Positions 1 to 64,000 of a stretch of DNA of 64,000 bases are shown piece by piece (the first letter of the stretch is position 1; each line of letters starts with the position of its first letter). The translations under genes were made by a program, and so were the position numbers. Where the stretch lies: contig NZ_JAOAMV010000003.1 in assembly GCF_025154015.1 (NCBI RefSeq), positions 124,001 through 188,000 of the forward strand, read 5' to 3'. The stretch is from Tsuneonella litorea (lineage in GTDB: Bacteria > Pseudomonadota > Alphaproteobacteria > Sphingomonadales > Sphingomonadaceae). The notes beneath the pieces were generated by a model. The model was not told where the DNA came from, did no database searches, and was given only the letters and a program-made list of their open reading frames with translations.

Positions 1-749
1 TCACCGGCAAGGGCCGCCATCACACCGCGGACGGTGCGGGCCGCGTTCGCAAGTTCAAGATATACCGCTTCGACCCCGACAGCGGCGAGAACCCGCGCTA
101 CGACACGTTCGAGATCGATCTCGACGATTGCGGGCCGATGGTCCTCGACGCGCTGATCAAGATCAAGAACGAGATCGATCCCACGCTGACCTTCCGCCGG
201 TCGTGCCGCGAGGGCATCTGCGGCAGCTGCGCGATGAACATGGACGGCAAGAACGGCCTTGCCTGCACCACCGCGATCGAGGACCTTAAGGGCGAAGTAC
301 GGATCACCCCGCTTCCCGCGATGGACGTGATCAAGGATCTCGTGCCCGACTTCAGCCACTTCTATGCGCAGTACGCCAGCATCCGCCCCTGGTTGCAGAC
401 CGTGAGCCCCACCCCGAGCGGCAAGGAGCGGCTCCAGACCCCCGAGCAGCGCGAGAAGCTTGACGGCCTCTACGAGTGCATCCTGTGCGCTTGCTGCTCG
501 ACCGCGTGCCCGAGCTACTGGTGGAACTCGGACAAGTTCCTGGGTCCGGCGATCCTGCTCCAGGCCTACCGCTGGCTCGCCGACAGCCGCGACGAGATGA
601 CCGGCGAGCGGCTCGACGCGCTCGAGGACCCTTTCCGCCTCTATCGCTGCCACACGATCATGAACTGCGCGAACGTGTGCCCCAAGGGTCTGAGCCCGGC
701 CAAGGCGATCGCCGAGATCAAGAAGATGGAAGCCGAACGGCACATCTGA
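1..749 (+). CDS. sdhB: Succinate dehydrogenase iron-sulfur subunit (5' end outside the window)
   Basis: Carries electrons from the flavin subunit SdhA to ubiquinone in respiratory complex II and the TCA cycle, on the cytoplasmic face of the inner membrane. The frame is open from base 3, and the first visible residues (TGKGRHH) are usual about 12-15 residues into sphingomonad SdhB, so only a short N-terminus is missing. Three cysteine clusters are visible: [13 protein letters not shown] with a later C for [2Fe-2S], [12 protein letters not shown] for [4Fe-4S], and [15 protein letters not shown] for [3Fe-4S]. The other sdh genes would lie upstream, out of view. The next gene follows after 17 bp. 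Confidence 0.96.
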
Positions 750-766
750 CGCGTGGCGCACATTTG

Positions 767-1246
767 ATGGCACTGCGCGACGAGGTATTCGAGCACGGTC
801 CCGATCCGGAGAACCCGGGTTGGCGGAACTGGAACCTGAAGGACCAGACGCTGTTCAACGGGGCGGTGATGGGCAAGCTCGTCACCCGGATCGACGACGA
901 CGGACGCAGCCGCTTGCGGATGTTTCCCGAGCGGCGGCACGAGAACCTGCAGGGCATGATTCACGGGGCGGTCACCCTGTCGCTCATCGACATTTCGCTT
1001 TTCACCACGATGCACACGATCGGGACGGGTAACGCAGGGCCGTCGGTGACGATCGAGCTCTCCACCCAGTTCGTCGGTGCTGGCGACCCGCGCCGGCCGC
1101 TCGACGCGGTGTGCCAGATCGTCCGCGAGACGGGCAGCCTGGTATTCGTGCGCGGAGAGGTCGTGCAGGAGGACGACGCGGTCGCCTCGTTCTCGGGCAT
1201 CGTGCGCAAGATGAAGCCGCGCCAGGCCCCCAAAACCCAGCCGTGA
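767..1246 (+). CDS. PaaI/YdiI-like hotdog-fold thioesterase
   Basis: A 159-residue single-domain hotdog protein, the usual length for PaaI-type acyl-CoA thioesterases. The segment NLQGMIHGAVTLSLIDI has the family's HGG/HGA-type active-site loop followed by the long central helix, and PSVTIELSTQFVGAG matches the beta strand that lines the substrate site. It probably hydrolyses an acyl- or aryl-CoA in the cytosol; the substrate cannot be told from sequence. The start is the ATG at 767 (a TTG precedes it directly); no clear ribosome binding site is visible, so it may depend on reading through from sdhB. Its stop overlaps the GTG start of zapE. Confidence 0.85.
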   Translation: MALRDEVFEHGPDPENPGWRNWNLKDQTLFNGAVMGKLVTRIDDDGRSRLRMFPERRHENLQGMIHGAVTLSLIDISLFTTMHTIGTGNAGPSVTIELSTQFVGAGDPRRPLDAVCQIVRETGSLVFVRGEVVQEDDAVASFSGIVRKMKPRQAPKTQP

Positions 1247-2358
1247 GCGGCTTGTTCGCCCGATACGAACGGCTCATCGCGGCGGGGGAACTCAGGCCGG
1301 ACCCCGACCAGCGCCGTGCCGCCCAGCGACTCGCGCAGCTCGAAAGGGAGCTCGAGGCCGAGAAGCCCGGCGGGCTGTTCTCGCAGTGGTTCGCCCGCAA
1401 GGATGCGTCCCCCCGCGGGGTCTACATGTGGGGCGGCGTGGGCCGCGGCAAGTCGATGCTGATGGACCTGTTCGTCGATACGCTGGCGATCCCCGAGAAG
1501 CGCCGGGTCCACTTCCACGCCTTCATGCTCGAGGTCGACGCCATGATCCGCGAGGAGCGCGCGCGCGAGGCAGGCGACCCGATCGCCCCGGTGGCCGCGC
1601 GGATCGCGCGCGACGTGCGCTGCCTCGCGTTCGACGAGATGGTCGTCAACAATACCGCCGACGCGGCGATCATGGCCCGCCTGTTCACTGCGCTGATCGT
1701 CGACGAACGGGTGACCGTCGTCACCACCAGCAACCGGCCGCCCCGCGACCTCTACAAGGACGGCCTCAACCGCTCGCTGTTCCTGCCCTTCATCGCGCTG
1801 GTCGAGGACCGGCTCGACGTCGTTCCGCTCGACGGGCCGGTCGATTACCGGCTCGACCGGCTGGCGGGTATCGCGACCTGGCACAGCCCGATCGGCGCCG
1901 ATGCCACCGCGCAGGTGCGCGAAGCGTTCTTCCGCCTGACCGACTACGCGCCCGAAGACGCCGCCAACGTGCCGAGCGGGGAGCTCGCCCTCGGCGGCGG
2001 GCGGACCCTCCACGTGCCCAAGAGCCTCAAGGGCGTCGCCGTCTTCAGCTTCAAGCGGCTGTGCGGCGAGAACCGCGGCGCGGCGGATTACCTCGCCATT
2101 GCGCGCGCCTACCACACGGTGATCCTGGTCGGCGTTCCCAAGATGGGTCCAGACAACCGCAACGAGGCGATCCGCTTCACCAAGCTGATCGATGCACTCT
2201 ACGAGAACAACGTGAAGCTGTTCGTGACCGCTGCGGCCCGGCCGGATGCGCTCTACACCCGGGGCGACGGCGCGTTCGAGTTCGCCCGCACGGTCAGCCG
2301 GCTCGAAGAGATGCAGAGCGCAGACTACATGGCGCACGGTCACGGCGTAGAGGGTTGA
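1243..2358 (+). CDS. zapE: Cell division protein ZapE / AFG1-like ATPase
   Basis: A 371-residue P-loop ATPase of the AFG1/ZapE family. In E. coli ZapE associates with the FtsZ ring during constriction; the mitochondrial relative handles membrane proteins. Walker A is GGVGRGKS (residues 64-71), Walker B is CLAFDE (D131, E132), and a sensor-type TTSNRPP follows. The frame is open further upstream, but those codons run antiparallel in sense through the thioesterase gene and encode Arg-rich junk. I chose the GTG at 1243, which overlaps the thioesterase stop as GTGA and starts the family-typical SGLFARYERLI. Confidence 0.92.
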   Translation: MSGLFARYERLIAAGELRPDPDQRRAAQRLAQLERELEAEKPGGLFSQWFARKDASPRGVYMWGGVGRGKSMLMDLFVDTLAIPEKRRVHFHAFMLEVDAMIREERAREAGDPIAPVAARIARDVRCLAFDEMVVNNTADAAIMARLFTALIVDERVTVVTTSNRPPRDLYKDGLNRSLFLPFIALVEDRLDVVPLDGPVDYRLDRLAGIATWHSPIGADATAQVREAFFRLTDYAPEDAANVPSGELALGGGRTLHVPKSLKGVAVFSFKRLCGENRGAADYLAIARAYHTVILVGVPKMGPDNRNEAIRFTKLIDALYENNVKLFVTAAARPDALYTRGDGAFEFARTVSRLEEMQSADYMAHGHGVEG

Positions 2359-2426
2359 ACCCCAGCCCGAATGCCCCACATCTCGTACATTCCGGCGGCA
2401 ACACCCCGCCGAGGCAGGCACGTTTC

Positions 2427-3125
2427 ATGATCGATATCCGCACGCGCGAAAGTCTCGCGCATCGCAACCACGGGTGGCTCGACACCCGCTTCCATTTCAG
2501 CTTCGCCGACTACCATGACCCCGACCGGATGGGCTGGGGTCACCTGCGCGTGTGGAACGACGACCATATCGCGGCGCGCAGCGGGTTTCCGCCCCACCCC
2601 CATCGCGACATGGAGATCGTCACCTTCGTTCATTCGGGTGCGATCAGCCACCAGGATTCGCTCGGCAACCGCGGACGCACCGAGGCCGGCGATGTCCAGG
2701 TCATGAGCGCCGGCACCGGTATCACCCACGCCGAGTACAACCTCGAGGACGAAGCCACGACGCTGTTCCAGCTGTGGATCATCCCCGACCGCGCGGGCGA
2801 GCGCCCGAGCTGGGGCACGCGCGCGTTCCCGCGCGCCGACCGGTCGGGCGAATGGACCGTGCTGGCGAGCGGCACGCCCGAGGCCGACGACGCGCTTCCC
2901 ATACGCGCCGATGCCAGGGTGATGGCGGCCACGCTCATGGCGGGGGAAAGCCTGCGCTTCGAGGCCGATCCCGCGCGTCATCAGTACCTCGTCGCGGTCG
3001 ATGGCCGATACCGGGTGAACGGCCGGGAAGCGGCCGCGCGCGACGGGGTGGCGATTACCGGCGAGGAGGCGATCGAAGTCGAAGCGATCGAGGATGCCGA
3101 ACTCGTCCTCGTCGATTCGCGCTGA
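2427..3125 (+). CDS. Pirin family bicupin protein
   Basis: A 232-residue protein of the pirin family (YhhW-like), a two-cupin iron protein; some members act as quercetin 2,3-dioxygenases, others as redox-sensing regulators. The metal ligands expected in the N-terminal cupin are all present: H57 and H59 in PPHPHRDME, H101 in GITHAEYN and E103. The C-terminal cupin is the degenerate storage half. It sits 68 bp after zapE on the same strand and ends facing the exosortase operon, 9 bp from the convergent amidotransferase stop. The physiological substrate is not deducible. Confidence 0.9.
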   Translation: MIDIRTRESLAHRNHGWLDTRFHFSFADYHDPDRMGWGHLRVWNDDHIAARSGFPPHPHRDMEIVTFVHSGAISHQDSLGNRGRTEAGDVQVMSAGTGITHAEYNLEDEATTLFQLWIIPDRAGERPSWGTRAFPRADRSGEWTVLASGTPEADDALPIRADARVMAATLMAGESLRFEADPARHQYLVAVDGRYRVNGREAAARDGVAITGEEAIEVEAIEDAELVLVDSR

Positions 3126-3134
3126 TCTGCGGCG

Positions 3135-5030
3135 CTAGGCGATCTTGAGCGCCGCCAGCGAGCGGTCGAGCATGAGCAACTGCCAGAGCAGCCTTGAATG
3201 GTCGGAGCGCCCGGAAATGTGCGCTTCGGCAAGCGCGGCGATCCGCTCGCCGTCGAACCAGCCGGTGCGCGCAAGCGTGGCGCCGCACCCGATCCCGCGC
3301 GCCTCGCTCGCGAGCGGGCCGCGCAACCACTGGGCGATCGGCGTCACGAAGCCCTGCTTGGGCCGATAGAGCACGCCGTGCGGCAGGTACCGTTCCATCG
3401 CGTGCTTGAGCAGCCACTTGCCCTGCCCTCCCCGGATTCGCATCCGATCCGGGAGCGCGGCGGCGAATTCCACGAGGCGGTGGTCGAGCAGCGGCTCGCG
3501 CGCCTCGAGGCTGACCGCCATGCTGGTCCGGTCGACCTTCGTCAGGATGTCGCCGGGCAGCCAGAACGCGAGGTCGGCATACTGCGCGCGGTCGAGCCCC
3601 GAGCGCGCGGGCGCCGAGCGCATGAGGTCGACCAGCGGCTGCTCCGCGCGATATTCGCCCAGCTCGCGCCGCATCGCTTCGCTGTAGAGCCCGGCACGCA
3701 GTTCGGGCGGGCTTATCGCCAGCGCGCGCGCATAACCTTCCTCGCCGCTTTGGGAGAGCGACATCAGGGTCGTCTTCGCCCGCAACGGGCGCGGCGCCCA
3801 GTCGGCCTTCGGCCATAGCGACCCCAGCGGTCCGAGGACCCGCCTGCGGACGCTCTGGGGAACGAGCGACCGCGCGCGTTCCTCCACCGCGTGGAACCGC
3901 TGTCGGCGGTATCCGGCGAAAGCCTCGTCGGCGCCGTCGCCCGACAGCGCGACGGTCACCGTCTCGCGCGCGAGTTGGGACACGCGCCAGGTCGGCAGCG
4001 CCGAGGCATCGGCGAACGGCTCGTCGAACATCGCCGCCAGCCGCCCGATCTCGGCGAAGTCGTTGCTGGCAACAATCCGCTCGCGGTGGTCGGTGTCGAA
4101 GCGTTCGGCGACCTCGCGCGCGTAACTCGTCTCGTCGAGCGCGGCCGTGTCGAACCCGATCGAGCAGGTGCGCACGGGATCCCGCGCGCTTTCGGCCATC
4201 AGCGCGACGACGGACGAACTGTCGACCCCGCCCGACAGGAACGCGCCGAGCGGCACGTCGGCCACCATCCGGCTCGTCACCGCCTCGCGCAGCCGGAACA
4301 GGAGCTCTGCCTCAAGGTCGGCGGCACTCTCGCGGCGGCGCTCGGCAAAGCTCACGTCCCACCAGCGCACCGGCGCGGCCGGGGGCGCGTCGTGCTTCAG
4401 AAGCTGGTAGTGCCCGGCGGCTAGCTTGCCGACGCCCTTCAGCATCGACCGGTGGTCGGGCACGTAACCCCAGGCGAGGTAATCCTCGACCGCCAGGGGA
4501 TCGACCTCGCGCCGCAGCAGCGGGTGCGCGAGCAGGCCCTTCAGTTCGGACGCGAAGGCGAGGCTCCCGTCGCTCAGCAGCGCCGTGTAGAGCGGCTTCA
4601 CCCCGAGCCGGTCGCGCGCGAGGAACAGCGCGCGCCTGCCAAGATCGTAGAGCGCGAAGGCGAACATTCCGTGCAGGCGGGACAGGCAGTCAGGACCCCA
4701 TTTCTGCCACGCGGCGAGTATCGTCTCGGTATCGCCGTCGGTGCGAAACCGCGCGCCAGAACTCTCAAGTTCGCGCCGCAACTCCCTGAAATTATATATC
4801 TCGCCGTTGAACACGATCATCGCACCGCCATCGGCGCTGGCCATCGGCTGCGGCGAGCCGGCAAGATCGATGATCGACAGCCGCCTGTGCCCGAGAGCGA
4901 CCCCCGGAGCGGCCCACACGCCCTCGCCATCCGGCCCGCGGTGCGCGAGCGCGTCGGTCATCGCCCGGACCCGCGCCGGATCGACCGGCTTGGGCGTGCC
5001 GCAATGGAATATCCCCGCAATCCCGCACAT
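3135..5030 (-). CDS. XrtA-system amidotransferase, asparagine synthase type
   Basis: A 631-residue protein with an N-terminal class II glutamine amidotransferase domain (Cys2 of MCGIAGIFHC is the nucleophile; RGPDGEG and FNGEIYNF bind glutamine) and a C-terminal asparagine-synthase domain whose PP-loop SGGVDSS is at residues 266-272. It matches the exosortase A-associated amidotransferase 1 family (TIGR03108). Being the last gene of the exosortase operon, 11 bp after xrtA, it more likely amidates a sugar or peptide component of the envelope polymer than makes free asparagine. That role is inference from context; a housekeeping AsnB activity is not excluded. Confidence 0.9.
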   Translation of the reverse strand: MCGIAGIFHCGTPKPVDPARVRAMTDALAHRGPDGEGVWAAPGVALGHRRLSIIDLAGSPQPMASADGGAMIVFNGEIYNFRELRRELESSGARFRTDGDTETILAAWQKWGPDCLSRLHGMFAFALYDLGRRALFLARDRLGVKPLYTALLSDGSLAFASELKGLLAHPLLRREVDPLAVEDYLAWGYVPDHRSMLKGVGKLAAGHYQLLKHDAPPAAPVRWWDVSFAERRRESAADLEAELLFRLREAVTSRMVADVPLGAFLSGGVDSSSVVALMAESARDPVRTCSIGFDTAALDETSYAREVAERFDTDHRERIVASNDFAEIGRLAAMFDEPFADASALPTWRVSQLARETVTVALSGDGADEAFAGYRRQRFHAVEERARSLVPQSVRRRVLGPLGSLWPKADWAPRPLRAKTTLMSLSQSGEEGYARALAISPPELRAGLYSEAMRRELGEYRAEQPLVDLMRSAPARSGLDRAQYADLAFWLPGDILTKVDRTSMAVSLEAREPLLDHRLVEFAAALPDRMRIRGGQGKWLLKHAMERYLPHGVLYRPKQGFVTPIAQWLRGPLASEARGIGCGATLARTGWFDGERIAALAEAHISGRSDHSRLLWQLLMLDRSLAALKIA

Positions 5031-5041
5031 CGGCGGTGTGC

Positions 5042-6034
5042 CTAGACCACGAGGCCGAGCGCGGCAAAGCCGATTGCGAGCACCGCGAAGGCAGCGAACG
5101 CGACATGCGGCGCGGCGGCGAAGCGTTCGAGGCGCACCAGCGGATGCGCGGCCACTTCGTCAGCGGACATACCCGCATCGGCCGGGTCGCGATCGAAGTG
5201 CCGCCACGCGGCACCCATGACCGCGGCGATGACAAGGGCGAAGAAGACCCAGCCGTAGACAATGTGATCGAAGCCTCCGGCCCGCTCGGCCCCGACCCAT
5301 TGCGCGACGTAGATCGTCCCCCAGGCCCGCAAGCCGTTGGCGACAATCGAGACGACTGCCGCGCACGCGACCAACACGATGCGCGGTCGCCAGCGGCGAA
5401 AGCCGGTCCACGCGGCAAGGGTCGTCAGCGCAACCATCGCGACGAGGAACTTCACCCCCGAACATTCCTCGGCGACGAGGAACCGGCCGCCAGGCGTGTC
5501 GATCGTCAGCCCGTCGATCACCGCAGGCACCCCCGACAGGTGCGTGACCGCCACGGCCAGTTGCGCAGTCACGTGCTGGAGCGGGGGGATGATCTCGTCG
5601 CCGAACGGGACGAGGGAGCCGGCGAACAGCAGCGGGAAGGCGAGGATCAGCGCCGCACGCAGCCCAAGCAACGCGACCACCGTGCCCTGAAACGCCATGA
5701 TGACCCCGCCCTGCGCGACCAGGTTCACTTCCGCGCCGCGCCCGGCGAGGCATACGCACAGGCCCACGGCCAACCATACAAGACCCGGCACCCAGGTGCG
5801 CGGGACGATCTTCGCCAGCTCCTCGCGCCGCAGCCACACCAGCCAGGCGAGGATCGGCGGCACCAGCAGGACGTGATTGTAGGTATCGATATCCCACCAC
5901 TGGTGCGCCATCTCGCGCCATTCGGGAAAGGTCAGCCCGAACAGCACCCCCCAGGCCGCTGCGAGCCGGGTCAGCGCATCACCCCAAGCCGAAGCCGGAG
6001 CGCGCGCGGGGGAAGCGGCCAGCTCAGGCTGCAT
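5042..6034 (-). CDS. xrtA: Exosortase A, without the EpsI domain
   Basis: A polytopic inner-membrane cysteine protease/transpeptidase that cuts PEP-CTERM sorting signals. All three catalytic positions are visible: Cys191 in EECSG, Arg236 in NGLRAWG and His257 in GFDHIVYGW. I count about eight hydrophobic segments. The start is the ATG at 6034 (MQPELAAS), inside the end of the upstream glycosyltransferase gene; the longer open frame upstream reads through that gene and has no membrane character. The 330-residue protein ends just after an extra C-terminal membrane segment (residues about 309-330). In many XrtA proteins a periplasmic EpsI domain follows; here the stop comes at once. Confidence 0.93.
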   Translation of the reverse strand: MQPELAASPARAPASAWGDALTRLAAAWGVLFGLTFPEWREMAHQWWDIDTYNHVLLVPPILAWLVWLRREELAKIVPRTWVPGLVWLAVGLCVCLAGRGAEVNLVAQGGVIMAFQGTVVALLGLRAALILAFPLLFAGSLVPFGDEIIPPLQHVTAQLAVAVTHLSGVPAVIDGLTIDTPGGRFLVAEECSGVKFLVAMVALTTLAAWTGFRRWRPRIVLVACAAVVSIVANGLRAWGTIYVAQWVGAERAGGFDHIVYGWVFFALVIAAVMGAAWRHFDRDPADAGMSADEVAAHPLVRLERFAAAPHVAFAAFAVLAIGFAALGLVV

Positions 6035-7247
6035 CGCGCGCCGCCCCGGCCGTGGCAAGCAATCCGGCGAGCGGTGCGAGAGCGGCTTCCCAGCTTTTCT
6101 CTTCGACGACGAAACGGCGAGCGGCGGACCCCATGGCGCGCGCACCCTCGCCGTCGGCCAGCAGCGCAAGAACCGCTCGGGCGAGTCCCCGATCATCTCC
6201 CGCAATCGCGTAGTGCCTGCCCTCGACGCCGCCGATTCCGGTGGCGGCCTCGCCCGTCAGGACGACGGGCCGTGCCATCGCCATTGCCTCGAGAACCTTG
6301 TTCTGCACGCCGCGCGCGATCGCGAGCGGCACGAGCGCGGCGTCGGCGGCGGCGAGAAACGGGCGCACGTCAGGCACTTCGCCCCACACCCGGGTGCCGT
6401 TAACGCCCTCGAGCGCGCGCACGTCCGCGGTCGGCGCCCGGCCGACGACGTGGAAGCGCGCTTGCGGATGGCGGTCGCGTACCAGCGGCATCATCAAACG
6501 CGCCGCGCGGACCGCCGCGGCGATGTTGGGCGGGTAATCCATCTGCCCGGTGAAGACGAGATGAGGGCCCGCTTCGGACGCAAGCGCGGGATGCGGCCGC
6601 GCAGCGTCGGGGTCGAAGTATGCGGTGTCGATCCCGTTGCCGACCGCGCTGATTCTGGCTTCCGGCAGACCCACGCGCGCGCGCAGCAGGTCGGCTTCAT
6701 TCTCGCTGACCAGCAGCGTCGCACCCGCCCGGGCCGCGAGCCGCGCTTCCTCGGCCGCCAGGAGCCGCCCTTCGCGCGCATCGATCCACCCGCGCGCGCC
6801 GCCGCGCTCGCGGGCGTAGGCTTCGAACTTGGCGGAATCGACGTCGCACAGGTCGACGATCACCCGCCCCGCGAAGTCGTCGGGGACATATTGCCCCATC
6901 TGGCCCGAGAAGACGAAGATCGTGTCGATAGGGCGCTCGGCGATCGTTCGGGCGATCCAGCGCCGCAGGTCCGGGCTGTCGAACGCCGTCAGGCTCACCG
7001 GCTTGCCGACCAGCATCGCGCGCACGCCCGCCAGCGGCAGGTTCAGCGGCCGCCGCGCGAGGCAGTGCGTCGTCGCGACTTCGGCCAGCAAGGGCTCGGC
7101 GGCGAAATCGCCGGCGCTCTCGCCCAGCGTCGCGACGTGGACGGGGCCAAGCGCGGCCAGTGCCCTCAGCAGATGGTGCGAGCGAATCTTGTCGCCGCGA
7201 TCGGGCGGAAACGGGATCCGGTGCGCGATGAACAGAGTCTCTCCCAT
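6024..7247 (-). CDS. XrtA-locus glycosyltransferase, family 4
   Basis: A 407-residue GT-B glycosyltransferase resembling the PEP-CTERM/exosortase-associated sugar transferase family TIGR03087. The N-terminal domain begins with HRIPFPPDRGDKIRSHH, characteristic of the family; the C-terminal domain has NGIDTAYFDP, the QMDYPPN strand and the nucleotide-sugar region NKVLEAMAMARPVV. It likely adds one sugar to the lipid-linked repeat unit at the inner membrane. The ATG at 7247 shares one base with the stop of the FemAB-like gene (TGATG), and the 3' end overlaps xrtA by 11 bp, so expression is coupled on both sides. Confidence 0.9.
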   Translation of the reverse strand: MGETLFIAHRIPFPPDRGDKIRSHHLLRALAALGPVHVATLGESAGDFAAEPLLAEVATTHCLARRPLNLPLAGVRAMLVGKPVSLTAFDSPDLRRWIARTIAERPIDTIFVFSGQMGQYVPDDFAGRVIVDLCDVDSAKFEAYARERGGARGWIDAREGRLLAAEEARLAARAGATLLVSENEADLLRARVGLPEARISAVGNGIDTAYFDPDAARPHPALASEAGPHLVFTGQMDYPPNIAAAVRAARLMMPLVRDRHPQARFHVVGRAPTADVRALEGVNGTRVWGEVPDVRPFLAAADAALVPLAIARGVQNKVLEAMAMARPVVLTGEAATGIGGVEGRHYAIAGDDRGLARAVLALLADGEGARAMGSAARRFVVEEKSWEAALAPLAGLLATAGAARDAA

Positions 7248-8305
7248 CACGCGAGGCCCCGCGCGATCGGCGGACCGAGGCGATTGGCCAGACCGAGCGG
7301 CAACCGCTTCCACAGCGCGATCTTCGCCGAATAGGCATCGCTCGTCGGGTCGACGTCGCGCGCCTCGCTGTCTGCCGCCGACCATGTGGCATAGGCAAGC
7401 GGCCGCGGTTCGAACCCCCAGTTCTTCTTGTAGGCAAACGCACCGCTGCCGGTCTTCGAGCGGCCGAAGTCGAAGGTGACGCAACCGCGCCCGCGGGCGT
7501 GACGCATCAGCTCGAAATACATCCGCTCGTTGGCTCGGGAAGCGCGCGCAGCGAAGGTGCCGCCGCCCCAGTACGGCATGACCGCGCCGGCGTGATAGAG
7601 ACTCAGCACGCTGGCGACCGGAGCGCCGCCCAGGCGCAGCGTCAGGACGTCGCTCTCCAGCGCGTCGAGCACGGCATCGAACAGGCTGCGCGGAAATACC
7701 GGAGTGCCGAGGTTGCGCACGCTTTCGGCATAGACCGCGTAGTGCGCGGCCCGGTCGCCTTCCGACGTCCCGATCTCGACCGTGAAGTCCGTCGCCAGAC
7801 CTTTGCGCACTTCGGCGCGTTGCTTGCGCGGGATGGCAAGCAGCTGTGCCTCGTCGTCGCCGGCGAGGGGGCCTGAAAATCCCGCGTGGCTGTCGCGTCG
7901 CACCGTCCAGCCCGCCGGTGCCGTGCCGCCGCGCAATTCGACCGAAGCGCACGAGCGCCGCAGGGCCAGCTCGCTCGCCGCCGAACAAAGACGACGGGCG
8001 GTTGCGGGCCGCAATGCCAGCGGTCCCCCGCCGACCGCGAACCCGCTCGACACCAGCGCGCGGGGAAACAGCGGGGAATGCACCTCGGTCAGCGGCAGCC
8101 AGCCAGTGGGGACGCCGTTGTCCAAGGCGATGAGGCCCATCGCCCGCTGACCCGTCCCCCGCTCGACCGCGTGCAGCCAGGCGGGCCGATGGAACGGCGT
8201 ACCGCCCATCTCCCTCACGAACCGTTCGATGCGGGATACCTCGCCCGGATCACCGAGATCGGCGAGTGCCACCTTTTCGGCCGCATGGGCGAATGGCGCG
8301 TTCAT
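7247..8305 (-). CDS. FemAB-related XrtA/PEP-CTERM system protein
   Basis: A 352-residue protein of the FemAB/BioF2-like acyltransferase fold, matching the PEP-CTERM locus subfamily TIGR03019. FemAB relatives transfer amino acids from aminoacyl-tRNA or other activated donors to amines. Typical segments are MPYWGGGTFAARASRANERMYFELM and CVTFDFGRSKTGSGAFAYKKNWGFEP, the second GNAT-like half that binds donor and acceptor. The start ATG at 8305 overlaps the deacetylase stop by 4 bp. Position between deacetylase and glycosyltransferase suggests it decorates a deacetylated amino sugar; that is inference. Confidence 0.88.
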   Translation of the reverse strand: MNAPFAHAAEKVALADLGDPGEVSRIERFVREMGGTPFHRPAWLHAVERGTGQRAMGLIALDNGVPTGWLPLTEVHSPLFPRALVSSGFAVGGGPLALRPATARRLCSAASELALRRSCASVELRGGTAPAGWTVRRDSHAGFSGPLAGDDEAQLLAIPRKQRAEVRKGLATDFTVEIGTSEGDRAAHYAVYAESVRNLGTPVFPRSLFDAVLDALESDVLTLRLGGAPVASVLSLYHAGAVMPYWGGGTFAARASRANERMYFELMRHARGRGCVTFDFGRSKTGSGAFAYKKNWGFEPRPLAYATWSAADSEARDVDPTSDAYSAKIALWKRLPLGLANRLGPPIARGLA

Positions 8306-9189
8306 GCCGCCAGGCTCGTCGCGCGGCTCGCCTCCCTGTGGGCGACCATGTCCATCCGGCCCCACTCGAATTCGTGAACCAGCGCGCGCAGCTTGCCGGC
8401 CATCTTGTCGAGGTTGGTATAGTGCCGCAGCTTCGACCGCATCGGCGCACCGGGCACACGGGGCTGTTCGGGATCGACTTCCCACGGGTGGAAATAGAAC
8501 ACCGCGGGGCGGCGTTCGGTGCGGTTGACCTGGCGGATCGCCCAGCGGCTGAAGGCATAGGGCAAAACGCGGAAGAACCCGCCCCCGCCCGCCGCGACGC
8601 GCTTTCCGCCGAGCATCGCGGTCGTCACCGGAAGCTCGATCAGCGGGCTCCAGGCAAGCGGCTGAAACGCGAAGCGCGGGGCCTCGCGCCAACCGTAGTG
8701 GTCGTGCGCGACCGGGGCGACCGACGAGCTGTAGGCATAACCCTGCTCGGCCAGTTCCATGTACACCCACGGCGTGCGCTGGTCGATCGAAAAGCTCGGC
8801 GCGCGGTAGCCGGTGACCTGCGTGCCGGTCACGTCTTCGAGCACCTTGCGCGCCCGGGCGATGTCTTCGCCGAAGCTCTTGCGATCCAGCGTGTGGACGC
8901 GCGCGTGATCCCAGCCATGGCTGGCGATCTCGTGACCCGCATCGGCGATCCGCCGCATCAGCTCGGGATTTCTCTGGGCAACCCAGCCGAGAGTGAAGAA
9001 GGTCGCCCTGGCATCGGCCTCGGCGAACAGGTCGAGCACGCGCAGCACGTTGTCGGCGACCCTGAGCGGCAACCGCTCCCAGCTGTCGCGCGCGATCACG
9101 TTCTCGAACGCGCCGACCTGGAACCAGTCCTCGACGTCGACCGAGAGGCCGTTGACGATCTTGCGTGAAGGGACGGTCAGCACCGCCAT
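8302..9189 (-). CDS. XrtA-locus polysaccharide deacetylase
   Basis: A 295-residue NodB-type carbohydrate esterase 4, PEP-CTERM locus subfamily (TIGR03006). The catalytic set is complete: SVDVEDWF with D18 and the metal ligand D21, metal-binding His91 and His95 in SHGWDH, RxP loop GYRAPSF (127-133), and a late FYFHPWE. It removes N-acetyl groups from an amino sugar of the polymer. There is no signal peptide, so it acts in the cytoplasm or on lipid-linked intermediates at the inner face. It follows the ATPase gene by 16 bp. Confidence 0.93.
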   Translation of the reverse strand: MAVLTVPSRKIVNGLSVDVEDWFQVGAFENVIARDSWERLPLRVADNVLRVLDLFAEADARATFFTLGWVAQRNPELMRRIADAGHEIASHGWDHARVHTLDRKSFGEDIARARKVLEDVTGTQVTGYRAPSFSIDQRTPWVYMELAEQGYAYSSSVAPVAHDHYGWREAPRFAFQPLAWSPLIELPVTTAMLGGKRVAAGGGGFFRVLPYAFSRWAIRQVNRTERRPAVFYFHPWEVDPEQPRVPGAPMRSKLRHYTNLDKMAGKLRALVHEFEWGRMDMVAHREASRATSLAA

Positions 9190-9205
9190 GTCGGCAGCTC
9201 TCCCG

Positions 9206-10348
9206 TCAGGCCGCGGCGCGCGGCGTTTCGCCCTCGAACCAGTCGATCAGCAGGGTAAGGACCTGACGTACCGCCTCGTCCTGCTCGGCGACGCGGGCCT
9301 CGAGCGCGGCAAGGCGCCGCTTCCAGTCCTCATCCCCGACGCTGGCGGCCGGCCGCGACTTGGCGAGGTCGGCAATCGCCTTCTGCAACTCCGCGATGCG
9401 TTCGTCGCGCTCGGCGAGCAGCGCCTCGACCTTCTTCCGCGGCGCGGGAGGCGGAGCGAATGCGTGCTTGACCGGCCCTGGCGCGGGTGCCGCCTCGATC
9501 TTCGGCAGCGGCTTGGGCGCAGCCATCGGGAAGGTGCTCTCGTCCTGCATCTCCTTGCGGATCGAGGACAGCATCGCCGCGTCGAGCCGCGTGCGCTGCT
9601 CGACGGCCCCGAGCAGCAGAAGCCGGCTCATCATCTGGTTGACCCTGCGCGGAATGCCGCCGGTCGCTTCGTGGAGGTCGGCGAACACGCGCTGGTCGAT
9701 GGCCGGGTTGCCGGTCCAGCCGACGCACTTGAGGCGGTGGGTGACGTAGGGTTCGATTTCCTCGCGGTCCATCGCCTCCAGGTGGTGCGCGGCGATGACC
9801 CGCTGGCGCAGCTGTTCGAGCTGGTCGTGCTCGGCGAGCACCTGCTTGAATTCGGGCTGGCCGAGCAGCAGCGTCTGAAGCAGCGGGTGCGCGCCAAGCT
9901 GGAAGTTCGACAGCATCCGCAATTCCTCGAGCGCCTCGACGCTGAGGTTCTGCGATTCGTCGACCACCAGCAGGCAGCGGCGGCCGGCGCGCGCCTCGTC
10001 CTGCAGGAAGCCCTCGATCGCGGCGAGCGCTGCCGCCTTGTCGCTGCCGCCCAGTTCGATCCCGAAGGCCTGCGCCGCCGAGAGCACCATTTCCTCGCCG
10101 TCGAGGTTGCTGGTGACGATCTGCCCGACGGTCAGCTGGCTCGGATCGATCTTGCGCATCAGGTGCGCCACGAGGGTCGACTTGCCCGCCCCCACTTCGC
10201 CGGTAATGACGATGAACCCCTCGCCCTGCGCAAGGCCGTAGCCGAGGTAGCTCAACGCCTTGCGATGCGTGTTGCTCTCGAAATAGAAGTTCGGATCGGG
10301 CGTCAGCTGGAATGGCCGGGCCGTAAGACCGTAGAAATCGTCGAACAT
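9206..10348 (-). CDS. XrtA-associated ExeA/GspA-type ATPase
   Basis: A 380-residue AAA+ ATPase like ExeA and the PEP-CTERM ATPase family TIGR03015. Walker A is GEVGAGKST (50-58), Walker B is LLVVDE (D130, E131), and a sensor region GQPEFKQVL follows. After the ATPase domain (to about residue 265) comes a Pro/Ala linker, then a predicted coiled coil rich in Glu/Arg/Leu (about 305-375). ATG at 10348 is preceded by a purine-rich GAGAGAAG; the family-typical N-terminus MFDDFYGLTARPFQLTPDP supports it. The protein may power assembly of the trans-envelope export apparatus; partner unknown. Confidence 0.92.
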   Translation of the reverse strand: MFDDFYGLTARPFQLTPDPNFYFESNTHRKALSYLGYGLAQGEGFIVITGEVGAGKSTLVAHLMRKIDPSQLTVGQIVTSNLDGEEMVLSAAQAFGIELGGSDKAAALAAIEGFLQDEARAGRRCLLVVDESQNLSVEALEELRMLSNFQLGAHPLLQTLLLGQPEFKQVLAEHDQLEQLRQRVIAAHHLEAMDREEIEPYVTHRLKCVGWTGNPAIDQRVFADLHEATGGIPRRVNQMMSRLLLLGAVEQRTRLDAAMLSSIRKEMQDESTFPMAAPKPLPKIEAAPAPGPVKHAFAPPPAPRKKVEALLAERDERIAELQKAIADLAKSRPAASVGDEDWKRRLAALEARVAEQDEAVRQVLTLLIDWFEGETPRAAA

Positions 10349-10379
10349 CGTCTTCTCTCGTTTTCCGTTCCGGTCGTCG

Positions 10380-12005
10380 TCAGAAATCGTAACGCAGGCC
10401 GAGCAGCGCGGCCGCGGTGGCGAGGTCCTGTCCGGCGGCATCGCTGTCGAAGCGGTCGACGCTGACCGCGGCGTTGGCCGAAAGCCCTTCGACCAGGTAC
10501 CGGCGGTAGGCCGCAGCCGCGCCCAGCACGGTCGCGTCGCCGGCGCCCGCGAACCCGCTCCTGAGCCACTGGACGCGCGAATTGACGGTGAAGCTGTCGC
10601 GCGGACCGAGCTGGCCTGTGAGATAGCTGGCGATCCAGTAGCTTTCGTCCACCACCCCGTTGGCGGCGGCCAGCACGGTGCCGGGCGCGCCGATGAACTT
10701 GCGCCGATCGTATCCCGCGCCAATCCCGCCGGTCATGCGGCCCAGCCGCTGCGAGACGCTCGCCTGCACGCCCCGCCCGCGGAACACGGCGGAGCGCACC
10801 GAGCCGAGCACGCCGGTGAGGCAGTTGCCTCCCTCGAGGCTGCTGACACATCCCTGCAGATCGCCGGTGACCGGGTTGCGGATCGCGGCGAAATCGGTTG
10901 GCAGCGCGGCCAGCGCATTGGTCAGCTGGCCGCCGAAGCCGGTGATCCCGTCGTAGACCGACAGGTTCACCGACGTCCGGCTGTCGGGCGCCCAGGCAAA
11001 GCTGCCGTAATAGGTCGTGGAATCGTAGCGCCGGCCGACGTGTGCCTCGGCCGCGGTGCGGCTCGAGGGGCGCCAGACGACGCCGACATCCCAGATCAGT
11101 CCCGAGACGTCGTAGGCAAGGCGGCGCGGGGATGACGTGTCGGTAACGAAGCGGCCGTCGGCGCCGATGACCGGGTTGCCGGCCCCGTCGCGCACCGCGT
11201 CGCGGTTCGATATCTCGACGTCCTCGTAGCCGAGCCCCCCGACCACCGCGAGGCTCGGGCCGAGCGGCACGGTCACATCGCTCCGCCAGTGCAGGTCCCG
11301 TACCCGGCTGTCGAGGTTGGTGGTGTCTTCCTGGTAGAAACCGGCACCGACCCCGATGCCGACCGGCAGCGGCGCGCCGGGACGCAGACCGGCGTGGACA
11401 TTGGCGCTCTGCACCACGCTTTCGTCGAACACGTCGATCCGCGGCGCGCCCGGCGCCGCGACGATCGCATCGGGGGCTTCAGCGCGGGCATAGCCGACCC
11501 GGTAGTTTGCGTTGATTTCGGCCTCGCCCGCGCTGGTGTGCAGCGTCGGCCCGGCATAGGCCGAATAGATCCGGCTTTCCGAAGGGCCGCGGTAGGCCGA
11601 AACCGCGCTGCCGCCGCCGCTGGCATCGACCCGCGTGCGGGTAGCGAGTGCGCCGGCCTCGACCGTGAGGGCCTGGGGAACGACCGCGGCGTACCCCCGC
11701 GCAATGCCGCTCAAGGTCGCGCTGTCGGACACCCGGTCGCCATACCCGAACGTGCGTTCGTAGCGGACCGAGGCGGCCACGCCGTTGTTGCGGCCCTGTA
11801 CGCTCGCATCGACCCCGACGGCTACCTGCGAATAAGTAACGGTGTCGTCGCCCGGAGAAAGTTCGGCGGCGAACACCTGGTTCGCCTCGATGTACGGATC
11901 GACGCGCGCGCTCTGGCGGTCTCCGCCTTCGCGGGGTGCTTTCGCGTGAGCAGGCATCGCGGCAATAGCCACGGCGCTCGCGAGCAGAATGGATATGCGT
12001 TTCAT
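10380..12005 (-). CDS. XrtA-locus outer-membrane beta-barrel protein
   Basis: A 541-residue exported protein: signal peptide MKRISILLASAVAIAAMPAHA, then alternating amphipathic strands and a C-terminal GLRYDF, the aromatic end recognised by the BAM machinery. It resembles the PEP-CTERM system-associated barrel family TIGR03016. A disulfide-sized CVSSLEGGNC insertion sits in one loop. Within the export operon, a barrel of this size is a good candidate for an outer-membrane polysaccharide pore or secretion partner of the export lipoprotein encoded three genes upstream, but this is inference. Only 4 bp separate it from the kinase gene. Confidence 0.87.
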   Translation of the reverse strand: MKRISILLASAVAIAAMPAHAKAPREGGDRQSARVDPYIEANQVFAAELSPGDDTVTYSQVAVGVDASVQGRNNGVAASVRYERTFGYGDRVSDSATLSGIARGYAAVVPQALTVEAGALATRTRVDASGGGSAVSAYRGPSESRIYSAYAGPTLHTSAGEAEINANYRVGYARAEAPDAIVAAPGAPRIDVFDESVVQSANVHAGLRPGAPLPVGIGVGAGFYQEDTTNLDSRVRDLHWRSDVTVPLGPSLAVVGGLGYEDVEISNRDAVRDGAGNPVIGADGRFVTDTSSPRRLAYDVSGLIWDVGVVWRPSSRTAAEAHVGRRYDSTTYYGSFAWAPDSRTSVNLSVYDGITGFGGQLTNALAALPTDFAAIRNPVTGDLQGCVSSLEGGNCLTGVLGSVRSAVFRGRGVQASVSQRLGRMTGGIGAGYDRRKFIGAPGTVLAAANGVVDESYWIASYLTGQLGPRDSFTVNSRVQWLRSGFAGAGDATVLGAAAAYRRYLVEGLSANAAVSVDRFDSDAAGQDLATAAALLGLRYDF

Positions 12006-12009
12006 GGGT

Positions 12010-13041
12010 TTATCCCCCGTACCCATAGTACGTCCCGAACCTTCGGCCGCTGGGGCTGAAGTGCGCCGCGTTGAGCAGGAGCTTGATGTCGGGACAGGCG
12101 CCGAGCAGCTGCACGGCATCTTCGAGCGCGCTCCGCCCGGTCCGGTCGGCCCGGCACACGAGCAGCGCCTGCCCCACGTGCTTGGCGAGTTCGGCGGCCG
12201 GCGAGGCAGCCAGCGCCGGCGGGCTGTCGAACACGACCATCCGGTTCGGCGCGCCGCGCGTCAGGCGGTCGAGCACCTGGGCGGTGCGCGCGCTGGCGAG
12301 GAACTCGCTGTCGGCGTTGCTCTGTTCTCCGGCAGCCAGCACGAACAGGCCGGGAATGTCGGTGGCAAGGACGAGGTCCTCGACCGCCAGCGACGGATCG
12401 GCCAGCGCGTCCATCAGCCCGCGCCCCTTGGGCAGGCCGAGCGTCGAGAGCACCGACGGCTTGGCGAAATCGGCATCCACGAGCAGGACTTCCCCGTCAC
12501 GCTCGCCCGCCATCGCGATCGCCAGGTTCACCGCGCAGAATGTCTTGCCCTCGCCGGGGTGCGGCGAAGAGACGAGCACGCGGCGCGCGGACGGATCGGC
12601 TGCGGCCTTTGCGGCGGCAATAACCTGCCGCTTGACGATGCGGAACTCCTCCAGCAGCGCGGTCGCCCCGTCTTCGGGCACGATCATCCCGCTGTCGGCC
12701 AGCTTCGCGCGGTCGATTGCGTGACGCGGCCCGCCGAAACGGACCGGCTGGTCGATCACAGGCGAAGGCGCCCGCGCCGGCGATACGACGGGCAACGGCG
12801 CATCGTGCCCGGCCTCGGGCTCGACCGGGCCGGTCTGCGGTTCGGTGGCGACCGGCGCTTCGGGCTTGACCGCCCTTGCGCGCTTCATCGCCGGTTCTTC
12901 GAGCCGTGCCGGCATTTTTGCCGGGCGAAAGGGCGTCAACCCGAAAATCCCGCTGGCGCGTTCGAGCAGCGAGCCGGAACCGGCGCCGGATGCTTCGTCG
13001 TCAGGCTTGCCGGGAAGCGGGATCTTGGTCTGTTCGGTCAT
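12010..13041 (-). CDS. XrtA-locus tyrosine autokinase (BY-kinase)
   Basis: A 343-residue bacterial tyrosine kinase domain of the CpsD/Wzc type, matching TIGR03018. Walker A is SPHPGEGKT (159-167), Walker A' is VLLVDADF (185-192), Walker B is VVFDSPP (D272). The C-terminus TYYGYGG provides a short tyrosine cluster, the usual autophosphorylation site. About 120 N-terminal residues are Pro/Ala/Glu-rich and probably unstructured. It works with the separately encoded chain-length protein directly upstream to control polymer length and export by cycles of phosphorylation, as in Gram-positive CpsC/CpsD pairs. Confidence 0.92.
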   Translation of the reverse strand: MTEQTKIPLPGKPDDEASGAGSGSLLERASGIFGLTPFRPAKMPARLEEPAMKRARAVKPEAPVATEPQTGPVEPEAGHDAPLPVVSPARAPSPVIDQPVRFGGPRHAIDRAKLADSGMIVPEDGATALLEEFRIVKRQVIAAAKAAADPSARRVLVSSPHPGEGKTFCAVNLAIAMAGERDGEVLLVDADFAKPSVLSTLGLPKGRGLMDALADPSLAVEDLVLATDIPGLFVLAAGEQSNADSEFLASARTAQVLDRLTRGAPNRMVVFDSPPALAASPAAELAKHVGQALLVCRADRTGRSALEDAVQLLGACPDIKLLLNAAHFSPSGRRFGTYYGYGG

Positions 13042-13054
13042 CTCGCTCGTCCCC

Positions 13055-14557
13055 TCACGCGACCATGCCGCGCTGGACGAACTCGATCCCCAGCAGCACC
13101 ACGAACAGTCCGGCGAGCGCCCCGCTGCCGGCGTAGAACATCTTCATCCGCTTCGCCCGCAGCGCCCTGGCACCGTCCGACAGCGTTTCCGAAATCGTCC
13201 CGAGCACCGGCAAGTCGAGCGCGCGTTCGAGCGCCGCCGCGGTGGCGAAGGTCGACCTGACCTGGGTCAGTCCAAACGCGGTGCCGATCCCCGCGGCAAT
13301 GCCGGCGAGCAGCACGCCGAACAGCAGCAGCGGGCGGTTCGGCGAAGCCGGCTGGCGCGGCGTGGTGGGCGGGTCGACGACGTCGAACTTGAAGCTCGAC
13401 CGCTCGCTTTCGACCTGTCCGCGCAGACGCATCTCCTCGCGGTCCTGCAGGAGCTCGTCGTATTTCTTCTTGAGCACGTCGTAATCGCGGCTGATCCGGT
13501 TCGCCTCGGCGGATACCGCCGGCTCGCTGGCCTGGTCGGCCATCGCGCCGCTGATCTCCGACTGGAGCGCCGCCTTGCGGGCGAGCAGCGCCTGCACGTT
13601 GGCCTCGCGCTCCGCCTTGATCGAGACGAGCGAGCTGTAGGCGGGGTTCGGCGCGCCGGCCGCGACGTTCGCCCCGCCGTTCTTCTGCAGCAGCGCAATC
13701 TGGCGCTTCAGCGCGACGACGTCGGGATGGCTGTCGGTAAGGCCGCGCGCCTGCATCGCCGCCAGCTGGCCCTGCGCCTGGCTCAGGGCGCTGCCGTCAC
13801 CCGGACCGGCGAGCGTACGCGGGGTACCGGCGAGCTGGCCGCTGATCGCGGCGAGCGCGCTCTGCGCGGCGGCGAGGTCGGCCTCAACCCCGCGCAGTTC
13901 CTGCCGGGTCCCCGACAGCCGGCCGGCGATCGCGGTCGATCCGCCGACGAGCTCGGGGTGCTCGGCCTCGAACTGCGAGAGCTTGGCCTCAGCCGCTTCG
14001 AGCTCGACCTTCCGCTCCTCGAGCTGCTGGTCGAGGAACACCACCGTGTCGGCCACTTCGCCGCGGTTGCCGGCGATGTTCTCCTCGCGGAATATATCGA
14101 TCAGCTTCTGGACCACGCTCTGCGCGAGCTTGGCGTTTTCCGCATCGGAGAACTTGCGCTGGCCTACCGTCGCGGTGATCGTGAACAGGTTGTCCTCGAC
14201 GCTCTCGACCTTCACGTCCTCGGCCAGCGAGGCGACCGCCTTGTCCATCTCGCGCTGGCTGGCGATGTTGCGTCCCAGGTCGGTCCCGCGGATCACCTTT
14301 TCCAGGTTGACCGCGCCCGCGAGCGTCTTCTTGACCCGCTGGATCTCGTCCGCGCCGCCGTTGGCGATCTTGAGCTGGTCGGACAACACGTCGTCGAGCT
14401 GGACGTAGATGCGGGCTTTCGATTCGTAGGCGTTAGGGATCATCGCCACCGCGATCCACCCGAGCAGGCAGACGCCCCACGCCACGCCGAGCACCAGCCA
14501 GCGCCGGTACCAGGCAGAGTGCGCGGCCGCGCGCAGTTCCTCGAAGACCTCGTTCAT
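13055..14557 (-). CDS. Polysaccharide chain-length determinant (Wzz-type), XrtA locus
   Basis: A 500-residue polysaccharide co-polymerase matching the PEP-CTERM locus family TIGR03007. It has an N-terminal membrane segment (about 20-38), a large periplasmic coiled coil (about 150-400, rich in E/A/L heptads), a hydrophobic segment near RPLLLFGVLLAGIAAG, and a final membrane segment close to the C-terminus. It sets polymer length in the inner membrane and bridges toward the outer-membrane export protein. Unlike Wzc, the kinase domain is on a separate gene (13 bp downstream). Confidence 0.93.
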   Translation of the reverse strand: MNEVFEELRAAAHSAWYRRWLVLGVAWGVCLLGWIAVAMIPNAYESKARIYVQLDDVLSDQLKIANGGADEIQRVKKTLAGAVNLEKVIRGTDLGRNIASQREMDKAVASLAEDVKVESVEDNLFTITATVGQRKFSDAENAKLAQSVVQKLIDIFREENIAGNRGEVADTVVFLDQQLEERKVELEAAEAKLSQFEAEHPELVGGSTAIAGRLSGTRQELRGVEADLAAAQSALAAISGQLAGTPRTLAGPGDGSALSQAQGQLAAMQARGLTDSHPDVVALKRQIALLQKNGGANVAAGAPNPAYSSLVSIKAEREANVQALLARKAALQSEISGAMADQASEPAVSAEANRISRDYDVLKKKYDELLQDREEMRLRGQVESERSSFKFDVVDPPTTPRQPASPNRPLLLFGVLLAGIAAGIGTAFGLTQVRSTFATAAALERALDLPVLGTISETLSDGARALRAKRMKMFYAGSGALAGLFVVLLGIEFVQRGMVA

Positions 14558-14573
14558 GTGCGGTCAGGCCTCT

Positions 14574-15218
14574 TCAGAACATGCTTTCGGGGATGATGAT
14601 CACGTCGCCCGGCTGAAGCATGACGTTTGCCTCGCTCGCGCCGCGCTTGAGCAGGTCGCCGAGGCGCAGGCCGTATTCCTTCTGGCGGCCCGCCTGCTTG
14701 TCGAAGCGGATCAGCTTGGCCTTGTTGCCCGCGGCGAATTCACTGAGCCCGCCGACAGCGATCATCGCGTCGAGAACGGTCATGTTTGCGCGGTAGGGAA
14801 TGCTCGCGGGCTTCTCGGTCGCGCCGACGATGCGCACCTGCTGGCTGAAGGTGCCCGCGAAATTGGTCACGATCACGCTGACGATCGGATCCTCGATGTA
14901 CTGCGACAGCTGGAGGCGGATGTCTTCCGACAGCATCGCGGGGGTCTTGCCCACGGCGGGCATGTCGCTGACCAGCGGCGTGGTGATGCGACCGTCGGGG
15001 CGAACCTGGATCTTCTCCGCGCTGAGTTCCGGATTGCGCCAGACGCTGACGGTCAGTTCGTCGAGCGGCCCGATCACGTAATCCTCGCCCGGCCCTTCCT
15101 GCATCGCGACGAACGATGCGGGCGGCAACTGGTTGCCGCCGCCTGTCGCGCACCCGCCGAGCGCGAGCGCGGCAAGCATGGTGCCGGCAAGAAGGCGTGG
15201 GGAAATGGATTCCAGCAT
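14574..15218 (-). CDS. Polysaccharide export lipoprotein (Wza-type)
   Basis: A 214-residue outer-membrane lipoprotein with a lipobox LALGGC near residue 22, then a Poly_export domain (GEDYVIGPLDELTVSVWRNPEL) and a SLBB-like domain (VRIVGATEKPASIPY). It fits the PEP-CTERM export family TIGR03027. Start: ATG at 15218, with GAGGA about eight bases upstream; the longer open frame to 15281 would displace the signal peptide. First gene of the export sub-operon, preceded by a 175-bp gap that holds a strong hairpin, so it probably has its own promoter or a processed leader. Confidence 0.93.
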   Translation of the reverse strand: MLESISPRLLAGTMLAALALGGCATGGGNQLPPASFVAMQEGPGEDYVIGPLDELTVSVWRNPELSAEKIQVRPDGRITTPLVSDMPAVGKTPAMLSEDIRLQLSQYIEDPIVSVIVTNFAGTFSQQVRIVGATEKPASIPYRANMTVLDAMIAVGGLSEFAAGNKAKLIRFDKQAGRQKEYGLRLGDLLKRGASEANVMLQPGDVIIIPESMF

Positions 15219-15250
15219 CGATGCATCCTCGAATTCGTGTCGCGCAGCCG

Positions 15251-15283
15251 CGGTGCATCGTCCGGGAGCGACCCGGTGCACCG
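15251..15283 (-). promoter_or_regulatory. Bulged hairpin in the leader of the export operon
   Basis: CGGTGCA (15251-15257) pairs with TGCACCG (15277-15283), and CCGGG (15262-15266) with CCCGG (15272-15276), giving a 12-bp stem with a 4-base one-sided bulge and a 5-base loop. It lies 33 bases before the start of the export lipoprotein, in the untranslated leader between the decarboxylase and export genes. It could attenuate or stabilise the message, or be an operator for a dimeric regulator. No T run follows, so it is not an intrinsic terminator. Function inferred only. Confidence 0.45.
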
Positions 15284-15362
15284 CACGAGCGCAGGTACCG
15301 GCGGCCTGTGTCGCCGAAATTGGTGAACATACCGTTAGGTTTGAGAGGCCTTGCGAGGGCCG

Positions 15363-15377
15363 GTCCCGGATCGGGAC
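15363..15377 (-). repeat. 6-bp inverted repeat after the decarboxylase gene
   Basis: GTCCCG-GAT-CGGGAC, a perfect 6-bp inverted repeat with a 3-base spacer, starts 17 bases after the decarboxylase stop on the minus strand. There is no T run on either side, so it could slow transcription or protect the 3' end of a processed message, but does not look like a complete terminator. Confidence 0.35.
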
Positions 15378-15393
15378 AGCGCGCGCGTAAAGG

Positions 15394-16623
15394 TTAAATC
15401 AGCAACTCGCGCGCCGGTCCCTGACCCAGGAAGCTGGCGGGCGAAGCGCTGGCGCCATACGCCCCGGCGCAGAACACCGCCACGAGATCGCCCACTTCGG
15501 CGCGGGGCAGCATGGCCTTGTCGGCCAGTCGGTCGAGCGGGGTGCAAAGGCAACCGACGACGTTCGCTTCCTCGTTAGCCTCTTCACCGAACCGCGTGGC
15601 GATCGCGACCGGGTAGTTCCGGCGCACGACGGTGCCGAAATTGCCCGACGCGGCGAGCTGGTGGTGCAGGCCGCCGTCGGTGACGAGATAGGTCTCGCCG
15701 TGGCTGTCCTTCCGGTCGACGATTTCGCACAGGTACACCCCGGCTTCCCCGACGAGGTAGCGGCCCAGTTCGATGCACAGCTGAGTGCCAGCAAGCGTGT
15801 CGGGAAGCGCCGCGAACCGCTCGGCCAGCCGCTTGCCGACCAGCGCGAGGTCGACCGGCGTGTCGCCTGCGAAGTAGGGAATGCCGAGGCCCCCGCCCAT
15901 GTTGAGCCTGGGAAGCGTCCCCTGCCCGATCGCGCGCGCCAGCCGGTCGGCAAGGTCGAGCACGTTGCCCTGCGTCTCGGCGATCGCTTCGGCGTCGAGG
16001 GCCTGGCTGCCGGTGAATATTTGCAGTCCCCGCCAGTCGGCCCCGGCAGCAATCATCGCGCGCGCCAGTGCCGGCACGCGTTCGGCATCGATCCCGAACG
16101 GCTTGGCGCCCCCGCCCATCTTCATGCCCGATCCGCGCAGTTCGAAATCGGGATTGACCCGGATCGCGATGCGCGGCTGCCTGCCCAGCCGCTCGCCGAT
16201 CGAAAGGGCGCGGCGCGCTTCGTTCTCGCTTTCGCAGTTGAGGGTGACGCCCGCTTCGATCGCGGCCTCCAGTTCGCGGTCGCGCTTGCCCGGCCCGGCA
16301 AAGCTGACCAGCGCGGGATCGATGCCTGCTTCGGTCACGAGGGCAAGTTCACCGCCCGAAGCGATGTCGAAGCCATCGGCAAGACCCGCCATGTGCTCGA
16401 GAACCGGGCGCCACGCATTGGCTTTCACCGCGTAGTGGATCGCCAGCCGGTCGGGCATCGCGGCGCGAAGATCGGCCATGCGGTCGTCCATGTGCCGCCT
16501 CGAATAGACGAACAGCGGGGTGCCGCCCGCCTCGGCCACGAGTTCGCGCGCCGTCCTGCCCCCGATGGCGAGTTGGCCGTCCTTCGCCGCGTAGCCGTCC
16601 GGTATCGGTCCGAGCGGCTTCAT
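15394..16623 (-). CDS. XrtA-associated PLP-dependent decarboxylase
   Basis: A 409-residue fold-III PLP enzyme related to diaminopimelate and ornithine decarboxylases, matching exosortase A-associated family TIGR03099. The PLP lysine is K67 in HYAVKANAW; the phosphate-binding MGGGLGIPY and the C-terminal CAGAYGASAS loop are conserved. The RPR motif that binds the meso-DAP side chain in LysA is absent, replaced by PASFLGQGPARE, so the substrate is probably not DAP. It is not next to dapF or other lysine genes but overlaps the acyl-CoA ligase by 4 bp, which argues for a shared pathway making an amine or amino-acyl product. Confidence 0.92.
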   Translation of the reverse strand: MKPLGPIPDGYAAKDGQLAIGGRTARELVAEAGGTPLFVYSRRHMDDRMADLRAAMPDRLAIHYAVKANAWRPVLEHMAGLADGFDIASGGELALVTEAGIDPALVSFAGPGKRDRELEAAIEAGVTLNCESENEARRALSIGERLGRQPRIAIRVNPDFELRGSGMKMGGGAKPFGIDAERVPALARAMIAAGADWRGLQIFTGSQALDAEAIAETQGNVLDLADRLARAIGQGTLPRLNMGGGLGIPYFAGDTPVDLALVGKRLAERFAALPDTLAGTQLCIELGRYLVGEAGVYLCEIVDRKDSHGETYLVTDGGLHHQLAASGNFGTVVRRNYPVAIATRFGEEANEEANVVGCLCTPLDRLADKAMLPRAEVGDLVAVFCAGAYGASASPASFLGQGPARELLI

Positions 16624-18134
16624 CCGGCCATCTCCGCGGCAAGCGCGTTGCGGTCGAGCTTGCCGTTCGGGTTGCGCGGCATCGCGGCATAGGACCGGAT
16701 GATGCGGGGGAGCATGAAGTTCGGCAGCAATGCGGCGAGCGCCTTGCGCAGGGCGTCTTCGTCAAACGCGCCGACCGGGCGCACGGCGAGGCATACCGCC
16801 TGTCCCAGCCGCTCGTCGGGCACGCCGATTGCGACCGCTTCAGCGGCCAGGCCGGTGGCGATCGCGGCGTCTTCGACCTCCTGCGGGCTGATGCGGTTGC
16901 CCGCGCTCTTAATCATCGCGTCGCGCCGGCCGACGAAATAGAGCAGCCCGTCGGCCGCGCGGCGCACGCGGTCGCCGGACCAGACCGCCATGCCGCCGTA
17001 CCGGGACGCTTCGGGCGCGGGCCGAAATCGCTCGGCGGTGCGCGCTTCGTCCTGCCAGTAGCCCAAGGCCACGAGCGGCCCGGCATGGACCAGCTCGCCC
17101 TCCACGCCGTCGCCAGCGACCGTGCCGTCGTCGGCGATCACCAGGATCTCCGCGAACGGTATCGCCTTGCCCATCGAGGTCGGGTGGCTGTCGACCAGCG
17201 CCGGGTCGAGATAAGTCGAGCGGAACGCCTCGGTCAGGCCGTACATCGGGAACAGGCGCGCCTGCGGAAAAATCCGCCGCAGCGCACGCACCAGCGGCTC
17301 GGTCAGCGCGCCGCCGCTGTTGGTCAGGCGGCGCATCGAAGCGACGGCGTCTTCGGGCCAGTCGATCTCCGCGAGCTGGACCCACAGCGGCGGCACCGCC
17401 GCCAGTGTCGTGACCCCGTGGCGGGCACACGCCTTCACCACGTCGCGCGGCACGAGGTAATCGAGCGGCACCACGCAGCCGCCCGCATACCATGTGCTCA
17501 GCAGCTGGTTCTGCCCGTAATCGAAGCTCAAGGGCAGCACCGCGAGCGTGACGTCGTCCGCCGCCATCCCGAGGTAGTGCGCCACGCTGACCGCACCGAG
17601 CCACATGTTGGCGTGGCTCAGCACCACGCCCTTGGGCTTGCCGGTCGAGCCGCTGGTATAGAGGATCGCGGCAATGTCGTCGGGGTCGTGATCCGATGGA
17701 CCGAGGGGGTCGCACCCCCGCGACGCTTCGAGCAGGTCCTCTTCCGCCAGCACCCCGCAGCCGGCCGGCGCGTCGCCGTCCTCGAGGCTCGCGAGCCGCG
17801 CCTTCGTGCCCACCAGCAGCACCGCGCCACTATCGGCCAGGATGTGCGCGACCTGGAGGCGCTTCAGCAGCGGGTTGATCGGCACGTGGACCATTCCCGC
17901 CCGGGCGCAGGCGAGCGGCAGCAGGCAGGTCGCCTCGCCCTTCGCCGCCCAGCTCGCGATCCGGTCGCCGGGCGCGGCGCGTCCCGCCAGCCAGGCGGCG
18001 ATCTGCCCGACACGGGTTCTTAAGTCCTGATGGGTAAGCGTGCCCCCGCGCAAGACCAGCGCCGGCGCTTCGCCCTCGCCCCGTTCGGCGAGATGATCGA
18101 GCGGCCGGGGCCGGGGATCGGGCGCGAGGGACAT
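16620..18134 (-). CDS. XrtA-associated acyl-CoA ligase / AMP-forming synthetase
   Basis: A 504-residue ANL-superfamily adenylating enzyme matching exosortase A-associated family TIGR03098. The P-loop YTSGSTGKPKG is at 159-169, the A5-type MYGLTEAFRSTYL follows, and the C-terminal catalytic lysine is K492 in NPNGKLDRNAL, close to the usual end of the family. It activates a carboxylate as AMP ester and can pass it to CoA or to a carrier protein; the ACP gene in the divergent operon is the obvious partner. First gene of the minus operon; its ATG shares a CATG palindrome with an alternative start of the divergent gene. Confidence 0.92.
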   Translation of the reverse strand: MSLAPDPRPRPLDHLAERGEGEAPALVLRGGTLTHQDLRTRVGQIAAWLAGRAAPGDRIASWAAKGEATCLLPLACARAGMVHVPINPLLKRLQVAHILADSGAVLLVGTKARLASLEDGDAPAGCGVLAEEDLLEASRGCDPLGPSDHDPDDIAAILYTSGSTGKPKGVVLSHANMWLGAVSVAHYLGMAADDVTLAVLPLSFDYGQNQLLSTWYAGGCVVPLDYLVPRDVVKACARHGVTTLAAVPPLWVQLAEIDWPEDAVASMRRLTNSGGALTEPLVRALRRIFPQARLFPMYGLTEAFRSTYLDPALVDSHPTSMGKAIPFAEILVIADDGTVAGDGVEGELVHAGPLVALGYWQDEARTAERFRPAPEASRYGGMAVWSGDRVRRAADGLLYFVGRRDAMIKSAGNRISPQEVEDAAIATGLAAEAVAIGVPDERLGQAVCLAVRPVGAFDEDALRKALAALLPNFMLPRIIRSYAAMPRNPNGKLDRNALAAEMAG

Positions 18135-18153
18135 GGTTACTCCGAAGGGCGAA

Positions 18154-19113
18154 ATGGCGTCGAGCGCGGTCAGCTATCACGGCACGGTTAACGTCTTGCA
18201 AGCCGCCGTTGCGGATTGCGGACCGTTCGACCGCGCCGAATGGTTCGCGCTGCTTGCAGAGGCGGGGCAGGAACCGCTGGTCGCGCAGGCGGGCGACGTC
18301 TCGCTCATGCTGACCCTGGCCAACGGCCGGATCGAGCCACTGCGCAACTGGTACGCGTTCACGTGGCGGCCGCATGGCGACAATCCGGTGCTGCTCGCGG
18401 CGATCGCGCAGGCGCTGCGCAGCCGCGCGCACCGCGTCACGCTGTGGCCCGTTCCCGACGAAGACGGCAGCGCCACGCGGCTTTCCCAAGCATTCCGTAC
18501 AGCGGGTTGGCGCGTTTCGGTCGAGCATTGCGACCGCAACCACGTGCTCGCGGTCAGTGGGCGCAGCTTCGCCGAATACTGGGCCGGCCGGCCTGGCCCG
18601 ATGCGCACCACGCTCAAGCGCAAGGCGAAAAAGGTGTCGGTGTCGATCCACGACCGGTTCGATACCGCCGCCTGGGCCGACTACGAGTCGATCTATGCCG
18701 AAAGCTGGAAACCCGAAGAAGGCGATCCGGTACTCCTGCGCCGCTTTGCCGAGGCCGAGGGCGCGACGGGCCGTATCCGGCTCGGCGTGGCCCATGCGCC
18801 CGATGGCGAGCCCGTCGCGGCGCAGTTCTGGACGGTGGAGAACGGCACCGCGTACATCCACAAGCTGGCCCACCGCGAGAGCGCGAGGCCGCTTTCGGCC
18901 GGAACGACGCTGAGCGCGGCGCTGTTCGAGCGGGTGATCGATCGCGACCGGGTGGACCTTATCGACTTCGGAACCGGCGACGACGCCTACAAGCGGGACT
19001 GGATGGAGATCGACCGACCGCGGTATCGGATCGACTGCCTCGACCCGCGCCAGCCGCGCGCCTGGCCGGCACTCGCCAAGCGTATGCTTGCGCGCGCAAT
19101 GCGCGGTCGCTAG
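18154..19113 (+). CDS. GNAT/FemAB-like acyltransferase of the XrtA locus
   Basis: A 319-residue BioF2-like acetyltransferase-fold protein. The region MRTTLKRKAKKVSVSIHD followed by EPVAAQFWTVENGTAYIHKLAH and DLIDFGTGDDAYKRDWMEI is the standard donor-binding half of this family. I chose ATG 18154, which has GAAGGGCGAA just before it; an ATG at 18133 is also open but would overlap the divergent ligase start. It leads a four-gene operon with the ACP, so the ACP-bound acyl group is a likely donor. Substrate and acceptor unknown; a second FemAB-like gene is in the opposite operon. Confidence 0.85.
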   Translation: MASSAVSYHGTVNVLQAAVADCGPFDRAEWFALLAEAGQEPLVAQAGDVSLMLTLANGRIEPLRNWYAFTWRPHGDNPVLLAAIAQALRSRAHRVTLWPVPDEDGSATRLSQAFRTAGWRVSVEHCDRNHVLAVSGRSFAEYWAGRPGPMRTTLKRKAKKVSVSIHDRFDTAAWADYESIYAESWKPEEGDPVLLRRFAEAEGATGRIRLGVAHAPDGEPVAAQFWTVENGTAYIHKLAHRESARPLSAGTTLSAALFERVIDRDRVDLIDFGTGDDAYKRDWMEIDRPRYRIDCLDPRQPRAWPALAKRMLARAMRGR

Positions 19114-19150
19114 GGCGCAGCCCGCGATTTCGTTAGGGGGAACAGCCCGG

Positions 19151-19441
19151 ATGACCGAAGGCCACCATCTCGCGCCGAGCCGCAGCGCGATCGACGCGCA
19201 GCTGCGCGCGATCCTGGGCGACGTGCTGGGCCTCGATGCGGAGCGCGTCGCCGGCTTCGACAGCGACACCGGTCTGTTCGGCCACCTCCCCGAACTGGAT
19301 TCGATGGCGGTCGCCGGCCTTCTCACCGAAATGGAAGATCGCCTCGACATCGTCATCGACGACGATGACGTCGACGGCGAAATGCTCGAAACCTACGGCG
19401 GCCTGCTGGCCTTCGCCGAGGGCAAAGCCGCCGCCGCGTGA
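19151..19441 (+). CDS. Acyl carrier protein of the exosortase A locus
   Basis: A 96-residue acidic carrier protein. Ser51 in PELDSMAV is the phosphopantetheine attachment site (DSM/DSL motif), followed by the acidic helix EDRLDIVIDDDDVDGEM. Start at ATG 19151 with GGGGGAA about ten bases upstream. It is clearly not the fatty-acid AcpP (no fab genes near, divergent sequence). The neighbours suggest it carries the acyl or amino-acyl group activated by the ligase at 16620-18134. The stop overlaps the GTG start of the next gene. Confidence 0.92.
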   Translation: MTEGHHLAPSRSAIDAQLRAILGDVLGLDAERVAGFDSDTGLFGHLPELDSMAVAGLLTEMEDRLDIVIDDDDVDGEMLETYGGLLAFAEGKAAAA

Positions 19442-20124
19442 CCCCGTTCGAACTCGTCGACTGGCCGTGCCCCGCCCCCGGCGGCGGCACGCGCGAAGAA
19501 ATGGCGCTGGCGTTCGACAAGCGCCGCGAGAACCGGCTGCTCGTGCTGCCCGCGTGGTTCGACGAGGCGAACAAGCTGCGCCGCCTGACGGTCGAGGTCA
19601 TGCGCCGGCTCGATCTGGCGGGCATCGATTGCGTCCTGCCCGACCTGCCCGGCTGCAACGAGAGCACGGCAAAGCTCGCAGACCAGACGCTGGCAAGCTG
19701 GCGCACGGCCGCCGCCGCGGCGACTGAACACTTCGCCGCCACGCACGTGCTGACGGTGCGCGCGGGCGCATTGCTCGCGCCCGAGGGACTTCCCGGTTGG
19801 CGCTACGCCCCTGTTGGCGGCCGGCCGGTCCTGAGGGCCATGCTGCGCGCGCGCACGATCGCGGCGAAGGAGGCGGGCCGGAGCGAGCGGACGGAGGACC
19901 TGCAGGCGATGGCCCGCAGCGAGGGAATCGAGCTTGCCGGGTGGCATGTGGGGGCAGAAATGTTCCGCGAACTCGAAGGCGCAGAAGCGCCGCCCGGCTT
20001 GGCCGAGATCGAGCAGGCGGCGCTCGGCGGTCCCGCCCTCTGGCTGCGCGCCGAACCGGACGAGGATGCGGCGCAAGCCGATGCCCTCGCCGCCATGGTC
20101 GCAATCGGGATGGCCGGGGCATGA
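19438..20124 (+). CDS. Exosortase A-associated hydrolase 2-like protein
   Basis: A 228-residue alpha/beta-hydrolase-like protein resembling TIGR03101 (hydrolase 2). Visible core: NRLLVLPAWFDEANKLRR near the oxyanion strand, then GIDCVLPDLPGCNEST. Where a serine hydrolase would have GxSxG it has VRAGALLA (R108, A109, G110), so the usual nucleophile is missing. Either it is non-catalytic, or uses an unusual mechanism. GTG start overlaps the ACP stop (GTGA); its own stop overlaps hydrolase 1 as ATGA. Confidence 0.83.
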   Translation: MTPFELVDWPCPAPGGGTREEMALAFDKRRENRLLVLPAWFDEANKLRRLTVEVMRRLDLAGIDCVLPDLPGCNESTAKLADQTLASWRTAAAAATEHFAATHVLTVRAGALLAPEGLPGWRYAPVGGRPVLRAMLRARTIAAKEAGRSERTEDLQAMARSEGIELAGWHVGAEMFRELEGAEAPPGLAEIEQAALGGPALWLRAEPDEDAAQADALAAMVAIGMAGA

Positions 20125-20897
20125 GCCGGCTCCAGCTCACCTTCAACTGCGAGGGCACGACCCTCGCCGGTACGCTCGACACCGCACCGGGTACGAGCGG
20201 CCTGCTGATCGTGAGCGGCGGCAACGAGGTGCGCAGCGGGGCCTTTTCGGGGCAGGCGGCCTTGGCAGCCCGGATAGCCCGCAAGGGTTTCCCCGTGTTC
20301 CGCTTCGACCGGCGCGGGGTCGGCGACAGCGGAGGCGAAAACCGCGGCTTTCGCAAGAGCCGCAAGGACATCGAGGCCGCGCTCGCGGCGTTTCGCGCGA
20401 TCGCGCCCACCGTCGACCGGGTGGTCGGGTTCGGCAACTGCGATGCCGCCAGCGCGCTGATGCTGACCGAAGGCGCGGGGTTCGATGCGCTCGTCCTGTC
20501 GAACCCGTGGACGATCGAGGAAACGGGCACGGTGCCACCCCCGGCCGCGGTGCGCGCGCGCTACGCCGACAAGCTCAGGAACCCCAGAGAAGTGCTGCGG
20601 CTTTTCAGCGGGGGGGTGAACCTTGGCAAGCTGGCACGCGGAATCGTGCAGGCTGCCCGGCCCGGCGCACCCCGGTCGACGCTCGCAAGGGAAATCGCCG
20701 CGGGGCTCGCCGCGTTCCAAGGCCCGGCAAGGATCGTCCTGGCAAGCGCCGACCGCACCGCGCAGGCGTTCGAGGCCGGTTGGCCGCAGGAGGACGAACG
20801 CGTCGTGCGGTGTGCCGGAGCCACCCACGCCTGGGTCGAACCCGATGCGAAGGTCTTTCTCGAAGGCGAACTGCTGGCGATGCTGCGCGGCGCCTGA
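20121..20897 (+). CDS. Exosortase A-associated hydrolase 1
   Basis: A 258-residue alpha/beta hydrolase matching TIGR03100. RFDRRGVGDSGG (61-72) is a typical strand-4/oxyanion loop and GATHAWVEP gives the C-terminal catalytic histidine. The nucleophile elbow is GFGNCDAAS with Cys107 in place of Ser, as in dienelactone hydrolases and other members of this family. As part of the ACP operon it may act as thioesterase releasing the ACP-bound product, or as editing enzyme. Followed, after 3 bp, by the convergent methyltransferase gene. Confidence 0.9.
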   Translation: MSRLQLTFNCEGTTLAGTLDTAPGTSGLLIVSGGNEVRSGAFSGQAALAARIARKGFPVFRFDRRGVGDSGGENRGFRKSRKDIEAALAAFRAIAPTVDRVVGFGNCDAASALMLTEGAGFDALVLSNPWTIEETGTVPPPAAVRARYADKLRNPREVLRLFSGGVNLGKLARGIVQAARPGAPRSTLAREIAAGLAAFQGPARIVLASADRTAQAFEAGWPQEDERVVRCAGATHAWVEPDAKVFLEGELLAMLRGA

Positions 20898-20900
20898 CGG

Positions 20901-22090
20901 TCAGTCCCGCACGAACAGGCTCGCCAGCTCTACGTGGGTCGACCAGCGGAACTGGCCCACAGGGCGCAGCTCTGCCAGCCGGAAGCCCGCGTCGGCGAGC
21001 GTCCGCGCGTCCTTGGCCCAGCTCGACGGATTGCAGCTGACATAGACCACGCGGCCCACCCCGCTCGCGGCGATCCGGGCGACCTGCTCGCGCGCACCGG
21101 CCCGTGGCGGATCCAGCAGAACCGCGTCGAAGGCATCGATCTCGCCCGGCTGCAGCGGATTGCGAAAGAGGTCGCGGTGGTGGGCCGACACGCGCCCCGC
21201 GTACCGGGCGGCGGCCGCCCGACAGGCGAGATGCGCGTTACGCGCCGCTTCGTAAGTGGCGACCGGCCCGTCGAGGGCGAAGGCGAACGTGCCGAGGCCG
21301 GCGAACAGGTCGGCGACCGGGCCGCTTCCCGCCAGCCATTCGCGGGCCGCGCCGACGAGCGTCGCTTCACCGTCGCCGGTCGCCTGCAGGAACGCGCCCG
21401 GCGGCAGCGCGACGGGCGTGCCGCCCAGCGTCACGGTGACAGGTTCGGGTTCCCACACCGGTTCAGGCCCATAGCCCAGGTCGACTGTCAGGCGGGCGAG
21501 GCGGTGTTCATGCGCGAATCCAAGCGCCGCCTCGGTCGCCTGCAATCCCTCCATCGCGTACCCCTTGAGCCCGCAATCGACGCCCTGGTCGGCGAGCGTC
21601 AGCTCGACATCGACCGCCCAGCGGCCCTTCTGCGCTCCCAGCATCCGCCGCAGCGGCGCGACGAGGGCGAACAACTCGGGCCGCAGGACATCGCATTCCG
21701 CAAGGTCGACGATCCGGTGCGAACCGGCCTCGCGGAAGCCCAGAACGATCTTGCCGCCCGCCGGTTGCGCATGAAGTGTCGCGCGTCGGCGGCTGCGCGG
21801 CGGCGAGAGGTGCGTTTCGCCCAGTACGCCGGATTCGAGGTCCTGCGAACGCGCGGCGTGAAGCACGCGGTCGCGCACGAACGCCGCCAGCACCGTCTCG
21901 TCGAGGTGCTGGAGCTGGCAGCCGCCACACGGTCCGAAGTGGCGGCACGGCGGTGGGACGCGGTGCGGTCCCGGCTGCAACGTGCCGTCAGGCAGCACGA
22001 CGTCACCCGGCGCGGCGAGCGCGACGTGGCGCCCGCTTGCCGTGACGCCGTCTCCCTTTGCGGCGACGCGAACGATTTCTTCGCTTTGGA

Positions 22091-22094
<4 letters not shown>
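20901..22094 (-). CDS. Class I SAM-dependent RNA m5U methyltransferase (TrmA/RlmD family)
   Basis: A 397-residue RNA uracil-5 methyltransferase. Fe-S ligands Cys50, Cys56 and Cys59 (CRHFGPCGGC) with Cys134 form a [4Fe-4S] cluster; SAM motif VADLFAGLGTFAF (260-272); catalytic nucleophile Cys354 in YVSCNPSS; general base Glu389 in HVELASLF. The N-terminal EEIVRVAAKGDGV is the start of a short TRAM-like domain. I chose the GTG at 22094, overlapping the upstream stop as GTGA, over a TTG at 22124. It probably modifies 23S rRNA or tRNA; which position cannot be told. Confidence 0.9.
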
Positions 22095-23474
<1,380 letters not shown>

Positions 23475-23488
<14 letters not shown>

Positions 23489-23831
23489 CGATGTCCGCCG
23501 GGAAGCGATAGCGGTCGGAGCCGACGGTCACCTGGAGGATCGGAGGATCAACCTCGAACGCATTGACGGCATCGTCCGCCCCGGCGATCGCGACCATGCC
23601 GTGCCGGTCGGGCGCGATGCGAAACCGGCGAAACTTGCCATCGCCATGGCGAACGACGAATTCGCTGCCCTCTTCGCCCTGCACGCGCTCGACGAGGCAA
23701 TCAGGAGAGAACCGGCTCCCTTCCCCGAGCGCGCATTCGATGCGGGTCGCACCCTCTGCCGCCTGCGACTGGGTGGCACCGCGACCGCACGCCGCCAGGG
23801 CGAGCAGGATCGCCACGACCGCGAGGCGCAT
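23475..23831 (-). CDS. Small lipoprotein of unknown function
   Basis: A 118-residue predicted lipoprotein: [15 protein letters not shown] has a basic N-terminus, hydrophobic stretch and lipobox cysteine at 15. The mature part has two further cysteines (ECALGEG and PDCLVERV) and repeated short strands ending in DRYRFPADIDAAR. I do not recognise a domain. It is translated by re-initiation at a TGATG overlap with ilvD and overlaps nnr, so it belongs to that operon; no role follows from this. Confidence 0.8.
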
Positions 23832-25675
23832 CAGCGGCGCAGCCGGCTCACGTCGCGGACCGCGCCGCGCGCGGCGCTGGTGGTCATCGCGGCATAGGCC
23901 TGCAGGGCGGGTGATACCGCGCGCGGACGCGGCCTTGCCGGATACCAGCCTTTCTCGTCCTGCGCGGCGCGGCGACGGGCGAGTTCGTCGTCGGGCACGA
24001 CCAGCTGGATCGAGCGGTTCGGGATGTCCATCTCGATCCAGTCGCCGTCCTGCACCAGCCCGATCGTTCCCCCCTCGGCCGCCTCGGGGCTGGCGTGCCC
24101 GATCGAGAGGCCGCTGGTGCCGCCCGAGAAGCGCCCGTCGGTGACCAGCGCGCAGGCAGCGCCGAGGCCCTTCGACTTGAGGTAGCTGGTCGGGTAGAGC
24201 ATTTCCTGCATCCCCGGCCCCCCGCGCGGCCCCTCGTACCGGATCACCACCACGTCGCCGGACACGACCTGATCGGTCAGGATCGCCGCGACTGCCGCGT
24301 CCTGGCTTTCGTACACCTTTGCCGGGCCGCCGAAGGTGAGGATGCTCTCGTCCACGCCCGCGGTCTTGACGATGCAGCCATCCTTGGCGAGGTTGCCGAA
24401 CAGCACCGCGAGGCCGCCGTCCTGGCTGAAGGCGTGATGCGTGCTGCGGATCACGCCGCCGCTGCGGTCGGTATCGAGATCGTCCCATCGCTCGCTCTGG
24501 CTGAAGGCGGTCTGCGTCGGCACACCGCCCGGCGCCGCGCGATAGAAATCCTGTACCGCCGGGCTGTTCGTCAGCCGCACGTCCCAGTCGGCAAGGGCAT
24601 CGCCCATCGTCGGCGAATGCACGGTGGGCAGCGCGGTGTGAAGCAGCCCGCCGCGGTCGAGTTCGCCGAGTATCGCCATGATCCCGCCGGCGCGGTGAAC
24701 GTCCTCCATGTGGACGTCGCTCTTGGCCGGGGCGACCTTGCACAGGCAGGGAACCTTGCGGCTGAGGCGATCGATGTCCTGCATCGTGAAGTCCACGCCG
24801 GCTTCGTGCGCGGCTGCGAGCAGGTGGAGCACGGTGTTGGTCGATCCGCCCATCGCTATGTCGAGGCTCATCGCGTTCTCGAACGCCTCGAACGAAGCGA
24901 CTGAGCGCGGCAGCACGCTGTCGTCGTCCTCGCCGTAATACCGGCGGCAGAGCTCGACCACGAGGCGCCCCGCGCGCTCGAACAGGCCCTGCCGGTCGGC
25001 ATGAGTGGCGAGAACCGAGCCGTTGCCGGGCAGCGAGAGGCCGAGCGCCTCTGTCAGGCAGTTCATCGAATTGGCGGTGAACATGCCCGAACAGCTGCCG
25101 CAAGTCGGGCACGCGGCGCGCTCGATGTCGGACACTTCCTCGTCGCTGAAGCTCTCGTCTGCGGCGGCGACCATCGCATCGACGAGGTCGAGCGCAACTT
25201 GCTTGCCCTTCACGACGACCTTGCCCGCTTCCATCGGTCCACCGCTCACGAACACGGCGGGAATGTTGATCCGCAGCGCCGCCATCAGCATGCCGGGGGT
25301 GATCTTGTCGCAGTTCGAGATGCACACCATCGCGTCGGCGCAGTGCGCATTGACCATGTATTCCACGCTGTCGGCGATCAGTTCGCGGCTGGGGAGCGAG
25401 TAGAGCATCCCGTCGTGCCCCATCGCGATGCCATCGTCGACCGCTATCGTGTTGAACTCCTTGGCAACCCCGCCTGCCGCCTCGATCTGGCGGGCGACCA
25501 GTTGGCCCAGGTCCTTCAAGTGGACATGTCCGGGGACAAACTGTGTAAAGCTGTTCACGACCGCGACGATCGGCTTGCCGAAATCGCCGTCCTTCATGCC
25601 GGTCGCGCGCCACAGGCCGCGGGCTCCGGCCATGTTGCGGCCGTGTGTGGTCGTGCGGGATCGTAAGTTCGGCAT
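23831..25675 (-). CDS. ilvD: Dihydroxy-acid dehydratase
   Basis: 614 residues, the normal length. Converts 2,3-dihydroxy-isovalerate and -methylvalerate to the keto acids for valine and isoleucine. Cluster and metal motifs are visible: [10 protein letters not shown], the [18 protein letters not shown] block, GRFSGGTSG near the C-terminus. The 15-residue leader [19 protein letters not shown] matches IlvD. First gene of an operon continuing into the lipoprotein, nnr and the RNA methyltransferase. Confidence 0.97.
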
Positions 25676-25741
25676 CGGAAAGGTCCTTGGCTATCGGGGC
25701 CCGGTTAGGCCAGGCGCCGCGCGAACCCCAACGGCTTTTCC

Positions 25742-26476
25742 TTAGGCCGCCTCAAGCATGAGTGCCACCCGGCCGGCGATATCGGCGATCATCGACGCCC
25801 AGCGTGCCTGCCCCGCTTCGGTGACGATCTGGTCCTGCCGCACCTCGATCGCGAGGTAATGCCGCCCGTGCGCCTCGGCGTGGCGGTTCATCGTCGCGTT
25901 GAGCTCCTTGCCCGAGTAGGGCTGGTTGTCGCCGACGGTCAGTCCCTGTTCGCCGAACAGCCGGATTGCGTGGCGCGCGGGCAGGTCGTCGGTGTTGTAG
26001 AGCAGCGCGACCTCCCACGGTCGTTCCTCGACCTTGCTTGCAAGAGCGGGCGTAAAGCTATGCAAGGAAATGATAAGTCCGGGATCAGACTCATCCAGCC
26101 AATCAGCCAGCGCGTGGTGGTAGGGACGGTGGAAGCGATCAAGCCGCGCTTCGACATCGGCGCCGATATTGCCGGGGATCAGGTGTCCGTCGCTGGTCGT
26201 GGGAACGACCGCGGGATTGTCCTCTTCCCGGTGGAGATCGCAGACGAGCCGGCTGACGCAGGCGAGATGCGCTGGCACGCCGTGGCGACGGGCCATGCGT
26301 TCGGCGACGCCTTCCACGCCGATGTCGAGCGCGACGTGTTCGCCCAGCAGTTTGTTTTCGATGCCGAGTTCGATATCGTCGGGAACGAAGTTGGAAGCAT
26401 GGTCGGCAACGACCACCAGCCCCTTCTTGCGCGGCTCGGGTCCCACGTGCCGCCACGGCTGCCACTCGGTGATCAA
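25742..26476 (-). CDS. N-formylglutamate amidohydrolase family protein
   Basis: A 244-residue zinc hydrolase of the N-formylglutamate amidohydrolase (HutG-type) family. VVVADHASNFVPDD gives the first metal/catalytic His, SRLVCDLHREEDNP and LIISLHSFTP the next, and YLAIEVRQDQI closes the site, as usual. No histidine-utilisation genes are nearby, so the true substrate may be another N-formyl or N-acyl amino acid. I chose the TTG at 26476, overlapping the ispE stop as TTGA; longer open codons run inside ispE. Confidence 0.87.
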   Translation of the reverse strand: MITEWQPWRHVGPEPRKKGLVVVADHASNFVPDDIELGIENKLLGEHVALDIGVEGVAERMARRHGVPAHLACVSRLVCDLHREEDNPAVVPTTSDGHLIPGNIGADVEARLDRFHRPYHHALADWLDESDPGLIISLHSFTPALASKVEERPWEVALLYNTDDLPARHAIRLFGEQGLTVGDNQPYSGKELNATMNRHAEAHGRHYLAIEVRQDQIVTEAGQARWASMIADIAGRVALMLEAA

Positions 26477-27282
26477 GGACGCAGGCTCCCGCACATCTGC
26501 CACCAGTCGGGATGGTCGGCCGCCAGGCGCGCGGCGGCTTCGCGCAAGGCGTCCACGGACGAGTAGAGCGCGAAGCACGTCGCGCCCGAACCCGACATAC
26601 GGGCGAGCGTGGCGCCGGTTCCACGCAAGGCGTCGAGAACCGCGGTAATCTGCGGCACGAGCGCGATTGCCGGGGCTTCGAGGTCGTTTCGACCCTCTGC
26701 AGCGATGTTCGAGGCTGGCCCCTCGGGCAATGGCCCGCCGTCCCGTCCATCCCATCCTGCAAAGACCGGCCCGGTGGCGAGCGGCACGCGCGGGTTCACG
26801 AGCAGGACAGGCGCGCCCTCCAGGTCGTTGTCTACGCTTGACAATTCGATGCCGGTTCCGTGGCCGAGGCACATCCGGCTTTCAACGCAGGCAGGCACGT
26901 CGGCGCCCAGCGATGCGGCGCGTTCGCGCCAGTCGCCGGGCAGCCCGTGCAACGCTTCGACGATCCGGAACACCGCCGCTGCGTCCGCCGACCCGCCGCC
27001 GAGCCCCGCCGCTACCGGCAGGTTCTTCTCGAGGGCGATCGCCAGTCCGCCCGGACGAGGCAACTTGCCGAGCGCCTTGGCCGCGATATTGCCAAGCGGA
27101 TCAGTCAGCTGCGGAGCAAACTCGCCGGACACTGTAAGCTCGTCCCGCGCCGCCGCGCGCGCGGTCAGCGCGTCCCCCGCATCGACGAACGCGAACAGCG
27201 TCTCGAGCTCGTGATACCCGTCATCCCGCCGCCGCCGGACGTGCAGCGCGAGGTTGATCTTGGCATAGGCGGTTTCGCGCAC
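26473..27282 (-). CDS. ispE: 4-diphosphocytidyl-2-C-methyl-D-erythritol kinase
   Basis: A 269-residue GHMP kinase of the MEP isoprenoid pathway. N-terminal AYAKINLALHVRRRRDDGYHEL is diagnostic; the ATP loop PVAAGLGGGSADAAA follows and the late MSGSGATCFALY is the third GHMP motif. Start ATG at 27282, 10 bp after the ETF-QO stop. Probably co-transcribed with the gene before and after. Confidence 0.96.
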   Translation of the reverse strand: MRETAYAKINLALHVRRRRDDGYHELETLFAFVDAGDALTARAAARDELTVSGEFAPQLTDPLGNIAAKALGKLPRPGGLAIALEKNLPVAAGLGGGSADAAAVFRIVEALHGLPGDWRERAASLGADVPACVESRMCLGHGTGIELSSVDNDLEGAPVLLVNPRVPLATGPVFAGWDGRDGGPLPEGPASNIAAEGRNDLEAPAIALVPQITAVLDALRGTGATLARMSGSGATCFALYSSVDALREAAARLAADHPDWWQMCGSLRP

Positions 27283-27292
27283 CGGCGCGGAA

Positions 27293-28942
27293 TCACATAT
27301 TCGGATAATTCGGCCCGCCGCCGCCTTCGGGCGTGGTCCAGTTGATGTTCTGGTTGGGGTCCTTGATGTCGCAGGTCTTGCAGTGGACGCAGTTCTGCGA
27401 ATTGATCTGGTACTTCGGCGCGCCGGTGTCCTCGTCTACCAGCCATTCGTAGACGCCCGCCGGGCAGTAGAACTGCGAGGGGCCGCCGTAGACGCCCAGC
27501 TCGCTGCGCTTCTGCAGTTCCATGTCCTTGACCTTGAGGTGGACCGGCTGGTCCTCGGCATGGTTGGTGTAACTGAAGGCGACGCTGGTCAGCCGGTCGA
27601 AGCTGATCTTGCCGTCGGGCTTGGGGTACTCGATCCTGGGATAGAGATCGGCGCGCCCCGTCAGTTCGTAGTCAGGCTCGTGCTTGAAGGCGGGCAGGAT
27701 CGGCATCTTGAGATAGCGCAGCCACATGTCGAGGCCCGCCACGATCGTGCCGAAGTCTCCGCCGAATTTGGCGACCGCCGGCTGCGCGTTCTGGACGAGC
27801 TTCAGTTCGTCCGCGATCCAGCTGCCGCGCACCGCTGCGTCGTAGTCCAGCAGCGCGGTCTTCTCCTCGCCGCGTCCGATCGCGGCGGCGATGGCCTCGG
27901 CGGCGAGCATCCCGCTTTTCATCGCGGTGTGGCTGCCCTTGATGCGCGGCACGTTGACGAAGCCCGCCGCGCAGCCGATCAGCGCGCCGCCGGGGAAGGC
28001 GAGTTTCGGCACCGACTGCCAGCCGCCCTCGTTGATAGCGCGCGCGCCATAGGCCACGCGCTTGCCGCCTTCGAGGTATTCGCGGATCGCCGGGTGCTGC
28101 TTCCAGCGCTGGAATTCCTGGAATGGGCTGACCCACGGGTTCCGGTAATCGAGCGCGGTGACGAACCCCAGCGCCACCTGGCCGTTCGCCTGGTGGTAGA
28201 GAAACCCGCCGCCCCAGCTCTCGCTTTCCGAGAGCGGCCATCCCTGCGTGTGGATCACCCGGCCCGGCACGTGCTTGTCCGGGTCGATGTCCCAAAGCTC
28301 CTTGACGCCCAGGCCGTAGACCTGCGGCTGGCAATCGGCCTCGAGGTCGAACTTCGCCTTCATCTGCTTGGTGAGATTGCCGCGCGCCCCTTCGGCGAAG
28401 AGCGTGTACTTGGCGTGGATCTCCATCCCCGGCTGGTAGTCGGGCTTGTGCGATCCATCTGCCGCAACACCCATGTCCTGCGTGATGACGCCGGCGACGC
28501 TGCCCTCGCCGTCCAGCAAGACCTCTGCGGCGGGGAAGCCGGGGAAGACCATCACGCCCAGCGCCTCGGCCTGCTCGGCGAGCCAGCGGCACATGTTGCC
28601 GAGCGACCCGGTATAGCAGCCGTCGTTGGACATGAACGGTGGCATCATCAGGTGCGGGAGGCTGGTCTTGCCCTTTTTTGAGAGGACCCAGTGCCAGTTG
28701 TCGGTAACCGGGGTCGCCGCCATCGGGCAACCCTGGTCCCGCCATTCGGGGATCAGCTCGTCGAGCGCCCTGGGATCGACCACCGCGCCCGAGAGGATGT
28801 GGGCACCGATCTCGCTGCCCTTTTCGAGCACGACCACTTCGAGGCTGTCGTTGAGCTGCTTGAGACGGATGGCCGCGGCCAGGCCCGCCGGCCCTCCCCC
28901 GACGATAACCACGTCGCACGGCATCGATTCGCGTTCGCTCAT
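27293..28942 (-). CDS. etfD: Electron transfer flavoprotein-ubiquinone oxidoreductase
   Basis: 549 residues. Passes electrons from ETF, reduced by acyl-CoA dehydrogenases, to ubiquinone at the inner membrane. FAD site VVIVGGGPAGLAAAIRL near the N-terminus, and a C-terminal [4Fe-4S] domain with CPAGVYEW and C518, C521, C524 in CVHCKTCDIKDP. Divergent from the gene at 29017 with 74 bp between. Fits the several acyl-CoA dehydrogenase genes in this window, though ETF itself is not here. Confidence 0.96.
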   Translation of the reverse strand: MSERESMPCDVVIVGGGPAGLAAAIRLKQLNDSLEVVVLEKGSEIGAHILSGAVVDPRALDELIPEWRDQGCPMAATPVTDNWHWVLSKKGKTSLPHLMMPPFMSNDGCYTGSLGNMCRWLAEQAEALGVMVFPGFPAAEVLLDGEGSVAGVITQDMGVAADGSHKPDYQPGMEIHAKYTLFAEGARGNLTKQMKAKFDLEADCQPQVYGLGVKELWDIDPDKHVPGRVIHTQGWPLSESESWGGGFLYHQANGQVALGFVTALDYRNPWVSPFQEFQRWKQHPAIREYLEGGKRVAYGARAINEGGWQSVPKLAFPGGALIGCAAGFVNVPRIKGSHTAMKSGMLAAEAIAAAIGRGEEKTALLDYDAAVRGSWIADELKLVQNAQPAVAKFGGDFGTIVAGLDMWLRYLKMPILPAFKHEPDYELTGRADLYPRIEYPKPDGKISFDRLTSVAFSYTNHAEDQPVHLKVKDMELQKRSELGVYGGPSQFYCPAGVYEWLVDEDTGAPKYQINSQNCVHCKTCDIKDPNQNINWTTPEGGGGPNYPNM

Positions 28943-29016
28943 TGCCTGGTCGGCTCCCCGTTAAAGTTCCGGACCGGCTTGATTGCAGCCGCGGGTGAGG
29001 TCAAGACCCATATCCC

Positions 29017-29793
29017 GTGCAGCGCCCCGCCCCCTCCCCGCTTGAAGCCGACATCGCCGCGACGCTCGACTGGTGGCGCGAGGCAGGGGTCGACGCGCTA
29101 TTCGGCGACGAGCCTGTCGGCTGGCTGGCCGATCCCGCCGCGGCCGAAGAGCCCGCCCGGCGGGCGCGAACGGTCCCCGACAGGCCAAAGCCGGTCGCCC
29201 CGTCCGAGCCGAAGATCGGCGGCCCCCGCAGCGCCTGGCCGCAGGATCTCGAGACGTTCCGGCAGTGGTGGCTGGCGGAACCCTCGCTCGACGAAGGCGG
29301 CCTCGCCCCGCGGGTGGCACCTGTCGGATTGGCGGGTGCGGAGCTGATGATCCTCGTCGCGATGCCCGAGGAGGCCGACCGCGAGACGCTGCTGTCAGGC
29401 CCCCACGGCAAGTTACTGGACGGGTTCCTCAACGCCGCAGGACTTCCCGCCGAAAAGGTCTACCGCGCGGCCGTTCTCCCGCGTCATACGCCGCTTGCCG
29501 ACTGGGAGCAGATCGAGCGCCAAGGCATGGGAGACGTGCTCGCCAATCACGTTGCGCTTGCCCGGCCGAAAAGGCTGATTGCGTTCGGACGCAACATCCT
29601 GCCGTTTTGCGGGCACGATCCGGCGCAAGGCGCTCAAAAGTTACAGACCTTTAACCATGAAGGCGGCAGGATACCCGCGCTGTTCGAAGCGGGGCTCGAA
29701 CGGCTGCTCGGCAATTGGCAGCTACGGGCCCGGTTCTGGCGGCGCTGGCTGGACTGGACGGACACCGACGCATGGCGCGACGCGCAAGGTTAG
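29017..29793 (+). CDS. Uracil-DNA glycosylase-like protein with degenerate active site
   Basis: A 258-residue protein. The region 107-235 has the order of a UDG-superfamily (family 4/5) domain: strand GAELMILVAMPEEAD, FLNAAGLPAEKVYRAAVLP, and RPKRLIAFGRNILPF (184-197). The catalytic motif 1 (GEAPGxxED type) is replaced by VAMPEEAD, motif 2 is not the canonical HP/HPS form, and the four iron-sulfur cysteines are absent. So it is probably not an active family-4 enzyme. The first 95 residues are Pro/Ala-rich. GTG start. The 3' end overlaps the transglycosylase by 22 bp. Confidence 0.72.
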   Translation: MQRPAPSPLEADIAATLDWWREAGVDALFGDEPVGWLADPAAAEEPARRARTVPDRPKPVAPSEPKIGGPRSAWPQDLETFRQWWLAEPSLDEGGLAPRVAPVGLAGAELMILVAMPEEADRETLLSGPHGKLLDGFLNAAGLPAEKVYRAAVLPRHTPLADWEQIERQGMGDVLANHVALARPKRLIAFGRNILPFCGHDPAQGAQKLQTFNHEGGRIPALFEAGLERLLGNWQLRARFWRRWLDWTDTDAWRDAQG

Positions 29794-31532
29794 CTCTTTT
29801 CATTGCGAGCGCGCTCGCCTGCGTTTCCGCGACCCCGGCCCTCGCCAATTCGAGCGCGGCCGAATATTTCCGCAACCGCGCCACCAGCACCAACGTCCCC
29901 GAGCTGCTGAGCCAGTCCGAGCGGGACTGGTACAAGTCGCTGTTTTCGGCGATCGACGCCAAGGACTGGTCGCGGGTGGATGCGATGTTCGCCGAACGGC
30001 CCGACGGCCCGCTGCACCAGGTCGCGCGCGCACAGTACTACCTCGACGCGGCGAGCCCCAAGGTCGAGCTGCCAGCGATCGAGGCATGGCTGTCGCAGGG
30101 CACCCAGCTGCCGATGGCGCAGCAGATGGCGAATCTTGGCCTCAAGCGCGGGCTGGCGGCGATGCCCAGCCTGCCGCAGGAGCAGCGCCTCGTACCGCAG
30201 GGCTATGCGCCCCGCCGCGTGCTTCCCTCGTCGGTCGATGACGGATCGATGCCGGCAGAGATCAAGTCGGCCATCCTCGACCGGATCAAGAACGACGATC
30301 CAGGCGGCGCGCGGATATTGCTCGACGGCGTCGACGCGTCGCTGTCGACGGCCGCTCGCGCCGAGTGGCGGCAGCGCGTGGCATGGAGCTACTACATCGA
30401 GAACCAGGACGCCGCCGCGCTGGCGATGGCCGAGACCGTTCGCGACGGCGGGAGCGGCGCCTGGGTCGGCGAAGGCGACTGGACCGCGGGGCTCGCGGCG
30501 TGGCGCCTGGACGATTGCGCGGGCGCGGCCAGCGCCTTCCAGCGCGCGGCGGGATCGGCGCAGAACCCCGAACTCGCCGCGGCGGCCTATTACTGGGCCA
30601 GCCGCGCGCTCGTCCGCTGCCGCCAGCCCGAACGTGCCGCAGAGCAGCTGCGCGGCGCGGCGCGAATGGACGAGACGCTGTACGGAATGCTCGCGCGCGA
30701 AGCGCTTGGCCAGGAGCTGCCAGGGGGCAAGCGGACCGCCGATTTCGACCTTGCCGACTGGCAGCGCCTGCGCGGGTCGCCCAACGTGCGCACCGCGGTC
30801 GCGCTTTCGGAAATCGGGCGCGACGCGCTCGCCGACGAGGTGCTGCGGCACGAGGCCAGGATCGGCCCGGCGCAGGAATACGATGCGCTCTCGCGCCTCG
30901 CGCGCGAACTCGGCCTGCCATCGACCCAGTTGTGGATGGCGGCCAACGCGCCGCGCGGCGCGCAGGCGGAAACCGCCCTGCGCTATCCCGCCCCCCGCTG
31001 GCAGCCGGTGGGCGGCTGGCAGGTCGATCCCGCGCTCGCTTTCGCGCACACGCTGCAGGAATCGCGATTCCAGGTGAATGCTGTCAGCCCGGCACAGGCC
31101 CGGGGCCTGATGCAGATCACCCCGATCACCGTGCGCCAGCACGCGCCGCGCCTGAACATGAGCGCAAGCTACGTGAACCTGGCCGACCCGGCGACCAACC
31201 TCGCCTTCGGCCAGCAGAACCTGGCGATGCTGCGCGACAGCTCCGCGACCGGCGGCCTCCTGCCCAAGATCATGGCCGCATACAACGCCGGCCTCTCGCC
31301 GGTGACCCGCTGGAATACCGAGATCAACGACCAGGGCGATCCGCTGCTTTACATGGAGAGCATCCCTTACTGGGAAACCCGCGGATACGTTTCGATCGTG
31401 ATGCGCAACTACTGGATGTACGAGCGGCAGGCAGGCGCCGGATCGGACAGCCGGCTGGCGCTGGCGCAGGGTCTCTGGCCGACCTTCCCCGAGCTGTCCG
31501 GCAGCAAGGGCGTGCGGGTCACGCGGCGCTAG
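29772..31532 (+). CDS. slt: Soluble lytic murein transglycosylase (Slt-type)
   Basis: A 586-residue periplasmic enzyme that cleaves peptidoglycan glycan strands with 1,6-anhydro product. Signal peptide MARRARLALFIASALACVSATPALA, then an alpha-helical superhelical U-domain (to about 410) and an SLT domain with catalytic Glu430 in HTLQESRFQ, followed by GLMQITP and AAYNAG. ATG at 29772 chosen for the signal peptide; an earlier in-frame ATG lacks one at its N-terminus. Confidence 0.93.
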   Translation: MARRARLALFIASALACVSATPALANSSAAEYFRNRATSTNVPELLSQSERDWYKSLFSAIDAKDWSRVDAMFAERPDGPLHQVARAQYYLDAASPKVELPAIEAWLSQGTQLPMAQQMANLGLKRGLAAMPSLPQEQRLVPQGYAPRRVLPSSVDDGSMPAEIKSAILDRIKNDDPGGARILLDGVDASLSTAARAEWRQRVAWSYYIENQDAAALAMAETVRDGGSGAWVGEGDWTAGLAAWRLDDCAGAASAFQRAAGSAQNPELAAAAYYWASRALVRCRQPERAAEQLRGAARMDETLYGMLAREALGQELPGGKRTADFDLADWQRLRGSPNVRTAVALSEIGRDALADEVLRHEARIGPAQEYDALSRLARELGLPSTQLWMAANAPRGAQAETALRYPAPRWQPVGGWQVDPALAFAHTLQESRFQVNAVSPAQARGLMQITPITVRQHAPRLNMSASYVNLADPATNLAFGQQNLAMLRDSSATGGLLPKIMAAYNAGLSPVTRWNTEINDQGDPLLYMESIPYWETRGYVSIVMRNYWMYERQAGAGSDSRLALAQGLWPTFPELSGSKGVRVTRR

Positions 31533-32060
31533 ATGGCGATCGATCCCGAGCGAACCTTCCGGCCGGTCAACATCGCGCTGCTGACGGTTTCGGACACCCG
31601 CACAACGGCCGACGACACAAGCGGCGATATCCTCGCAGACCGGATCCGCGATGCCGGCCACAACCTCGTCGCCCGTGCGATCGAGAGGGACGACGCGGCA
31701 GCGCTCGCCACGCGGCTCGAGACCTGGATCGACGATCCGCAGGTCGATGTCGTCGTGACCACCGGCGGGACCGGCCTGACCGGCCGCGACGTGACGCCCG
31801 AAGCACTCGACCGGGTGAAGGACAAGGACATCCCCGGTTTCGGCGAACTGTTCCGCTGGCTGAGCTACAAGTCGATCGGGACCAGCACCGTGCAGAGCCG
31901 CGCCATGGCGGTCGTCGCACGCGGGACCTACGTCTTTGCCCTGCCCGGCTCGAACGGGGCGGTTAAGGACGGCTGGGACGGCATTCTTGCCGAGCAGCTC
32001 GACAGCCGCAATCGCCCCTGCAACTTCGTCGAGCTGATGCCGCGGCTGCGCGAGACGTAG
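31533..32060 (+). CDS. moaB: Molybdenum cofactor biosynthesis protein B
   Basis: A 175-residue MoaB/MogA-like protein. TVSDTRTTADDTSGDIL and VVTTGGTGLTGRDVTPEAL are the molybdopterin-binding signature; FALPGSNGAVKDGWDGIL follows. Acts in adenylylation or a related step of MPT maturation. ATG begins on the base after the transglycosylase stop, so it is probably part of the same operon without functional link. No other mo genes are in the window. Confidence 0.93.
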   Translation: MAIDPERTFRPVNIALLTVSDTRTTADDTSGDILADRIRDAGHNLVARAIERDDAAALATRLETWIDDPQVDVVVTTGGTGLTGRDVTPEALDRVKDKDIPGFGELFRWLSYKSIGTSTVQSRAMAVVARGTYVFALPGSNGAVKDGWDGILAEQLDSRNRPCNFVELMPRLRET

Positions 32061-32087
32061 CCCTTACATCGCTGCGATGTTCCGTGT

Positions 32088-33185
32088 ATGTTCTCACGCA
32101 TGGAGCGCCGACTCGAACCTGAGATCGCCGGTCGCGGCGCGCAAGGATCGCGGGTGTCGACGCGCTTCGGGCTGGCGGAGCGCGAGGTCGACGGCGACTG
32201 GCGCGATTACATGGAACAGCTTGATGGCCCGCCGGTAAAGCTTCGCACCGTCGTTACCGAGGAACGTCCGAAGACGATCCTCAGCTTCAACACATCGCCC
32301 GACATCGGTTTCGACCGGTCGGTCAATGCCTATCGCGGGTGCGAGCACGGCTGCGTCTATTGCTTCGCTCGGCCCACCCACGCCTTTCACGATCTGTCGC
32401 CCGGCCTCGATTTCGAGACCCGGCTGTTCGCCAAGCCCGATGCGGCGCGGCTGCTGCGCGAGACGCTCGCCAGGCCGCGCTACCGGCCGCGGCCGATCGC
32501 GATGGGGACCAACACCGATCCCTACCAGCCGATCGAGCGGCGATACCGGATCACCCGGCAGGTTCTCGAGGTGTGCCTCGATGCGCGGCATCCGGTGACG
32601 ATCACCACCAAGTCCGACCGCGTGCTCGACGATCTCGACCTGCTCGTCGAACTGGCCGGGCGCAGGCTCGTCGCCGTCAGCGTGTCGGTCACCAGTCTCG
32701 ATCCCAGGCTCTCCGGCAAGCTCGAGCCGAGGGCGGCGGCGCCCGCAAAGCGGCTCGCCGCGCTCGGCAGGCTGGTCGAAGCGGGCATCCCCGCACACTG
32801 CTCGGTAGCGCCGGTCATCCCGGCGATCACCGACGGCTTCATGGAGGAGATCGTCGCGCGGGTTGCCGCGCTGGGCGTCCGTTCGGCGGGCTGGATACCG
32901 CTGCGGCTCCCGCACGAGGTCGCACCGCTGTTCCGCGAATGGCTCTCCGTCCATTTTCCCGAGCGCGGGGACAAGGTGATGAGCATCGTCCGCTCGATCC
33001 GCGGCGGTCGCGACAACGATCCCGACTTCTTCACCCGCATGAAACCGTCGGGCGTCTGGGCCGACCTGTTTCGCGCCCGCTTCGCGCTCGCCTGCAGACG
33101 CGCCGGCATCGTCAAGGCGCGGTTCGAGCTCGATTGCACGAAGTTTCGCCCGCCCGAGACCGATGGGCAGATGCGGCTGCTCTAG
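32088..33185 (+). CDS. PA0069 family radical SAM protein
   Basis: A 365-residue radical SAM protein, SplB-like. The cluster motif is CEHGCVYC (CxxxCxxC), followed by FARPTHAFHDLSPGLDFETRLF typical of the PA0069 group. Function of this family is unknown. Two in-frame ATGs (32088 and 32100) are possible. Convergent with the following GNAT gene, sharing the palindromic stop CTAG. Confidence 0.9.
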   Translation: MFSRMERRLEPEIAGRGAQGSRVSTRFGLAEREVDGDWRDYMEQLDGPPVKLRTVVTEERPKTILSFNTSPDIGFDRSVNAYRGCEHGCVYCFARPTHAFHDLSPGLDFETRLFAKPDAARLLRETLARPRYRPRPIAMGTNTDPYQPIERRYRITRQVLEVCLDARHPVTITTKSDRVLDDLDLLVELAGRRLVAVSVSVTSLDPRLSGKLEPRAAAPAKRLAALGRLVEAGIPAHCSVAPVIPAITDGFMEEIVARVAALGVRSAGWIPLRLPHEVAPLFREWLSVHFPERGDKVMSIVRSIRGGRDNDPDFFTRMKPSGVWADLFRARFALACRRAGIVKARFELDCTKFRPPETDGQMRLL

Positions 33186-33652
33186 GGCTCGCGGATCATT
33201 CCCAGCGACTCGTAAAAGGCGATCGCCGGTAAGTTGCCCGCGCGGACTTTCAGGCGCAGCGCCTCAAAACCGTTCCGACGGAACGCGTCGAACACGTGCA
33301 TCATCAGGGCCGTGCCAAGCCCGCGCCGCCGCCAGTCGCTTGCGACGGCGAAGTCCTTGAGGAAGGCGCTGCTCCAGCACTGAGCAAGGGCGACCGGCTG
33401 GTCCGCGTCGCCAAGCACGACGAACGTGTAATCCGCGGCATATTCGGCGTCGTTCCGCAGACGCTGCCACCAGTCATCGAAATCGGGCACCGCGCCCTGC
33501 CCTTCCGAATATGCCCGCCTCAGCAGCCGATGACACGGTGCGGGATGGCGGTCTTCGTCGAAAACGACGATCCGCACGCCTGCGGGCCATTCCGGCAAGC
33601 CCGGATCGCGGCGGAGTGACTTGAGGAAGGGGATCGCGCGTTCGCTGTTCAC
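33182..33652 (-). CDS. GNAT family N-acetyltransferase
   Basis: About 156 residues from the GTG at 33652 (MNSERAIPFLKSLRRDPG); GTGs further upstream up to 33721 would add a hydrophobic, family-atypical extension, so the start is uncertain. Acetyl-CoA binding loop DWRRRGLGTALM and the late GNLPAIAFYESLGM are the standard GNAT motifs. Substrate unknown. No obvious operon partner: the upstream OmpA-like gene ends 93 bp before it. Confidence 0.82.
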   Translation of the reverse strand: MNSERAIPFLKSLRRDPGLPEWPAGVRIVVFDEDRHPAPCHRLLRRAYSEGQGAVPDFDDWWQRLRNDAEYAADYTFVVLGDADQPVALAQCWSSAFLKDFAVASDWRRRGLGTALMMHVFDAFRRNGFEALRLKVRAGNLPAIAFYESLGMIREP

Positions 33653-33745
33653 CCAGGCCTGATGCACCGCGCACAAGCGCAGCGCCACCCATGCTAGGAA
33701 AAAACGGGACAGGCGCGGCACCGGCCTGCGCCTGCCCCGGTACCC

Positions 33746-34630
33746 TTACATCCCGTCGACGGCCTTGCTGACGAGGATGTTGACCGCGACGCGGCGGTTC
33801 TGCGCCTTGCCGTACGCGGTCGAGTTGTCGGCCAGCGGATCGGCCTCGGCCATGCCGGTCGGTGTCAGCATACGATAGGGCTTCCAGCCGCACTGCTGCT
33901 GGAGGTAGTTGACCACCCGACTCGCGCGCTTTTCGCTCAGCGCCTGGTTGATCTCGTACCCGCCGGTCGAATCGGTGTAGCCGACGACGAGAAGCAGGGC
34001 GTTGTCCATCGCCTGGGCCTGGTTCGCCGCCTGGCACAGGTCGGCCTGCGCCTCGGGCGACAGGTTGTACTTGCCGGTGTCGAAGAACACGTTCGTCGTG
34101 CCCTTGACGTTGTAGTTGTCGATGTCGGCGACGCGGCTGCGCAGCGCCTCGGTCGCGGCGGTCTGCTCGGCGAACCCTTGCGCGGTGCCGCGGCTGATCA
34201 TCGCGGCGGTCTTGTAGTCGCCCTTCTTGAACTTGACCGCACTGGCGACGAGCCCGCCGCCCCATTGCACCGTCTTCACGCTCACCGGCAGGCCGTTCAG
34301 CAGGGCGTCGGACCCCAGCTTGGTGCTGCCCAGGCCCAGGAAGCCTCCGGCGCCCTTGACCTCGGTCGCGGCACTGATGCCGATCACGGTCTTCTCGCCC
34401 GTTTCGCCGGTGACCTGGAACCGGTCGCCCTTGCGCGCGGAAATGAAGCCATCGACCTCTGGGCCTTCGGGCAGGCCGGAGAGATCGGCCGGAGGGGTGC
34501 CGTAGACGGTCAGCCCGTCATCGCCGTAAGCCGTCGGTTGCGCATCCTGCGCGGCGATGCCGCTGGCCATCGGCAGCGCGAGGCTCGCGAGCAGCAACGG
34601 CAAGGCGCTCTTCCTGGACAATGCGTTCAT
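33746..34630 (-). CDS. OmpA family outer-membrane protein
   Basis: A 294-residue exported protein. Signal peptide MNALSRKSALPLLLASLALPMASGIAA, then an OB-like beta domain (about 60-140, DUF5666-like pattern DGFISARKGDRFQVTGETG), a helical linker and a C-terminal OmpA peptidoglycan-binding domain: TNVFFDTGKYNLSPEAQ, VGYTDSTGGYEINQALSEKRASRVVNYL and NRRVAVNI. No transmembrane beta-barrel is visible, so it probably sits in the periplasm or is anchored otherwise. ATG at 34630 has GGAG about nine bases before it. Confidence 0.9.
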   Translation of the reverse strand: MNALSRKSALPLLLASLALPMASGIAAQDAQPTAYGDDGLTVYGTPPADLSGLPEGPEVDGFISARKGDRFQVTGETGEKTVIGISAATEVKGAGGFLGLGSTKLGSDALLNGLPVSVKTVQWGGGLVASAVKFKKGDYKTAAMISRGTAQGFAEQTAATEALRSRVADIDNYNVKGTTNVFFDTGKYNLSPEAQADLCQAANQAQAMDNALLLVVGYTDSTGGYEINQALSEKRASRVVNYLQQQCGWKPYRMLTPTGMAEADPLADNSTAYGKAQNRRVAVNILVSKAVDGM

Positions 34631-34720
34631 GGTGTACTCCTTGATCGTTCCGAGCCGGCCGTCGGCGACAGTCTCCCCGCCCGCCGCTGGCGACACGCGG
34701 CCGGCGTTCCAACCCCCAAC

Positions 34721-34750
34721 ATATGCGAACGCCGGACAGGAGTTGGTCAA
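34721..34750 (-). promoter_or_regulatory. Possible sigma-70 promoter for the OmpA-like gene
   Basis: On the minus strand TTGACC (34745-34750) and GCATAT (34721-34726) are 18 bases apart, in the 251-bp gap before the OmpA-like gene. The -10 is weak, and the leader to the start codon would be about 85 nt. Nothing else coding is visible in the gap. Confidence 0.35.
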
Positions 34751-34881
34751 CCTGCCCGGCGCGGCGGTTCGGTTGTTAGCTGCCGCATTTCTGCCACATG
34801 AACACCAGGACCGATCGATGCGAGTCGCGCGGCGGCTTGGGCCCGCAGCACGGCGAACCGAGCCGCGACGACGGGACGGGC

Positions 34882-35388
34882 TCAATCCGCGGTGAGGTCG
34901 CGCTGCATGTAGAGCGTGTCGAGTACCCTGCCGAACTTGCGCCCGACCTTGCGCATCCGGCCGGCCTCCACGAAGCCTGCCTTGGCGTGCAGCGCGACGC
35001 TGGCCGGCTCTGCCCCACCGATCACGGCGATGATCTGTTCGAACCCGTAATCGCGCGCGGCATCGACAAGAGCGGACATCAGCGCGGAGCCGACCCCCTT
35101 CCCTGTCCAGCCTCCGTCGACGTAAATGCTGTCCTCGCAGGTGCGCGCGTAGGCCGGCCGGTCGCGGAACTGGCTGACATAGGCGTAACCCACGACGGTA
35201 TCCTCCGCGGCAGCGACGAGAAAGGGCCAGCCGCGCGAGGCGATCGCGCCGATCTTCTCTTTCCAGAACTCCGCGGGCGGCGGATCGACGTCGAAGCTGG
35301 CCGTGCCGGTTCGAACGTGATGCGCGTAGATGGCCGCGATGGCCTCCGCGTCGGCCGGGCTGGCTGGGCGGATCGCCGGCGGCTGCAC
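34882..35388 (-). CDS. GNAT N-acetyltransferase, phosphinothricin acetyltransferase-like
   Basis: A 168-residue acetyltransferase similar to Pat/Bar and YncA enzymes: IRPASPADAEAIAAIYAHHVRTGTASFD is typical, and the acetyl-CoA loop is GWTGKGVGSALM. Such enzymes acetylate methionine sulfone/sulfoximine and related amino acids. GTG start at 35388, 5 bp after the acyl-CoA dehydrogenase stop, so co-transcribed. Confidence 0.88.
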   Translation of the reverse strand: MQPPAIRPASPADAEAIAAIYAHHVRTGTASFDVDPPPAEFWKEKIGAIASRGWPFLVAAAEDTVVGYAYVSQFRDRPAYARTCEDSIYVDGGWTGKGVGSALMSALVDAARDYGFEQIIAVIGGAEPASVALHAKAGFVEAGRMRKVGRKFGRVLDTLYMQRDLTAD

Positions 35389-35393
35389 GCGCG

Positions 35394-37193
35394 TCAGGCG
35401 GCGGTGAGGAACATGTCCTCGTCGAGCGCCATCATCGCCTCGCTTCCCGCCTCGATCTTGCGCCTGAGCGCGCCCGCGTCAGGGCCGAAACGTTCGAAGA
35501 AATAGCCCGCCGTCGTCAGCTTGGCTTCGTAGAAAGCCTTGTCGTCGCCGCCCTGCTCCAGCCGCGCGGCCGCGACCCGCGCCATCCGCACCCACATCCA
35601 CCCCAGCGAGACGATACCCATGATCGTCATGTAGTGGTGCGCGCCGGCGCCGAGGTTATTCGGATTGGCCATCGCGTTCTGCATGAACCACATCGTTGCC
35701 GCCTTCTGCTCGCCGACGACTTTCGCAAGCGCCTCGCCCAGCGGCTTCAGGTCGCCTTCGGCAGCGGCCGCCTCGTCGTCGACGAGCTTGAAGAACGCCT
35801 GGATCGCCGCGCCGCCCTTGCTGGCGAGCTTCCGGCCGCACAGGTCCATCGCCTGGATGCCGTTGGTGCCTTCGTAGATCTGCGCGATGCGCGCATCGCG
35901 CACGAACTGCTCCATGCCCCATTCGGCGATATAGCCGTGGCCGCCGAACACCTGCTGCATCTGCACCGCGGTGTCGAAGCCCTTGTCGGTGCCATAGCCC
36001 TTGATCACCGGGGTCAGCAGGCCCAGCAGGTCATCGGCAAGCGTGCGCTCTTCCTCGGTCTGCGCCTTGTGGGTCAGGTCGACCTGCAGCGCGGCATAAA
36101 GGTACAGCGCGCGCATCCCTTCGGTGAATGCCTTGGCATCCATCAGCATCCGCCGCACGTCGGGGTGGACGATGATGCTGTCCGCCTTCTGCTCTGGTTC
36201 GGCGGGGCCAGTCAGCGCGCGCCCCTGGCGCCGGTCGCGAGCATAGGCGACGGCATTCTGGTACGCCACCTCGGCCTGGGCGAGGCCCTGGATGCCGACG
36301 CCGAGCCGCGCGGCGTTCATCATCACGAACATCGCTGCGAGGCCCTTCATCTCCTCGCCGACCAGCCAGCCCTTCGCCCCGTCGTAGTTCATCACGCAGG
36401 TCGAATTGCCGTGGATGCCCATCTTGTGCTCGAGCGAGCCGCACTGGACCGCGTTACGGTCCCCGAGCGTGCCGTCGTCGTTGACGAGGACCTTGGGCAC
36501 CACGAACAGGCTGATCCCCTTGCTGCTGTCGGGCGCGCCCGGGGTCTTGGCGAGGACGAGGTGGATGATGTTCTCGGTCAGGTCGTGTTCGCCGGCCGAG
36601 ATGAAGATCTTGGTCCCGGTGATCGCGTAGCTTCCATCGCCCTGCGGCTCCGCCTTGGTGCGGATCAGGCCGAGGTCGGTGCCGCACTGGGGCTCGGTCA
36701 GGTTCATCGTACCCAGCCACTTGTTGGCGATCATGTTCGGCAGGTAGCGCTGCTTCAGCTCGTCGCTGCCGAACGCCAGCAGCGCGCTGACCGCGCCGTT
36801 GGTGAGCCCCGGGTACATCCCGAACGAATGGTTCGCAGTGGATGCGAACTCCTCGAGCACGAAACCGAGTACGTGGGGCATGTCCTGCCCGCCATAGGCC
36901 GCGGGCGAAGACAGGGTCGACCAGCCGGCTTCGACATACTGATCGAATGCGGCCTTGAACCCCGTGGGCGTCGTCACCGATCCGTCGGGATGGCGCGTGC
37001 AGCCTTCGCTGTCGCCGACCTGGTTGAGCGGCTGCAGCACCTCCGCGCAGAACTTGCCGCACTCGTCGATGACGGCATCGACGATGTCGGTCGTGGCGCT
37101 CTCGAAACCGGGCAGGTTGCCGTAGCTGGCGAGGTCGAGCACCTCGTTGACGACGAACTTCGTGTCCCGGGTCGGGGCGGTGTAAGTGGGCAT
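35394..37193 (-). CDS. Acyl-CoA dehydrogenase, large type with C-terminal domain
   Basis: A 599-residue FAD enzyme that makes trans-2-enoyl-CoA in beta-oxidation; close to FadE5-like enzymes. LTEPQCGTDLGLIRTKA binds FAD and substrate; catalytic Glu lies in QIYEGTNGIQAMDLCGRKLA; a C-terminal helical domain of about 120 residues follows, typical of this subgroup. ATG at 37193 is 2 bp after the MerR gene stop. Electrons would pass through ETF to the oxidoreductase at 27293. Confidence 0.95.
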   Translation of the reverse strand: MPTYTAPTRDTKFVVNEVLDLASYGNLPGFESATTDIVDAVIDECGKFCAEVLQPLNQVGDSEGCTRHPDGSVTTPTGFKAAFDQYVEAGWSTLSSPAAYGGQDMPHVLGFVLEEFASTANHSFGMYPGLTNGAVSALLAFGSDELKQRYLPNMIANKWLGTMNLTEPQCGTDLGLIRTKAEPQGDGSYAITGTKIFISAGEHDLTENIIHLVLAKTPGAPDSSKGISLFVVPKVLVNDDGTLGDRNAVQCGSLEHKMGIHGNSTCVMNYDGAKGWLVGEEMKGLAAMFVMMNAARLGVGIQGLAQAEVAYQNAVAYARDRRQGRALTGPAEPEQKADSIIVHPDVRRMLMDAKAFTEGMRALYLYAALQVDLTHKAQTEEERTLADDLLGLLTPVIKGYGTDKGFDTAVQMQQVFGGHGYIAEWGMEQFVRDARIAQIYEGTNGIQAMDLCGRKLASKGGAAIQAFFKLVDDEAAAAEGDLKPLGEALAKVVGEQKAATMWFMQNAMANPNNLGAGAHHYMTIMGIVSLGWMWVRMARVAAARLEQGGDDKAFYEAKLTTAGYFFERFGPDAGALRRKIEAGSEAMMALDEDMFLTAA

Positions 37194-37195
37194 CG

Positions 37196-37657
37196 TCAGT
37201 CCTCGCTGGTTTCGTCGACCACGCGTTCGACGTGGGCGATGAATTCGGTGAGCTCGGCGATCGCCGAGTCGAGGTCGTCGCGCTGGCGCTTCATCTTGGC
37301 GACGTGTGCGCGGCACTTCTCGATCGTCACCCGGCGCTGCTCCGCGCGGTTGTCGCCGAGATCGTAGAGATCGATCATCTCGCGGATCTCGCCAAGGCTG
37401 AACCCGACGTTCTTGGCGCGCATGATCCACGCCAGCCGCGCGCGGTCACGCTTCGAATAGATGCGCGCCAGGCCCACCCGGCGCGGGGCGATCAGCCCCT
37501 CGTCCTCGTAGAAACGCAAGGCACGGGCAGTGCAGCCGAATTCCTCGGTAAGGTCGGAAATCGAGAATTGTTCGCGCGCGAGCAGGTCCGGGCGATCGAG
37601 ATGCGCACCGCCGTGTTCGGAAGGCGCGGCGGAGGTCTTGCGGTCGGGTGCGGCCAT
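37196..37657 (-). CDS. MerR family transcriptional regulator
   Basis: 153 residues with N-terminal winged [31 protein letters not shown], wing [17 protein letters not shown], and a dimer coiled coil ending the protein. No metal-binding cysteine pair at the C-terminus, so an acyl-CoA or small-molecule sensor of the LiuR type is more likely than a metal sensor. Directly precedes the acyl-CoA dehydrogenase, which it probably controls. Start ATG at 37657. Confidence 0.92.
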
Positions 37658-37689
37658 GCGTGCCGGATAGCCGCCTCTTTACGTTTGCG

Positions 37690-38070
37690 TCAAGTATTGA
37701 CGGGCCGGAGAACGTCACCCGCCAACTCGCGGTAGAAGCAGCTCGGCGCCCCGGTGTGACAGGCCGGCCCCGCCGCGCGACATTCGAGGACCAGCGCGTC
37801 CTGGTCGCAATCGACCAGGATCCGCTCGACGGCAAGGGTGTTGCCGGATGTCTCGCCTTTCATCCAGAGCCGGGCCCGCGATCGCGAGTGGAAATGGGCA
37901 AGCCCGGTTTCCCGCGTCTTCGCGAGCGCCTCAGCGTCCATGTGCGCCAGCATCAGGATCGCCCCGGTGTCCGCATCGGTCACGATGGCGGTCAGCAGGC
38001 CCGCTGCATCGAACTTAGGGGTGAACGGCGCGCGGTGCGCTTCGGACGGTATGTCAGAGGTTTGTTGCAC
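37690..38070 (-). CDS. hisI: Phosphoribosyl-AMP cyclohydrolase
   Basis: About 126 residues; third step of histidine synthesis. [42 protein letters not shown] and the zinc ligands in [11 protein letters not shown] with CHTG identify it. GTG at 38070 is the best start: longer codons upstream are not family-like. The start codon lies in the loop, and a GAGG in the stem, of an inverted repeat (see 38056-38087). Other his genes are absent here; hisE is not fused. Confidence 0.91.
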
Positions 38071-38087
38071 GATAACAACAGACCTCT
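38056..38087. promoter_or_regulatory. 12-bp inverted repeat over the hisI start codon
   Basis: AGAGGTTTGTTG (38056-38067) and CAACAGACCTCT (38076-38087) pair over 12 positions with one T-G mismatch and an 8-base spacer. The hisI GTG (38068-38070) lies in the spacer and the purine-rich AGAGG in an arm. It could be an operator for a dimeric repressor, or a hairpin that hides the hisI start; in the hisI-sense RNA one pair is C-A, in the opposite RNA it is a U-G wobble. Confidence 0.4.
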
Positions 38088-38156
38088 TCCAAAATCGGCG
38101 GCCTGGCAAGATGTCCCTTTGATGAATCCTGCAACAATGAGACACATCGCCTCGCA

Positions 38157-38371
38157 GCCCGCATGGGCCGCAAACCGGAACGCCGGTGCCGATAGAGCGC
38201 CAGGTTCAGGGACCGCCACCGGATGCACCGCGCCCGTTTGAGGGAACGGAGCGCGACTTCCGGAGGGCAGACGATTGAGGGATCGGACCAAGGCTGCCCA
38301 AGGGGGTGGCGGCCGGACGTCCAAAGAATTTCGTCACGGTGCGCCCGGGGTTTCGGCCCCGGGCGTTTCGT
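38157..38371 (+). ncRNA. Candidate structured small RNA, plus strand
   Basis: Sequence between hisI and comF (both minus strand; 331 bp without a gene) folds into a compact plus-strand RNA. A closing helix CCGCCACC/GGTGGCGG (38213-38220 with 38305-38312) encloses a 10-bp helix with one bulged A (38229-38238 with 38245-38255) and a stem GGGCAG/CTGCCC (38265-38270 with 38294-38299). A 5-bp hairpin (38074 to 38087 of 38100s region, i.e. 38174-38187) precedes it and a terminator follows. No protein-like frame. It has no SRP RNA, RNase P, tmRNA motif. The 5' end is unknown. Confidence 0.45.
38342..38371 (+). terminator. Rho-independent terminator, plus strand
   Basis: A perfect 9-bp stem CGCCCGGGG (38342-38350) / CCCCGGGCG (38357-38365) with loop TTTCGG, followed by TTTCGTTTG. 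The T run is only on the plus side, yet both flanking genes are on the minus strand, so it must end a plus-strand transcript starting in this gap. Confidence 0.7.
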
Positions 38372-38401
38372 TTGTGGGCCTGATCCTCGTGCGCCCGTGC
38401 C

Positions 38402-39154
38402 TTACGCCTCGTCGATCACCCGGGCGAAGCACGCCACCACGACCTTGCTCGCCCCTGCACGCTTGAGCGCGCGCACGCAGGCGTCGCTGGTCGCCCCGCT
38501 GGTCAGGACGTCGTCGACGAGGATGACCTGCGCGCCTTCGATCGCGTGCCGCCGCCGCCCCGTGACCGCGATTGCCCCCGCCAGCGTGCGCGCCCGGGCC
38601 TTCCGGCCGAGCCCGCCGAGCGCGGGCGTGCGCCGTATCCTCTTGAGCGCGTCCACGTGCAGCCGCGCGCCCGCCAGCCGCGCGATCTCGCGCGCGAGCA
38701 GGGCCGCCTGGTTGTATCCGCGCGCCCAGAGCCGCCAGCGGTGCAGCGGAACCGGAACGACGATCCACTCCCCTTCGAGTTGGGGTAGCCGGGCCGCGAT
38801 CAGCCGGGCGAGCATCGGGGCGAGCGCGATGCGGCGACCGTGCTTGAACGCCAGCACCAGCTTGCGCGAGCCCTCGCCGTAGAGGGTCCCTGCGGCGATC
38901 CCGTCGTGCCGCGGGGGGCGGGCGAGGCAAGGCGCACAGACTGCGCCTTCGCCGACCTGCGCCTCGCCGAACGGGCGCTGGCACTTCGCGCACGAGGGTT
39001 CGCCGGGGATGACGAGCGCGCTCCAGCATGCCGCGCACAGGCCGGTTTGCGCGCCGATCGCACCGCCGCAAAGCGGACAGCGTGGCGGGAAGACGAGGTC
39101 CACCAGCGGCGCCAGCCCCTGGCGAAAGGTTGCGGCAACGCTCACCCTTGCCAC
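38402..39154 (-). CDS. comF: ComF family protein
   Basis: A 250-residue protein with an N-terminal double zinc ribbon (CPLCGG, CAACW, CAKCQ, CAPC) and a phosphoribosyltransferase domain with the PRPP loop VILVDDVLTSGAT. Homologues take part in DNA uptake during transformation, linked to the replication restart helicase. GTG at 39154 or 39145. Divergent from the methyltransferase at 39184 with 29 bp between. No other competence genes are in view. Confidence 0.9.
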   Translation of the reverse strand: MARVSVAATFRQGLAPLVDLVFPPRCPLCGGAIGAQTGLCAACWSALVIPGEPSCAKCQRPFGEAQVGEGAVCAPCLARPPRHDGIAAGTLYGEGSRKLVLAFKHGRRIALAPMLARLIAARLPQLEGEWIVVPVPLHRWRLWARGYNQAALLAREIARLAGARLHVDALKRIRRTPALGGLGRKARARTLAGAIAVTGRRRHAIEGAQVILVDDVLTSGATSDACVRALKRAGASKVVVACFARVIDEA

Positions 39155-39183
39155 CGCCGCGGCGCGGGAGCAGGGACGCGCGC

Positions 39184-39938
39184 ATGGCGAGCAACCTGCC
39201 CCCCGCGATCTTCAGCGCTGCGCGCAAGTTCGCGCGCGCGCGGCGGGCGCGGATGCTCCAGCGGCGGGGCGATGCGGCGGACTGGTTGCCCGTGGCGCTG
39301 GTCGAGGACGCGCTGGAGCGGATCGAGTTCATGCGCCTCGCGCCGGATCGCGCGCTGGTCATCGGCGCAGGCGGCGACGAACTGGGCCGCGTTCTCGAGC
39401 GCAAGGGCGCGCGGGTGACTGTGGCGGAACCCGGCGCGATCGACCTCGAGGCGCCCTACCCCGCCGGCGGATACGGGCTGATCGTGAGCCTGGGCGCACT
39501 CGACACCGTAAACGACCTGCCCGGTGCGCTGATCCACCAGCGCGTGGCGCTCGGCGAAGGCGGAGTGATGATCGCCAGCATGGTCGGCGCCGGCAGCCTT
39601 CCGCGGCTGCGATCCGCTCTCCTGGCGGCCGACGGGGAGCGTCCCGCAGCACGGCTGCACCCTGCGGTCGATGCCCGGTCGGGGGCCGGCCTCCTGCAAC
39701 GCGCGGGTTTCAAGCGACAGGTCGCCGACAGCTGGACGCTGCGCCTGCGTTACGGTTCGCTCGATACCCTGATCGCCGACTTGCGGTCGCAGGGATTGAC
39801 GAGCGCGCTCTCCGACAGCGCGCCGCCGCTCACCCGCAGCGGGCTCGAGCGCGCGCGCGCGGCATTTCTGGAAGATGCGGACCGCCACGGCAGGGTCGTC
39901 GAAACGCTCGAAATCCTGACCATGACCGGCTGGCACGA

Positions 39939-39942
<4 letters not shown>
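39184..39942 (+). CDS. Class I SAM-dependent methyltransferase, BioC/NDUFAF5-like
   Basis: A 252-residue methyltransferase-like protein. ALVIGAGGDELGRVL is a SAM-binding motif I (GxGxD type) and YGLIVSLGALDTVNDLPGALI is motif II/III, in the style of BioC and complex I assembly factor NDUFAF5. The N-terminal AARKFARARRARMLQ and an overall length of about 250 support NDUFAF5-like. Substrate cannot be fixed. Its stop shares CTAG with convergent ppdK. Confidence 0.8.
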
Positions 39943-42605
<2,663 letters not shown>

Positions 42606-42640
42606 GTTGGCCCCTGTCTGGCTGAATTTCGCCGGCCCCA

Positions 42641-42658
42641 TGTCACACTTGTCACACA
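42641..42658 (-). promoter_or_regulatory. Tandem TGTGACA repeat upstream of ppdK
   Basis: Two copies of TGTCACAC on the plus strand (TGTGACA on the minus) in a 9-base period, 36-53 bases before the ppdK start. The short direct spacing resembles sites for tandem binding of a regulator. It may control ppdK expression; no -10/-35 is clear here. Confidence 0.35.
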
Positions 42659-42675
42659 GTCCGAGCGAAGAAAAT

Positions 42676-44793
42676 CTACCCCTCGATACGGCTGAAATCG
42701 GCCACCCGGTGGACCGCGTCGCGGAACCGGGCGAGGAGGTCGAGCCGGCCTGCGCGTTTCGCAGGGTCGGCATCGTTCACGGTCACGCTGTCAAAGAACG
42801 CATCGATCGGCGCGCGCAGGCTGGCGAGCGCGCCCATCGCAGCGGCGAAATCCTCGGCCTCGACCGCCGCCGCGGCGGTGGGTCCGGCCTTGTCCAGCGC
42901 CTCGATGAGCGCCTTTTCGGCCGGCTCGGGCGTGTAGGAAAGTTCTTTCGCGCGGGCCTGCGCCATCTTGGCGTCGACCACGGCTTTCAGGTCGGGATCG
43001 TCGACCAGCGCGAGCGGGTCTTCTTCTCCGGTGCGGGCAATCTCGCCCTCGAGGCCGAGCCAGTCCTCCTTCCTGAGGATGTTGGCCGCGCGCTTGTACC
43101 CGGCCAGCAGGTTCGCGCCGTCGTCGGTCTTCATGAACTCCTGCAATGCCTTCACACGGGCCAGAAGCCGCACGAGGTCGTCTTCGTTCCCGAGCGCGAA
43201 GACGGCGTCGATCAGGTCGTGGCGGACGCCCGCCTCGCGCTGCTGGACCTTGAGCCGGTCGGCGAAGAAGTCGAGGAGATCACCTTCCGCAATCGGCAGC
43301 CGCAGCCCGTTCTCCTGGACAATGCGAATGACGCCCAGCGCCGCGCGGCGAAGCGCGAACGGGTCCTTCGACCCCGTTGGCTTTTCGTCGATCGCGAAGA
43401 AGCTGCGGAGCGTATCCAGCTTGTCCGCCAGGCTCACCGCCACGGTAACCGGTGCGGTGGGGACTTCGTCGCCCTGCCCGACCGGCTTGTAGTGATCGCG
43501 GATGGCGTCGGCGACGGCATCGGGCAGGCCCTCGGCGCGGGCGTAGTAGCCGCCCATCAGGCCCTGCAGCTCGGGAAATTCGCCGACCATCTCGGTGACG
43601 AGGTCCGCCTTGGCAAGCTGCGCGGCCTGTTCGGCCTGATCGGGGTCGGCGCCGTTGACCACGCCTTTCTCGACCAGCCAGCGGGCGAGCCTGGCCACCC
43701 GCTCGACCTTGTCGGCCACGGTGCCGAGTTTCTCGTGGAAGGTGATCCGCTCGAGCTTTTTCGCGTGGCTTTCCAGCGAAGTCTTCCGGTCCTGTTCCCA
43801 GAAGAAGCGCGCATCGGACAGGCGCGCGGCGAGGACCTTGCGGTTGCCGTCGACGATCCGCGCGCCGCCGTCGGCCGCCTCGATGTTGGCGGTGCAGACG
43901 AACGCGTTGGCGAGCTTTCCGTCCGCATCGTGGCACACGAAATACTTCTGGTTGGTCCGTGCGGTGAGCTGGATCACCTCGGGCGGCACGTCGAGGAACG
44001 CCTCGTCGAAGCGGCCGAGCAGCGGCACCGGCCATTCGGTGAGGCCGGCGTTCTCGATCACCAGCCCCTCGTCCTCGACCAGTGTCAGCCCCGCGTCCGC
44101 GGCGGCCTTCGCGGCCCCTGCCCGGATCATGTCCTGCCGCTCCGCGTGGTCGACGATCACATGGCAGGCGCGCAGCTTTTCCGCGTAGTCATGGGCGCCG
44201 CCGATGGTGATCGGGCCGTCGTGGTGGAAGCGGTGGCCCATCGTGGCATACGTGCTCGCAATCCCGCTCACCGCGCATTGGACGAGGTCCTCGCCGAAAA
44301 TCGCGACGATGCCCGACAGCGGGCGCACCCAGCGCAGGCTCTCGGTCGAGAGCGACGCCTCGCCCCAGCGCATCGACTTGGGCCACGGGAACGCGCGGAC
44401 GATCGCCGGGATCGCCTCGGCCAGCACGTCGCGCGTGGCGCGGCCGGGCTTGTCGATCACCGCGAAGTAGGTGTTGCGGCCCTTCACTTCGCGCAGGGTC
44501 AGCTGGTCACGGGTGACACCGGCCTTGCGGCAGAAACCGTCGATCGCGGCGTCGGGCGCCCCTTCGGGCGGCCCCTTGGCTTCCTCGCTGACCGCCTCGG
44601 TCGCTTGCGGCAGACCCCGTGCAATCAGCGCGAGACGGCGCGGGGTCGACCAGACGGTAATCGCGCCCACTTGCACGCCCGCCGCGTCCATCTCGGCGCG
44701 GAACAGTCGTTCGAGATCGGCGCGCGCGCCCGCCTGCATCCGCGCGGGGATTTCCTCGCAGCGCAGTTCGAGCAGGAAGTCCGTGCCGCTCAT
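42676..44793 (-). CDS. glyS: Glycyl-tRNA synthetase beta subunit
   Basis: A 705-residue subunit of the bacterial alpha2beta2 GlyRS that holds tRNA recognition and editing-like HD domain. Starts [14 protein letters not shown] (typical), contains [30 protein letters not shown] and [13 protein letters not shown] (HD-type region), and ends with the anticodon-binding [23 protein letters not shown] at 44793 overlaps the glyQ stop by 4 bp. Together with glyQ required for translation. Confidence 0.96.
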
Positions 44794-45704
44794 GCCGACC
44801 ACTCCGGATATTCCCTTGCCCAGCGATCGGCTTCCTTCGCCATGTAGGCCTCGCAGCTTCCCCGGGCGAGATCGCGCACCTGCGCCATGTAGCTGGCGCG
44901 TTCCTGCACGCTGATCACGCCGCGCGCCTGGAGCAGGTTGAACAGGTGGCTCGCCTCGATCGCCTGCTCGTAGGCGGCGATGGGCACCTCGGCATCGAGC
45001 GCGTTGCGGCACTCGGCGGCGGCTTTCCGGAACAGGTCGAATAGCGCGTCGGTGTCGGCGACCTCGAAGTTCCACTTCGACATCTGCCGCTCGTTCTCGA
45101 GGAACACGTCGCCATACGTGACGCCGCGACCGTCGAAATTGAGGTCGAACACGTTGTCGACGCCCTGGATGTACATCGCGAGGCGCTCGAGCCCGTAGGT
45201 CAGCTCGCCCGCGACCGGCTTGCAGTCGAACCCGCCCATCTGCTGGAAATAGGTGAACTGGGTCACCTCCATCCCGTCGCACCAGACCTCCCAGCCCAGC
45301 CCCCATGCGCCGAGCGTGGGACTTTCCCAGTCGTCCTCGACGAAGCGGATGTCATGCTTGAGCGGATCGATGCCGATCTCGACCAGCGATTGCAGGTACA
45401 GCTCCTGCAGGTTCGCCGGGCTGGGCTTCAGGATCACCTGGTACTGGTAGTAGTGCTGCAGGCGGTTGGGGTTCTCGCCATAGCGGCCGTCGGTAGGTCG
45501 GCGGCACGGCTGGACGAAGGCCGCGTTCCACGGCTCGGGTCCCAGCGCGCGCAACGTCGTCGCGGTGTGGAACGTGCCGGCCCCCATCCGCATGTCGTAG
45601 GGCTGGAGGATCAGGCAGCCATTGGCGCTCCAGAAATCGTGGAGCGTCAGGATCATGTCCTGGAAGCTGTTGGCCGGGTTCCTGGCAGGAGCGTCGCGCG
45701 TCAT
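44790..45704 (-). CDS. glyQ: Glycyl-tRNA synthetase alpha subunit
   Basis: 304 residues, the usual size of the catalytic subunit. [46 protein letters not shown] and [31 protein letters not shown] are class II aaRS signatures of GlyQ. ATG at 45704 gives the family-typical short N-terminus; an ATG at 45653 would delete conserved sequence. 157 bp divergent from the TraB-like gene. Confidence 0.96.
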
Positions 45705-45796
45705 GGTGCGGCGCGCAATGGCGCAGGCGCGAAAGGGCGTCAACCGCGCCCCGCGCGGGCCGCACAGGGTTCGCGCCGCAGCCGGCTGGCGGGGAG

Positions 45797-45825
45797 TTGA
45801 CAGGCTGCGACAGAAACCGATTTTG
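45797..45825 (+). promoter_or_regulatory. Possible promoter for the TraB-like genes
   Basis: TTGACA (45797-45802), a consensus -35 box, is followed after 17 bases by ATTTTG, a poor -10. It lies 37 bases before the start codon, in the 157-bp gap divergent from glyQ. Confidence 0.35.
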
Positions 45826-45861
45826 CTTTTCCTTTACGCCGGTATCGCAAACAAGGACGCC

Positions 45862-46782
45862 ATGACCCGATTGCTGCGCACCCTTGCCCGCTCGTTCGCC
45901 CCCGCCACGCTGCTGCTCGCGGCCCCTGCCTGCGCGTCCACGCCGGCGACCGCGACCGCCGCCGTGGTCCCTGCACAGGCGGGCCCCGCGCTGTGGAAGG
46001 TCGCCGACGAGGATACGACGATTTACCTGTTCGGGACTGTCCACGTTCTGCCCAAGGGCGGTACCTGGTTCGACGATCGCATCTCCGGCGCGCTCGCCGC
46101 GTCCGACACGATCGTCACCGAACTGCCGCCGACCGCGATGTCCGACCCGAGCGCGCAGACGACCATCATGGCGCTCGCCATGTTGCCGCCCGAAAAGACC
46201 CTGCGCGCCATGCTGACCGACGAGCAGCGCGCGACCTACGAGGCGGCACTCGGCAAGCTGAAGATGCCCCCGCAGGCGCTCGACCGGTTCGAGCCGTGGT
46301 TCGCCGCCATGACCCTTTCGATGTTGCCGCTGCTCCAGAACGGTTACGCCGCCGACAGCGGGGTCGAGAAGGTTCTCGAGGCGAAGGCGGCCGCCAACGT
46401 CAAGCGCGAGGCGGTCGAGACGCTCGAAGGCCAGCTCAGGCTGTTCGACGAACTGCCTGCCGATGAGCAGGCGGCCTTCCTCGCCAGCGTGTCCGAGCAG
46501 ATCGACCAGGTGGTCCCGCAACTGGCCGAGATGGTCACCGCGTGGGAAGCCGGCGATGCCGACCGGCTCGCCGCGCTGATGAACGAATCGATGAAGGACG
46601 ATCCCGTCCTCGCCGAGCGGCTGCTCTACGGCCGCAACCGGACCTGGGCCGGCTGGATCGCCGATCGTCTCGCGCAACCAGGCACCGTATTCATGGCGGT
46701 CGGCGCAGGGCACCTGGCGGGCGAGAAGAGCGTGCAGGAAGCACTCGCCGCTCGCGGCATCCAGAGCGTGCGGGTCCAGTGA
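45862..46782 (+). CDS. TraB/GumN family protein, first of a pair
   Basis: A 306-residue exported protein of the TraB/PrgY/GumN superfamily. Signal-peptide-like MTRLLRTLARSFAPATLLLAAPACAS, then the conserved LFGTVHVLPKG and late AVGAGHLAGEKSV motifs. The fold is related to erythromycin-esterase/Tiki metalloproteases, so zinc-dependent peptidase or esterase activity is plausible. Role unknown. ATG 45862. Its stop overlaps the next gene by 4 bp. Confidence 0.87.
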   Translation: MTRLLRTLARSFAPATLLLAAPACASTPATATAAVVPAQAGPALWKVADEDTTIYLFGTVHVLPKGGTWFDDRISGALAASDTIVTELPPTAMSDPSAQTTIMALAMLPPEKTLRAMLTDEQRATYEAALGKLKMPPQALDRFEPWFAAMTLSMLPLLQNGYAADSGVEKVLEAKAAANVKREAVETLEGQLRLFDELPADEQAAFLASVSEQIDQVVPQLAEMVTAWEAGDADRLAALMNESMKDDPVLAERLLYGRNRTWAGWIADRLAQPGTVFMAVGAGHLAGEKSVQEALAARGIQSVRVQ

Positions 46783-47660
46783 TCCGCAGCGCACTGGCGC
46801 TGTGGGTCACCGTCCTGCTCGCCGCCTGCGGGCAAGACGCGGCGGCGCCCGAGCTGCCGCCCGCCAACCCGGCCCTGTGGGAAGTCACCCGGGCCGACGG
46901 CGGAACGGCCGGGTGGCTGTTCGGCACGATCCACGCGCTGCCCGAAGGCGCCAGGTGGCGCACGCCCGTGGTCGACAAAGCCATCGTCGAGGCCGACATG
47001 CTCGTGGTCGAGGCGAAGGACCTGGCCGACGACGGAAAGCTCGCCGCCACCTTCACGCGGCTGTCGCACTCGGCCGACGGCCTGCCGCCGCTGTCCCAGC
47101 GCGTGCCCGAGGCCTTGCGCGCGCGGCTCCGGGCGCTGCTCGCGAAGGGCGGGTACCGCGAGGCCGATTTCAAGGCGATCGAGACCTGGGCCGCCGCGCT
47201 CATGCTCGCCCAGCTTGCCGACGATTCGATCGGCGAGAACGGCGTCGACCGTGCGCTCCTGCGTGATTTCCGGGCGCGGCGGGTCGAGGAACTGGAAGGG
47301 ATCGAGGGGCAGTTCGCGATATTCGATTCGCTGCCCGAGGAAGACCAGCGCGACCTGTTGGGCGCGGTGGTCGAGGAGGACACGATGACCGCCGGCGACA
47401 CCGCCAAGCTCGCCAAACTCTGGCTTGCGGGCGACATGACCGCAATCGCGAAGGAAGGCGACGAAGGGATGCTCGCCGATCCCGAGCTCAGGGCCGCTCT
47501 CCTCACCGACCGCAACATCGCGTGGGCCGAACGGCTGGAATCGTTCTACAAGGCCGGATACCGGCCGTTCGTGGCGGTCGGCGCCGCGCACCTCGCGCCG
47601 CCCGGCGGCCTGCCCGAGCTGCTCGAAGCGCGGGGCTACACGGTGCGCCGCGTGCGTTAG
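46779..47660 (+). CDS. TraB/GumN family lipoprotein, second of a pair
   Basis: A 293-residue paralogue of the preceding gene: LFGTIHALPEGARW and AVGAAHLAPPGGLPELL are conserved. Unlike the first, it has a lipobox, LLAACG, right after a short hydrophobic stretch, so it is probably membrane-anchored. GTG start at 46779 overlaps the preceding stop (GTGA). Tandem duplication followed by divergence is likely. Confidence 0.86.
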   Translation: MIRSALALWVTVLLAACGQDAAAPELPPANPALWEVTRADGGTAGWLFGTIHALPEGARWRTPVVDKAIVEADMLVVEAKDLADDGKLAATFTRLSHSADGLPPLSQRVPEALRARLRALLAKGGYREADFKAIETWAAALMLAQLADDSIGENGVDRALLRDFRARRVEELEGIEGQFAIFDSLPEEDQRDLLGAVVEEDTMTAGDTAKLAKLWLAGDMTAIAKEGDEGMLADPELRAALLTDRNIAWAERLESFYKAGYRPFVAVGAAHLAPPGGLPELLEARGYTVRRVR

Positions 47661-47765
47661 CCTTGCTTTTCGCCCCCGCGCCCGCTAACGGCCCGCCCTT
47701 CGGCGTCATGGTCATCCCTGGAGGCGTGACGGACCGAAGTTCAAACGCATTCGAAAGGCACTACG

Positions 47766-48470
47766 ATGAGCGACGCTCTGACCCTGCCGGCCGAGGCGCG
47801 CGAACGGGCTGGCAAGGGAGCCTCCCGTGTACTGCGCCGCGAAGGCCGTGTTCCCGCCGTTATCTACGGCGGCAAGGAAGAACCCACCCCGATTCACGTC
47901 GAGGCCAAGGAGCTGATCCGCCAGCTCGGCACCGGCCACTTCATGAACTCGATCGTGATGATCGAAGTCGGCGGCAAGAAGGTTCGCACGCTCCCCAAGG
48001 ACGTCGCGTTCCACCCCGTCAGCGACCGGCCGATCCACGTCGACTTCCTGCGCCTGGCCAAGAACGCCAAGGTCGAGGTGATGGTCCCCGTGGTGTTCCT
48101 GAACGAGGAAAAGAGCCCGGGCCTCAAGAAGGGCGGCGTGCTCAACGTGGTGCGCCACGAACTCGACCTCATCTGTGAAGCGGACAAGATTCCGGCCGAG
48201 ATCGAGATCGACGTGACCGGCAAGGAAGTCGGCGATTCGATCCACATCAGCGAGGTTACCCTCCCCGCCGGTGCGGAAAGCGCGATCACCGACCGCGATT
48301 TCACCATCGCGACGCTCGTCGCTCCGTCGGCGCTCAAGAAGGCCGAAGGTGCCGAGAGTGCCGCTTCGGGCGAAGGTGCCGGTGCCGACATGGAAGCGGG
48401 CGAAACCGCCGCGACCGAACAGGGCCCGGACGACGACGCGGCCGACGAGCAGGAAGAGAAGAGCGAGTAA
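47766..48470 (+). CDS. rplY: 50S ribosomal protein L25/general stress protein Ctc
   Basis: A 234-residue L25-Ctc type protein; binds 5S rRNA. N-terminal L25 domain [27 protein letters not shown] and C-terminal TL5/Ctc domain [25 protein letters not shown], with an acidic Ala/Glu tail. ATG 47766 has GAAAGG a few bases upstream. A terminator follows. Confidence 0.95.
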
Positions 48471-48500
48471 CGCTTTCCTCCAGCTTGACGCACAGCAAGC

Positions 48501-48529
48501 GCCGGTCCTCGCAAGAGGGCCGGCGTTTT
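48501..48529 (+). terminator. Rho-independent terminator after rplY
   Basis: GCCGGTCCTC (48501-48510), loop GCAA, GAGGGCCGGC (48515-48524), with one T-G mismatch, followed by GTTTTG. Ends the rplY transcript 30 bases after its stop. Confidence 0.8.
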
Positions 48530-48711
48530 GCATTTCAGCGCCGAGCAAACACCGCTCGGGCCGCAAGTCGCGAATCGCTCTGCCAAGCCGTCACAACAGT
48601 TCATCTCCCTTCCTGCAGACAAGAGCAGGGCGATGCTCTAAACAATACGCCTTCGGGCCTGCTCAAAACACAATCGCAATGATCGGAGGTATTGGCACAA
48701 GGAGAGGACGG

Positions 48712-49359
48712 ATGCTCTTTTACGACAGCTTTGGCATGAACCCGCGCATGGTCAGGTTCTATCTGGACGAGAAGAACCTGAAACCCGACCGGATCTCGGT
48801 CGATATCTTCGGCCTCGAGAATCGCAAGGAACCCTACCTCGGCAAGAATCCGTCCGGGCAGACCCCCCTGCTCGAACTCGACGACGGGTTCTGCCTCTCC
48901 GAAACGGCAGCGATCTGCGAATACCTCGAAGAGTTGAACCCCGATCCCCCGTTGATCGGAAGCACGCCCCGGGAGCGGGCGGAAACCCGGATGTGGTGGC
49001 GACGGGTCGAAATCAACATCTGCCTCCCGCTCGTCTATGGCTTCTACTTCGACGAGGGGTACGAGATCTTCAAGGATCGCACGCATTGTCCGCGCGACGC
49101 CGCCAAGGGCATGAAGGAACGTGCGCAAAAAGGAATGGAGTGGCTGGATCCCCTGCTGGACGGCCGCACCTGGATCGCCGGCGACCGGTTCACAATGGCC
49201 GACATCTGCCTCTACGTGTACATCGACGCAGTTCGTGACGTGAACCAGCCCATGCCCGAAGGCTGCGACAACCTTTCGGGGTGGTTTCACCGCGTCCAAG
49301 CCCGCCCAGCGGCCGGTAAGAGTCAAATGCTCAAGACCGATTTTGGACTGGTAGGTTAA
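48712..49359 (+). CDS. Glutathione S-transferase family protein
   Basis: A 215-residue GST. N-terminal thioredoxin domain with MLFYDSFGMNPRMVRFYLDEKNL and the glutathione-binding NPSGQTPLLELDDGFCLSETAAICEYLEE, C-terminal helical domain with WIAGDRFTMADICLYVYIDAVRD. Good SD AAGGAGAGG before ATG 48712. The gap before it has lower GC and no coding sign beyond the rplY terminator; it separates rplY from pth. Confidence 0.9.
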   Translation: MLFYDSFGMNPRMVRFYLDEKNLKPDRISVDIFGLENRKEPYLGKNPSGQTPLLELDDGFCLSETAAICEYLEELNPDPPLIGSTPRERAETRMWWRRVEINICLPLVYGFYFDEGYEIFKDRTHCPRDAAKGMKERAQKGMEWLDPLLDGRTWIAGDRFTMADICLYVYIDAVRDVNQPMPEGCDNLSGWFHRVQARPAAGKSQMLKTDFGLVG

Positions 49360-49436
49360 GTACCCGGCCTACCGGGACCAGTAGCAGTACGGCATCGTGC
49401 CTTGGCTGGTATCGCCGGCTGGGCTAGGCGCGCGCC

Positions 49437-50006
49437 ATGCAAGTCTGGACAGGCCTCGGAAACCCCGGTCCGCAGTACGCGATGCACCGGCACAACGTCG
49501 GGTTCATGGCCGTGGACGCCATTGCCGAAGTGCACGGGTTCGGCCCGGTGCAGAAGAAGTTTTCCGGCTGGGTGCAGGAAGGACGGATCGGGACCGAGAA
49601 AATCCTCCTGCTGAAACCCGCGACGTTCATGAACGAGAGCGGCCGGGCGGTGGGTGAGGCCCTGCGGTTCTACAAGCTGGATCCCGAGGCGCTGACCGTG
49701 TTCCACGACGAACTCGACCTCGCGCCGTTCAAGGTCAAGGCGCGCGTCGGCGGCGGACTTGCCGGGCACAACGGGTTGCGCTCGATTGACCAGCACCTCG
49801 GTCCCGACTTCCGGCGCGTGCGGATCGGCATCGGTCACCCGGGCCACAAGGACCGCGTGACCGGCCACGTTCTCGGCAACTACGCCAAGGCCGAGATCGA
49901 CGACCTCGCCGCCATGCTCGGTGCGATCGCGGCAGAGGCGGAGTGGCTGGCGAAGGGCGACGACGCGCGCTTCATGAGCGAGATCGCGCTGCGCCAGCAG
50001 GCCTAG
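49437..50006 (+). CDS. pth: Peptidyl-tRNA hydrolase
   Basis: 189 residues. Releases tRNA from drop-off peptidyl-tRNAs. GLGNPGPQYAMHRHNVGFMAVD contains the catalytic His and Asn; KPATFMNESGRAV and FHDELDLAPFKVKAR(VG)GGLAGHNGLRS are standard. ATG 49437. Shares its CTAG stop with the convergent lipoprotein gene. Confidence 0.96.
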   Translation: MQVWTGLGNPGPQYAMHRHNVGFMAVDAIAEVHGFGPVQKKFSGWVQEGRIGTEKILLLKPATFMNESGRAVGEALRFYKLDPEALTVFHDELDLAPFKVKARVGGGLAGHNGLRSIDQHLGPDFRRVRIGIGHPGHKDRVTGHVLGNYAKAEIDDLAAMLGAIAAEAEWLAKGDDARFMSEIALRQQA

Positions 50007-50233
50007 AGGTCGATCGAGGCGCCCGGTTTCGGCGTCCAGCCGAGCGCGCCCATGCAGGCGACGAAGAAATCGCGCCTGTTCTGCACCTTCGCGATTGTCT
50101 CCAGAAGCTCCGTGCAGCTCTTCTCAGCCTGACCGAACGGGGTGCGCGTTCCGCCGGACCAGTCATCCGGATCGGTCGTGCTGCACGCGGTCATCGCGAG
50201 CAGGACCGGCAAGGCGAAAAGGGTGCGACGCAT
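50003..50233 (-). CDS. Small lipoprotein of unknown function
   Basis: A 76-residue predicted lipoprotein: MRRTLFALPVLLAMTACS has a lipobox Cys at 17. The mature part keeps two more cysteines (EKSCTELL, VACMGALGW) and no recognisable domain. ATG 50233. Convergent with pth; 74 bp from the divergent SDR gene. Could be a small periplasmic protein; no role can be stated. Confidence 0.7.
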   Translation of the reverse strand: MRRTLFALPVLLAMTACSTTDPDDWSGGTRTPFGQAEKSCTELLETIAKVQNRRDFFVACMGALGWTPKPGASIDL

Positions 50234-50307
50234 GGCCCCATGCCTTAGCCCGTGCGGCTCGACGCGCAAGACGATTGCCGATAGCCTGTCAGCCGAAGGA
50301 GAGGTCC

Positions 50308-51288
50308 ATGCCGATTGCCCGCCGCCATCTGCTTGCCGGTGCCGCAGCTGCCGGGACGCTTGCCGCGACCGCGCGCGCCGCCGGCCCTTCCTCCGCGCCC
50401 TCGCTCGCGGGCAAGGCGATCCTGATCACCGGCACCTCGTCGGGTTTCGGCCGCGCCGGTGCCGAACACTACGCGCGTCTCGGCGCCAAGGTCTTCGCGA
50501 CCATGCGCAACATGCCCCGTGCCGAGGCCGATGAGCTGCGCAAGCTGGCCACGGACGCGAAGCTCGACCTGACCGTCCTCGAACTCGACGTGCTCGACGA
50601 GGACATGGTGAACCGTGCGGTCGGGGAGGCCGAGCGGCTGACCGGACGCGGGCTCGACGTTCTGGTCAACAACGCCGGTATCGGCATCACCGGCCCGGTC
50701 GAAGTGCAGGACATGGAGGCGACCCGTCTCGCGTTCGATACCAACGTCTTCGGCTATCATCGCCTCGCCCGCGCGGTCCTGCCGGGAATGCGGGCGCGCA
50801 AGAGCGGGCTGATCGTCGCGGTGTCGAGCCAGCTCGGCCGGGTGATCGTGCCCTTCGCCGGGCACTATTCGGCGACCAAGTTCGCGGTCGAGGCGATGTT
50901 CGAGCAGCTCGCCTACGAAGTCGCCCCGCACGGGATCGAGGTGACGATCATCGAGCCGGGCGGATACCCGACCAAGGTCTGGGTCAACCGCAATCGCTAT
51001 TCGGCGGAGCTCAGGAAACGCGCAGCCGAGCGTCACACCGCTGGCTACCCCGCCGTGGTCGCGCGGATGGGCGAAGAGGACGGGTCGGGCCGCTCCGCGG
51101 ACGTGATGGACATCCCGCGCGCGATTGCCGAGATAGCCGCGATGCCGGCCGGCTCCCGCCCGCTGCGCCGCCCCGTCGCGGCGGGCACTGTGCCGCAGGT
51201 CGCGATCAACGAGGTATCGGCCCGCACGCAGCTTGCGATGCTCGGCAACTCGCCGCTGGGCGCGTTCGTCAAGGACGTGCTCGACTAG
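50308..51288 (+). CDS. SDR family oxidoreductase with Tat-like signal
   Basis: A 326-residue short-chain dehydrogenase. N-terminus MPIARRHLLAGAAAAGTLAATARAAG has a twin-arginine (RRxLL) followed by a hydrophobic stretch, suggesting export by Tat. Cofactor loop LITGTSSGFGRAG, NNAG, and catalytic Ser/Tyr/Lys in AVSSQLG and HYSATK follow. Strong SD AAGGAGAGG. Few SDRs are exported, as NAD(P) must be bound before transport, which Tat permits. Substrate unknown. Confidence 0.88.
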   Translation: MPIARRHLLAGAAAAGTLAATARAAGPSSAPSLAGKAILITGTSSGFGRAGAEHYARLGAKVFATMRNMPRAEADELRKLATDAKLDLTVLELDVLDEDMVNRAVGEAERLTGRGLDVLVNNAGIGITGPVEVQDMEATRLAFDTNVFGYHRLARAVLPGMRARKSGLIVAVSSQLGRVIVPFAGHYSATKFAVEAMFEQLAYEVAPHGIEVTIIEPGGYPTKVWVNRNRYSAELRKRAAERHTAGYPAVVARMGEEDGSGRSADVMDIPRAIAEIAAMPAGSRPLRRPVAAGTVPQVAINEVSARTQLAMLGNSPLGAFVKDVLD

Positions 51289-51388
51289 TATCGCAGGCGC
51301 AGCGCGTTCGGAAAGCGATCCAAGGGTGGCGCCCGCCGCTGCCCGGCGCTAAGGCGCGCGCCATCACCTTCACGAGGAAGAAATCACG

Positions 51389-52489
51389 ATGGGATTCCGC
51401 TGCGGAATCGTCGGGCTGCCCAATGTCGGCAAGTCGACCCTGTTCAACGCCCTCACCGAAACGCAGGCCGCCCAGGCGGCGAACTACCCGTTCTGCACGA
51501 TCGAGCCCAACGTCGGCCAGGTCGCGGTCCCCGACGAGCGGCTCGACGCGATCGCCCGCATCGCCAAGTCGGCCAAGATCGTGCCGACCCAGCTCGCCTT
51601 CGTCGACATCGCCGGCCTGGTGAAGGGCGCCAGCAAGGGCGAGGGCCTCGGCAACCAGTTCCTCGGCAACATCCGCGAGGTCGACGCGATCGTCCACGTC
51701 CTGCGCTGCTTCGAGGACGACGACATCCAGCACGTTGCCAACAAGGTGGACCCGATCGCCGACGCCGAGGTGGTTGAGACCGAACTGATGCTGGCCGACC
51801 TCGAGAGCCTCGAAAAGCGCGTTCCGGCCGCGCAGAAGCGCGCGACCGGCGGCGACAAGGAAGCCAAGGTCATGGCGAGCGTGCTCGGCCAGGCGCTCGA
51901 GCTGCTGCGCGAAGGCAAGCCCGCCCGCCTCACCGAGCCCAATGGCGACGACGAGGAAAAGGTGTTCGCGCAGGCCCAGCTGCTGACCGCCAAGCCCGTC
52001 CTTTATGTCTGCAACGTCGCCGAGGAGGACGCCGCCGAAGGCAACGCGCTCTCCGCGCTGGTATTCGAGAAGGCTAAGGCCGAAGGGGCAGAAGCGGTTG
52101 TCGTCTCGGCCGCGATCGAGAGCGAACTCGTCGCGATGCCGGCAGAGGACCGCGCGGAATACCTCGAGGCACTCGGCCTCGACGAGAGTGGCCTCAGCCG
52201 GGTCATCCGGGCGGGTTACAAGCTGCTCGGCCTCAAGACCTTCTTCACCGCCGGTCCCAAGGAGGCACGCGCGTGGACTTTCCCGGCCGGCGCGCGGGCA
52301 CCGCAGGCCGCCGGCGAGATCCACACCGACTTCGAGCGCGGCTTCATCCGCGCCGAGACGATCGCGTACGACGACTACGTCGCGCTCGGCGGCGAGGCCG
52401 GAGCGAAGGAAGCCGGCAAGCTGCGCCAGGAGGGCAAGGACTATGTCGTGCAGGACGGCGACGTGATGATGTTCAAGTTCAACGTCTGA
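51389..52489 (+). CDS. ychF: Redox-regulated ATPase YchF
   Basis: 366 residues. Obg-family P-loop protein that prefers ATP; represses antioxidant responses and binds ribosomes. G1 GLPNVGKSTL, G3 DIAGLVKGASKGEGLGN; the G4 is CNVAEED, not NKxD, which explains ATP use. The C-terminal TGS domain begins near RAWTFPAGARAP. The pth-ychF linkage is common; here an SDR lies between. Confidence 0.97.
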   Translation: MGFRCGIVGLPNVGKSTLFNALTETQAAQAANYPFCTIEPNVGQVAVPDERLDAIARIAKSAKIVPTQLAFVDIAGLVKGASKGEGLGNQFLGNIREVDAIVHVLRCFEDDDIQHVANKVDPIADAEVVETELMLADLESLEKRVPAAQKRATGGDKEAKVMASVLGQALELLREGKPARLTEPNGDDEEKVFAQAQLLTAKPVLYVCNVAEEDAAEGNALSALVFEKAKAEGAEAVVVSAAIESELVAMPAEDRAEYLEALGLDESGLSRVIRAGYKLLGLKTFFTAGPKEARAWTFPAGARAPQAAGEIHTDFERGFIRAETIAYDDYVALGGEAGAKEAGKLRQEGKDYVVQDGDVMMFKFNV

Positions 52490-52548
52490 TTGCCCGGACC
52501 CATTGCCGCCTTCGCCCGTTCAGGTTCGAAACGGGGAGATTGCACGCG

Positions 52549-53349
52549 ATGGTCGACAAGTCCGAAAAGTTCAGCTGGCTGGTACGCCTCGGCTATGCGG
52601 CGCGCGGCCTGGTCTATCTGCTGCTCGGCTACATCGCGCTGGAAACGGCGGGCAAGGCGAAGGATGGGCAGGCCGCCGTGTTCGACATGGTCCAGGACGT
52701 CCCGCTGGGCACCGCGATGCTCTACGTCATCGCGATCGGTCTCGTGGCGTACTCGGCATTCAAGGCGATCGACGCGGCGACCAATCTCGAAAACCACGAC
52801 GACGATGCCGAGGGCAAGGCCAAGCGCATCGGTTCGGCGGCGAGCGCGGTGGCGTACTTGTCGCTTGCCTGGACCGCGTGGCAATTCGCCACGGGCGACC
52901 AGCAGCAGTCCTCGTCCTCGGCCGGTGATACGCAGGAAAGGGTCAGTACGCTTCTGAGCTGGGATATCGGTCCCGTGGTGCTCGGCGTCGTGGGGCTCGG
53001 CTTTCTCGCCGCCGCCGCAATGCAGGCGAGGAAGGCGATGGACGCGCACTTCATGAAGCACGTGAGCGGGCGCGCGCCCAGCTATGTCGAGCCGCTCGGC
53101 CGCGCGGGATATGCGGCCCGTGCGGTCGTGTTCCTGCTGATCGGCTGGTCGCTGATGAAGGGCGCGTGGTTCGACCAGTCGAGCGAGGTGAAGGGGCTCG
53201 GCGACGCGATCGTTTCACTCAGCGACATGGGCGTGCTCTACACGCTGGTCGCCATCGGCCTGGTCCTGTTCGGGATATTCACGCTGATCGTGGCGCGCTA
53301 CCGGATCATCCCGGACATCGGCCACGGCGACCTCAGGCCGCGGGCCTGA
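52549..53349 (+). CDS. DUF1206 membrane protein
   Basis: A 266-residue polytopic membrane protein with six hydrophobic segments arranged as three repeats; the repeats open with similar LGYAARGLVYLLLGY and LGRAGYAARAVVFLLIGW. A polar loop (NHDDDAEGKAKR) and a Ser/Gln-rich one (DQQQSSSSAGD) connect them. DUF1206 has no known function. ATG 52549, 59 bp after ychF. Confidence 0.88.
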   Translation: MVDKSEKFSWLVRLGYAARGLVYLLLGYIALETAGKAKDGQAAVFDMVQDVPLGTAMLYVIAIGLVAYSAFKAIDAATNLENHDDDAEGKAKRIGSAASAVAYLSLAWTAWQFATGDQQQSSSSAGDTQERVSTLLSWDIGPVVLGVVGLGFLAAAAMQARKAMDAHFMKHVSGRAPSYVEPLGRAGYAARAVVFLLIGWSLMKGAWFDQSSEVKGLGDAIVSLSDMGVLYTLVAIGLVLFGIFTLIVARYRIIPDIGHGDLRPRA

Positions 53350-53457
53350 TCGCCTCGACCCGGCCCGACCCGATCCGGCCCGGCGCGACAGTCCTTACGC
53401 AATCCTTCCGATCAGCTAAACGCCATCGCTCGACTCGGCGTTGGAGGAAACGGGCGC

Positions 53458-53922
53458 GTGCAATATTTCGAGGATCTCGAGCTGGGCAGGACCGCCCGCT
53501 TCGGCCGCTACGAAGTCACCCGCGAGGAAGTCGTCGCCTTCGCCTCGAAGTACGATCCGCAGCCCTTCCATCTCGATGACGACGCGGCGGCCGCCACGCA
53601 TTTCGGCCGCCTCTCGGCAAGTGGCTGGCATACCTGCGCGATGACCATGGCGATGCTGGTCGAGAACCTGAAGGCCAACCGCCAGGCGGGCCTCGGTTCG
53701 CCGGGCATCGATCAACTGCGCTGGATCAAGCCGGTGTTTCCCGGCGACACGCTGCGCTGCGAAAGTGCGGTGATCGAGAAGCGCCGCAGCAGGTCGCGAC
53801 CCGAGATGGGCATATTCAAGTCGAGCCTGACCGTGTTCAACCAGAACGACGAGCCGGTGATGAGCATGATCTCGAACGGGCTCATCGCGGTGCGCGATCC
53901 TGCCGCCCCGATTGAGGACTAG
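53458..53922 (+). CDS. MaoC family dehydratase
   Basis: A 154-residue hotdog-fold (R)-specific enoyl-CoA hydratase: ASKYDPQPFHLDDDAA (catalytic Asp/His in the family), GWHTCAMTMAML. Starts with the GTG at 53458, preceded by GGAGGAAA. Acts on a CoA ester in fatty-acid or related catabolism; substrate open. 108 bp after the DUF1206 gene, probably separate transcript. Confidence 0.9.
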   Translation: MQYFEDLELGRTARFGRYEVTREEVVAFASKYDPQPFHLDDDAAAATHFGRLSASGWHTCAMTMAMLVENLKANRQAGLGSPGIDQLRWIKPVFPGDTLRCESAVIEKRRSRSRPEMGIFKSSLTVFNQNDEPVMSMISNGLIAVRDPAAPIED

Positions 53923-53950
53923 CCCGGCAGGCCCTTTCTGCAGGCCAGCC

Positions 53951-54451
53951 TCAGCTGCCGCATTGCGCCACTCCGCTGGCTTCGTAGACGATCTGGTCGC
54001 GGTCGTTGCGCAGGATCAGGCGCGCGGGGAAGTTGACCGTCTCGATGCCGTCCTGCTCCCCCTCGCCCTCGCCAATGTCGAGCATGAACGACCAGGCCGC
54101 GGCGGTATACTTGCCCTTGGCGCCCAGCGGCAGATCGGAACTGCCGGCGTCGGGGGCGAACCCCTCGAGCTTGCCGTCGATCTTCATGTACCCGTGACCG
54201 GGCTGCGCAAGCGCGATCGCGGCCATGCTGCCATCGGGCGCGAAGTTGCAGCCCGCGCCGTAGAGATCGTATTTCTCGATATCGGGGTACAGGATCTTGT
54301 CCGGCGTCACCGGCACCGGCGGCGCTTCCTGCGCCGCCTTCACCGCCGCGACGTCGGCCTCGTCGCGCAGGGCCTGCTCGCGGGCACTCGGCTCTTTGCT
54401 GTCACACCCCGCCGCGGCGAGCGCCAGCGGCAGTACCCAGATCGCTCGCAT
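53951..54451 (-). CDS. Lipoprotein of unknown function
   Basis: A 166-residue predicted lipoprotein: MRAIWVLPLALAAAGC has a lipobox Cys. The mature part has two cysteines (YGAGCNF and the C-terminal AQCGS) and short beta patterns; EGEGEQDGIETVN looks like a loop. No domain recognised. Its ATG overlaps the mutL stop (TGATG), so it is translated from the mutL message. Confidence 0.82.
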   Translation of the reverse strand: MRAIWVLPLALAAAGCDSKEPSAREQALRDEADVAAVKAAQEAPPVPVTPDKILYPDIEKYDLYGAGCNFAPDGSMAAIALAQPGHGYMKIDGKLEGFAPDAGSSDLPLGAKGKYTAAAWSFMLDIGEGEGEQDGIETVNFPARLILRNDRDQIVYEASGVAQCGS

Positions 54452-56292
54452 CAATGTCTCCCGAAGAGCTTTTCGACATCTTCCATGCGGAGCTTAACCC
54501 ACGTGGGCCGCCCATGGTTGCATTGGCCCGAGCGGGGCGTGCGTTCCATTTCGCGCAGGAGCGCGTTCATCTCGGCGACGGTGAGCGTGCGCCCGGCGCG
54601 GACCGAGCCATGGCAGGCCATCGTCGCCAGCACGAGGTCGAGCTTCTCGCCCAGCAGCAACGCTTCTCCATGGTGCGCGAGATCGTCGGCGATGTCGCGC
54701 AGGAGCTTGCCCGGGTCTGCCTTCGCCAGCGCGTGCGGCAGGCTGCGCACGAGCATCGCGCCGGGGCCGAACCGCTCGACCTGGAGGCCGAGTTCGGCGA
54801 GCTTGGCGGCGGCGCCCTCGAGCCGGTCGCAGTCGACCTCGTCCAACTCGACCACGTCGGGAATCAGCAGCGCCTGCGGCCGGGCCGTCGCCTCGCCCGC
54901 GCCGGCGGCCTTGAGGCGTTCGAGGACGAGCCGTTCGTGCGCGGCGTGCTGGTCGACGATCACGAGCCCGTCCGCCGCCTCGGCGACGATGTAGGTCTGC
55001 GCGACCTGACCACGGGCGACGCCGAGCGGAAACGCCTCTGGCGCCTCGGGCAGCGGCGCGGCTTCTTCGGCGCGGCCCAGCGGCTCTGCCCCGGAGCGGT
55101 CCATCACCTCGCCCTCGTAGGCGCGCCACGCCTGCGACGCCTCGCGCACCGATGCCGATGGCCGCGTCCAGTCCCGCCCGGCGAAGATCGAGGCCAGTGC
55201 AGGCGCGGGCTCCGCGCGCACCGGCTCGCTGATCCACCGGCCCATTGCGGCCCCGTCGGGCGCCTGCGCGCTGCGCCGGTCGCCGCTAGCAAGCGAGTGC
55301 CGCAGGCCCGAGACGATGAATCCGCGCACCGCTGCCGCGTGGCGAAAGCGCACCTCCGTCTTGGCGGGGTGGACGTTGACGTCGACTTCCTCGGGCGGGA
55401 GGTCGAGAAACAGCGCCAGAACCGCGTGCCGGTCGCGCGCGAGCATGTCGGAATAGGCCCCGCGCACCGCGCCCACCAGGAGCCGGTCCTTCACCGGTCG
55501 TCCGTTCACGAACAGGTACTGGTGATCGGCGACCCCGCGGTTGTAGGTCGGCAGGCCGGCGATCCCGGTCAGCCGCATCGTGCCCGCTCCGCTCGGCTGC
55601 TCGAGGTCGATCGCGACGCCGTTGTCCTTGAGCTCGCGCGCGACGACCTGCGCGACCCGGTCGGCCAGGTCCTGCCCCGGTTGCAGCGAGAGGATCGTCC
55701 GCCCGCCCCCTCCACCCGTCGCATGGTCGAGCGTGAAGCCGATCTCGGGCCGGGCCATCGCGAGGCGCTTCACGACGTCGGCGCAAGCGGCGTACTCGCT
55801 GCGCGCCGTGCGCAGGAACTTTCGGCGTGCCGGGACCTTGCCGAACAGGTTTTCCACCCGCACGCGGGTGCCCGGCGGCAGCGCGGCCGGGCCTTCGGCG
55901 GTCAGCGTCCCGTGATCGACCACCCGCCGCCAGCCCTGTTCCGCACCGCGCACCCGGCTCTCGACGGTGAACTTCGCGACGCTCGCGATGCTCGGCAGTG
56001 CCTCGCCGCGAAAGCCGAGCGTCGCGACGAGCTCGATGCTTTCGTCGGGCAGCTTCGAGGTCGCGTGGCGTTCGAGCGCGAGCGCCATCTCGGCCGGGCT
56101 CATGCCGCAGCCGTCGTCGGTCACCTCGATCCGCTCGAGTCCGCCCTCGACCAGCGTGACCGCTATCCGGGTGGCGCCGGCGTCGATCGCGTTCTCGACC
56201 AGCTCCTTGAGCGCGGCCGCCGGCCGCTCGACCACTTCGCCCGCGGCGATGCGGTTGACCAGGCTTTCGGGCAGGCGGCGGATTTCGGCCAT
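54451..56292 (-). CDS. mutL: DNA mismatch repair protein MutL
   Basis: 613 residues. Coordinates mismatch repair. N-terminal GHKL ATPase: NAIDAGATRIAV, DDGCGMSP, GFRGEAL. C-terminal domain keeps DQHAAHERLVLE, the DQHA(X)2E(X)4E metal motif of endonuclease-type MutL found where MutH is missing. Length and order match. ATG 56292, 190 bp divergent from mreB. Confidence 0.96.
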   Translation of the reverse strand: MAEIRRLPESLVNRIAAGEVVERPAAALKELVENAIDAGATRIAVTLVEGGLERIEVTDDGCGMSPAEMALALERHATSKLPDESIELVATLGFRGEALPSIASVAKFTVESRVRGAEQGWRRVVDHGTLTAEGPAALPPGTRVRVENLFGKVPARRKFLRTARSEYAACADVVKRLAMARPEIGFTLDHATGGGGGRTILSLQPGQDLADRVAQVVARELKDNGVAIDLEQPSGAGTMRLTGIAGLPTYNRGVADHQYLFVNGRPVKDRLLVGAVRGAYSDMLARDRHAVLALFLDLPPEEVDVNVHPAKTEVRFRHAAAVRGFIVSGLRHSLASGDRRSAQAPDGAAMGRWISEPVRAEPAPALASIFAGRDWTRPSASVREASQAWRAYEGEVMDRSGAEPLGRAEEAAPLPEAPEAFPLGVARGQVAQTYIVAEAADGLVIVDQHAAHERLVLERLKAAGAGEATARPQALLIPDVVELDEVDCDRLEGAAAKLAELGLQVERFGPGAMLVRSLPHALAKADPGKLLRDIADDLAHHGEALLLGEKLDLVLATMACHGSVRAGRTLTVAEMNALLREMERTPRSGQCNHGRPTWVKLRMEDVEKLFGRH

Positions 56293-56458
56293 TAACCGCG
56301 ACTAGCGACCAAACGTCATAATTTCGAGGCGATCTGTTGAGATAGCGGTGGATCGCACAAGAAAAATTTTGGCGTTTTGAGGCGTGTTTCGATAAGGGAC
56401 GCGCATCCCCCGTCACACCCGGGTCGCGACTGTCGCAGGTCCTGCGGCAAGGGCCTGA

Positions 56459-57526
<1,068 letters not shown>

Positions 57527-57543
57527 CCTGAAGGACGATTGAA

Positions 57544-58446
57544 ATGGCGCCGCCTTCCTCACGGCGCTCCGGGCATTCGCGCAGGGCGCAATACGGACAG
57601 TTCACGGGCTACGTGCTCGCCGCGATCGGCGCTGCGCTCGGCGCGGTGCTGCTCGGCATCTCGCTGTGGCGTCCGACCTCGTTCAACGGGGTGCGCACCG
57701 CAGCGGCGGACACGGTCGCCCCCGCCGGCGAAGCGGGCGCAGTCGTGCGCACCGAGGGCCAGAGCCTGTTCGACAAGATCTCGGGCTACCTCCAGGCCGG
57801 CGCGCAAAACGCCGAACTGCGCAAGGAAGTCGAACTCGCCCGCATCCGCCTCAAGGAAGCGGAGGCGGTGCGCGAGGAAAACGCACGGCTCAAGGCATTG
57901 CTGGGCTTCCGCGAATCCGAGGTCAAGCCGGTGGCCGTGGCGCGACTGGTCGCATCGACCGCGACGAGCACCCGCCGCTTCGCCTATCTCGGCGCAGGGC
58001 GCGACCAGGGCGTCGGCGTGGGAATGCCGGTTCGCTCCCCCCGCGGCGTCGTGGGCCGCGTGCTCGAAGTCGGTGACGACAGCGCGCGGGTCCTGCTTCT
58101 CGGCGACAGCGAAAGCGTAATCCCGGTCCGCCGCGCGAAGGACGAGGTGGTCGCCTTCGCCGAGGGGCGCGGCGACGGGCGCCTGCGCATCCGGCTCATC
58201 AACCTCGGCATCAACCCGCTCCGGAGAGGCGACGTCTTCGTCACCAGCGGCGCGGGCGGGTACTACCGCCCCGGCATCGCGGTGGCGATCGTCCAGGAAG
58301 TCACGCCCGACGGGGCGGTGGCGGCGGTCATCAGCGATCCGGCGGCGACCGACTTCGTCTCGGTCGAACCGATCTGGCAGCCACGCGCGGTCGACGCCGC
58401 CAAGACCCCCGTCAGCCAGGAAGTCGGCGGGCCCGCCGGCGAATGA
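57544..58446 (+). CDS. mreC: Rod shape-determining protein MreC
   Basis: A 300-residue bitopic protein linking MreB to periplasmic synthases. One membrane segment (about 20-38, GYVLAAIGAALGAVLLGISLW), a coiled coil NAELRKEVELARIRLKEAEAV, then two beta domains (GMPVRSPRGVVGRV). 17 bp after mreB; its stop overlaps mreD by 4 bp. Confidence 0.95.
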   Translation: MAPPSSRRSGHSRRAQYGQFTGYVLAAIGAALGAVLLGISLWRPTSFNGVRTAAADTVAPAGEAGAVVRTEGQSLFDKISGYLQAGAQNAELRKEVELARIRLKEAEAVREENARLKALLGFRESEVKPVAVARLVASTATSTRRFAYLGAGRDQGVGVGMPVRSPRGVVGRVLEVGDDSARVLLLGDSESVIPVRRAKDEVVAFAEGRGDGRLRIRLINLGINPLRRGDVFVTSGAGGYYRPGIAVAIVQEVTPDGAVAAVISDPAATDFVSVEPIWQPRAVDAAKTPVSQEVGGPAGE

Positions 58447-59000
58447 TCGGCGAGCTTTCAAGCCGCGCACGCCGCGATCGCTACGGGTCGAAGATCAATC
58501 GCACCCACTCGCCGATCCGCGCCTATGTCGTCCCGTGGGCGTCGATCATGCTCGGCTCGGTCCTGCCACTGTTCGTGATCGCGAGCGCGGTGCCGCTCAT
58601 ACCGCCGCTGGGATTCCTCATGCTGCTGTCCTGGCGACTGGTGCGTCCGGGCCTGTTGCCGGTCTGGGCGGGTTTTCCGCTGGGTCTGTTCGACGACATG
58701 TTCAGCGGTCAGCCATTCGGCAGCGCTATCATGCTTTGGTCACTCACAATGATCGCGCTCGAAATCATCGAAACCCGGTTTCCCTGGCGGGGGTTTTTCC
58801 AGGACTGGGCAGTCTCGGGCTTCCTGGCGATCTGCTACCTCATCGCCGCCGCGGTCTTCTCCGGCGGACGCGTGGGACCGACGATGCTGCTGGTCCTCGC
58901 CCCGCAGGCCTTGCTTACCCTCGCGCTTATCCCGGTGCTCTCGCGCTTCGTCGCCGGGCTCGACCGGTTCCGCCTTGCGCGCGTCAGGGGGATCGACTGA
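58443..59000 (+). CDS. mreD: Rod shape-determining protein MreD
   Basis: A 185-residue membrane protein with five to six hydrophobic segments; completes the MreBCD elongasome. WRLVRPGLLPVWAGFPLGLFDDMFSGQPFGSAIMLWSLT is the family core. ATGA overlap with mreC, TGATG overlap with mrdA. Confidence 0.93.
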   Translation: MIGELSSRARRDRYGSKINRTHSPIRAYVVPWASIMLGSVLPLFVIASAVPLIPPLGFLMLLSWRLVRPGLLPVWAGFPLGLFDDMFSGQPFGSAIMLWSLTMIALEIIETRFPWRGFFQDWAVSGFLAICYLIAAAVFSGGRVGPTMLLVLAPQALLTLALIPVLSRFVAGLDRFRLARVRGID

Positions 59001-61135
59001 TGGCCCTGCTCCGGAGGCGCCGGGCAAGCCGCGCGAAGCCGATCACCAGCCCTGCGACGCTGTCGGCCAGCTTCGAGCGGCGCAGCTTCGTCGTCGGCGC
59101 GGTCCAGGGCGGCGTCGGGCTGCTGCTCGCGGGGCGGATGACCTACCTCTCGGTATTCGAGAGCGAGAAATACACGCTCGAATCCGAGAGCAACCGGGTC
59201 AACCTGTCGCTGATCCCCCCGCGGCGCGGCTGGATTCTCGATCGCAACGGCGCGCCGCTTGCATCGAACAAGGCCGACTTTCGCGTCGACATCATCCCCG
59301 ACAGGATGCGCGACCCCAAGGCCGAACTTGCCACGCTCGCGCCGCTGCTCGGCCTCGATGCGGACAAGCTGCGCGATCTCCACGACAAGATCGACGCCAA
59401 CCACGGTTTCCAGCCGATCGAGGTCGCCAGCGGGCTCAATTACGAGCAATTTGCCGCAGTCAGCGTGCGCCTGCCCGATCTTCCCGGGGTCGTGCCGCAG
59501 CGCGGTTTCTCGCGCTTCTATCCGACCGGCCCCGCAGTGGGCCACCTGATCGGATTCGTCGGTCCGGCCAACGCCGAGGAATACCAGAAGGATCGCAACC
59601 CGATCCTGATCACGCCGGGCTACAAGATCGGCAAGGACGGGATCGAAAAGCAGTTCGAACAGCGGTTGCGCGGGGTCCCCGGCGCGCGCCGGGTCGAGGT
59701 TACCGCGACGGGCCGCATGGTGCGCGACCTCGCTACGCGCGAGGACGTGCAGGGCGATCCGGTCCAGCTGACGATCGACGGGCCTCTGCAGGATTACGCA
59801 GCGCGCCGGCTCGGCCTCGAATCCGGCTCGGTGGTGGTGATCGACTGCCAGACCGGCGATTTGCTCTGCATGGCGTCGATGCCGAGTTTCGATCCCAACA
59901 GCTTTTCCGACGGCATAGGGCGCGTCGAATACTCGATGCTCAGCCAGGACGAGCGCGTGCCCTTGCGCAACAAGGTGCTGAAAGGACTGTATCCGCCCGG
60001 CTCGACGGTGAAGCCAATGGTTGCAATGAGCTTTCTCGAGGCCGGGCTTGATCCCAATGCCGCGACCAGTTGCGCGGGCGGACTGCGGGTGGGCAATCGG
60101 GTGTTCCACTGCTGGAATCGCCGCGGCCACGGCCATGTCGACATGGCCAAGGGCATCTACCAGTCCTGCGACGTCTATTTCTATCACTTCGCGCAGCAGA
60201 TCGGCATGGACACCATAGCCGCGATGGCGCGGCGCTGCGGCATGGGGCAGGAATTCCCGCTTCCGGTGCTGAGCCAGTTCTACGGCACCGTCCCCGACCC
60301 GGCGTGGAAGCTGAAGAAATATGGCCAGGAGTGGCAGGCGTACGACACCGTCAACGCGACCATCGGCCAGGGCTACATGCTGGCCAATCCGCTGCAGCTG
60401 GCGGTGATGGCGGGGCGCCTTGCGACGGGCAAGAAGCTGATGCCGCGGCTTCAGCTCAATCCCGACGAACCCAACCCCGCGTCGATGAACTTCCACGGCG
60501 ACCATGTGCAGGTGATCCAGAACGCGATGAGCGACGTCGTCAACGGGCCTGGCACAGCCGGCCGTGCGCGCCTGCCGATCGACGACGTGCTGATGGCCGG
60601 CAAGACCGGGACCGCGCAGGTCGTCGGGCTCAACATCTCGTCGGGCAAGGGCGGAATCTGGAAATACCGCGACCACGGGTTGTTCATCTTCTTCGCCCCG
60701 TTCGACAACCCGCGCTACGCGGGGGCCGTGGTCATCGAGCACGGCGGCGGATCGGGCGCGGCATATCCGATCGCGCGCGATGTGATGACCTTCATGTTCG
60801 ATCCGCAAAAGGGGCTCGAGGCGCTTTACGCGCTCGAGAAGCAGTGGGGCGGCACGGCGCAGGAGCGGCTTACCGCGCGCTACGCCGCGTTCGCCGCCGC
60901 CGCGGGCCAGAACATCGGTCCCGCCCCCAGGCGCGAGGAAGACGTCTTTGCGCGGGTCGACGCCGAATCGCGCGCCGCCCAGACCCGGCCCCAGCCGCTT
61001 GAAACGGGCGCGGTCGCCCCGCCCCCGGAACCCGTTGCCAACACCGTGCCGCCCAATGCCGACCAGGCGATACCGGTGCCCTCGCCCGGCCCTTCGCCGC
61101 TGCCGTCGCCCGCGCCTTTCCCGGAGCCGCGATGA
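59000..61135 (+). CDS. mrdA: Penicillin-binding protein 2, with Pro-rich tail
   Basis: A 711-residue class B PBP: the elongasome transpeptidase. One membrane anchor (about 30-50), pedestal domain, then transpeptidase with S335-T-V-K338 (GSTVK), S389-C-D and K535-T-G. The last about 90 residues are Ala-then Pro/Ser-rich (e.g. PVPSPGPSPLPSPAPFPEP), an extension not in E. coli PBP2. ATG 59000 shares a base with the mreD stop. Confidence 0.95.
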   Translation: MALLRRRRASRAKPITSPATLSASFERRSFVVGAVQGGVGLLLAGRMTYLSVFESEKYTLESESNRVNLSLIPPRRGWILDRNGAPLASNKADFRVDIIPDRMRDPKAELATLAPLLGLDADKLRDLHDKIDANHGFQPIEVASGLNYEQFAAVSVRLPDLPGVVPQRGFSRFYPTGPAVGHLIGFVGPANAEEYQKDRNPILITPGYKIGKDGIEKQFEQRLRGVPGARRVEVTATGRMVRDLATREDVQGDPVQLTIDGPLQDYAARRLGLESGSVVVIDCQTGDLLCMASMPSFDPNSFSDGIGRVEYSMLSQDERVPLRNKVLKGLYPPGSTVKPMVAMSFLEAGLDPNAATSCAGGLRVGNRVFHCWNRRGHGHVDMAKGIYQSCDVYFYHFAQQIGMDTIAAMARRCGMGQEFPLPVLSQFYGTVPDPAWKLKKYGQEWQAYDTVNATIGQGYMLANPLQLAVMAGRLATGKKLMPRLQLNPDEPNPASMNFHGDHVQVIQNAMSDVVNGPGTAGRARLPIDDVLMAGKTGTAQVVGLNISSGKGGIWKYRDHGLFIFFAPFDNPRYAGAVVIEHGGGSGAAYPIARDVMTFMFDPQKGLEALYALEKQWGGTAQERLTARYAAFAAAAGQNIGPAPRREEDVFARVDAESRAAQTRPQPLETGAVAPPPEPVANTVPPNADQAIPVPSPGPSPLPSPAPFPEPR

Positions 61136-62247
61136 ATTCGGTCGTGCCCGCTCCCGTCGCGCGGCAGCCGTGGGCGATGCTCGCTCCGCTGATCCTGCTC
61201 ACCCTGTTCGGGTCGGCGGTGCTGTTTTCCGCGGCGGGAGGGAACCTGCAGCCATTCGCCCTGTCGCACCTGGTGCGCTTTGCGATCTTCCTGACGATGG
61301 CGAGCGTGATGACGCTGTTCAGCCGGGAATTCGTTCGACTGTTCGCCTATCCGGCATACGCCGTCATCCTGCTCCTGCTGGTGGGGGTCGAGGCACTCGG
61401 CTTTGTCGGCGGGGGTAGCCAGAGGTGGATCAACTTGGGTCCCATCGTGCTTCAGCCTTCGGAACTGATGAAGCCGGCGGTCGTCCTTGCCCTTGCCCGC
61501 TTCTACGGCGACCTGCCGTCGGGAATGGTGCCGACCTGGCGCTCTCTCGTGCCGGCAGGGGTGATGATCGGGGTCCCCATGCTGCTGGTCCTCGCGCAGC
61601 CCGACCTCGGCACCGCGCTCGCGATCGGGTTCGGCGGCGCGATCGTCATGTTTCTCGCCGGCCTTCCGCTCAAGTGGTTCGGCGGCGCGGCGGCGGCGGG
61701 CGCGGCGCTCGCACCGCTGGCGTTCTTCTTCGGCCTGAAGCCCTATCAGCAGCGGCGGGTATTCACCTTCCTCGATCCCGAAAGCGATCCGCTGGGGGAC
61801 GGCTATCACATCACCCAGTCCAAGATCGCGATCGGTTCGGGGGGTATAACCGGCAAGGGCTTCAACGAAGGGTCACAGAGCCACCTCAACTATCTGCCCG
61901 AACCGCACACCGATTTCGTGTTCGCGACGATGGCCGAGGAGTGGGGACTGATCGGCGGGTTGTTCGTCCTGCTCGCCTTCTTTCTGATCCTGCGTTGGGG
62001 TTGGAAGGTGGCGCTGGCTTCGGAGGACCGCTTCTCGCGGCTGCTGGCCGGCGGCATGGTCGCGACGGTGTTCTTCTACGTCGCGATCAACCTGATGATG
62101 GTCATGGGCCTGGCCCCGGTGGTCGGCATCCCGCTTCCGTTCATGAGCCACGGGGGCAGCTCAATGATGACCAACATGATCTGCCTGGGCACCTTGATGA
62201 TGATCCATCGCTGGAACGTGCGGAGCGGGCGGCGCGGACTTTCGTAA
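61132..62247 (+). CDS. rodA: Peptidoglycan glycosyltransferase RodA
   Basis: A 371-residue SEDS polymerase with about ten membrane segments; makes glycan strands for elongation with PBP2. SQRWINLGPIVLQPSELMKPAVVLALARF and QPDLGTALAIGFGGAIVMFLAG are diagnostic; the late GIPLPFMSHGGSSM closes the site. ATGA overlap with mrdA. Last gene of the mre operon. Confidence 0.96.
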   Translation: MNSVVPAPVARQPWAMLAPLILLTLFGSAVLFSAAGGNLQPFALSHLVRFAIFLTMASVMTLFSREFVRLFAYPAYAVILLLLVGVEALGFVGGGSQRWINLGPIVLQPSELMKPAVVLALARFYGDLPSGMVPTWRSLVPAGVMIGVPMLLVLAQPDLGTALAIGFGGAIVMFLAGLPLKWFGGAAAAGAALAPLAFFFGLKPYQQRRVFTFLDPESDPLGDGYHITQSKIAIGSGGITGKGFNEGSQSHLNYLPEPHTDFVFATMAEEWGLIGGLFVLLAFFLILRWGWKVALASEDRFSRLLAGGMVATVFFYVAINLMMVMGLAPVVGIPLPFMSHGGSSMMTNMICLGTLMMIHRWNVRSGRRGLS

Positions 62248-62264
62248 GGCGGCCGGATTGGCCC

Positions 62265-62292
62265 TTGGCATCTGCGAGAGGGACGCTATATG
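62265..62292 (+). promoter_or_regulatory. Possible promoter of tRNA-Lys
   Basis: TTGGCA (62265-62270), 16-base spacer, TATATG (62287-62292), ending 54 bases upstream of the mature tRNA. A better match than most others in the window and the only gene it could serve is the tRNA. Confidence 0.5.
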
Positions 62293-62346
62293 CGCCTCTC
62301 CCGACGATTCGGGGCCTGCGCAATCGGGCCTTCAGGATGCCGGAAC

Positions 62347-62422
<76 letters not shown>

Positions 62423-62432
62423 TCCTTCCCCT

Positions 62433-63146
62433 TCAGAACAGCACATTGCGGATCCAGTCGAGGGCGTTTTCGTCGCTGGCCAGCAGCGCGCGGCCGAGAG
62501 CGATCGACCACGCTGTCTCTCCGCCTTCCTCGAGGCGCCAGGCGTGCAGGCGGCGCGTGTAGAGCTGAAGGTCGTGTTCGGCGCTGATGCCGATCGCGCC
62601 GTGGACGGCGTGGGCCGTGCTGGCGACGTGGGGGGCATGCATGGCGGCGACCGCCTTTGCGAGCGCTGCGCGTTCCGCGGTTGGCCAATCACAATCCGCC
62701 GCAAGCTGGACCGCCATTCGTATCGCCACGACCTCCTCGGCCATGAGCGCAAGCTGCTGCTGCACCGCCTGCTGCCGCCCGATCGGCTTGCCGAACTGGC
62801 TTCGCTCGCCGGCATAGGCGGTCGTCATATCGAGCACGCGGTCGGCCGCTCCCGAAATCGCGGCGGCAAGGAGGACCGGTTGCGCGGTGTCCGGGTCCCG
62901 ACCCGACCGTCCGATCATCGCTTTTCCGATGGCGAGCGGCGCCGCGCGGCGGCCGATCGCGCGCCACAATGCCGCGACCTCTGCGAACGGCAGCGCCATG
63001 TCGGGCGCCAGCGCGTCGAGGAAGCCCGATTGCTCGATCTCCACGCGCTCAGGGCTCCAGTCGCCTCCTGCATCGATCGCGCGCACCCGCGCGGGCAGAA
63101 ACAGCTTGTCCAGCATCGCCTCGAACGGGGACAGGAACGCGCTCAT
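62433..63146 (-). CDS. Short acyl-CoA dehydrogenase family protein, partner subunit
   Basis: A 237-residue protein that covers only about the C-terminal half of an acyl-CoA dehydrogenase: YAGERSQFGKPIGRQQAVQQQLALM is a typical FAD-contact helix and VASTAHAVHGAIGIS the later FAD loop. The N-terminal helical and beta domains are reduced. The catalytic Glu position is not clear. It overlaps by 4 bp the upstream longer dehydrogenase, as in heteromeric acyl-CoA dehydrogenases (for example FadE28-FadE29) used for steroid or branched side chains. Confidence 0.88.
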   Translation of the reverse strand: MSAFLSPFEAMLDKLFLPARVRAIDAGGDWSPERVEIEQSGFLDALAPDMALPFAEVAALWRAIGRRAAPLAIGKAMIGRSGRDPDTAQPVLLAAAISGAADRVLDMTTAYAGERSQFGKPIGRQQAVQQQLALMAEEVVAIRMAVQLAADCDWPTAERAALAKAVAAMHAPHVASTAHAVHGAIGISAEHDLQLYTRRLHAWRLEEGGETAWSIALGRALLASDENALDWIRNVLF

Positions 63147-64000
63147 CGGAGGCCCATCCCGCGGGCGATTATCCCGCGCAGGATCTCGCGCGTGCCGCCC
63201 CTGAGCGAGAAGCTGGGCGCGACCAGCGTGAGGTAGCGCAGCGCCGCCACCAACTCCGTATCGGCCGATTCGTCTGGATGGGCGGCGAGGTCGTCGGCGA
63301 TGGCAAGCGGGAGCTCCTGCTCGAACGCGGTGCCGAGGTCCTTGACGAGCGATGCTTCGACCACCGGGCTCTCTCCGGCGGCGAGCCGCGCGGTGCAGGC
63401 GATCGACATCGCGCGCAGGGCCGCCAGCCGCGCCGCGAAGCCCCCGACGAGCGCCGCCGCCCGGTCATCCGTTCGGCCAACGGCGCGCAGGTGCGCAATC
63501 CAGGCCTCGAGCACGACATGGCTCGAATAGATGCGCTCTGGCCCGCTTCGCTCGAAGGCGAGTTCGGCGGTTACCTGTGCCCAGCCCTGCCCCTCCTCGC
63601 CGATCAGCGCGTCGGCGGCGAGGTCGACGTCCTCGAAAAAGACCTCGTTGAAATGCGCGTCGCCCGCGAGATCCCGGATCGGACGCACCGAGACGCCGGG
63701 TGCCTTGAGCGGGACGATCAGCTGCGACAGGCCCGCATGGCGATCCTCGGGCCCGCCGGACGTCCGCACGAGCGCGATCATGTAGTCGACGTGGTGCGCG
63801 CCGGTGGTCCACAGCTTCTGGCCATTGAGGCGCCAGCCGTCCCCGGTTCGCTCGGCGCGGGTGCGCACCGCGGCCAGGTCGGAACCCGCGCCCGGTTCGC
63901 TCATCCCGATGCAGAACAGGGCCTCGCCCCGGCAGATCCGCGGGATGTATGCGCGCCGCTGCACCTCGGTGCCATAGTTCAGGATCAACGGTGCGCTCTG
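63143..64000 (-). CDS. Acyl-CoA dehydrogenase, 5' end outside the window
   Basis: The frame is open through base 64000, so the N-terminus is cut; 285 residues are visible. CIGMSEPGAGSDLAAVRTRAER is the substrate/FAD loop, LNGQKLWTTGAHHVDYMIALVRT the central beta domain, and the C-terminal LRGGTREILRGIIARGMGLR ends with the FAD dinucleotide site. It pairs with the short subunit that follows. Its electrons would go through ETF. Confidence 0.93.
   Translation of the reverse strand, partial: QSAPLILNYGTEVQRRAYIPRICRGEALFCIGMSEPGAGSDLAAVRTRAERTGDGWRLNGQKLWTTGAHHVDYMIALVRTSGGPEDRHAGLSQLIVPLKAPGVSVRPIRDLAGDAHFNEVFFEDVDLAADALIGEEGQGWAQVTAELAFERSGPERIYSSHVVLEAWIAHLRAVGRTDDRAAALVGGFAARLAALRAMSIACTARLAAGESPVVEASLVKDLGTAFEQELPLAIADDLAAHPDESADTELVAALRYLTLVAPSFSLRGGTREILRGIIARGMGLR

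Follow-up and report, generated by a model that had tools for sequence, protein, structure and literature searches.

The gap between hisI and comF of Tsuneonella litorea very probably holds a real, stand-alone gene (38154-38370, plus strand) for a non-coding RNA that is structured and about 215 nt long. The predicted RNA defines a family that is new to Rfam 15 and, judged by sequence comparison, is widespread in the Sphingomonadaceae in the GTDB sense. An earlier note had suggested a structured plus-strand RNA gene at this locus, and comparison with relatives supports it, both by a conserved fold and by compensatory change. The product probably acts in trans as a stand-alone regulatory RNA that presents three G-rich tracts.

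The window, that is the whole stretch of 64,000 nucleotides that was analysed, corresponds to 124001-188000 of contig C26 in a 3.0-Mb genome (G000). The 331-bp gap between two minus-strand genes that the earlier note described is present, from the likely GTG start of hisI at 38070 to the stop of comF at 38402, and Pfam names the products of both open reading frames. Left of hisI, the window also carries a gene for a MerR-family regulator (37196-37657; PF13411, PF09278). The features of the locus are collected in the table.

Table. Features of the hisI-comF locus, in window coordinates; percentages of pairing and two-sided changes refer to 80 aligned loci unless A1 is named.
Feature	Position	Strand	Description
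hisI	37690..38070	-	Left neighbour, divergent from the RNA; open reading frame and PF01502 (PRA-CH); GTG start likely
Dyad TTGTTGCACGATAACAACA	38062..38080	+	Found in 80/80 aligned loci by a lenient fuzzy search (at most 4 substitutions)
CAAAATC block	38090..38096	+	At a fixed distance from the dyad in the consensus of 80 type I loci
Putative promoter	38119..38147	+	-35-like TTGATG, 38119-38124; -10-like, about 38141-38147; CTTT...TGG.A blocks at a fixed distance from the dyad
RNA gene, type I form	38154..38370	+	Predicted transcript of about 217 nt; covariance model and alignments
P1 hairpin	38154..38171	+	Two-sided changes in 6/6 pairs; 90.5% paired
P2 hairpin	38174..38187	+	Two-sided changes in 5/5 pairs, yet 69.5% of cells paired
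GCGCCAGGTTCAGGGA with G tract 1 (38207-38211)	38197..38212	+	Invariant or near-invariant columns
P3 variable hairpin	38229..38255	+	Present in the window; 60.8% of A1 cells paired
P4 clamp	38272-38282 with 38330-38338	+	TGAGGG (G tract 2, 38276-38281) with TTTCGTCAC; near-invariant core
P5 helix	38285-38289/38318-38322	+	Two-sided changes in 5/5 pairs; 96.9% paired
P6 helix	38292-38298/38308-38314	+	Loop AAGGGGG (G tract 3, 38300-38306); two-sided changes in 7/7 pairs; 91.1% paired
Intrinsic terminator	38341..38366	+	CGCCCGGGG..CCCCGGGCG, then TTTCG; loop of 4; 99.6% paired; two-sided changes in 7/10 pairs
comF	38402..39154	-	Right neighbour, convergent with the RNA; open reading frame with double zinc ribbon and phosphoribosyltransferase domains

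The conserved fold consists of the hairpins P1 and P2, a clamp (P4) that encloses P5 and P6, with AAGGGGG in the P6 loop, and then the terminator. It was assessed on a structure-free MAFFT alignment (A1) of 16 relatives, the window's own sequence included, which takes 16 of the 20 syntenic loci and omits L013, L016, L018 and L020 as divergent. On A1 the fold is 92.6% paired, and two-sided changes occur in 13 pairs compared with 6.1 in shuffles, with none of 500 shuffles reaching 13. The fold is likewise out of reach of all 500 shuffles on four of five measures, and on the fifth, the number of pair types, it is reached by 23 of them. Shifting the pairing partners by one to three columns lowers the pairing to 37-50%. 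The sequence islands of the first alignment are a GCAGYCC/GGGCYGC hairpin that varies in sequence, GCGCCAGGTTCAGGGA, GACGATGAGGGATCGG, GGGGG, TTTCGTCACG and the terminator.

A larger alignment (A3) takes 80 of 95 sources, 5 near-duplicates and 10 weak, partial or non-syntenic entries having been dropped; A4 keeps 75 of these 80 rows, the others having long inserts. Alignments A2 to A4 were fitted to the covariance model R1 and so favour its structure, whereas A1 is free of such fitting. On A3 the fold is 92.1% paired and two-sided change occurs in 33 of its 41 pairs; 408 two-sided compensatory cells are counted compared with 113.8 +/- 9.2 in shuffles. An APC-corrected G-test (our own implementation; effective number 72), calculated without a phylogenetic null, places predicted pairs at ranks 1-15 of 19,110 and at 18 of the top 20; rank 16 is an extension of P1, and rank 17 is the neighbour of a P4 pair. 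The two highest covariation scores among all column pairs fall in P6, and P5 and P6 are the strongest helices. The last P5 pair is C-C in the window's own sequence. Little covariation is seen in P4 because its core is nearly invariant; one outer pair is GC in 53 loci and CG in 7, and one inner pair is AU in 56 and UA in 8.

The shape proposed in the earlier note was a three-way junction, and its pairings do exist in the window: the closing helix (38213-38220/38305-38312), a 10-bp helix with a bulged A (38229-38255) and a 6-bp stem (38265/38299) can all be written there, and the small hairpin at 38174-38187 is P2 of the conserved fold. Among relatives, the closing helix is paired in just 45.3% of A1 cells and the 6-bp stem in 58.5%, and the junction as a whole is 58.7% paired, compared with the 92.6% of the alternative fold. 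That level of pairing is reached by 19 of 500 shuffles, its 24 two-sided cells by 17 of 500, and its covariation score is equalled by 206 of 500. Given the poorly paired closing helix and covariation no better than in many shuffles, the three-way junction was rejected as the conserved fold. The earlier note had named a change of helix partners without compensation as evidence against its proposal, and this is largely what the junction shows, whereas the conserved RNA itself shows compensation. The covariation analysis of homologous hisI-comF gaps, suggested in the same place, was run and is what established the RNA.

Two further pairings were considered. In the P2 region, the helix CC-GAAC/GTTC-GG is the minimum-energy choice and is 87.9% paired on A1, but it was rejected as the sole type I reading, given that it shows zero two-sided changes on that alignment. 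P2 and a helix like CC-GAAC/GTTC-GG, which is plausible in the second form of the RNA described below, may alternate. For P4, the register GACGA/TCGTC was rejected, as it is not retained in type I relatives; CG-TGA-GGG/TTCGTCACG is retained.

The plus-strand terminator, which had been described with a perfect 9-bp stem and a T run, is present, with a stem of 11 pairs (9 of them G-C) and a T run that is merely TTTCGTTT. Taken alone it proves little, because 0.6 such sites are expected from shuffles of the 701 bases in which one was found. With 200 dinucleotide shuffles for each strand, 197 fold less well than the plus strand (z -2.6) and 186 less well than the minus strand (z -1.6). A small protein whose gene begins with the conserved (A/T)TGAGGG has next to no chance of being the explanation. 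ATG, GTG or TTG stands at that site in 67 of 80 loci, but the frames range from 3 codons to past the stretch examined and share no length, and the helices covary; the small open reading frame was rejected on these grounds.

The blastn search with 38060-38400 gave matches in 21 of 60 genomes, the window's own included, and in 11 of 11 genomes of the genus, with hisI and comF both matched in the flanks of 20 of the 21 distinct first loci (L001-L021). In a wider set of 90 loci, 30 from the R1 search and 60 fetched for their diversity, which overlaps the first 21, tblastn places both genes beside the RNA in 85, neither in 4 and comF only in 1; comF adjoins the RNA in 86. R1 matches 197 of 397 family genomes at E<=0.01, representing 67 of 96 genera, with one match in 186 of these genomes and two in 11. 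Together with R3, a model of the second form, the union covers 332 of 397 family genomes (R1, E<=0.01; R3, E<=0.001), a count in which loose matches may include bare terminators. At stricter thresholds the union is 295 of 397 (E<=1e-6) or 243 of 397 (E<=1e-10), and 102 of 397 carry no R1 or R3 match at E<=1e-6.

Beyond the family, the signal fades. The model R2, made from 75 rows, matches 204 of 396 genomes of the order, and among the matches listed all lie in the window's family. In the class, R2 matches 16 of 385 genomes, of which 5 are in the window's family; the other 11 belong to other families, score E 2e-5 to 8e-3 in places where hisI and comF are absent, and were not counted as homologues. 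Of 18 genomes from other families of the order, 4 gave weak matches, with E between 0.002 and 0.09 and one confined to the terminator, and these were likewise not counted as homologous. A sequence-pattern scan of contigs returned at least 116 loci, at least 42 of which have both hisI and comF, with many others from unrelated taxa. Locus L202, on a contig labelled 'Actinobacteria bacterium 21-64-8', has hisI, comF and, with them, the terminator pattern and dyad of the RNA; the contig is probably mislabelled or misbinned. In another genome, R3 matches of identical score lie near both ends of one contig (G394:C1:1025-1190 and 3022841-3023006), and these may be one copy seen twice where the ends of a circular chromosome overlap.

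A second form of the RNA (type II) occurs in another gene context. A search with laxer filters covered 39 chosen genomes, 21 of them family genomes with no R1 match or a weak one, and gave matches in 12 of these 21 (E<=0.1). Of 32 loci tested, drawn from this search and from R3 and non-syntenic R1 matches, 26 have proS (21) or lolC (5) divergent on the 5' side; these 26 represent 20 genomes, six of which were fetched twice, and 9 of the 26 also carry a convergent pyrG on the 3' side. Neither neighbour is found at L259, L260 and L263, which belong to other families, at L265 or at the short piece L300, and L298 has a weak proS-like match only. The divergent form lies between proS and pyrG in two Zymomonas-like genomes, in one of which the gene order is proS, RNA, pyrG, secG and tpiA.

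Type II RNAs are shorter, with GGCC..GGTTCGGGGAGG, a hairpin that often has an AAAGGGG loop, AAGGGGG, a TGACGA/TCGTCA hairpin and the terminator; in several, TGACGA/TCGTCA pairs directly as a hairpin. Folding z-scores are -5.1 for L262 and -7.2 for L257. In L062, L121, L257 and L262, a short TGACG(A)/(T)CGTCA hairpin stands in place of the inner P5-P6 domain. Given that P5-P6 is replaced in the proS/lolC form, the architecture of the RNA has changed together with its genomic location. The covariance model R3 was built from ten type II RNAs; alignment A6 keeps 10 of the 13 rows of A5. At E<=0.001 R3 finds a match in 305 of the 397 family genomes, a count that includes several type I genomes whose listed match falls on their type I RNA and scores lower there.

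The dyad upstream of the RNA has the form TTGTTGCACGATAACCACA in most loci; in the aligned set of 80 it precedes P1 by about 92 bases, or by fewer in a few. When the 11 genomes of the genus were scanned with one mismatch allowed, the dyad was found once at the locus in each, with one extra match (G002), and a control with the backward pattern gave zero matches. In the window the dyad overlaps the likely GTG start of hisI (GTG CAA CAA on the minus strand), so that the annotation of the hisI start and the dyad are entangled at 38062-38080; the two are apart in, for example, L006. A dyad, mostly CTGTTGC..ACACAG, also precedes 14 of the 17 RNAs found away from hisI, and therefore it belongs to the RNA gene. 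The type II consensus of the dyad is drawn from these 14 loci, with no match in L265 and doubtful matches in L102 and L258, and it has no CAAAATC block.

Both forms of the RNA have a -35-like block (CTTT or GATGACA) about 55 bases from the start of the dyad and a -10-like block about 17 bases further. A sigma-70 consensus scan found no promoter at the locus. In a published study (PMC7566282), the promoter consensus of Z. mobilis is TTGNNN and TANNNN with a 17-bp spacer, which the TAG... of type II fits and the window's own -10 fits poorly. Given the fixed spacing from the dyad, we infer a promoter between the dyad and P1 that would start transcription near 38154. The spacing from dyad to promoter is the same in the hisI/comF and proS/lolC contexts, and its retention in the rearranged second form suggests that dyad, RNA and terminator travel together. 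The gene thus has its own terminator and its own upstream element, independent of any one neighbour, as expected of a stand-alone small RNA.

These observations bear on two explanations that require no separate RNA gene. That the region is only a conserved divergent promoter of hisI plus a terminator, without RNA function, would suit a dyad that adjoins the likely hisI start and an RNA known from sequence alone; this is highly improbable, given that P1, P2, P5 and P6, which lie between promoter and terminator, change in a compensatory way, that dyad, RNA and terminator are retained where hisI and comF are absent, and that the T run is present on the plus strand only. It is extremely improbable that the RNA acts in cis on a neighbour, as its leader, attenuator or 3' UTR element, or is antisense to comF. 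Only some 35 bases separate the terminator from the comF stop that follows on the opposite strand, but the neighbours are on the strand opposite to the RNA in both contexts (in the second, as read over 12 kb in a single proS/pyrG context) and differ between them. A riboswitch or attenuator is recognised by its place upstream of a same-strand gene, and both flanking genes here are on the minus strand.

A stand-alone RNA would be transcribed on its own and act in trans, with three conserved and mostly unpaired G-rich tracts, CAGGG, TGAGGG and AAGGGGG, as its working surface. They occur in 76 of 80 loci (CAGGG at 38207, loose pattern), 74 of 80 (TGAGGG at 38276) and 78 of 80 (AAGGGGG at 38300), and the AAGGGGG of the P6 loop averages 75% unpaired over 78 minimum-energy folds. 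In the fold of the Zymomonas-like L257, GAGGGG and AAGGGG lie in two hairpin loops and the third tract, AAGGGGG, is mostly unpaired; in type II, where the RNAalifold structure pairs it, AAGGGGG may not be free. The simplest use of such tracts would be pairing to stretches rich in C, in mRNAs or in other small RNAs, and base pairing is tentatively suggested by their conservation as the mechanism.

Other uses of the tracts can be considered. The RNA could capture a protein through its G-rich tracts, as 6S RNA does RNA polymerase or CsrB-type RNAs do CsrA, a somewhat unlikely role to which the strong conservation of the fold and of several G-rich motifs, the single match in most genomes (186 of 197) and the conserved upstream element would be suited. 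Against it, 6S RNA sits elsewhere in the genome and there is no candidate protein; for the CsrA type, the best PF02599 score in the genome is 15.8 bits compared with a cut-off of 27, and relatives do not preserve the GGA core of the first motif. A CsrA sponge of the CsrB/RsmZ type was rejected, given the lack of a CsrA above cut-off in the genome.

It is very unlikely that the RNA is a decoy, in which loops that resemble a Shine-Dalgarno sequence (AAGGGGGU) occupy the anti-Shine-Dalgarno site of the 30S subunit or soak up CU-rich small RNAs such as suhB/alpha-r14. AAGGGGGTGG at 38300 can form 10 contiguous pairs, with G-U allowed, with the 3' end of 16S rRNA, and suhB is encoded in the genome. 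However, the share with at least 8 contiguous pairs is 52.5% among 80 type I RNAs and 41.3% among shuffles, and for 12 type II RNAs the two figures are 33% and 32%; shuffled suhB (85 nt; mononucleotide shuffles) pairs as well or better in 231 of 300 trials. Both the suhB sponge and the Shine-Dalgarno decoy were rejected, as their pairing is near the shuffle level.

Whatever its partner, the RNA might be a widespread, usually single-copy, lineage-specific core RNA with a general cell function like that of 6S, rather than a regulator of a few mRNAs, which is a fairly unlikely proposal. The three G tracts would then act on a fold that was rebuilt upon the move between proS/pyrG and hisI/comF, and the upstream dyad and the promoter spacing would have stayed unchanged through that move.

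Most genomes searched in a large family of bacteria carry the predicted RNA; its fold is backed by hundreds of compensatory cells, and Rfam 15 has no match for it. The RNA offers a defined target for knock-out or pull-down in culturable strains, and the covariance models would allow its annotation. Within the genus the dyad is hardly found away from the RNA gene, suggesting a dedicated regulator. The two gene contexts, with their differing architectures, provide a natural test of which parts of the RNA matter.

Comparison with known families was made at several levels. The earlier note had proposed a search of Rfam and had set the RNA apart from SRP, RNase P and tmRNA, and both points are borne out: no Rfam 15 family reached its gathering score at the locus, and none of those three RNAs matched there. 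Across the whole window the sole match at gathering score is a tRNA at 62347; six matches in 37900-38600 at E<=10 all lie far under their gathering scores, and 11 relatives of both types gave one match at E<=0.5, of 23.7 bits compared with a gathering score of 100. RNase P RNA, searched in the window, has no match there. Bacterial small SRP RNA (RF00169) has no match at the locus; it is above cut-off at C29:71513-71607, with a weak second match on C29. Alphaproteobacterial tmRNA (RF01849) matches above threshold at C22:377677-378024, and in the window ARAGORN finds tRNA-Lys only. A literature search over titles and the starts of abstracts, with few subscription papers and no supplements, found no description of this RNA.

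The Zymomonas form might coincide with a small RNA of that genus already detected by northern blot. Zms6 (454669-454972), which is longer than the predicted RNA, might fall in the proS-pyrG region of ZM4. Northern-blot support for the Zms and sRNAscout small RNAs of Z. mobilis, a member of the family, is given in two reports (PMC6970203, PMC7064620). Base-pairing small RNAs that depend on Hfq are marked by Hfq binding and a long U tail at the 3' end; the 3' T tail is TTTTTTT in the Zymomonas-like form compared with TTTCGTTT in the window. 6S RNA (RF00013) is likewise structured, about 200 nt long and represented by one match in the genome; it differs in lying on another contig (C22:104223-104392, 64.6 bits, above threshold), with none in the window. 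The suhB/alpha-r14 RNA (RF00519) matches at G000:C11:290132-290212 (L283) with 49.2 bits and contains a CCTCTCCC stretch. Like the RNA described here, it is a small alphaproteobacterial RNA with its own terminator and has one match above cut-off in the genome; unlike it, suhB lies on contig C11 and has another sequence, with a single strand that is C/U-rich rather than G-rich.
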